Assembly (NCBI GenBank): GCA_013824325.1
Contig: PNNP01000002.1
Coordinates: 1 to 37,688, forward strand
Length of the DNA: 37,688 nucleotides
Direction of reading: 5' to 3'
Source of the DNA: Thermodesulfovibrio sp.
GTDB lineage: Bacteria > Nitrospirota > Thermodesulfovibrionia > Thermodesulfovibrionales > Dissulfurispiraceae
The translations under genes and the position numbers were made by a program. This document shows, in pieces, positions 1 through 37,688 of the stretch. Positions within the stretch are counted from its first letter, which is position 1. Each line of letters starts with the position of its first letter. A model generated the notes under the pieces. It was not told the DNA's origin. It made no database searches and worked only from the letters and a program-made list of their open reading frames with translations.

Positions 1-849
1 ATCACCCGCTCACAGGTGCAAAAGCTGATTAAAGACAGCCATATACTTGTTAATGACAAAAAGGTGAATCAGGGATACAGGGTCAAAAAAGATGATGCAA
101 TCACAATTGAAAAACCTGAAGATGAAACTGACACACTCATTCCTGAACCGATTCCCGTAAAAATCTTTTTTATGGACGATTATCTTGCAGTAGTGGACAA
201 GCCTGCAGGAATGGTTGTATATCCTGCAGTAGGCCATAAAAAAGGAACCCTTCTTAATGCACTTGCATATTATTCGAAAAAATTAGCTTCAATCGGCGCG
301 CCTTTGCGGCCTGGCGTGGTTCACAGACTTGATAAGGACACATCGGGCATAATGATGGTTGCACTCGATGATACCGCATACTACGACCTTATTGAACAGT
401 TCGAAAAAAGGACGATACAGAGAAGATATTTAGCAATTGTTTCCGGTTATTTAAAAAAAGACTCGGGTGAAATATCCCTTGATATAGGAAGGTCTGCCTC
501 TGACAGAAAAAAAATGTCAACAAAGACAAAAAAGGGCAAAGAAGCCATTACCAGATGGAAGGTTATCAAGAAACTAAAAAATGCCACACTGATTGAGGCG
601 AGACTTGGTACAGGGAGGACACACCAGATAAGGGTTCATTTTTCCGCTATCGGGCATCCTGTGCTCGGAGACAGGATATACGGTAAAAAGACCTTTATAG
701 AAATTAACAAAAACAAAATACATGTCCCGCGTCAGATGCTTCATGCAGAATCACTGGGGTTTGTGCATCCGATAACAAAGGAATATCTGGAGTTCTCAAG
801 CACTCTTCATGAAGATATGGAGGAATGCATTGAAAAACTATCGGATTAA
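1..849 (+). CDS. rluD: RluA/RluD-family 23S rRNA pseudouridine synthase, 5' truncated by window edge (S4 domain start missing)
   Basis: Open frame from base 1 (ITRSQVQKLIKDSHILVNDKKV...); catalytic HRLDKDTSGIMMVA and GRTHQIRVHF motifs. Confidence 0.9.
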   Translation: MTRSQVQKLIKDSHILVNDKKVNQGYRVKKDDAITIEKPEDETDTLIPEPIPVKIFFMDDYLAVVDKPAGMVVYPAVGHKKGTLLNALAYYSKKLASIGAPLRPGVVHRLDKDTSGIMMVALDDTAYYDLIEQFEKRTIQRRYLAIVSGYLKKDSGEISLDIGRSASDRKKMSTKTKKGKEAITRWKVIKKLKNATLIEARLGTGRTHQIRVHFSAIGHPVLGDRIYGKKTFIEINKNKIHVPRQMLHAESLGFVHPITKEYLEFSSTLHEDMEECIEKLSD

Positions 850-908
850 TCTGCAATATTTCCAAAATGTATAAGAGGCATCTATTATTAATAGTGCGGG
901 TTAAATCA

Positions 909-2252
909 TTATAAAAAAATATATCTCACAACAAACAGGACAGAGAACAGGTAAATAAGATAGTGAGCTTCAGCCCTCCTGCCTGTAATCAGCTTCAGCA
1001 CCGAGTATGATATGAAACCAAAGGCAATACCTTCTGTAATGCTTACTGTTGCAGTCATGACCATTATAGTCAAAAATGCAGGTATGGATTCAGTGGGGTC
1101 ATCCCATTGTATATTTTTTATCCCTTTAAGCATCATGCTGCCGATTATAATTAAAACAGGAGCTACCACAGGATAAAGGAACACGCCTTTTGATGCCTCA
1201 TAACCTCCTCCGATCATCTTTGCAATGGGCGAGAAAAAAAGCGCTAATATAAAGAGTATGCCAGTCGCTATGTTTGAAAGCCCTGTCCTGCCTCCTGATG
1301 CAACCCCTGCAACACTCTCTATATAACTGGTAATAGTTGATGTGCCGAGAAGCGCTCCTGCAGTCATGCCTGTTGAATCGGCAAGCAGCGCCTTTTCAGC
1401 ACGCGGCAGTTTACCGTCTTTTATAAAACCTGCCTGTTCGCTCACACCTACAAGTGTGCCGATGGTATCAAACAACGCAAGGAAAAAGAATACAAAGATG
1501 ACCATCATGCCTGAAGCGCTGAATAAGCCATTTATGTCGAGTTTCAGAAATGTAGGTGACAGCGATGGAGGAAGACTCAGTATGCCATGATATTTTACGA
1601 TTCCAAAAGGAAGCCCGGCAATTGCCGTGATTACAACTCCCCAGAGAATTGCGCCTTTTATTCTTCTTGAAATCAGAATGCTTGTTAGCAAAAGACCGAA
1701 AATAGAGAGCAGCACAGGAGGGCTTTTAAGATTACCCAGACCTACAAGTATGCCGGGTGCATCCACAACTATGCCTGCCCACTGTAATCCCACAAATGCA
1801 ATAAGAAGTCCTATGCCGACTGCTATGGCATATTTCATGGATTGGGGGATGGCATTGAGCAGTATCTCGCGGAATCCGAATTTAGTAAGGATAACAAACA
1901 GCAATCCAGATATAAAAACCGCTCCGAGGGCCGTCTCCCAGCGGTATCCCATGCCTCCTGCAGCAACTGCACCGCATACGGTAAAGGCAAAATAAAAATT
2001 ATGACCCATTGCAGGAGCCAGTGCAATTGGATAATTTGCATACAGCCCCATTAGAAATGTGGCAAAAGCGCTTGCAATGCACGTTGCTGTCATAACTGCG
2101 CCGAAATCCATACCGGCAATCGAGAGCACTGCGGGCTGGACAAAGATGATGTAAGAAAGTGTCACAAATGTAGTAATACCTGCTGTAATCTCTGTTCTTA
2201 CATTTGTGCTGTTTTCTTTGAGCTTAAAGATTTCCTGGAGTGTCCTTCCCAT
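909..2252 (-). CDS. NCS2/AzgA-like purine (xanthine/guanine/hypoxanthine) permease
   Basis: Polytopic protein with FVTLSYIIFVQP and ALFDTIGTLVGVSEQAG motifs; start trimmed from ORF track to MGRTLQEIFKLKE. Confidence 0.88.
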   Translation of the reverse strand: MGRTLQEIFKLKENSTNVRTEITAGITTFVTLSYIIFVQPAVLSIAGMDFGAVMTATCIASAFATFLMGLYANYPIALAPAMGHNFYFAFTVCGAVAAGGMGYRWETALGAVFISGLLFVILTKFGFREILLNAIPQSMKYAIAVGIGLLIAFVGLQWAGIVVDAPGILVGLGNLKSPPVLLSIFGLLLTSILISRRIKGAILWGVVITAIAGLPFGIVKYHGILSLPPSLSPTFLKLDINGLFSASGMMVIFVFFFLALFDTIGTLVGVSEQAGFIKDGKLPRAEKALLADSTGMTAGALLGTSTITSYIESVAGVASGGRTGLSNIATGILFILALFFSPIAKMIGGGYEASKGVFLYPVVAPVLIIIGSMMLKGIKNIQWDDPTESIPAFLTIMVMTATVSITEGIAFGFISYSVLKLITGRRAEAHYLIYLFSVLFVVRYIFL

Positions 2253-2295
2253 GATACACCTCTGAAATTTTATATTGTAAGACTTTTTATCACGT

Positions 2296-2811
2296 TTATC
2301 TGAACTCAACAGCCTCTTTAACAGAAACCCTTTGCGGAGCATAAGGTATTTTTGAAGGATAACCAACAGGCACTATTGCAACAGGCTTTAAATTATCAGG
2401 TAATTTTAGTATTTCACTAACCTCATTTTCCCTGAAGGCGCCAACCCATACGCTGCCAAGTCCGTTTTCACATGCAACAAGCATCATGTTCATTATACTG
2501 CAGGCAACATCCTGAACAGCATAAAGATTAACGCCTCTTTCTCCATAGTGAAAGAAAATTCTGCTGTCAGTGCATCCTATAATAACAAGAGGGGCTTCGG
2601 CAATAAAGTTCTGGCTCAATGCTGCTGCGGCAATATTCGTCTTTATTCTGCTGTCCTTAATAAAATAAAACTTTCTTGCCTGCAGGTTTCCGGCGCTCGG
2701 CGCCCAGATTAGCGCATCTATCAGTTTTTTTAATGTTTCCTCGGGGATATCTTTTTTCAGAAAATCTCTTATGCTGCGCCTTTCCTTAACGGTTTTTAAT
2801 ACATTGTCCAT
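2296..2811 (-). CDS. Nitroreductase family protein
   Basis: RRSIRDF N-terminus, WAPSAGNLQARKFY, GLGSVWVGAF, VPVGYP motifs. Confidence 0.9.
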   Translation of the reverse strand: MDNVLKTVKERRSIRDFLKKDIPEETLKKLIDALIWAPSAGNLQARKFYFIKDSRIKTNIAAAALSQNFIAEAPLVIIGCTDSRIFFHYGERGVNLYAVQDVACSIMNMMLVACENGLGSVWVGAFRENEVSEILKLPDNLKPVAIVPVGYPSKIPYAPQRVSVKEAVEFR

Positions 2812-2935
2812 AACGCCCTCCCCTTTGAAAAATTATTAAAAACTGTTCATGCAACTATTTCACAGATAATTATATACCATTTTGATAACATTTCAACTCT
2901 TACAAATCTGTATAATTTATAAATTTTTAGCAATG

Positions 2936-3093
2936 TGTGAGGCATCCGTATCGAAAGCAAGATGTTGAGTTATTTGTCAGCACGCGGATGCGTGCGGTAA
3001 CATATACCGTTACTACAGAATATGCTTAGGTGAGACGACTTGCTATTTGGCACAAAAAGGCTAATTATCTTGCTGAGATGCGGATGCCTCACA
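2936..3093. other. Structured intergenic element: candidate ncRNA or MITE-like palindrome
   Basis: TGTGAGGCATCCGTATC (2936-2952) pairs with GATGCGGATGCCTCACA (3077-3093), 16 Watson-Crick pairs plus one G-U; AGCAAGAT (2956-2963) pairs with ATCTTGCT (3067-3074); internal hairpin GCACGC-GGAT-GCGTGC; TATAAT at 2911-2916. Confidence 0.55.
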
Positions 3094-3177
3094 TAAGTTT
3101 GTGAATAATCAGAGTTAGGTTAAGAAGTATAAATATTTGATTAAACCTTGCGATTATTGATATATTTTAGTCCACGT

Positions 3178-3254
3178 GCGCCCATAGCTCAGTTGGATAG
3201 AGCGACGGACTACGAATCCGCAGGTCGGGGGTTCGAATCCTCCTGGGCGCGCCA
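3178..3254 (+). tRNA. tRNA-Arg (anticodon ACG), CCA encoded
   Basis: Acceptor GCGCCCA/TGGGCGC, GTTCGAATCC T-arm, anticodon loop CTACGAA. Confidence 0.95.
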
Positions 3255-3286
3255 CTCTAAAAAATAAATCAAAGAAAGGAGTAATA

Positions 3287-4054
3287 ATGAGCAGCATAAA
3301 AATCGGTATTATTGGAGGGTCAGGAATGGATGACCCCCGTCTTATGAAGGACAAAAGAGAAAAGACTGTAAAAACCCCTTACGGCAAACCTTCATCTCAT
3401 CTTACAATTGGAAAGATAGATGGAATAGATACGGTTATCCTTGCCCGTCACGGCAAAGACCATTCCATATATCCTACAGGAGTCAATTTCAGGGCAAATT
3501 TATATGCACTTAAAAAAGAGGGCTGCACACACATTCTTGCAACTACTGCTGTCGGCTCTCTGAGGGAAAATGTAAAGCCGGGTGACCTGGTTTTTGTAGA
3601 CCAGTTTATAGACCATACAAAACACAGACCACTCACATTTCATGATGAAAAAGTAATACATACGCCCATGAGCGAGCCATTTTGTAGCAATCTGCGCTCT
3701 CTCCTCATAGATTCTGCAAAGGAACTCAAGTTCAGGCATCACAAAAAGGGCACAGTAATCACCATAGAGGGACCGAGGTTTTCCACTAAGGCTGAGTCGC
3801 ATATGTTCAGAATGCTCGGCGCAGATGTTATCAATATGTCCACTGTCCCTGAAGTTATACTGGCAAGAGAGGTCGGTATTTGCTATCAGACCATAGCCAT
3901 GTCCACAGATTATGACTGCTGGAAAGAAGATGAGGAACCCGTAACATGGGATATGATACTTTCGATAATGACAAAAAATGCAGAGAATGTAAAAAGACTG
4001 ATTCTGAAAACCATTCCCAAAATTAAACATACAGAATGTGAATGTAAAGGATAG
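3287..4054 (+). CDS. mtnP: S-methyl-5'-thioadenosine phosphorylase
   Basis: IGIIGGSG, ARHG..H, TTAVGSL, EGPRFST, INMSTVPE motifs of the MTAP family. Confidence 0.9.
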   Translation: MSSIKIGIIGGSGMDDPRLMKDKREKTVKTPYGKPSSHLTIGKIDGIDTVILARHGKDHSIYPTGVNFRANLYALKKEGCTHILATTAVGSLRENVKPGDLVFVDQFIDHTKHRPLTFHDEKVIHTPMSEPFCSNLRSLLIDSAKELKFRHHKKGTVITIEGPRFSTKAESHMFRMLGADVINMSTVPEVILAREVGICYQTIAMSTDYDCWKEDEEPVTWDMILSIMTKNAENVKRLILKTIPKIKHTECECKG

Positions 4055-4062
4055 GAGGAAAA

Positions 4063-4596
4063 ATGCCAATTAAATCCAGAATAAGGACAATACCGGATTA
4101 TCCCAAGAAAGGTATCATGTTCAGAGACATAACCACTCTCATTAAAGACCCTGTAGGCTTCAGACTTGTTATTGATAGTTTAACCCAGAGGTATATAAGA
4201 GGAGACATTCTATTTGATGTAATAGTCGGCATAGAATCAAGAGGCTTTATTATAGGCGGTGCAATGTCTTACACACTCGGCAAGGGATTTGTTCCTGTCC
4301 GTAAAAAGGGCAAACTCCCTGCTGAAAAGGTAAGCCATGAATATCAGCTTGAATACGGCACTGACACCATCGAAATGCATAAAGACGCTATTAAAAAAGG
4401 CACAAAAGTGCTTCTCATAGACGACCTGCTTGCTACAGGGGGGACAGCGCTTGCTGCAGCAGCCCTGATAGAAAAGCTGGGAGGCAAAGTCGTTGAAATG
4501 GCTTTCATTGTAAATCTCCCCGAGGTGGGCGGCATCAAAAAGCTCACAGAAAAGGGCTACAAAGTATTCTCGCTGACAGAGTTTGAAGGAGATTGA
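4063..4596 (+). CDS. apt: Adenine phosphoribosyltransferase
   Basis: IRTIPDYPKKGIMFRDITTL, GIESRGFIIGGA, LLIDDLLATGGTALAA PRPP-binding motif; RBS aggagg. Confidence 0.95.
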   Translation: MPIKSRIRTIPDYPKKGIMFRDITTLIKDPVGFRLVIDSLTQRYIRGDILFDVIVGIESRGFIIGGAMSYTLGKGFVPVRKKGKLPAEKVSHEYQLEYGTDTIEMHKDAIKKGTKVLLIDDLLATGGTALAAAALIEKLGGKVVEMAFIVNLPEVGGIKKLTEKGYKVFSLTEFEGD

Positions 4597-4682
4597 TAAA
4601 GATCGTTTTCTTGACAGATAACCCACTGAATTGGTAAAGTATTCAATCTTAAATTCAAGTTAGAGAGGGGTGAGAAATATAT

Positions 4683-4874
4683 ATGCCCTCAGTAAAAGTA
4701 AGAGATAACGAGTCGTTAGAGTCTGCCATGAAGCAGTTCAAAAAGCAGTGCGAACGTGAAGGTATACTTTCAGAGATAAAAAAGAGGGAACATTACGATA
4801 AGCCAAGTGTCAAGAAAAAGAAAAAAATTATTGCTGCGCGCAAAAAAGCTTCCAAGCGGGTAAAATTTTTCTAA
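4683..4874 (+). CDS. rpsU: 30S ribosomal protein S21
   Basis: [45 protein letters not shown]. Confidence 0.95.
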
Positions 4875-4885
4875 GCGAGGTATTT

Positions 4886-5341
4886 GTGTCAATTCCTGAA
4901 AGGCTCACTGCAGAGCTCAAGGAAGCATTGAAATCAAAAGATGAACTGAGGGTCTCGGTTATTAGGATGATCAAGGCTTCCTTAAAAAATAAAGAAATAG
5001 AAAAATTCGGCAAACTTACAACAGATGATGACATACTTTCTGTTCTGTCATCTATGTGCAAACAGCAGAAGGAATCAATCGAGCAATTCAAGCTTGCAGG
5101 CAGAATGGACCTTGCTGAAAAAGAGGGGAAAGAGCTAAAAATAATCCAATCCTATATGCCTGCACAGCTTACCCCGCAGGAGCTTGATAATATAATGATC
5201 TCGACAATTAAAGAAGCCGGTGCATCATCACCCAATGACATTGGAAAGGTTATGAAACTGCTTATGCCAAGGGTAAAGGGAATTGCTGACGGGAAGATTG
5301 TTAACGAAAGGGTTAAAGAACTTTTAAGTTCTTCTTTGTAA
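4886..5341 (+). CDS. yqeY: GatB/YqeY domain protein (GTG start)
   Basis: YqeY-like sequence SVIRMIKASLKNKEIE...SYMPAQL...MPRVKGIADGKIVN; sits between rpsU and dnaG as in many genomes. Confidence 0.9.
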   Translation: MSIPERLTAELKEALKSKDELRVSVIRMIKASLKNKEIEKFGKLTTDDDILSVLSSMCKQQKESIEQFKLAGRMDLAEKEGKELKIIQSYMPAQLTPQELDNIMISTIKEAGASSPNDIGKVMKLLMPRVKGIADGKIVNERVKELLSSSL

Positions 5342-5381
5342 ATTTAAAACACATCATACTAATACAATAAGGAAACACACT

Positions 5382-6338
5382 ATGCAACTTTCAGAACTTT
5401 ACAAAAAAGCCATTACAACAGGCATGGAAAACGATCCGAGAGGGAAAGATTTTGTATTAAACGAACTTGAACGGAGAAAAAAAGATTACGAAAATCTTTC
5501 TGTTAGGGAAAAAGAACCCTTCGATATGGAGACCCTTGAGAATCCGTACTCTGATTCAAGGATACTCCACGGCAGGGGAGACGAAGAAATCAAGACGGTG
5601 CTTATCGGAATAGATATGGATGTAGGGGAAGTGCTTTTAGCAGAAACACTAAAAAATAAAAACATTCCTTTAGACCTTATTGTTTCGCATCATCCGGGAG
5701 GCAGGGCATATGCAAGTCTCTATTCAGTCATGTATATGCAGGCAGACATACTTTGCAGGTTTGGCGTACCGATAAACATAGCAGAAGGACTGATGGAAAG
5801 CCGCATAAAAGAAGTGGAGCGGAGACTCATGCCTGTAAATCATACAAGGTCTGTTGATGCTGCAAGACTTCTTAACATCCCTTTTGTTTGTCTGCATACA
5901 CCGGCAGATAACATGGTGGCAACCTTTCTTCAAAAGCAGTTTGATGAAAAGAAACCTTACACCATTGACGATGTAATTCAACTGCTCAGGGATATACCGG
6001 AATACAAGGAAGCCGAGAAAAACAATGCAGGACCCAAGATTCTGCTGGGAGCAAAAAACAGAAAAGCAGGAAAAATTTTTGTTGACATGACTGGAGGAAC
6101 AGAGGGTTCAAAGGAAATCTTTCAGAGTCTTTCTTTGAGCGGCGTAAACACCATAGTTGCCATGCATTTGAGCGATGACCACAGGAAAGAGGCTGAAAAG
6201 AATCACATAAATGTTGTAATAGCAGGGCATATTGCCAGCGACAATATTGGATTAAACCTTCTTCTTGACCGGATAACAAAGGATGAAACACTGAAAATTT
6301 TTGAATGCTCGGGTTTCAGAAGAATCCGGAGAGACTAA
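5382..6338 (+). CDS. NIF3 / DUF34-like metal-binding protein
   Basis: LIVSHHPGG motif, GTEGSKEI and VVIAGHIASDN motifs. Confidence 0.75.
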   Translation: MQLSELYKKAITTGMENDPRGKDFVLNELERRKKDYENLSVREKEPFDMETLENPYSDSRILHGRGDEEIKTVLIGIDMDVGEVLLAETLKNKNIPLDLIVSHHPGGRAYASLYSVMYMQADILCRFGVPINIAEGLMESRIKEVERRLMPVNHTRSVDAARLLNIPFVCLHTPADNMVATFLQKQFDEKKPYTIDDVIQLLRDIPEYKEAEKNNAGPKILLGAKNRKAGKIFVDMTGGTEGSKEIFQSLSLSGVNTIVAMHLSDDHRKEAEKNHINVVIAGHIASDNIGLNLLLDRITKDETLKIFECSGFRRIRRD

Positions 6339-6399
6339 GTGTTCGCAGTTTATAAAAATGTCATAAACACTGATCCGCCTCGGGCAGACTTAATGTTTT

Positions 6400-8133
6400 A
6401 TGAAGCATGACAATTTGATTGAAGAGATAAAAGCAAGGATTGATATTGTTGAACTCATAACAGAACACTTGGATTTAAAACGGGCAGGACAGAATTTCAA
6501 AGGACTGTGCCCATTTCATGCCGAAAAAACCCCGTCTTTTATGGTAAGCCCCTCAAAACAAATATTTCACTGTTTCGGATGCAATAAAGGCGGTGACATA
6601 TTAGCCTTTATAATGAACTATGAAAACATGACCTTTCAGGAAGCACTCTCATATCTTTCAAACAGGGCCGGATTGAAAACCGAGGATTTCGGAAAGGGTC
6701 AGGAAATAAATAAAAGTTTAAAAGAGAGTCTGTACGCTATTCAAAAAGAAGCCCTCAACTATTTTAAAAATAATCTGAAGACCTCAAAACAGGCGCTCTC
6801 CTACTTAAATGAAAGGGGATTGAAACCCGAAATCATTGAAATGTTTTCACTCGGCTTCAGCAAAAACGAAAAGGACGCCCTGCTGAGTCATCTCAGGAAA
6901 CAGGGGTTTTCTGCAGAGCATATAAAAGCATCGGGGCTTGTATATTTCGGCGAAAGCGGATCTCACGACTTCTTCAGGGACAGACTGATGTTCCCGATAT
7001 TTGATTTGCAGGGAAAAGTAGTTGCATTCGGGGGAAGGACACTTTCTTCTTTGAAAAATGTTCCCAAATACATAAATTCACCTGACAGCGCAATTTTCAA
7101 AAAGGGTGAACTGAGTTACGGACTCAATATTGCAAAAAATTTCATCACGCAGAAAGGTTACTCCATAATTGTGGAGGGCTACTTTGATGCAATAATATGC
7201 CACCAGAACGGTTTCGGCAATGCCGTAGCGCCGCTGGGCACAGCCCTAACAGTAGGGCATCTTAAAAAGCTCAAAAGGTTTTCGAGCAAGGTTCTTCTGA
7301 TATTTGACGGTGATTCTGCCGGCATATCTGCAGCAAGAAGGGCTCTTGAAATAGTTTACTCTGAAGGTATAACAGCAAAGGTTGTAATGCTTTCAGAAGG
7401 CGAGGACCCTGACACTTTTTTAAGACAACACGGAGAGGAAAAGTTCAGAAAATATATTGCCGGAGCAGTTTCACCCGTGCAGTTCCTGCTGAGAGTCTAC
7501 GGCAGGAATAAACTTGACACTGTCAGGTATATACTGCATCTTATATCACTATCTCCTGACAAATTGCAGAAGGATGAAACCATACGGGAATTATCCGAGT
7601 GCTCAAAAATACATGAAATGACACTCCGCGATGAATTAAAAAATATAAGCCGGAAATTTTCAAAAACTTCCAGAACTGCAGATGGCTACCATGAAGGCTC
7701 ACAAAAACCGGTTTCCTTGAACGTATCTGCGCCAAGCAAGGAAGAGGAAATTCTCCTGCATATTGCCATCCTGATGCCTGAAAAGACACCATCCATATTA
7801 AGCAGGCTTGACATGACAGGCATTGAAAATCATATTGTAAAGGGGCTTTTCGAGAAGTTAAAAAACCTTAAAGTTAGCGTTGCAGATAAAAATTTATTTT
7901 TTGAAAAACTGCTGAATGCCTGCAACGATGAAGAACAGAAACTTATAACAGGGTTTTCCATTAAATCTGAAATTGATGAAGACAATGCAGATAAAATAAT
8001 GGAGGATTGTTTAAGAATGATTTCTACTAGAAGGCTTGAGAAACAGATAAAACTGGCAGGTGAAATGGGAGATGAAAAACTGCTGCACTCTCTTATTACC
8101 GAAAAGAATAGAATGCTGCAAAAAGCTTCCTGA
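6400..8133 (+). CDS. dnaG: DNA primase
   Basis: CHC2 zinc motif CPFHAEKTPSF...HCFGCNKGGD; TOPRIM VEGYFDAI and FDGDSAG. Confidence 0.96.
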   Translation: MKHDNLIEEIKARIDIVELITEHLDLKRAGQNFKGLCPFHAEKTPSFMVSPSKQIFHCFGCNKGGDILAFIMNYENMTFQEALSYLSNRAGLKTEDFGKGQEINKSLKESLYAIQKEALNYFKNNLKTSKQALSYLNERGLKPEIIEMFSLGFSKNEKDALLSHLRKQGFSAEHIKASGLVYFGESGSHDFFRDRLMFPIFDLQGKVVAFGGRTLSSLKNVPKYINSPDSAIFKKGELSYGLNIAKNFITQKGYSIIVEGYFDAIICHQNGFGNAVAPLGTALTVGHLKKLKRFSSKVLLIFDGDSAGISAARRALEIVYSEGITAKVVMLSEGEDPDTFLRQHGEEKFRKYIAGAVSPVQFLLRVYGRNKLDTVRYILHLISLSPDKLQKDETIRELSECSKIHEMTLRDELKNISRKFSKTSRTADGYHEGSQKPVSLNVSAPSKEEEILLHIAILMPEKTPSILSRLDMTGIENHIVKGLFEKLKNLKVSVADKNLFFEKLLNACNDEEQKLITGFSIKSEIDEDNADKIMEDCLRMISTRRLEKQIKLAGEMGDEKLLHSLITEKNRMLQKAS

Positions 8134-8174
8134 AATTTTTATTTTAAAAAATTCAGGGATATAAGGGGGCAACC

Positions 8175-9701
8175 TTGAAAGAGCCGCTTAATATTTACGA
8201 CGAAGGATTTAATAAGCAGAATGCAGAAGAAAATGCAGAGAATTTTACCGAGGAAAAACTTCTCAGGGAAATAGAAACAACAGATGCCGAAATATCAGAG
8301 GGACATATTGAACAGGAGTTCGATCCCTTAAAAGCATACCTGAAAGGAATAAGTTCTAATCCCCTGCTTACAAAAGACGGGGAAATTGAAATTGCAAAAA
8401 AAATTGAAGAAGGTAAACAGAAAATATTTAGCGAGTTATTTACAATCCCGTTTTTCATGAACAAGCTCATAGAATTAGGCAGGCATGTAGAAAAAGGGGA
8501 AGCTCCTCTGATAGAACTTGTTCAGGATAGTGAAGACATGTCTGAAGAAGATTTATTAGAAGAGAAGAAGCGGTTTTCAAAGATTACAAACACTTTAAAT
8601 ATTTTGTTTAAAAAAAGACAGAGACTTCTAAAAGCAAGCGGGGCTTGCGCAGAAAGCAGAATTCCACCTACTAAAAAAAATATGCAGGCATTTGAATTAT
8701 TAAATGGAAATAAAAATCAGATTCTCCGGAGAGTCGATGAATTAAGGCTTAGGGAAGATGTTATTAATGCATTTTCAGATGAGCTGAAGAAGATGTATAA
8801 CACTATTCAATCCCTTTACAGAAAACGCGGACTTACAAAAAGAACAAAAAATAATCTTCCATTACTTAAGAAATACTTAAAAGAGATAAAAAAACAGGAA
8901 TCCACCATAGGGCTCTGCATATCAGAACTAAAAAAAGTTATAACTAATCTGGAAAAAGCTAAACATGAGGTCAACAGGGCAAAAAATCATCTAATAGAGT
9001 CGAATCTCAGGCTTGTTATAAGCATTGCAAAAAGATACATGGGAAAAGGTCTGAACCTCGGAGACCTTATACAGGAAGGAAATATCGGTCTTATCCGCGC
9101 AGTTGAAAAATTTGAATATAAAAGGGGATACAAGTTCAGCACCTATGCTACATGGTGGATAAGACAGGCTGTAACGAGGGCTATAGCAGACCAGTCAAGA
9201 ACGATAAGAATTCCTGTCCACATGATTGAGAATATAAACAGGATAAACAAGACCACAAAACAACTGGTGCAGGAATTCGGTGTGGAGCCGGGACCCGAGG
9301 AGATAGCAAATCGTTCACAGTTGCCTATTGATAAAGTCAGGAACATCCTTAAATTATCAAAGGAGCCGATATCCATTGAAACCCCTATTGGCGAGGAAGA
9401 AGACACTATGCTCAGGGATTTTATAGAAGACAGGACAAATCTTTCACCCCTTGATGCAGCCATTCAGGGTGACCTGAGAAACCATATTGACAAAGTTTTA
9501 GACACACTGTCCCCGAAGGAAGCAATGGTGATAAGAAAAAGGTACGGAATCGGTGAATCATCCCCTCAAACACTCGAAGAAGTCGGCAAAGACTTTGATG
9601 TAACACGCGAGAGAATAAGGCAGATAGAAGTAAAGGCAATAAGAAAACTTAAACACCCTTCAAGAATCAGATGGCTCAGAGATTTCCTCTCTAAACCTTG
9701 A
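8175..9701 (+). CDS. rpoD: RNA polymerase primary sigma factor (TTG start; region 1.1 apparently short or absent)
   Basis: [57 protein letters not shown]-terminal [18 protein letters not shown]. Confidence 0.96.
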
Positions 9702-9710
9702 CTAAAAGAC

Positions 9711-9772
9711 AATTCAGAATTTAGAATAGAAGTCTTGAAATTAAGAATCTTAAGTATTCTGAATTTTGATTT
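9711..9772 (+). terminator. Putative terminator hairpin after rpoD
   Basis: AATTCAGAAT (9711-9720) and ATTCTGAATT (9756-9765) inverted repeat followed by a T-rich tract. Confidence 0.45.
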
Positions 9773-9792
9773 TAAGCATTTGACTTTCCTCA

Positions 9793-9868
9793 GGGCCCAT
9801 AGCTCAGTTGGTAGAGCTACCGGCTCATAACCGGTTGGTCCCAGGTTCGAGCCCTGGTGGGCCCACCA
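9793..9868 (+). tRNA. tRNA with anticodon CAT (elongator Met or lysidine-type Ile2), CCA encoded
   Basis: GGGCCCA/TGGGCCC acceptor, loop CTCATAA, GGTTCGAGCCC T-arm. Confidence 0.93.
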
Positions 9869-9894
9869 AAATCGCTAAGTGGGAAGAGGTTTGC

Positions 9895-10638
9895 GTGAAC
9901 GAACAACTACAACTTTTAATTGAGCTGCAGAAGCTCGATTCCGCCATTTTGTCAGCAAAAGTTAAGATTGATACAATACCTTCTAAAATCTCTTCAGAGG
10001 AAGCCCCGCTTAAAAATATCCAGACTTCCCATGAAAGTGTAAAGCAAAAGCATACCCTTCTTGAGAAAAAGAAGAGGGATAAAGAACGGGAAATTGAGGA
10101 CATAAACGAAAAAATAAAAAAACTGAAAGGCAGAACATCTGAAATCAAGACAAACAAGGAATATCAGGCACACCTCAGGGAAATAGAAAAACTGGAGAAT
10201 GATATAGGGTCAGTCGAGGATGAACTGCTCTCAATAATGGAGTCTCTTGAAGAGTCATCAAAACTCATGGAAACAGGGTATGCCCGCGCAGCAGAAGAAA
10301 AATTAAGAATAGACGCAATAAAAAATGAGCTCGAAAAAGAGGCCACTAAATGCGAGGATGAACTAAAAAAACTCAAAGAGGACAGGAAAAAATTAACAGA
10401 TAAAATAGACCCTGAAATCCTTAACCTGTATATGAACCGCCTCAAAACAACTCAGGGTCTCGCTGTTGTTGAAGCCAAAAATGAGGTGTGTCTGGGGTGC
10501 AATATCCACATCCCTCCCCAGCTATTTGTTGGAATAAAGAGCAATGAAAACATAATCACATGTCCGCAGTGCAGAAGAGTCCTTTACTATGTCAGACCCG
10601 AAACCGACAGTCACATTTCAGCAGAGACCAATGCATAA
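9895..10638 (+). CDS. C4-type zinc ribbon / coiled-coil protein (DUF164-like)
   Basis: Long coiled coil then CLGCNIHIPPQ...CPQCRRVLYY; GTG start placed after the tRNA (RBS gaagaggt) because the ORF-track start lies inside the tRNA. Confidence 0.8.
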   Translation: MNEQLQLLIELQKLDSAILSAKVKIDTIPSKISSEEAPLKNIQTSHESVKQKHTLLEKKKRDKEREIEDINEKIKKLKGRTSEIKTNKEYQAHLREIEKLENDIGSVEDELLSIMESLEESSKLMETGYARAAEEKLRIDAIKNELEKEATKCEDELKKLKEDRKKLTDKIDPEILNLYMNRLKTTQGLAVVEAKNEVCLGCNIHIPPQLFVGIKSNENIITCPQCRRVLYYVRPETDSHISAETNA

Positions 10639-11038
10639 AAAAGCCTTGCTATTCTGTGACGGCGCATCAAGCGGCAATCCCGGAGATTCAGGAATAGGCG
10701 TGGTACTGCTGATTGATGAAAAGAGATTTAAATTTTCCGAGTATATAGGAAAAGCTACCAATAACATTGCAGAATACAAAGCCCTTATAAAAGGACTTCG
10801 TGAAGCAAAAAGACACGGCGCAGCTACAGTAGCCATCTATGCGGATTCAGAGCTGATGGTAAAACATATATCAGGGGAATACAGGGTAAAGAGCGCAAAC
10901 CTGATAAACCTTTATGAGCAGGCTGTGTCATTATTAAAAGAATTCAAGGTTTTTACCATAATCCATATACCCCGCGAAAAAAATGCAGAAGCTGATGAAC
11001 TTGCGAAGTCCGCAATATTTAAAAAATACTTGGGTTAA
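10631..11038 (+). CDS. Ribonuclease HI-like protein
   Basis: LLFCDGASSGNPGDSGIGVVL, NNIAEYKALIKGL, IYADSELMVKHISGEY, REKNAEADELAKSA; alternative upstream start at 10589. Confidence 0.88.
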   Translation: MHKKALLFCDGASSGNPGDSGIGVVLLIDEKRFKFSEYIGKATNNIAEYKALIKGLREAKRHGAATVAIYADSELMVKHISGEYRVKSANLINLYEQAVSLLKEFKVFTIIHIPREKNAEADELAKSAIFKKYLG

Positions 11039-11082
11039 TTTTTTTATTTACTTATAAACAAATTTTATGATATGATTTTTTC

Positions 11083-12006
11083 ATGGGAATGGAAGACCAT
11101 AAATTAAAAGTCTTTTGTACCGTAGCAGAAACAAAAAGTTTTTCAAAAACCTCAGAGATTATCCACCTAACCCAGCCTGCTGTGAGTCTTCAGATTCAGG
11201 CACTTGAAGAGCTCTATGAGACAAAGCTCTTTGACAGGTCAAGCGGCACCATCAACTTTACACCCTCAGGTGAACTTCTTTACAAATATGCAAAGGATAT
11301 CCTCGCCCTCTATGCAGTAGCTGAAAAGGAGATAGGCAAGATAACAGGGCTGATAAGGGGAAGCATAAAAATCGGTGCAGGCACAACAATAGGCAACTAT
11401 ATACTTCCAAGCGTAGTAGTTGATTTCAAAAAGACCCACCCCAAAATTAAAATCCATGTCCTCATCGGCAATACAAAAAGAATAATGGAACTATTGAATG
11501 CAGGAGTTGTTGACCTTGGAATCGTTGGAGAGGTGACATCCAAAAATAAGTTAACTGTTGAACCTATGATACTGGATGAACTTTATTGTATCGTGCCTGC
11601 TATTCACCCGTGGGCAAAAAAGAAGATAGTCTCAATTCTCGAAATAACCAAAGAGCCCTTTGTTTTCAGAGAAGAAGGTTCAGGCACAAGACAGATAATA
11701 GAGGATTATCTTTCAAAACACGGTGTCAATATCAGCGACCTGCATATTGCATTGATACTTGGAAGCACCGGCTCAATAAAGGAGGCTGTTGAAAAAGGCA
11801 TGGGCGTATCGCTCGTCTCCAAATGGGCAGTAAAAAAAGAGGTCAAATACGGCAGCCTGAAGCTGATTGTTCCAAAAGAAGGAAAAATACTCAGAGAGTT
11901 TTCAATAGTAATGCTGAAAAATACCGTGATGTCACATGCAGTGGATGAATTTATCTCATATCTTAAAGCATATCCGTATGATAATCTGCTGGACTTCAAG
12001 CCCTGA
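11083..12006 (+). CDS. LysR-family transcriptional regulator, possibly selenium-metabolism associated
   Basis: N-terminal wHTH KTSEIIHLTQPAVSLQIQALEELYETKLFDR; LysR substrate domain; convergent neighbour of selD. Confidence 0.85.
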   Translation: MGMEDHKLKVFCTVAETKSFSKTSEIIHLTQPAVSLQIQALEELYETKLFDRSSGTINFTPSGELLYKYAKDILALYAVAEKEIGKITGLIRGSIKIGAGTTIGNYILPSVVVDFKKTHPKIKIHVLIGNTKRIMELLNAGVVDLGIVGEVTSKNKLTVEPMILDELYCIVPAIHPWAKKKIVSILEITKEPFVFREEGSGTRQIIEDYLSKHGVNISDLHIALILGSTGSIKEAVEKGMGVSLVSKWAVKKEVKYGSLKLIVPKEGKILREFSIVMLKNTVMSHAVDEFISYLKAYPYDNLLDFKP

Positions 12007-12022
12007 GTGATAGAATCACTCA
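12004..12022. terminator. Hairpin overlapping both convergent stop codons (LysR / selD)
   Basis: TGAGTGAT-AGA-ATCACTCA perfect 8-bp stem. Confidence 0.45.
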
Positions 12023-13026
12023 ATCAGAATTCTGCCTGAACCCTTAACCACCCTGCCAATCACAGAAAAAAACAATGATGAATCCTTAAATGCCTTAATA
12101 TTTTCCTCTTTCATGGTTATTAAAAGTCCGCCTGAGGTTTGCGGGTCAGACAGCAGAAGCTTTCTTTCATCAGAGATAGCGGAAGAGAATTCAACTTTTC
12201 CAACAAGAAAACGGAGGTTGTTATATGCCCCTTCAGGAACCATGCCTGCATTTATCATTTGAAGCACATTGTCAAGAATGGGAATATTATTACTATTTAT
12301 TACGAAATCAATATGCGAATCCCTTACCATGTTATAAGCATGTCCCAGCAAGCCAAATCCTGTTACATCAGTGCATGCAGTAGCATCCGCTTTTAACGCC
12401 AATTCTGATGCTTTATCATTCAGCGTCAGCATCCAGTCAACAGCAGGCTTCATTTCATCATCGGTAATTTTGCCGCCCTTGAGCGCTGTGCTCAGAATAC
12501 CGACACCGAGTGGCTTGGTAATAATTATTATATCTCCTTCTGCTGCACCGGAAATTCTGAGTATCCTGTCCTTTTTTACTATACCTGTTACAGACAAGCC
12601 GAATTTAAGCTCTGAATCCTCAAAAGTGTGCCCGCCGATGAGAACAGCGCCTGCCCTGTTCAATGAACTGACAGCACCCCTTAATATTTCTTTTAAGACA
12701 ATCGGTTCATAATCGCATGAAGCAAATCCTGCTATGGCAAGCGCTGAAACAGGCATGCCTCCCATTGCATACACATCGCTTAATGAATTAATGGCGCTTA
12801 CTGCTCCAAATGTGAAGGGGTCATTGACTACAGGCGTTATTACATCAACGGTTTCAACTATTGCATTATTATCAATCAGATAAACTCCTGCATCATCTCC
12901 GGGTCCTACAATTACATTGAGGTTTCCCTCAGATTGAATGCCGCTTAGGATTTCCTCAAGGTCCGACGGACCTATCTTTCCGGCTCAACCTGCAGCCTTT
13001 ACTTTTTCTGTAAGTCTGTAGTCCAT
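12016..13026 (-). CDS. selD: Selenide, water dikinase with in-frame UGA (selenocysteine at codon 14)
   Basis: Reading through TGA (12985-12987) extends the ORF-track fragment to MDYRLTEKVKAAGU-AGKIGPSDLEEILSGIQ...VGPGDDAGVYLIDNNAIVETVDVITPVVNDPFTFGAVSAINSLSDVYAMGG..., the expected SelD N-terminus. Confidence 0.93.
12953..12973 (-). promoter_or_regulatory. Bacterial SECIS hairpin immediately 3' of the selD UGA
   Basis: After UGA: 11 nt, then AGGTCC-GTC-GGACCT (6-bp stem, loop starting with G, 17 nt between UGA and loop); coordinates approximate. Confidence 0.75.
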
Positions 13027-13171
13027 AGTCTGACTATTATACTCGAATATAAAAAAAGAGGTAAACTTTTATATGGCTATTTACAACTTAAATTTTTGGC
13101 TTAAAATAATTTTTAAATGATATAATTGTATATACCAGTCCAAGCGGCAGTTCTTAAAGGGTAATTATTAA

Positions 13172-13276
13172 AATGATAGAAAGGGAATCTTTGAAGAAGG
13201 TTTTAACTTTCTACCTAAACCCATTCCGCCAACCAAACTTTTAGAAACGGTAAGGAGGATACTGAATAAACAATAA
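13172..13276 (+). pseudogene. Remnant of response-regulator receiver domain C-terminus
   Basis: Open fragment NDRKGIFEEGFNFLPKPIPPTKLLETVRRILNKQ* without start or the rest of a REC domain. Confidence 0.55.
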
Positions 13277-13524
13277 ATGATGCAAGATGTAATTTTAAAG
13301 GCAGACTAAAATATCCTGACCGGATTGAGAGTTTTTATTGACAAAGATATAAACATTTTGTATGCTAAATACAAATATTCTGCATTATCCCGCCAAATAG
13401 GGATGAGCTATATTAATAACTAAACCAAAAAGTAAAATTCGAAATTGAGGAACTCTTTAATCTTGATTCCTTTTATATTTTAATTTTTGAACTTCAATCA
13501 ATATAATCCAGAGAGGTAAAAACC

Positions 13525-14787
13525 ATGGAAAACTATATTTCAATCTCGGAATTGAAACAAAAAAGTATTAACAACCTCGCTACCATTGCAAAGGAACTCA
13601 ATGTTGACGGCGCAACAGGAATGCGGAAACAGGAGCTGATATTCGCTATCCTTCAGGCACAATCAGAAAAAGCCGGAAGTGTTTACGGCGCCGGCGTTCT
13701 TGAAATCCTGCCTGACGGCTTTGGCTTTCTCCGCTCGCTTGATTACAGCTATCTTCCTTCACCGGATGATATATATGTATCGCCGTCGCAGATAAGAAGA
13801 TTCTCCCTCAGAACAGGAGATTACATATCAGGACAGATAAGACCGCCTAAGGAAAACGAAAGATACTTTGCCCTGCTGAAGGTGGAAACCATAAATGACG
13901 AATCCCCTGAGGACAATGTAAGCAGGCCGCTGTTTGATAACCTTACACCGTACTACCCGACAGAAAAAGTAAATCTTGAATATGATTCAAATGATTTCTG
14001 CACACGTGTTATGGACCTTATAACACCCATAGGCAAGGGACAGCGCGGGCTCATAGTTGCAGCTCCGAGAACAGGAAAGACGATGCTACTTCAGTCAATA
14101 GCAAAGGCGATCAAAAAGAACCACACGGAGATACACCTGATAATACTCCTTATTGATGAGAGACCCGAAGAGGTCACAGACTGGAAAAGACAGGTGAACG
14201 CCTCAGAGATTATAAGCTCAACCTTTGATGAACCTTCACAGAGGCACTGTCAGGTCTCGGAAATGGTTATTGAAAGGGCTAAAAGACTCGTGGAGGAAAA
14301 AAGGGATGTTGTTATTCTCCTTGACAGCATAACAAGGCTTGCAAGGGCATACAATACAATAACGCCTGCCAGCGGAAAGGTACTTTCAGGCGGTCTCGAT
14401 GCCAATGCCCTTCAGAGGCCTAAGAGATTCTTCGGAACTGCAAGAAATATTGAGGAAGGCGGCAGTCTTACAATAATTGCAACATCGCTTGTTGATACAG
14501 GCAGCAGGATGGATGATGTAATCTTTGAAGAGTTTAAAGGAACCGGCAATATGGAGCTTCACCTTGACCGCAAACTCGTGGACAAGAGAATCTTCCCGAG
14601 CATGGATATAAATGCATCCGGAACAAGAAAGGAAGAACTTCTTGTTGACACGGATGTCTTGAACAAGATGTGGATTCTCAGAAAAGTCCTTAATCCTCTG
14701 AGCACTGTTGAGAGCATGGAATTCCTCCTCAGCAAGCTGAAAGGGACAAAGATCAACAAAGAATTCCTCGAAATGATGAATAAATAA
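13525..14787 (+). CDS. rho: Transcription termination factor Rho
   Basis: [71 protein letters not shown]. Confidence 0.97.
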
Positions 14788-14790
14788 AGA

Positions 14791-15186
14791 ATGACACTTC
14801 AAGATGACAGTTTCTGTTTTGTCTGCGGCAAAAAAAACCCGCAGGGACTAAAGCTATCCTTCCACTATTCCAATGGCGGAATCGTCTCTGAATTCACCCC
14901 TTCAAAAATACATCAGGGCTATAAAGACATAATACACGGAGGGATAATAACGTCTGTGCTTGATGAGGCAATGATACAGGCAGCAATAGCCGAGGGAATG
15001 ACTCCTCTGACTGCGGAGATAACTGTAAGATTCAAAAAACCCTTGCTGGCAAATGAAGAAACTATTGTTGAAGCAGAGATAACAAAGAAAGATTCAAGAC
15101 TGACAGAGGCAAGTTCACGTCTTTTAAAGAAAGATACAGGCGATATTATCGCCGAGGCATCCGCCAAAATGGTTCTATCAAAATAA
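14791..15186 (+). CDS. PaaI-like hotdog-fold thioesterase
   Basis: CFVCGKKNPQGL...HQGYKDIIHGGIITSVLDEAM...LTAEITVRFKKPL. Confidence 0.85.
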   Translation: MTLQDDSFCFVCGKKNPQGLKLSFHYSNGGIVSEFTPSKIHQGYKDIIHGGIITSVLDEAMIQAAIAEGMTPLTAEITVRFKKPLLANEETIVEAEITKKDSRLTEASSRLLKKDTGDIIAEASAKMVLSK

Positions 15187-15238
15187 TCTTTTCTTTAGTC
15201 CAGTTTAAAATTCTCCTGTTTCCTGTTATTATGTACAT

Positions 15239-17299
15239 ATGAAAGGTCATTTCCTGATTATAGGCATACTTGTATTGGTAGTTTCTGTTCTTATTACTTT
15301 AAACATCTTTTTTCAGCAATCACTCCAGATGGAAATTGCAGGACAATTTAATGAGCAGCAATACCTTATCTCAAAATCTATTGCTGAAAATATAGGAGAA
15401 TATATACATTTCTTAAAGGAAGACGTTCTTTCAATTGTCAGTATACTTTCAAAAATGGATATTAACAACAAAAATGACTTTGAGTGGTTAGCAAAAGATG
15501 TTATTAGAAAAAAGATAACAATTAAGACAACCCTTTTAATTTTAAACTCTCGCGGTAATATTGTTTTTATGCAGGGTGAAAGAAACTCCCATTATCCTGT
15601 TCCCTCCGAGATATTAAAACAGACAAAAGGTTTATCCTCGGGTTCCGTAAATATATTAGAAACACCATCCACCCTTCATATTACAGCTACCGTATATAAA
15701 CAAAATATGCTCAAGAATATAATTGTTCTTTCAGTCAGGATAAATGATATAGCGAATCATTTTATTACTGACACATCCACCAGCGAGGATCCACAAAGCG
15801 GGAATTATGTCTGTCTACTCGATAAAAACGGAAACCTCCTTTACCACCCTCCCCAGCAATCTATGGTTGAAAAAAATATTCGCAATGCAGATTCCACGTG
15901 TTTTAAATGTCATTTAAATTTTGAACTTGAGGAGATGATAATAGAAGGCAAAACCAAAAATAACAACAAATATATTGCGCCTTTCAATCAGGACAAGATT
16001 CTGGCATTTTCCAAGGTTGATATAAATAATCTTTTATGGACAGTTATTGTATCAGCGCCTTATTCTGAGGTAACCCGCACCACACAGCAGAGCATGAAGT
16101 TTTACTCCTATCTCATAATTTCCATTTTGATAACAACAATCCTCGTCTCAACAGCGCTCATAGCGTTCAACAAGAAAAGGATACAGGCGAATGAGATAGC
16201 AAAGAGACAAAAGGCAATGGAAAAATACGCCATTGAATTAGAAGAACAGGTAAGCACAAGAACTGAAGAACTTCTTACAGAAAAAGAAAAACTAAATACC
16301 ATCGTTAGCACCATAGGGGCAGGAATCATACTATTCAACAAACAGGGTGAGATTCAATGGGCAAACCAGATGATTAAGGATATGTCAGGTTCCGATGTTG
16401 TAGGAACGACCTGCGATGAATTGTATTCAAAGTGCGAGATTATAGGCCCTTATTCACTGAAAAACGATGTTGAGACAGTAATCATGTCCAACCTGTTTGG
16501 GAAAAAAGGCAAATACTTTCAGGTTATCACTGCGCCGGTGAAGGGAGAAAGCGGTGAAATTTATGCACATATCCAGCTTATACAAGATGTCACGGAAATA
16601 AAGAAGATGGAAGAACAAATGACAACTTCAGAGAAACTTGCTTCAATTGGCAGGCTTGCAGCAGGTATTGCTCATGAGATAGGGAATCCCCTGACTTCCA
16701 TATTTTCCTTCGTACAGATACTGAGGGAGATTGAACAGGAAGAATTCAAGAAAGACAGCCTTAAAACTATTTCATTTCACATAAACAGGATTTCAGAAAT
16801 TCTGAAACAGCTTTCGGGCTTCTCAAAAATGCCTATCGGAGAGCCAAATCTGTGCAAGATAAATGATGTAATAGAAACATCTATTAACCTAATCCAATAT
16901 GATAAAAAGGCAAAAGACATAGATATCAATGAAGCGCTTTCTCCTGCCCTGCCTGATGTTACCGTAGACTGCAACCAGCTTTCACAGGTATTTGTCAACC
17001 TCATACTCAATGCCATAGATGCCATGCCTAATGGAGGGGAACTTACAGTCAGAAGTTTTGTAAAAGAAAATAACATTGTTGTACAATTCAAAGACCAGGG
17101 GATAGGGATTCCAAAGGAAAACCTTATAAAGATATTTGACCCGTTTTATACAACCAAGGAAAAAGGTACGGGATTGGGCCTTGCTGTAAGTTATAATATC
17201 ATCGAAAAAATGAACGGGACACTCACTGTTGAAAGTGAAGTAAATAAAGGGAGTACTTTTAACATTACTATACCGATAAAAAGGAGAAGCGACACATAA
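15239..17299 (+). CDS. Sensor histidine kinase: TM-periplasmic (Cache-like) domain with CXXCH-TM-PAS-HisKA-HATPase
   Basis: N-terminal TM, STCFKCH motif at 15899-15913, second TM, EKLASIGRLAAGIAHEIGNPLTSI H-box, DQGIGIPKENLIKIFDPFYTTKEKGTGLGLAVS. Confidence 0.93.
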   Translation: MKGHFLIIGILVLVVSVLITLNIFFQQSLQMEIAGQFNEQQYLISKSIAENIGEYIHFLKEDVLSIVSILSKMDINNKNDFEWLAKDVIRKKITIKTTLLILNSRGNIVFMQGERNSHYPVPSEILKQTKGLSSGSVNILETPSTLHITATVYKQNMLKNIIVLSVRINDIANHFITDTSTSEDPQSGNYVCLLDKNGNLLYHPPQQSMVEKNIRNADSTCFKCHLNFELEEMIIEGKTKNNNKYIAPFNQDKILAFSKVDINNLLWTVIVSAPYSEVTRTTQQSMKFYSYLIISILITTILVSTALIAFNKKRIQANEIAKRQKAMEKYAIELEEQVSTRTEELLTEKEKLNTIVSTIGAGIILFNKQGEIQWANQMIKDMSGSDVVGTTCDELYSKCEIIGPYSLKNDVETVIMSNLFGKKGKYFQVITAPVKGESGEIYAHIQLIQDVTEIKKMEEQMTTSEKLASIGRLAAGIAHEIGNPLTSIFSFVQILREIEQEEFKKDSLKTISFHINRISEILKQLSGFSKMPIGEPNLCKINDVIETSINLIQYDKKAKDIDINEALSPALPDVTVDCNQLSQVFVNLILNAIDAMPNGGELTVRSFVKENNIVVQFKDQGIGIPKENLIKIFDPFYTTKEKGTGLGLAVSYNIIEKMNGTLTVESEVNKGSTFNITIPIKRRSDT

Positions 17300-17306
17300 A
17301 AAGCAT

Positions 17307-18659
17307 ATGAAACCCAAAATATTAATAGTAGATGATGAACCTGATATATGCAAGGCACTCGAATTTTTGCTGAAGAGAGAGGATTATGATGTAACATCCG
17401 TTAACAGCGGCGAGGATGCAATAGAAAAGATTAAGAAGGTGAGTTTTGATGCAATACTTACCGATATAAGAATGGGAAAAGTTGATGGTATTATGGTGCT
17501 GGAGAAAGCAAGAGAGATATGTCCTGATACTCCGGTAATAATGATGACCGCTTTTGCCTCTATAGAGTCTGCAGTAGAAGCCATGAGAAAGGGGGCATAT
17601 GACTATATCGTTAAACCCTTTCTAAATGAGGAGATAAAACTAACAATAAGGAAAATCCTCGAACAGAGGAGAATAATAAGTGAAAATATTGCTCTTAAGC
17701 AACAAGTCAGCCAGCGTATTGCGTGCAAGGAATTCGTTGCAAACTCAGATGCCATGATAAAAATAATCGAAACCCTTGAAAAGGTGATACCTACAAAGAG
17801 CAATATTATGATTCTGGGAGAGAGCGGAACTGGAAAGGGGCTTATGGCAGAACTCGTCCACTGTAACAGCCAGAGGCGTGACAAGCCCTTCATCAGTATA
17901 AATTGCTCAGCCATCCCCGAAGGACTTCTTGAATCAGAACTCTTTGGTTACAAAAAGGGTGCATTCACCGGTGCTGTATCAGACAAGCTTGGACTAATTC
18001 CTCTTTCCAGCCAGGGAACTCTCTTTCTGGATGAAATAGGCGACATGCCTCCCAACCTGCAGGCAAAACTCCTGAAAGTGCTGGAAACCGGTGAAGTTTA
18101 TCCGTTAGGTGATACAAAACCCAAATTGGTAGACCTGAGAATAATTTCTGCAACTAATGTGGACAACATAGAAAACAGGATAGCAGAAGGAAAATTCAGA
18201 AAAGACCTTTACTGGAGATTAAATGTGATAGAAATAAAGATTCCGCCTTTAAGGGAAAGGTTGGAAGATATAGAGATACTTTCAAAACACTTTCTAAGAA
18301 AATTTACAGAGGAACATAAAAAGGATATAAAAGGGTTTGACCCCCAAACACTCGCTCTGTTCATCGATTACCAATGGCCCGGCAATGTAAGAGAACTAAA
18401 AAACACACTCGAGCGGGCAGTTGTTCTTGCAGAGGGCTCGATAATAACTGTCGCTGACCTGCCGGATAAATTACAGAAAGCCAAATATGAGAGGGAGCCC
18501 TCTACTCTTAAGGCATATCTCGGCAATTATGAAAAACACCTGCTTGTGTCTACTTATAAGGCTCTTAATAAAGACAAGGAAGCAATGGCTAAAACACTTG
18601 GAATAGACCTGGCAACGCTATACAGAAAACTCAAAAAGCATGGAATTGAAACCGAATGA
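17307..18659 (+). CDS. Sigma54-dependent NtrC-family response regulator
   Basis: REC domain (ILIVDDEPDIC, AILTDIRMG), AAA+ with GESGTGKG, GAFTGA motif, Fis-type HTH C-terminus. Confidence 0.96.
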   Translation: MKPKILIVDDEPDICKALEFLLKREDYDVTSVNSGEDAIEKIKKVSFDAILTDIRMGKVDGIMVLEKAREICPDTPVIMMTAFASIESAVEAMRKGAYDYIVKPFLNEEIKLTIRKILEQRRIISENIALKQQVSQRIACKEFVANSDAMIKIIETLEKVIPTKSNIMILGESGTGKGLMAELVHCNSQRRDKPFISINCSAIPEGLLESELFGYKKGAFTGAVSDKLGLIPLSSQGTLFLDEIGDMPPNLQAKLLKVLETGEVYPLGDTKPKLVDLRIISATNVDNIENRIAEGKFRKDLYWRLNVIEIKIPPLRERLEDIEILSKHFLRKFTEEHKKDIKGFDPQTLALFIDYQWPGNVRELKNTLERAVVLAEGSIITVADLPDKLQKAKYEREPSTLKAYLGNYEKHLLVSTYKALNKDKEAMAKTLGIDLATLYRKLKKHGIETE

Positions 18660-18943
18660 AAAAGCCATTTTATATCGGTGCTGCCTTTGGCGGTGTCTTA
18701 GGCATAGTTACAGCTCTTAGCATGGATGTCCTGTTAGGTCAAAATCCAGGAGGAGGCTGGAGTGAGGCTGTGGCAAATGATATGAACCGCCTTTTGAAAA
18801 CTAATTTCTCTACCAATAGTTCTATTGTTATCGCAGGAGTTATTTTTGTAATTGGTCTAATAGGAATTTTCGGGGCATTTGCAGGCGGCATTTTCGGTGT
18901 TATAATCGCCCGTTTTTTTGACAGTCTCACAAAAGAACCTTAA
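18656..18943 (+). CDS. Small membrane protein of unknown function
   Basis: 95 aa with two hydrophobic segments; start overlaps the response regulator stop. Confidence 0.65.
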   Translation: MKKPFYIGAAFGGVLGIVTALSMDVLLGQNPGGGWSEAVANDMNRLLKTNFSTNSSIVIAGVIFVIGLIGIFGAFAGGIFGVIIARFFDSLTKEP

Positions 18944-18950
18944 ACACTTC

Positions 18951-20096
18951 TCAGAATCGGAACATCGGTTTTGCAGTCCTTTTCTCCTCTGGCCAGACTA
19001 TTTCCTTTTCTCCATTTTGCCACTGTATTACAAAAGGGAGGTGTTTTATCTGCCTGCCTGTTTTGTCAACCCCATACCTGCCGATGATGCTCGATGTTTC
19101 TATTATGAATAGATTATCCCTTATCTTATCCTTGAAAAATCCTCGTGTCTTTTTTATAGCAGCCTCTAAGATCTCGCCTGCTGCATAAGCCGTTGCCGAA
19201 TGATATGAAGGTTCCTCATCATAAACTTTCAGGTATGATTCATAAAATGCTCTGGAATCAGGGGAATCCGATATATTTTGATGCACCCAGTGGCTTGTAG
19301 TAAAGACATATTCAGCATCTGCCTGAAGTCTGTTATAGAATGCCCTTGTGGCAGGTCCAACTGTAGCATAGTATGCCATTGGATGCCATCGAATTTTTTT
19401 CAACGACAGCAGGATGTCCACTGCTTCATTAAAATGTCCGCATACAATTAGAACACGGGCATCAAAGGATTTTATTTTTTCAGCTAACGCTTCTAATCTT
19501 TGAGCTCCCTTTCTAAACTTTTCAAATAAAAGAACCTTAAGCCCGGACATTTCAGCGCTCTTTTTTGTCCCATTTGCACTGTCTTCTGAAAAGGGGTCAT
19601 CCGCATACACTATGGCAACCTTTGTGAAACCATGCGTTGCCACCACCTCAATAAAACCTTCTGTATATCTGCTGGCAGGCGTATAAACACCGAAGATATA
19701 TTTATACCCTCTCTGCCATAACCTGTCTGCCGAAGCACCCGATATGAGGATGGGGTAACCATATTTCTCTGTTACAGGCAGTATTGCTTCGGTTATCTCG
19801 CTTGAATAAGGGGAAAAAAGGAAATCAACATGATCTTTCAATATAAGATGTTCATAAATGGCTTTAGCAGTCCGGGGCTCGCTTTTATCATCATATATGA
19901 TAACCCTCACCTTTTTGCCGAGGATGCCGCCTCTGCTGTTTACATCCCTTTCCCACAGCTTAAAACCCTTCATCTGTTTATCAGACATCTCGGAATATTT
20001 ACCTGTCAAACCAAGGGTCAGTCCGATTTTGATAGTGGCTTCGGCTGTTGATGCTAACAAGGAAAATATAAAAAGTATGATGAAAATTTTTCTCAT
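18951..20096 (-). CDS. Periplasmic ABC-type substrate-binding protein (Leu/Ile/Val-binding, Peripla_BP_6-like)
   Basis: Signal peptide; IKIGLTLGLTGKYSEMSDKQMKGFKLWERDVNSRGGILGKKV, GYPILISGASADRLW. Confidence 0.85.
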   Translation of the reverse strand: MRKIFIILFIFSLLASTAEATIKIGLTLGLTGKYSEMSDKQMKGFKLWERDVNSRGGILGKKVRVIIYDDKSEPRTAKAIYEHLILKDHVDFLFSPYSSEITEAILPVTEKYGYPILISGASADRLWQRGYKYIFGVYTPASRYTEGFIEVVATHGFTKVAIVYADDPFSEDSANGTKKSAEMSGLKVLLFEKFRKGAQRLEALAEKIKSFDARVLIVCGHFNEAVDILLSLKKIRWHPMAYYATVGPATRAFYNRLQADAEYVFTTSHWVHQNISDSPDSRAFYESYLKVYDEEPSYHSATAYAAGEILEAAIKKTRGFFKDKIRDNLFIIETSSIIGRYGVDKTGRQIKHLPFVIQWQNGEKEIVWPEEKRTAKPMFRF

Positions 20097-20133
20097 GCAA
20101 AATTTTCAAACAATTTACTGCCCAGATAAGTGC

Positions 20134-20538
20134 TTATTTAATGTCCGGTGCAGCCTTGCCTTTTTCGGCTTTTATTGCACGATCATAGCCTTTAACGCCC
20201 CAGTGACAACGGGTGCACTGGACATTCATGGCAAAACCCATTTTGCCGTCATGACATGAACCGCAATATTTTCGCTTTTGAAACGCCTTGTGATTGAAAT
20301 CTTCATTTTTCTGCGCATTCAATGCTTCCATTTGAAAAAGTTTATCATGACACAGGTTGCAGCTCATACCAAAATCTTCAACATGACTCTTGTGACTGAA
20401 CATTACTGCCTTTACCGGTTTTGTGAAGAGTATGTCCCCGCCATAGCCTGCCTCTTCGGCAATGCTCAAGCGGTTATCAAGGCACAGAAAGGCAACGGAT
20501 GCAATCACTATAAGCAAAAGGGTCATCATCAACCTCAT
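20134..20538 (-). CDS. Triheme c7-type cytochrome c
   Basis: Signal peptide, FSHKSH, CNLCH, CGSCH, CTRCH; start moved to MRLMMTLL preceded by GGAGGTGG. Confidence 0.85.
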   Translation of the reverse strand: MRLMMTLLLIVIASVAFLCLDNRLSIAEEAGYGGDILFTKPVKAVMFSHKSHVEDFGMSCNLCHDKLFQMEALNAQKNEDFNHKAFQKRKYCGSCHDGKMGFAMNVQCTRCHWGVKGYDRAIKAEKGKAAPDIK

Positions 20539-20631
20539 TGAACCACCTCCATAATTAATGTGAAATATCATTTTTTGTAGGGATGTCTGTAAAAACAGGT
20601 ATCTAACTTTTGTTTTGCTTGCCACTGCTGC

Positions 20632-21390
20632 TTATCCTCTCGTATAAAAAATGTTTGGCATGGCTCCTGTTTCTGGCCGTAAAACCCACACGGTTTTGCT
20701 AACTTGGTGTATCATACGGTAGACTTCGTTTTGAGGGTCTGAAAGGTCGCCAAATACACGCACATTGGCAGGACAGGCTTCAGAACATGCTGTTGTGTTA
20801 TGCCCAAGGGATAGACGGGTGTCAAAACAGAAATTGCATTTGTCAACTGAACGGCGCTCGTCATTGTAGTACCTTGCATTGTAAGGACATGCGGTTATAC
20901 ATGTCTTGCAGCCAATACATTTTTTATAATTCATCATCACTATACCACTTTTCTCATCCTTGTACGTCGCCTTTGTAGGACAGCCCATAACACACGGTGG
21001 TCTATTACACTGATTACATAGTACAGGGATGAATTCTCTCTTTTGTTCATCAGATTTAGGGACTTCCCTTTCAAGTATCATGGTGCGGTAGCCATATGAA
21101 GGCACATGATTTGTTTTCACGCATCCCTCCATACAGCGTTCACATCCTATGCAGCGGTTCTGGTATATAAGCATACTGTAATGTGGTTTATACGGATACT
21201 GTGCGGCGAATTCCTTGGGTGAAGCAAATGCTTTATCCACTATGGAAACCAGAGAAAGAATTGAGCCTCCTGCAAGTGCTCCTGTAATTGTCAGCCCGAT
21301 TTTTAAAAACTCGCGCCGTTCCAGCAAGGAAATAGTGTCGAGAGCTTTCTTGTCCTGTTCTTCAAGATTTATCATGTCAAACTTCATCAA
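20632..21390 (-). CDS. 4Fe-4S dicluster ferredoxin subunit (HybA/NrfC/DsrO-like), Tat-type leader
   Basis: RREFLKIGLTITGALAGG; CIGCERCMEGC, CNQCNRPPCVMGCPTKA, CIGCKTCITACPYNA, CSEACPANV. Confidence 0.9.
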   Translation of the reverse strand: MMKFDMINLEEQDKKALDTISLLERREFLKIGLTITGALAGGSILSLVSIVDKAFASPKEFAAQYPYKPHYSMLIYQNRCIGCERCMEGCVKTNHVPSYGYRTMILEREVPKSDEQKREFIPVLCNQCNRPPCVMGCPTKATYKDEKSGIVMMNYKKCIGCKTCITACPYNARYYNDERRSVDKCNFCFDTRLSLGHNTTACSEACPANVRVFGDLSDPQNEVYRMIHQVSKTVWVLRPETGAMPNIFYTRG

Positions 21391-21466
21391 TGCCTCCCCT
21401 ATATTATGAGTTCTCTTATTTTTGCATTTAGCATTCAGTAATCCTTGCCAATGCTGTATTCGTTAA

Positions 21467-21515
21467 AAGGCAGGAACTTACTTTCCTCAAAGCTATTATA
21501 GCAAGTTCCTGCCTT
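21467..21515 (-). terminator. Large inverted repeat between nrfD-like and ferredoxin genes (attenuator or terminator candidate)
   Basis: AAGGCAGGAACTT (21467-21479) / AAGTTCCTGCCTT (21503-21515), 13-bp perfect stem, followed by TT on the minus strand. Confidence 0.5.
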
Positions 21516-21535
21516 CATTAAAAATTGTTAGCATA

Positions 21536-22825
21536 TCAACTTGCTGTTTCTGCTTCCTTGCTTTCCTCAATTGCAAGATGCAGAGGCTCTACAGCATGTT
21601 CGTGTTCCTCTACTTTATGCCCTGTAAATATCTTCTCACCCAGAAGGAAAGTCACACCTACCAGTCCCATGCCGCCCAGAACAATCAGTATCTCATGAAC
21701 AGAAGGCGTATATGATAGCAGTGTCGCATACTCGTTGACTCCCAGCTCATAGAAGACAGGTACTATTTGACCCACTACTACCAGATCATACCTCATAAAG
21801 AAGATGCCGAATATCATCAGTGCAGAACCCGCAAAAAGCATCTTTATGTTCTTGCCGCGGGAAAGCAGGTAGAGTACTAATGGAGCCACCATGCCCACTA
21901 TCACCTCGAGTCCCCAGAAATTCAGGGCATACTGACCGGTTAATAGCGCCATAAATGCTTCTCTTTTTGCCGGGGCGCCGACAAATCCTGTGATAATCTT
22001 CCATGCAGTGAAAAATATAACTGTGCATATCAGAAGAACTCCGACCTTGGATGTAACCTCCACAGCACGTTCCATAGGTTTATCCATCTTCTCACCGTTG
22101 ATTTTATAAGCGAGATATGTGAAAAAGATGATAGCGGCGCATCCTGACATCATTGCAGAGGCGATGAAGTAAATCGGCATGTAGGGTCCATACCAGAACT
22201 CACGCCCGTGGAGCATCCCGAATACAGCGCCCAGATTGCTGTGTGCAGCGATACCGGATATCACACCCATAAATCCCGAGTACATTGCAAACTTGTGTTT
22301 CTCGATCTGCAGAAAGATAAATTCAAGCGTCATAAAGAATAGATATGCACCATACAGTGTTCCCATCCACCAGATATTGGAAGTAAGATTTGGCGAAATA
22401 ACATTGTAAAGAGCCATTCTTAATGGATTTTCGATTTCAAAGAAAATTACAACAAACCCGGCAACGATCGTGAGAATCGACAGAAAAACTGCCCTTTTTG
22501 CTATAGGCATAAAATCCTTAACCCCGAAAACGTGCCCAATAGCTGAAACCAAACAAAGCCCTGTGGATGTGACAACAAAGAAAACATACGTAGATATCAA
22601 AATCCCCCAGGGAATCTCACGGGTAACATTATAAGCATGGCTGTACCCAATAGACATTGCATGAATACCCGCTGCAGCAGCGGCAACTACTACCAGACCA
22701 CAGATGGCTAACCAGATGTAAAAGGTCTTGCCAACGCTTGACAGTCTGTTTACTATGCTCTGCCAGCCCATCAGAACCTTTACTTCTGCTGTTGCTTCTG
22801 AAGCTTTTGTAAGTTCTTCAGCCAT
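21536..22825 (-). CDS. NrfD/PsrC-family integral membrane quinone-interacting subunit
   Basis: Polytopic membrane protein directly upstream of the ferredoxin; YNVTREIPWGILISTYVFFVVTSTGL typical of NrfD. Confidence 0.9.
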   Translation of the reverse strand: MAEELTKASEATAEVKVLMGWQSIVNRLSSVGKTFYIWLAICGLVVVAAAAAGIHAMSIGYSHAYNVTREIPWGILISTYVFFVVTSTGLCLVSAIGHVFGVKDFMPIAKRAVFLSILTIVAGFVVIFFEIENPLRMALYNVISPNLTSNIWWMGTLYGAYLFFMTLEFIFLQIEKHKFAMYSGFMGVISGIAAHSNLGAVFGMLHGREFWYGPYMPIYFIASAMMSGCAAIIFFTYLAYKINGEKMDKPMERAVEVTSKVGVLLICTVIFFTAWKIITGFVGAPAKREAFMALLTGQYALNFWGLEVIVGMVAPLVLYLLSRGKNIKMLFAGSALMIFGIFFMRYDLVVVGQIVPVFYELGVNEYATLLSYTPSVHEILIVLGGMGLVGVTFLLGEKIFTGHKVEEHEHAVEPLHLAIEESKEAETAS

Positions 22826-22889
22826 ATATTCCTCCTTTCAAATTGTTTTATTTTAAGTTAATACCTTTTAAAAGTTCGGTTGCAGGCGC

Positions 22890-23225
22890 TTATGCCTTCT
22901 TCTCTTTTGTCTTCAGCTCGATTCCTACTGTCCTGCCTGCCCTAACAACATCAACAACCTGCCCTAATAACCAGCCAATAAGTGATAATCCCACAACAAA
23001 AACAAGTCCTGTTACTAACACACCCAGTACCATAGAGATACCTACTACAATCCTCGGCAGTACCGCCATGCCAAGAGGGGTGCCAAAGATATGGCCTGCC
23101 AATTTAAGTCCAAGTACACCTCCAATAAAAGAACTGGGTAACAAGCCGATTATTGCAAACATCAGAAGACCTATCCCTGCTCCTATGTATAATCCTTTCT
23201 TTGCTATGTTATCTTTTGTTTTCAT
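22890..23225 (-). CDS. Small membrane protein, paralog A
   Basis: KKGLYIGAGIGLLMFAIIGLLPSSFIGGVLGLKLAGHIFG; tandem paralog of the next gene. Confidence 0.75.
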   Translation of the reverse strand: MKTKDNIAKKGLYIGAGIGLLMFAIIGLLPSSFIGGVLGLKLAGHIFGTPLGMAVLPRIVVGISMVLGVLVTGLVFVVGLSLIGWLLGQVVDVVRAGRTVGIELKTKEKKA

Positions 23226-23260
23226 TTCTCTATCCTCCTTCTTATTTTTAACAATAACAG

Positions 23261-23566
23261 CTAAGCCAGTTTATGTGCTCCCCTATGTCTTGTTATTATT
23301 CCAATATGACCTATTCCCCAACCAACTAATGACGTACCGAGAACGAATACTACTCCGGTTACGAGAATGCCTAATACCATTGATATACCTACAATTGCCC
23401 TGAAAAGCAATGCAGTATCAACACCCGTTCCCATTATATAGGCTGCTATCTTCAACCCGAGCACACCTCCAACAAAAGAACTCGGCAACAGCCCGATTAA
23501 TATAAACAGTATAAGCCCCACAGTTGCTCCGATGTATAAACCCTTTTTTGTTATGTTCGTTTTCAT
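23261..23566 (-). CDS. Small membrane protein, paralog B
   Basis: TKKGLYIGATVGLILFILIGLLPSSFVGGVLGLKIAAYIMG; RBS AAGGAGG. Confidence 0.75.
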   Translation of the reverse strand: MKTNITKKGLYIGATVGLILFILIGLLPSSFVGGVLGLKIAAYIMGTGVDTALLFRAIVGISMVLGILVTGVVFVLGTSLVGWGIGHIGIITRHRGAHKLA

Positions 23567-23601
23567 CTCTCTTGCCTCCTTCTTTCAATTTACTTATATT
23601 C

Positions 23602-23618
23602 ATGCAGATTTTATGCCA
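23602..23618 (-). promoter_or_regulatory. Putative sigma54 (-24/-12) promoter
   Basis: Minus strand TGGCATA-AAAT-CTGCAT; GG and GC dinucleotides at exact -24/-12 spacing, about 36 nt upstream of the start codon at 23566. Confidence 0.6.
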
Positions 23619-23742
23619 GCATTTATATCGTTGATTTTTTTAGATTTTTAAGCGCATATTCTTTGCATTTTTGCAAAAAATTATTAATACTTTGGGCAAA
23701 ACTGCGAAAAATGAAGGGATTTAAAAAGAATGGCTCTGCGGA

Positions 23743-24591
23743 TTAAAATATGTAACGGAATGCCCTTGGGTCTCTGTAAGAATGACATTCGCTGCAAAGT
23801 ATTCTCGTTTTTGATTCGCCAATAGTCCATGTGTGGGATTTATGACAGTATATGCAACCAATCTTTCGTTTCGTATGTAATCCATGCTGCCCAAGAGCAG
23901 CCTCGGTACGGTGACACCCTGTCGTACATGTAATATCAGTGGGCTTGACCCTTGTATGCATTTTGTGGCAATAATGACAGAAAAGTCCAGACATAGGACC
24001 CTTTTTAGGAATACTACTATGACATCTGATGCATTTATCCTTCGATACCATGGATGGAGGCTTTCTTGAAAAAGAATGACATTTCAGGCAGGAAAACTCC
24101 TCCATGCTGATACCGTGCACACCTTTATCCTGATGGCATTTTTGACAAGCATCTTCATTCGGAGGGAAATTATGCAATGTAGGCATATGACATGTTTTGC
24201 AATCAATCTTCTTTACCGCGTAATGTTTTGCATGGCCATATGATTTACTCGGGGTCACAGACCCCTGAGATATTATATCCATATGACAGTTCCTGCATTC
24301 CTGCCATGGTGTTGTACGACCATGTGTCACGGTAATGGGGTTTTTGCCTGTTATGACATAAGACATCAGACGAAGATTTTGTTCGATGTTACCCAGTTGA
24401 TGGCACTTCTGGCATAGGACATCCCTGTGTTTCCCGTTCAGCCAGTCTGCATGCGCTCCTTTAACCAGATGACATGAAGCACAAAAGTCCGGGTCATCCT
24501 GCGTATATCTATAATAGCTATAGCCGTAAATAAACAGACTTATCACTATTACGGCAAGTATAAAACCTTTTACATGATCGGCAAAGCGCAT
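23743..24591 (-). CDS. Membrane-anchored multiheme cytochrome c (10 CXXCH plus one CX3CH)
   Basis: N-terminal TM then CASCH, CQKCH, CRNCH, CKTCH, CQKCH, CLKCH, CIRCH, CHYCH, CTTGCH, CIYCH, CSECH; NapC/NirT-like N-terminus. Confidence 0.9.
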   Translation of the reverse strand: MRFADHVKGFILAVIVISLFIYGYSYYRYTQDDPDFCASCHLVKGAHADWLNGKHRDVLCQKCHQLGNIEQNLRLMSYVITGKNPITVTHGRTTPWQECRNCHMDIISQGSVTPSKSYGHAKHYAVKKIDCKTCHMPTLHNFPPNEDACQKCHQDKGVHGISMEEFSCLKCHSFSRKPPSMVSKDKCIRCHSSIPKKGPMSGLFCHYCHKMHTRVKPTDITCTTGCHRTEAALGQHGLHTKRKIGCIYCHKSHTWTIGESKTRILCSECHSYRDPRAFRYIF

Positions 24592-24619
24592 AGAAAGCTC
24601 TTAATCCGTCTCCGTATTA

Positions 24620-25627
24620 TCAAACTGACTTCTTTGCTTCCGACAGGTCTTCCAGTATTTTCAGCTTTGTTATCTCACCAAGTGCTATCAGTGTATCGCC
24701 TGACTTTATAGTGCTGCGGAAAGTAGGATTGAATCTCATTTCACCTGTAGCCCGTTTTATTGCAACTATTATAACACCCAGTTCCCTGCCAATGCCGCAC
24801 TGGTCAAGTGTTAATCCTATAAGTTTGGAATTCTCAGGAATAACGACTTCCTCCATCTGCAATTCAATATTGCCGGTTTTTGTGGCAAATTCAATAAAAT
24901 CAACAACTGCAGGTCTCAATATTGTATGCGCTATCCTGAGACCGCCGATATGATATGGCGAGACAACCTTATTTGCGCCTGCCCTTAACAGCTTGTTTTC
25001 AGAGCCTTCCTCTCCTGCCCTTGCCACTATGAACAGGTTGGGATTCAGTTCCCTTGCACTCAATACCACATAAAGATTCTCTGCATCAGTCGGCAGGACG
25101 GATATCAAACCTTTCGCCTTTTCTATGCCTACTTCCCTTAAAATTTCATCGCTCGTTGCATCTCCTTCAATAATCAGAATATCCACTCTTCCTGCTACAA
25201 CTTCAGAGTTTTTTTCAATAACAACAAATTTTAAGCCCTTGCTCTTCAGTTCCCTGCAAATTATCCTGCCCATCCTGCCATAGCCACAGATAACATAATG
25301 GTTATTTAATTCCTTAATTTTCTTTTCCAATCTCTTCCTCCCGAATATTTCTTGAAGTTCCCCCTCTAAAATAGTCCTTGCACCGGTACTGAGTGCATAC
25401 AACATAGTTCCCACGCCGACTATTATAAGAATAATGGTAAACACTATTCCTTTAGGAGATAAGTCATGAATCTCTCTAAATCCGACAGTGGTAAGGGTTA
25501 TTATTGTCATATAAATTGAATCGAGAAATCCCCACCCTTCTATGAACATATAACCTGCAGCTCCGATGGAAATAACGGAAATTAGCAGCAACAAGGTAAG
25601 CATCACTCTTTTCCTTAGGGTTTCCAA
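24620..25627 (-). CDS. Potassium channel with TrkA-N/TrkA-C (RCK) domains
   Basis: Two TM with pore TIITLTTVGFREI; VICGYGRMGRIICREL Rossmann motif. Confidence 0.9.
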   Translation of the reverse strand: METLRKRVMLTLLLLISVISIGAAGYMFIEGWGFLDSIYMTIITLTTVGFREIHDLSPKGIVFTIILIIVGVGTMLYALSTGARTILEGELQEIFGRKRLEKKIKELNNHYVICGYGRMGRIICRELKSKGLKFVVIEKNSEVVAGRVDILIIEGDATSDEILREVGIEKAKGLISVLPTDAENLYVVLSARELNPNLFIVARAGEEGSENKLLRAGANKVVSPYHIGGLRIAHTILRPAVVDFIEFATKTGNIELQMEEVVIPENSKLIGLTLDQCGIGRELGVIIVAIKRATGEMRFNPTFRSTIKSGDTLIALGEITKLKILEDLSEAKKSV

Positions 25628-25631
25628 AAAA

Positions 25632-26111
25632 TTACATCTCCTTTAAGATACTGCCTATCTTTGCATCTATCATTTTTTTATGAGACCCTTCCCAGTAAAC
25701 TTTACCACAATCCATGCACTTGAAAAAAGAATTGAAATTCAAAAAAACATACTCGGGGATATCATTTGATACAGCTTCTCTGTCTGCTGATAAAAGCTCG
25801 CCGTTACATTCTGTGCAGCGCGGCATTATTTCTTCTGTTCCGGTGCTGGTAAAGTTTTTGAGAGCTTTTAAAAGTTCTTTTAGCTGGCCGGCTGTGTCAT
25901 TGGATTTTAAAAGGATATAACTGTTGATTTTCCTGCTCCCTGCAATGCCGGAATCCCTTGTCAAAAGTATCCGCTCCTCCTGCTTTGCAATCCTTATTAA
26001 CTCATTGTCGTCTATCTCTCTGAAATAAAGGGTGTCAAAACCCAGGATTCTGAGCCATTTTGAAAGGCTTCCCAACATCACATCTGAAATAAAGCGAGGC
26101 TGGCTGGACAT
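25632..26111 (-). CDS. Mut7-C RNase-domain protein
   Basis: FISDVMLGSLSKWLRILGFDTLYF, LLTRDSG, zinc ribbon CTECN...CMDCGKVYWEGSH. Confidence 0.85.
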   Translation of the reverse strand: MSSQPRFISDVMLGSLSKWLRILGFDTLYFREIDDNELIRIAKQEERILLTRDSGIAGSRKINSYILLKSNDTAGQLKELLKALKNFTSTGTEEIMPRCTECNGELLSADREAVSNDIPEYVFLNFNSFFKCMDCGKVYWEGSHKKMIDAKIGSILKEM

Positions 26112-26193
26112 AAAGTTAGAATTACAGAACCGTTAGTCGGGGGAACAGCTTGCAGATTTAAGCCATACCCCCAACCCAACACTGAAACTGTTT

Positions 26194-29100
26194 TTATTCT
26201 TCCTTCCCTTCAAGTTGCATTGAATAGAAGTCGCCTTTTATGAATGTATCCCTGTATAAAGACATGCCTGTGCCAGCAGGGATAATCCTTCCCATTATCA
26301 CGTTTTCCTTCAAACCCTTTAGTTCATCAACTCCGCCGCTGAGTGCAGCTTCTGTAAGTACCCTCGTGGTCTCCTGAAATGAGGCAGCCGATATCCAGCT
26401 TTCCGTTGACAATGACGCCTTGGTGATGCCTAACAGTAAAGGCTTGCCGTGTGCCGGCTTCCCGCCTTCAGACTTAACCCTTGCATTCTCTTCAACAAAG
26501 ACAATCCTGTCAACTTCATCTCCAATGAGGAATGAGGTATCTCCGGGGTCTTCAATGCGTATTCTTTTCATCATCTGACGGACTATTACCTCGATATGCT
26601 TGTCGTTTATTGTAACACCCTGCAAACGGTAGACCTTCTGCACCTCATCCACCAGATACCTCTGCAGTTCCTTTGGACCGAGTATATCAAGTATGCTGTG
26701 AGGGTTCACAGAGCCGTCCATTAACGGTTCTCCAGCCTTTACCCAGTCGCCCTCATGAACAGTCACATGTTTTCCTTTCGGTATAAGATACTCCCTTGAC
26801 TCTTCGCCGCCTTTTACAACAACTACTCTCATTCCCTTGTGGGCGCCCCTGAATTCTACAATTCCGTCTATCTCTGTCACTATGGCAAGCTCTTTAGGTT
26901 TTCTCGCTTCAAAAAGTTCTGCAACCCTCGGGAGACCTCCTGTAATATCCTTCGTTTTTGTAGTTTCCCTTGGTATCTTGGCAAGAATATCGCCAGGAGC
27001 GACAGCGTTACCTCTTTCTACAAGCATGTGCGCGCCTGCAGGCAGTAAGTATCTTGCAGGATTGTTTGTTCCGGGAATCTTTGCTGTTCTGCCCTGCTCA
27101 TCCTTTATTGAAATTCTTGGTCTCATATTAGCCGGATAGTCTATTACAACCTTGTGTGCAAGACCTGTGGTTTCATCCACCTCTTCTTTGAAAGTGACTC
27201 CTTCCATGATATCACCGAGGGCTATTTTACCGCCGATTTCGGTCAGGATAGGAGTGGAGTATGGGTCCCACTCAACAAGCTTCTGGTTTGACTCTACTTT
27301 CTGCTTGTCTTCTACAAATATCCTCGCACCATAGACAAGATTGTATTTCTCCTTTTCTCTTCCTGACTTATCAACGATGGCTATCATGGCATTCCTGTTT
27401 AACACAATACCGATGCCTTCCCTGTTTTTCACAGAACTGAGGTCTATGAATTTAACAAATCCAGAGTTCTTTGCCATGAGGACTGCCTGTTCTATAACCT
27501 TTGTTGCAGTACCACCGATATGGAAAGTTCTCATGGTAAGCTGCGTGCCCGGCTCGCCGATAGACTGCGCTGCGATGATTCCTATGGCTTCTCCAATCTC
27601 GATTGCCTCGCCTCTTGCAAGGTCCCTTCCGTAACACTTTCCGCACACACCGATCTTGGAATTACATGTCAGGACAGACCTTATCTTAACCCTGTCTATT
27701 CCTGCCTCTGCAATCTTCTTTGCAAGGTCATCATCTATTTCGGTATTTCTGACAGCAATAACCTCATTGGTTACGGGGTCTTTCAATGTTTCAGCAAGTG
27801 TTCTTCCAAATGCCCTTTCCTCCAGCGGCAGCACTATTTCACCGCCTTCAACAAGCGCGGTAATTATTATGCCTTCCCTTGTTCCGCAATCATCTTCAAG
27901 CAGGATAACATCCTGCGCAACATCAACGAGTCTCCTTGTAAGGTATCCTGCATTGGCAGTCTTTAATGCTGTATCTGCCAGTCCCTTCCTTGCTCCGTGA
28001 GTTGATATGAAGTACTGCAGCGGGGTAAGACCTTCCCTGAAGTTAGCAGTAATCGGCGTTTCGATAATTTCGCCTGAAGGTTTTGCCATCAAGCCTCTCA
28101 TGCCTGCGAGCTGTCTTATCTGGGCAACGCTTCCTCTTGCGCCGGAGTCAGCCATCATGAATATGCTGTTGAAGGTTCTCCTCTCCTTTAATTCTTCTTC
28201 AGTAAAGAGCTTGCCTGATTCGGCTCCCAGTTCTTTCATCATTTCATCAGCAACCTTTTCTGTTACATTTGCCCATATATCTACAACCTTGTTATATCTC
28301 TCGCCTTGCGTTATAAGACCGTCTGCATACTGCCTCTGAACCTCCATGACCTCCTGTTCGGCTTCCTTAATCAACTCGGGTTTCTTTGAAGGGATGTGCA
28401 TATCGTCAATACATATGGAAATACCCGAGATTGTTGCATAATAAAAGCCTAACTTTTCAAGCTTATTCAGGAAAACGACAGTCTCCCTTTTGCCTGATGC
28501 TTTATGGATATACTCAATCAGCTTGCCAAGTTCCTTTTTTGTGAGCTCCTTATTAACCATTGAGAATGGAATATCCTTTGGAAGTATATCGCTGAAGAGA
28601 ACCCTGCCTGCTGTCGTTTCTATGCGCTCGCCGTTTATCCTCACCTTTATCCCCGCATGCTCATGCACAGCGCCTGAATCATAGGCAACGCGTACATCTT
28701 CAGGGTCGGCAAAAATCCTTCCTTCACCTCGGACTCCATTTTTCTGTTTTGTAAGATAGTAGATACCCAGAACCATGTCCTGTGTGGGAAGAACAATAGG
28801 TTTGCCGTTAGCAGGTGAAAGGAGATTGTTTATTGACATCATCAGCACCCTCGCCTCTACCTGTGCTTCAATTGAAAGAGGGACGTGCACAGCCATCTGG
28901 TCACCGTCAAAATCAGCATTAAATGCTGTACAGACAAGCGGATGAAGCTTGATAGCCTTTCCTTCAACCAGAATCGGCTCAAAGGCTTGTATGCCGAGCC
29001 TGTGAAGGGTCGGAGCGCGGTTTAAAAGAACAGGATGCTCCTGTATAACTTCATCCAGGGCATCCCATACTTCAGGTCTTTCTTTTTCAACAAGTCTTTT

Positions 29101-30294
29101 TGCCTGCTTTATTGTAGTGGCAAAACCCTTCTCTTCCAGTTTATTGAAAACAAAGGGTTTGAAAAGCTCAAGCGCCATAAGCTTTGGAAGTCCGCACTGA
29201 TTCAATTGTAAGTCGGGTCCGACGACTATAACTGAACGGCCTGAATAGTCAACCCTTTTACCAAGAAGGTTCTGCCTGAACCTGCCCTGCTTACCCTTTA
29301 TCATATCACTTAATGATTTGAGCGCCCTCTTTCCTCCAACCTTTAATACCTTTGTCTTCTTGCTGTTGTCAAAAAGGGCATCGACGGCCTCCTGAAGCAT
29401 CCTCTTTTCATTCTTGATGATTACGCTCGGTGCCTTTAATTCCATCAACCTCTTTAATCTGTTGTTTCTGTTTATAACCCTTCTGTATAAATCATTAAGG
29501 TCGGATGTGGCAAAGCGTCCTCCGTCCAGAGGCACAAGAGGTCTCAGATCAGGGGGCAGTACAGGCACTATGTCAAGAATCATCCATTCAGGTTTATTGC
29601 TGGACTTTATGAATGCATCAACTATTTTAAGTCTCTTTGTGAGTTTCCTTTTCAATCCCAGAGATGAAACAGAATCTATTTTTTCCTTCAGTTCCTTTGC
29701 CAGTGATTCCAGAGCAATTTTTTTCAGAAGTTCTCTTATTGCTTCTGCCCCCATGCCGCTTTTAAACCGGTTGCCAAACTCTGAGAGCTTCTTTTTATAT
29801 TCATCCTCTGAAAGCAGTTCCTTTGGCTTTAAAGGTGTATCCCCGGGATCAATTACAATATAGTCTTCAAAATAGAGCACCCTCTCCAGTTGTCTCACGG
29901 GCATATCAAGCAGTGTTCCTATCCTGCTCGGAATTCCCCTTAGAAACCAGACATGGGCAACAGGCGTGGCAAGCTCTATATGGCCCATCCGTTCCCTTCT
30001 GACCTTTGACTGTATTACTTCAACGCCGCACTTATCACATATAACACCTCGGTGCTTCATCCTTTTGTATTTCCCGCAAAGACACTCCCAGTCTTTTACA
30101 GGACCGAATATCTTTGCACAGAAAAGACCGTCATGCTCCGGTTTAAATGTGCGGTAATTTATTGTTTCCGGTTTTTTTACTTCTCCAAAAGACCACTCTC
30201 TAATCTTTTCAGGAGATGCGAGCTTGATTCTTATGGCATCAAAATCCCTCGGATTTTTTGGCTTCTGAAAAAGGGCGTAAATGTCTTCTACCAA
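26194..30294 (-). CDS. rpoC: DNA-directed RNA polymerase subunit beta'
   Basis: [33 protein letters not shown] start [15 protein letters not shown] after GGGAGGAATAGA. Confidence 0.97.
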
Positions 30295-30295
30295 T

Positions 30296-33200
30296 CTATT
30301 CCTCCCTGTTCCTCTTTTTCTCAAGAAGCTCAACATCAAGACCAAGACTCTGGAGCTCCTTTATTAATACGTGGAATGATTCAGGCACTCCCGGTTCAAG
30401 CACGGGGTCTCCTTTGACAATAGCTTCATACATGCGCGATCTTCCGCTTATGTCATCACTTTTTACGGTCAAAAACTCCTGTAGTGTATGGGAAGCACCG
30501 TATGCCTCCAATGCCCATACTTCCATCTCACCCAGTCTCTGGCCGCCGAATTGAGCTTTTCCGCCGAGAGGCTGCTGTGTAACAAGTGAATACGGTCCTA
30601 TGGAACGGGCGTGTATCTTGTCAGCAACAAGATGGTGCAGTTTCAACATATACATACAACCAACTGTTACAGGCCTCCTGAACGGTTCGCCTGTCCTGCC
30701 GTCATAAAGTACCGTCTGAATTGAACTCGATTCAAATACTTTTCTGCCAACTTGTCTGCCGTCAAAAATAGTTATCTCATCGGCATTTTGCTCTTTGGCT
30801 TCCTTTAAAAGATTCTTAATTTCCTTTTCTCTTGCACCCTCAAAAACCGGTGTCGAAACATATTGGCTGAGTAATGTAGCAGCCCATCCGAGATGTGCTT
30901 CAAGAATTTGTCCTACATTCATTCTGGACGGAACGCCGAGCGGGTTCAGAACGATGTCTACAGGTGTACCGTCGGGCAGATAGGGCATCTCCTCTTCAGG
31001 CAGTATCATAGACACAACGCCTTTATTGCCGTGACGCCCTGCCATCTTATCACCGACCTGTATTTTCCTTTTCATTGCAATATACACCTTTGCAATCTTA
31101 TTTACGCCAGGCGGCAATTCATCGCCTTTCTTTACCCTCTCCATTCTTTCATGATAACGGGTTTCAAGATACCGTATATCCTGATTGTACCCACCGTTCA
31201 CCTCATCAATCTTTGCCTTTGTATCAATATCTTCAATCTTTATCCTTAAATAATGGTCATCTTTAACCCTGCTCAGATGGGCTTCAGTCAATTTTTTGCC
31301 TTTTGCACATATGACTTCTTTTGTTTTGTGATCTTTCAGGTCATCGGTGAGTTTCTGTCCTGTCAGTAAATTTCTTATCTTCAGGGCTTTTTCTTCTTTC
31401 AGAATCTTTATCTCTTCCTCTAAATCCCTCTGCAACCTGTTAATGTCATCTTCCTCAATGCTCTTTGTCCTTTCATCCTTTTCTATTCCCTTCCTTGAAA
31501 GAACCCTTACATCAACAACTGTACCTTCAATGCCAGGCGGGACAATCAGACAGCTTTCCTTGACTTCTTCTGCCTTTTCACCGAATATTGCCCTCAAAAG
31601 TTTCTCCTCCGGTGTTAACATTGTCTCGCCTTTAGGAGTGACCTTGCCGACAAGTATGTCGCCTGCCTTTACCTCTGCACCAATTCTGATTATTCCGCTT
31701 TCATCAAGGTCTTTCAGTGCCTCCTCTCCGACATTGGGAATATCCCTTGTAATCTCTTCGGGGCCGAGCTTTGTATCTCTCGATTCAACCTCAAACTCAT
31801 CAATATGAATGGAAGAATAAACATCGTCTTTAACAAGTCTTTCGCTTATAAGAATAGCATCCTCAAAGTTATATCCTCCCCAGGGCATAAAGGCAACTAT
31901 TACATTTTTGCCAAGAGCCAGTTCTCCGAATTCAGTAGATGGACCGTCGGCTAATATGGTGCCTCTTCTTACCCTGTCGCCTGTTTTAACTATAGGTTTT
32001 TGATTCATACAGGTGCCCTGATTGGACCTCTGGAATTTGACAAGACTATAAATATCAACCCCCCCTCCATGCTCGGTAACTTTAACAACAATTCTTGAGG
32101 AATCAATACTTTCAACGATGCCAGATCTTTTAGCAATGATAAGCCATCCTGAATCCCTTGCAGCAACATACTCCATACCAGTTCCAACAACAGGCGCCTC
32201 GGGTCTTAACAGGGGGACTGCTTGTCTCTGCATATTCGAGCCCATCAATGCCCTGTTGGCATCATCATTTTCAAGAAACGGGATAAGTGAAGCAGATACA
32301 CCCACTATCTGTTTCGGCGAAACATCCATGTACTGGATATTTTCCGGGGAAACCATCTGAAAATCTCCGCTGACCCTTGCGGAGACAGCCTCGTCTATAA
32401 GTTTCCCCTTTTTATCCATAGGGGATGTAGCTTCAGCTATAACATATCTCTCACCTTCCAAGGCTGAAAAATACACTATTTCGTCCGTAGCATAACCATT
32501 AACTACTTTTCTGTATGGTGCCTCTATGAAACCGAAATCATTAACTTTCGCATAACTTGCAAGAGAGGTAATAAGTCCTATGTTTGGCCCTTCAGGAGTC
32601 TCAATAGGACATATCCTTCCATAATGTGTGGGGTGCACATCTCTGACTTCAAATCCTGCCCTCTCCCTTGTAAGACCGCCGGGACCGAGGGCTGATAACC
32701 TCCTCTTATGGGTTATCTCGGAAAGCGGATTTGTCTGGTCCATAAACTGGCTTAACTGACTCGAACCAAAGAACTCCTTGACAGCTGCAAGCACGGGCTT
32801 TGCATTGATAATATCGTGTGGCATTGCTGAATCGAGTTCTGTAATGGTCATCTTTTCTTTTATTGCCCTTTCCATGCGCACAAGCCCTATTCTGAACTGA
32901 TTTTCAAGAAGCTCGCCTATGCCTCTGATTCGCCTGTTGCCGAGGTGGTCAATATCATCTACCTCGCCCTTGCCTGTCCTGAGGTTTAATAGATACCGCA
33001 CAATTTCAACAATATCCTTATCAGTCAGCACCCTTAGATCTAAAGAAATATCAAGCCCCAGTTTTTCATTCACCTTCAACCTTCCCACAGGAGAGAGATC
33101 ATATCTTTTAGGGTCAAAAAACAATCCGTTAAAAAGCTCGCGAGCAGCATCTTCGGTTGCAGGTTCACCAGGTCTGAGTTTTTTATAAATTTCCTTTAAT

Positions 33201-34294
33201 GCCTCCTTCTGTACAGTAACCCTGTCTGTAAGAAGAGTCTCTCGAAAAGACGGCAGATAATTTACATTATCAATAAACAGCAGATGCAGTTTGTTTATTT
33301 TGAGTGAAAGTATTTTCTGAAACAATTCTTCTGTAATCTCTTTGTTTCCGTCAAGAAGTATTTCGCCTGTTGTCGGATCTACAATATCTGTCAGTGTTAC
33401 CCTCCCGACAATCTCGCCCCTTGATATCGGTATCTCCTTTATTCCTGCACTCTCAATCTTTTTAAGGACAATCTTTGTTATCTTACTGCCCTCTTTTGCA
33501 ATAACTTCCTTGCTGACTTGAGAGATTATATTAAACTTGGTTCTTATACCGGCAAGCACTTCACTTACCACCCTGGTATAGTTATCCTTATCCTTAATCT
33601 TTATCTCTTCAACAGGATAAAAGGTCTTAAGAAGGTCCTCATTTGAATAACCAAGAGCCTTCAAGACAATGGTTGCAGGCAGTTTCCTGCGCCTGTCAAT
33701 CCTTACATAAAGTATGTCCTTTGAATCAAATTCAAAATCAAGCCATGATCCCCTTACAGGAATTACTCTTGCTGTGTATAAAAGTCTACCGCTTGCATGA
33801 GTTTTGCTCTTGTCCGGAGCAAAATAAACTCCGGGTGAACGGTGTAACTGGCTTACTATTACTCTCTCAATGCCATTTATAATAAAGCTGCCTGTTTCTG
33901 TCATTACAGGCATTTCACCAATATAAACTTCCTGTTCCCTCGACTCCTTAAGTATCTTTTTGCCTCTTTCATCCTTGTCCCAGATATTAAGTCTCCCTTT
34001 TATCTTAAGAGGTGCAGCAGATGTTATGCCTTTGAGTATGCACTCACGGGGTGTCACCTTTGACTCACCAAGAGTATAGGAAATAAATTCTATTGATGTT
34101 GTATCATTATAGTCAGTTATCGGGAAAACACTGTTGAAAGCCGCTTGTAATCCCTCATCAGCTCTTTTTTCTGAAAGGGTATCCTTTTGCAGAAATCTGT
34201 CAAAAGACCTCTTCTGAAATTCTACGAGATACGGAACCTCCAGAACCGGAGGTACCTTACCAAAATTCAATCGCTCCCTAAAAAGCTTTGCCAT
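30296..34294 (-). CDS. rpoB: DNA-directed RNA polymerase subunit beta
   Basis: [73 protein letters not shown]. Confidence 0.98.
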
Positions 34295-34308
34295 GGCTCT
34301 CCTTTAGA

Positions 34309-34392
34309 TAGGTGATGCGTAATGTGTAATGCGCAATGAGTCAGCATCTTCTTCAGATATACCCATCACGCATTACGCTTCACTCATTACGG
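34309..34392. repeat. Degenerate GCGTAATG/CATTACGC repeat cluster between rplL and rpoB
   Basis: ggtgatgcgtaatgtgtaatgcgcaatgagt ... catcacgcattacgcttcactcattac. Confidence 0.6.
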
Positions 34393-34395
34393 TTG

Positions 34396-34782
34396 TTACT
34401 TTATTTCTACCTTTGCTCCCTCTGCTTCGAGTTTTGCTTTTATTGCATCTGCTTCTTCTTTTGAGACACCTGTTTTTACCGGTTTGGGCGCTCCGTCTAC
34501 CAGTTCTTTTGCTTCTTTAAGTCCAAGCCCTGTTAACTCCCTGACGACCTTGATTGCCTGAATCTTCTTGTCTCCCGCTGCTGTAAGAATTACATCAAAA
34601 CTCGTCTTCTCCTCTACGGCAGCCGATGCGGGTACTGCAGCGCCGGTCCCCGGTGCTGCAGCGACAACAGGAGCAGCCGCTGTAACACCGTATCTTTCCT
34701 CGAATTCTTTGATAAACTGTGACATATCAAGAATTGTCATGTTATCAATAAACTTGAAAACATCCTCTTTTGTTATAGCCAT
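34396..34782 (-). CDS. rplL: 50S ribosomal protein L7/L12
   Basis: [47 protein letters not shown]. Confidence 0.97.
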
Positions 34783-34796
34783 TTAAGCTTCCTCCT

Positions 34797-35318
34797 TTAT
34801 AAACTTTTTTTATTTTTTAGAGATTCTAATGCATAAGCAAATTGTAAAACTGTAGCATTCAATGCACCAGCCAACTTAGACAGCGGCGACTGGAAAGCCC
34901 CTGCCAGCATGCCGAGAAGTATACTTCTTGACGGCAGCCTTGACATAGATTTGATATCATCAAGAGAACAAAATCGTCCTTCTATAACGCCGCTCTTTAC
35001 CTTGAACTTGTCATTCTTCTCAGCATACTCAAGGATTTTTTTAGCCGCTGCAATAGGGTCGTCAAAACCAAAAGCTATCCCGGTAGGTCCTGCAAAAAAA
35101 TCTTTTGCAGATTCAATAGGAGTTCCCTTTGCAGCAATATTTACCATGGTATTTTTGAATACCTTATATTCTGCGCCGGCCTCCTTTAAAAGCCTTCTTA
35201 GTCGTGCAAGCTCTGCAACAGTCAGGCCCTTGTATTCAGTGAGAACAACAGCTTTTGACCTTGAAAACTTTTCTGATAATTCGGCTATCTGTTGGGACTT
35301 CTTTTCCTTGGTAATCAG
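34797..35318 (-). CDS. rplJ: 50S ribosomal protein L10 (probable non-canonical CTG start)
   Basis: TKEKKSQQIAELSEKFSRSKAVVLTEYKGLTVAELARLRRLL; GGGAGG is 6 nt before the CTG at 35318; the ORF-track start at 35408 lies in the leader. Confidence 0.85.
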   Translation of the reverse strand: MITKEKKSQQIAELSEKFSRSKAVVLTEYKGLTVAELARLRRLLKEAGAEYKVFKNTMVNIAAKGTPIESAKDFFAGPTGIAFGFDDPIAAAKKILEYAEKNDKFKVKSGVIEGRFCSLDDIKSMSRLPSRSILLGMLAGAFQSPLSKLAGALNATVLQFAYALESLKNKKSL

Positions 35319-35329
35319 ATTAATCCTCC

Positions 35330-35420
35330 CTTCCCAGAGACCAGGATTTACCACGTTAGCTGGTGATAAATTGCCAGCTTCTTTGTCTCGGCAGGCGGGT
35401 TGCCCCATTAAACACTTGTG
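35330..35420 (-). promoter_or_regulatory. L10 (rplJ) ribosomal leader
   Basis: Minus strand GCCTGCCGAGACAAAGAAGCTGG...CCAGCTAACGTGG...CCTGGTCTCTGGGAAG: GAGAC/GTCTC and CTGG/CCAG pairings resembling the L10 leader. Confidence 0.65.
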
Positions 35421-35458
35421 CCTGCTGTCTCTGACTTTATAAATACAGGCAAAGCCTG

Positions 35459-36148
35459 CTATGCTACCTTTAATTTTGCTATGTCTATTTTTATACCAGG
35501 TCCCATTGTGGATGAGATTGTAATCTTTTTAATGTATCTACCTTTTGACGTCGAAGGTTTTGCCCTTATAACCGCCTTTAAAATAGCCATTGCGTTTTCT
35601 AATAACTTCTCTTTATCGAAGGAAGCCTTTCCGATGGGAACATGAACGATTCCTGCTTTTTCTGCTTTATACTCAACTTTTCCAGCCTTTATTTCCTTAA
35701 CAGCTTTTGCGATATCAAAAGTAACTGTTCCGAGCTTGGGATTCGGCATGAGTCCCTTCGGACCAAGAACCTTGCCGAGCTTTCCAACTAAGCCCATAAC
35801 ATCAGGGGTAGCAACTGCCTTATCAAATTCAAGCCAGCCTTTCTGAATCTTATCTACCATGTCCTCTGCCCCGACATAATCGGCGCCGGCTTCTGTAGCC
35901 TCCCTCTCCTTTTCCCCTTTTGCAAAAACCAATACCTTTACCGGTTTGCCTGTTCCATAAGGAAGGACAACTGTCCCCCTTACCATCTGGTCAGATTTTC
36001 TCGGATCAACTCCAAGATTTATTGACATATCTACTGTTTCATCAAACTTGGCAAAAGCGCTCTCCCTTATCACTGAAACTGCTTCCTCAATTGAATATTC
36101 TCTGGTTAAATCAAGCTTCGACTCTATATTTTCAAGTTTTTTACCCAT
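35459..36148 (-). CDS. rplA: 50S ribosomal protein L1
   Basis: [25 protein letters not shown]. Confidence 0.97.
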
Positions 36149-36158
36149 CTTGACCTCC

Positions 36159-36587
36159 TTAGTCTTTTACATCCACACCCATGCTTCTTGCAGTTCCCTC
36201 TATTATCTTCACTGCCGCTTTAATGGATGTGGTATTTAAATCCGGAAGCTTTGTTTTTGCTATCTCTTTAACCTGAGCGCTTGTAATAGCACCTACCTTA
36301 TCTTTATTAGGAATGCCAGAACCTTTTACAATCCCTGCTGCTTTCTTAATCAATTCAGATGCAGGAGGTGTTTTCAGAACGAAGGTGAATGACCTGTCAT
36401 TGTAAATGCTCAAAACAACAGGTATAAGTGTATCCTCCATCTTTTGTGTCTGGGCATTAAACTGCTTGCAAAATTCCATAATATTGATTCCATGCGGACC
36501 AAGCGCTGGCCCAACAGGCGGAGCCGGATTAGCTTTTCCAGCAGATATAACGAGTTTAACCTGTGCTACAACCTCTTTTTTAGCCAT
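36159..36587 (-). CDS. rplK: 50S ribosomal protein L11
   Basis: [38 protein letters not shown]. Confidence 0.97.
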
Positions 36588-36608
36588 CTATTTCCTCCAT
36601 ATTTCAAA

Positions 36609-36700
36609 TCGCAATACATAATACATAACGCATAATATAGTAAAGAATTTTTGTCTTTTACCTGTTACACATCACCCATTACGCATTACGCATTACGTTT
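36609..36700. repeat. Degenerate ACGCATTACG-type repeat cluster between nusG and rplK
   Basis: gcaatacataatacataacgcataat ... cacatcacccattacgcattacgcattacg. Confidence 0.6.
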
Positions 36701-36701
36701 A

Positions 36702-37226
36702 TCACGCTTTCTCTACCTGTGAAAATGACAGTTCAACAGGTGTTTGTCTGCCAAATATACTGACCATGACCCTTAACCTGCCATGGTCCATATCAACCTC
36801 ATCGACATAGCCGACAAAACTACTGAACGGGCCATCAATAATCCTGACATTTCCAGACTTTTCAAACTGAGTCTTTACAACCGGCACAGGCCCTTTTTCC
36901 ATCTGCTGCAGTATCACTTCGACTTCTTCCTGAGGAATCGCAACAGGTTTGGTTCCGCCAATAAAGCCGGTTACACGCATGGTGCTTTTAATCAGATGCC
37001 ATGTATCGTCATCCAGTTCCATTTCCACCATAATATAGCTTGGATAAAATTTCTTGTCAGTCTCTTTCTTTTTTTTACCCTTTAACTCAACAATCTTCTC
37101 TGTTGGAATAAGTATCCTGCTAATTTTATTCTCAAGCCCTTTCTGCTTGACCTTTTCCTCTATTGCAGCTTTTACTTTTTCCTCATATCCTGAATATGTA
37201 TGAACAACGTACCAGTTTTTTTCCAT
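36702..37226 (-). CDS. nusG: Transcription termination/antitermination protein NusG
   Basis: WYVVHTYSGYEEKV...GFIGGTKPVAI...GPFSSFVGYVDEV KOW motif. Confidence 0.97.
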   Translation of the reverse strand: MEKNWYVVHTYSGYEEKVKAAIEEKVKQKGLENKISRILIPTEKIVELKGKKKKETDKKFYPSYIMVEMELDDDTWHLIKSTMRVTGFIGGTKPVAIPQEEVEVILQQMEKGPVPVVKTQFEKSGNVRIIDGPFSSFVGYVDEVDMDHGRLRVMVSIFGRQTPVELSFSQVEKA

Positions 37227-37231
37227 ATACC

Positions 37232-37417
37232 TTACCTGACCAGAAGCTTAACTACCTTAGCGAGACTCATATCCACCACACCCAAAAAAACCGAAACAAT
37301 TATCACGGTAGTTATAACAACCCATGTAGAGCCGATAAGTTCCTCCCTTGAAGGATAATTAACCTTTTTTGCCTCAACCTTAACTTCCTGAAAAAAACTT
37401 TTTACCTTTCCAATCAT
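37232..37417 (-). CDS. secE: Preprotein translocase subunit SecE
   Basis: FFQEVKVEAKKVNYPSREELIGSTWVVITTVIIVSVFLGVVD. Confidence 0.94.
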   Translation of the reverse strand: MIGKVKSFFQEVKVEAKKVNYPSREELIGSTWVVITTVIIVSVFLGVVDMSLAKVVKLLVR

Positions 37418-37453
37418 TCCAGCTCCTTACTTATTAAGCTCCTCCCGATATAG

Positions 37454-37530
37454 TGGCAGGCCAGGAGGGATTTGAACCCCCAACCCTCGGATTTGGAGTC
37501 CGACGCTCTATCCGTTAGAGCTACTGGCCT
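37454..37530 (-). tRNA. tRNA-Trp (anticodon CCA), CCA tail encoded
   Basis: AGGCCAG/CTGGCCT acceptor, loop CTCCAAA, GGTTCAAATCC T-arm. Confidence 0.95.
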
Positions 37531-37681
37531 ATGTCTTTGTCTCCTTATGCAGCGTATGTTTTCTGCAATGTCTGCAATATTTCTTTAGCTGAAGTTTATC
37601 TGTAGTATTCTTCTTATTCTTCATGTTCGAATAGTTTTTATTCTTACATTCAGTGCACTGAAAAAGTATTATATCTCTCAT
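37529..37681 (-). CDS. rpmG: 50S ribosomal protein L33
   Basis: [50 protein letters not shown], 50 aa. Confidence 0.93.
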
Positions 37682-37688
37682 AATCTAC

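Follow-up and report, generated by a model that had tools for sequence, protein, structure and literature searches.

Cbc4 (CbcSTU) of Geobacter is composed of a c-type cytochrome, a CbcT/DsrO-like Fe-S protein and an NrfD-type protein and has no catalytic subunit (PMC11434368, PMC10989804). Its genes are said to be highly conserved among Geobacteraceae (PMC11434368); CbcS-2 of G. metallireducens carries 4 hemes and the gene order is S-T-U (PMC10989804). Qrc, with a 10-helix NrfD-type subunit, a four-cluster Fe-S protein and a class III-type cytochrome on the periplasmic side, resembles the locus described here in all these respects. Alternative complex III is likewise a quinol:cytochrome oxidoreductase. 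CbcL of Geobacter oxidises menaquinol at low potential (PMC12307469) and its homologues are thought to be bidirectional (PMC6295460). It is an unrelated membrane protein, a diheme cytochrome b fused to nine c hemes, but likely has the same place of action.

The window analysed here is a stretch of 37,688 nucleotides from Thermodesulfovibrio sp. (contig PNNP01000002.1), a sulfur-cycling member of the Thermodesulfovibrionales. Six open reading frames on the minus strand, which a first-pass annotation had described as one module, were all found again at the same coordinates. They encode an 11-heme NapC/NrfH-anchored cytochrome (23743-24591), two small membrane proteins, A (23261-23566) and its paralogue B (22890-23225), an NrfD-type quinone-binding integral membrane subunit (21536-22825), a Tat-exported Fe-S protein (20632-21387) and a c7-type triheme cytochrome (20134-20538), the putative electron partner of the Fe-S subunit. 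The gene identities were confirmed but the unity of the module was not. Since a sigma-54 promoter separates the 11-heme gene from the small pair, the six genes probably form two transcription units, the 11-heme gene being probably a unit of its own. Comparison between genomes reduces the core to NrfD, FeS and c7. Ribosome-binding sites in the sequence suggest ATG 21387 as the start of the FeS gene and ATG 20538, with GGAGG upstream, as that of c7. No gene for a catalytic subunit was found in the window, as had been noted before; because the host assembly is 66.6% complete, this absence applies to the window and not to the genome. Host metabolism was sampled by targeted searches.

The NrfD identification was clear, with a Pfam NrfD score of 103.6 bits against a cut-off of 25.8. 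The structure model predicts 10 long transmembrane helices and its nearest solved fold is ActC of alternative complex III (TM 0.73). In the alignment, glutamate 130 and the invariant serine 149 fall on the Asp and Ser of the DsrP quinone site (positions from PMC8076601), and Ser138 of QrcD, which matches the same serine, is essential (PMC13059093). By its Pfam score, helix number and P-side quinone-site acid and serine the protein belongs to the NrfD/PsrC superfamily, defined here by a Pfam NrfD score over the cut-off, 8-10 transmembrane helices and a P-side acid plus serine. In the Fe-S protein the RRxFLK motif and 16 cysteines, the ligands of four [4Fe-4S] clusters, are invariant across 15 homologues, in line with its annotation as a Tat-type 4Fe-4S protein. 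Its best solved relative is PsrB (2vpw, 159 bits).

The c7-like triheme cytochrome was also correctly recognised: it has three CXXCH motifs and scores 68 bits with TIGR04257 (cut-off 40), in addition to a PF14522 match. Among homologues the heme count is 3, 6, 7, 9 or 12, and the subunit evidently enlarges by triheme steps (3, 6, 9, 12 hemes). Its closest solved relative is the 12-heme c7 polymer PDB 3OV0, which we take to be GSU1996 of Geobacter, with 100 bits for the window protein and 216 bits for a 9-heme homologue. For the polymer no tie to a quinone complex appeared in the material examined; the window copy is a single triheme module. Nhc is defined by a nine-heme c3-type cytochrome together with an Fe-S protein, NrfD and a small membrane protein; in a comparison with solved cytochromes, the nine-heme homologue had its match among c7 polymers rather than in the nine-heme cytochrome of known structure.

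The unit conserved between genomes, as judged from gene order, is NrfD–FeS–c7; its three genes stand side by side in Nitrospirota, Desulfuromonadia and Smithella as well as in MAGs labelled Thermoleophilia. Many genomes contain homologous loci with this same core and no enzyme subunit. In the phylogenetic tree their NrfD proteins (32 rows) form a monophyletic clade of their own with a support of 100/99, which is present in about 15 of 98 Desulfuromonadia. The enzyme-free loci and the separate clade support the earlier proposal of a distinct quinol:cytochrome oxidoreductase that lacks a catalytic subunit. This NrfD clade is defined and so far unnamed in the literature searched, and it allows the abilities of NrfD–FeS pairs on their own to be tested directly.

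The resemblance to Nrf, Qrc and Hmc, which had also been pointed out, did not extend to membership; equivalog scores were below the cut-offs and the defining genes were missing from the locus. For Nrf (NrfABCD), NrfC reached 167 of 377.6 bits and no NrfA is encoded in the locus; for Hmc, HmcC reached 69.4 of 550 bits and a gene for the 16-heme HmcA is missing. The Qrc profiles gave 22.9 of 180 bits for QrcA and 88.7 of 400 bits for QrcC, and QrcB, the cofactor-less molybdopterin-type subunit, was found neither in the operon nor in the homologous loci. DsrMKJOP was rejected on DsrP (45 of 350 bits), DsrO (162 of 200 bits) and the separate NrfD clade; the host has its own set on contig C16. The operon lacks genes for ActB, ActD, ActE and ActF of alternative complex III: it has a single NrfD, no gene of ActB size and no second NrfD (ActF), and the only other NrfD gene in the 66.6% complete host assembly is DsrP. 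Cbc4 has the same composition, a cytochrome, an Fe-S protein and NrfD with no catalytic subunit, but differs from the c7 triheme modules (3, 6, 7, 9 or 12 hemes) and the order NrfD-FeS-cytochrome found here. Its CbcU may be an orthologue of this NrfD, although the clade is in about 15 of 98 Desulfuromonadia and cbcSTU is said to be highly conserved among Geobacteraceae. The best reading of these comparisons is that NrfD-FeS-c7 would work like Qrc or Cbc4.

The large cytochrome, previously estimated at about 11 hemes, has 10 CXXCH motifs and one CX3CH, all kept in full-length homologues, and was therefore counted as an 11-heme protein. Its similarity to NapC/NrfH lies over the N-terminus (TIGR03153, 35.6 bits, below the cut-off of 134.2; 22.8 bits to NrfH 2j7a), which does not make it an NrfH equivalog. 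The small membrane proteins are indeed paralogues (59% identical in the alignment). They matched no Pfam or NCBIfam family, and a fold search with a model of moderate quality gave no match. The association of the small pair with NrfD recurs in other genomes but is separable, as the pair and the 11-heme cytochrome are also found alone or together with a CbcL-like cytochrome b module, and the core also occurs without them. The view that they are obligate parts of the NrfD complex could not be upheld, and for the small pair this role is ruled out, because the pair can stand alone with a promoter of its own and the core can lack it.

Upstream of the small pair, which leads the operon, the sigma-54 promoter TGGCATAAAATCTGCA was found on the minus strand at 23603-23618. 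Its score of 30.5 of 33 is the best in the window, and a sigma-54 site scoring at least 29 is present in 28 of 41 small-pair loci. An activator site that matches exactly, TTTGCAAAAATGCAAA, lies 59 nt before the promoter (23662-23677, minus strand) and occurs at the same position in 26 of 29 loci; a second, degenerate site with 3 mismatches follows 31 nt further upstream (23693-23708, minus strand). Such tandem TTTGCA-N4-TGCAAA sites have a density of 10.2 per kb upstream of the small pair versus 0.12 per kb overall, and their spacing is fixed in loci with either the NrfD or the cytochrome b module. A literature search for this activator motif returned nothing. The shared promoter provides a sequence handle for finding more members. 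On the plus strand, a sensor histidine kinase (15239-17299; dCache_1, HisKA, HATPase), whose periplasmic domain is Cache-like and which carries one c-heme motif, precedes an NtrC-type sigma-54 response regulator (17307-18659; Sigma54_activat, Response_reg, HTH_8). The CXXCH motif of the kinase was present in 12 of 12 orthologues. Proximity and conservation suggest that the NtrC-type regulator binds the tandem sites and that the kinase senses redox via its heme. A small two-helix membrane protein without a Pfam match (18656-18943, plus strand) adjoins the regulator in many relatives.

The promoter, small pair, regulator and 11-heme cytochrome recur in relatives together with a CbcL-like module of a 7-heme cytochrome and a cytochrome b, which takes the position of NrfD-FeS in the same regulon. 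This split module matches both halves of the CbcL-type 9-heme/cytochrome b fusions of Desulfuromonadia. The module had first been suspected to be CbcBA; the searches, which covered CbcL-type fusions, found similar fusions in 84 of 96 Desulfuromonadia. Of 60 genomes, 12 had NrfD, 25 had the cytochrome b alternative and none had both (Fisher p 7e-4), and the presence of either module correlated with the 11-heme cytochrome (p 5e-9) and with the small pair (p 3e-8); these p-values carry no correction for relatedness, and most of the genomes are draft MAGs. The replacement within one regulon indicates that the two modules are alternatives for one task, and the best reading of NrfD-FeS-c7 is that it would be the equivalent of CbcL. 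Regulation and mutual exclusion tie the NrfD clade to CbcL, whose physiological role is known. At a little under even odds, one periplasmic redox-sensing sigma-54 regulon of the Thermodesulfovibrionales would serve two unrelated quinone:cytochrome modules, either CbcL-like or a catalyst-free NrfD-FeS whose c7 wire has 3 to 12 hemes, the latter derived from a molybdoenzyme complex by swapping the enzyme for the wire.

From the sequence evidence we propose, with a probability of roughly 0.7, that the operon 23566-20134 codes for a quinone:cytochrome c oxidoreductase of the cytoplasmic membrane within a heme-sensing sigma-54 regulon. The proposal builds on gene content, cofactor motifs, core conservation, the promoter with its tandem sites, replacement and mutual exclusion. 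NrfD, FeS and c7 would assemble as one complex, in which NrfD binds menaquinone or menaquinol close to the periplasmic face, the four-cluster Fe-S protein accepts the electrons and the c7 cytochrome hands them to periplasmic carriers with no catalytic subunit involved. Its usual direction would probably be menaquinol oxidation into the periplasmic cytochrome pool, and the complex is likely reversible. Expression would be started when the c-heme kinase senses the periplasmic redox state and the NtrC-type regulator binds the tandem sites, after which sigma-54 polymerase would transcribe the small pair and the quinone module.

The opposite direction has a smaller but real chance of being the main one. 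Here electrons from a periplasmic hydrogenase or formate dehydrogenase would pass through soluble cytochromes and c7 to menaquinone and feed Dsr sulfur metabolism, as by Qrc. The host has DsrAB and the DsrMKJOP set on contig C16; dsrA was above the cut-off in 54 of 60 relatives and QrcA in none of the 60, so that the quinone-reducing direction fits as well. Some of the best sub-threshold matches of the QrcA profile were these c7 subunits. However, the core also occurs in Desulfuromonadia and Smithella, where to our knowledge Dsr respiration is not the rule. A quinone-reducing direction was proposed for CbcBA in Seep-SRB2, which is without Qrc (PMC10553843), whereas the CbcL-like alternative acts as a quinol oxidase in the cases studied, and in a paper on Thermodesulfovibrio Hmc was named as the periplasmic entry point (PMC5165239). 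Either way the locus bears on how Qrc-less, sulfur-metabolising Nitrospirota link periplasmic electrons to menaquinone. That the oxidoreductase would, like Cbc4, serve extracellular electron transfer at the inner-membrane end of the chain, together with the 11-heme cytochrome and an outer-membrane conduit not seen so far, appears unlikely. All three kinds of subunits are those of CbcSTU (PMC11434368), c7 is related to the 3OV0 polymer and the alternative module is CbcL-like, but the window contains no outer-membrane conduit gene. A search covering the MtrB/PioB conduit type found no association with the NrfD locus; such porins are absent from the host and from 11 of the 12 NrfD-bearing genomes. 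With such porins in 1 of 12 NrfD-bearing genomes, the conduit role suggested by the first-pass annotation is unsupported; the same count is in keeping with the Qrc-like direction.

The nearest NrfD relatives by sequence and tree belong to molybdopterin PsrABC-like complexes of Desulfuromonadia. With 38-50% identity they adjoin a Tat molybdopterin oxidoreductase of about 735-780 residues, and the two NrfD branches are neighbours in the tree (90/79). This could mean that the operon encodes subunits of a molybdopterin reductase of the Psr or thiosulfate-reductase type with the catalytic gene elsewhere in the genome, which we consider very improbable. Synteny disfavours it, as no molybdopterin gene lies in the NrfD-FeS-c7 cluster at any of the mapped loci of the clade, and a c7 gene stands in for the enzyme gene. 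In addition, the Fe-S protein is longer than that of the PsrABC-like complexes (about 250 versus 184-190 residues) and has its own Tat signal.

Within the proposed oxidoreductase operon, the NrfD and FeS genes are separated by a gap of 145 nt (-37.9 kcal/mol, z -3.96) that contains a 17-bp hairpin (21466-21516, minus strand). The gap is much shorter in the mapped close relatives, and the hairpin is so far peculiar to the host genome.

The minus-strand reading frames of the window were borne out as the first-pass annotation had described them. From upstream to downstream they encode a K+ channel, an 11-heme cytochrome (23743-24591), the small membrane paralogues A (23261-23566) and B (22890-23225), NrfD (21536-22825), a Tat Fe-S protein (20632-21387), a triheme c7 cytochrome (20134-20538) and an ABC-type substrate-binding protein. 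By motif count, the 11-heme cytochrome has 10 CXXCH and one CX3CH motif, the latter unusual and present in all full-length homologues, and the c7 cytochrome has three heme motifs. NrfD matched the Pfam NrfD family with 103.6 bits, and the family searches also returned dicluster Fe-S domains and the TIGR04257 triheme domain. With the NCBIfam equivalog models NrfC, TtrB, DsrO, DsrP, HmcC, QrcA and QrcC, all window proteins stayed under the cut-off. The substrate-binding gene (18951-20096) lies on the same strand 38 nt downstream of the c7 gene and is perhaps co-transcribed with it in the window; it was not seen at this position among the mapped relatives. Between the NrfD and FeS genes, a 17-bp hairpin (21466-21516; -37.9 kcal/mol for the 145-nt gap) ends in a short T run, is not seen in the mapped relatives and may represent an attenuator or a mobile element.

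At an identity of at least 60%, an NrfD orthologue was found in 12 of 60 genomes from the host's own family and order, host counted. Among named genomes, 20 NrfD loci were located in Thermodesulfovibrionales, other Nitrospirota, Geobacter, Trichlorobacter, Smithella and Thermoleophilia-labelled MAGs, and about 15 of the 98 Desulfuromonadia searched contain relatives at 52-65% identity. The constant core across the gene maps was NrfD–FeS–c7. The homologues of the c7 subunit have 3, 6, 9 or 12 hemes with one case of 7, leaving out the 15-heme L078_4259, the product of a neighbour of the c7 gene. Among solved structures, the subunit is most closely related to the 12-heme c7 polymer 3OV0 (216 bits with a 9-heme homologue, 100 bits with the window protein). 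The small pair, placed by the first-pass annotation in one module with NrfD, lies ahead of the core in most Nitrospirota, whereas the loci of Desulfuromonadia, Smithella and the Thermoleophilia-labelled MAGs lack it there. The pair (22890-23566) is glycine-rich, without known family, occurs in 32/60 related genomes and is often a sigma-54 operon by itself (L095, L100, L106-L108, L120-L122). The 11-heme gene is adjacent in G000, G004, G018 and G034 and on a separate contig in several other genomes. The order rpoC, Mut7-C, K+ channel and 11-heme cytochrome (window 23743-26111; L093, L094, L098, L099) is kept across genomes, whichever quinone module follows. Many relatives have a soluble protein of about 119 residues inserted near NrfD (L066:3652-4008; equivalents in L067, L068, L072, L074, L083, L084), which is absent from the window and matches no family above the Pfam cut-off.

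The module had been likened to known quinone-periplasm complexes, and its reading as a probable quinone:cytochrome oxidoreductase of the NrfD type was supported. For each of Qrc, Hmc, Dsr, Nrf and ACIII, a defining feature was tested and did not hold for the module. Cbc4 (CbcSTU) has the same composition but, by its published description, differs in a 4-heme cytochrome and another gene order (PMC10989804; PMC11434368). Nhc is a possible further relative; the nine-heme homologue of the c7 subunit resembles c7 polymers rather than the nine-heme cytochrome of known structure. Since these tests fail and Cbc4, compared by description, is different, NrfD–FeS–c7 is probably a new variant among the NrfD-type quinone:cytochrome oxidoreductases. 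In the tree, the NrfD clade is monophyletic (100/99) and its neighbours are NrfDs encoded beside molybdopterin oxidoreductases (90/79), whose molybdopterin domains were confirmed, with DsrP far away. Given the midpoint root, this adjacency suggests an origin from an enzyme-bearing complex in which a c7 wire took the place of the catalytic subunit.

In six loci (L089, L091, L093, L094, L098, L099), the place of NrfD–FeS–c7 behind the small pair is taken by genes for a 7-heme protein, a cytochrome b (PF01292) and a c7 protein with 6 or 9 hemes. The 11-heme gene lies upstream of the pair in most of them, and several have parts of the 95-aa/regulator/kinase cassette next to them. CbcL-type 9-heme/cytochrome b fusions of Desulfuromonadia correspond in one half to the 7-heme protein (28-37%) and in the other to the cytochrome b (35-41%). 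Counted present above 330 bits, the cytochrome b alternative occurs in 25/60 genomes and NrfD in 12/60 with an overlap of 0 (Fisher p 7e-4; kinship not corrected for). The 11-heme cytochrome was found in 34 of the 37 genomes with either quinone module and in 4 of the 23 without, the small pair in 30/37 and 2/23, respectively, again uncorrected for kinship.

In the simplest account, menaquinone and periplasmic cytochromes would exchange electrons through FeS and c7. The Fe-S protein has PsrB as its nearest solved structure, and none of its homologues has lost any of the 16 cysteines or the Tat motif. NrfD has 10 predicted helices with ActC of alternative complex III as nearest fold, and in the alignment with DsrP its E130 and the invariant S149 fall on the Asp and Ser of the quinone site (PMC8076601); QrcD Ser138, the counterpart of S149, is essential (PMC13059093). 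The members in Desulfuromonadia and Smithella and the equivalence to CbcL favour quinol oxidation. CbcL of G. sulfurreducens oxidizes menaquinol at low potential (PMC12307469), and its homologues are thought to work in both directions (PMC6295460). The Dsr-bearing hosts, the absence of Qrc and the lack of MtrB porins are compatible with the reverse direction, quinone reduction.

The top-scoring sigma-54 site of the window (23603-23618, minus strand; 30.5/33) is located upstream of small protein A, 36 nt from its start. Sites scoring at least 29 were found upstream in 28/41 small-pair loci, several of the others having overlong predicted starts, and in 0/5 NrfD loci without the pair; the background of sites of at least 30 was 0.022 per kb of strand over all loci. 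Allowing up to 2 mismatches, the dyad TTTGCA-N4-TGCAAA occurs in 53 copies within 180 nt upstream of 29 promoters (10.2 per kb versus 0.12 per kb overall). In 26/29, one copy sits 57-60 nt ahead of the promoter, and usually another is found about 20 or 30 nt farther upstream. A strong sigma-54 site was the main criterion for choosing these 29 promoters, so it is the dyad that counts as independent evidence. On the minus strand of the window, the dyad is present twice, once exactly (23662-23677) and once in degenerate form. The dyad is common to NrfD loci, CbcL-like loci and solitary small pairs, and such tandem dyads at fixed spacing before the sigma-54 promoter (window 23603-23708, 29 loci) mark a putative sequence-defined regulon across unrelated quinone modules. 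The nearby NtrC-type regulator (17307-18659, plus strand) and the kinase (15239-17299, plus strand), which has the CXXCH motif in 12/12 orthologues, are likely the pair that acts on the promoter of the window. The same dyads, at L072:5890-5926 and L081:12901-12937, precede a signal-peptide protein of about 378 residues with one heme motif, judged from its upstream region a likely further regulon member.
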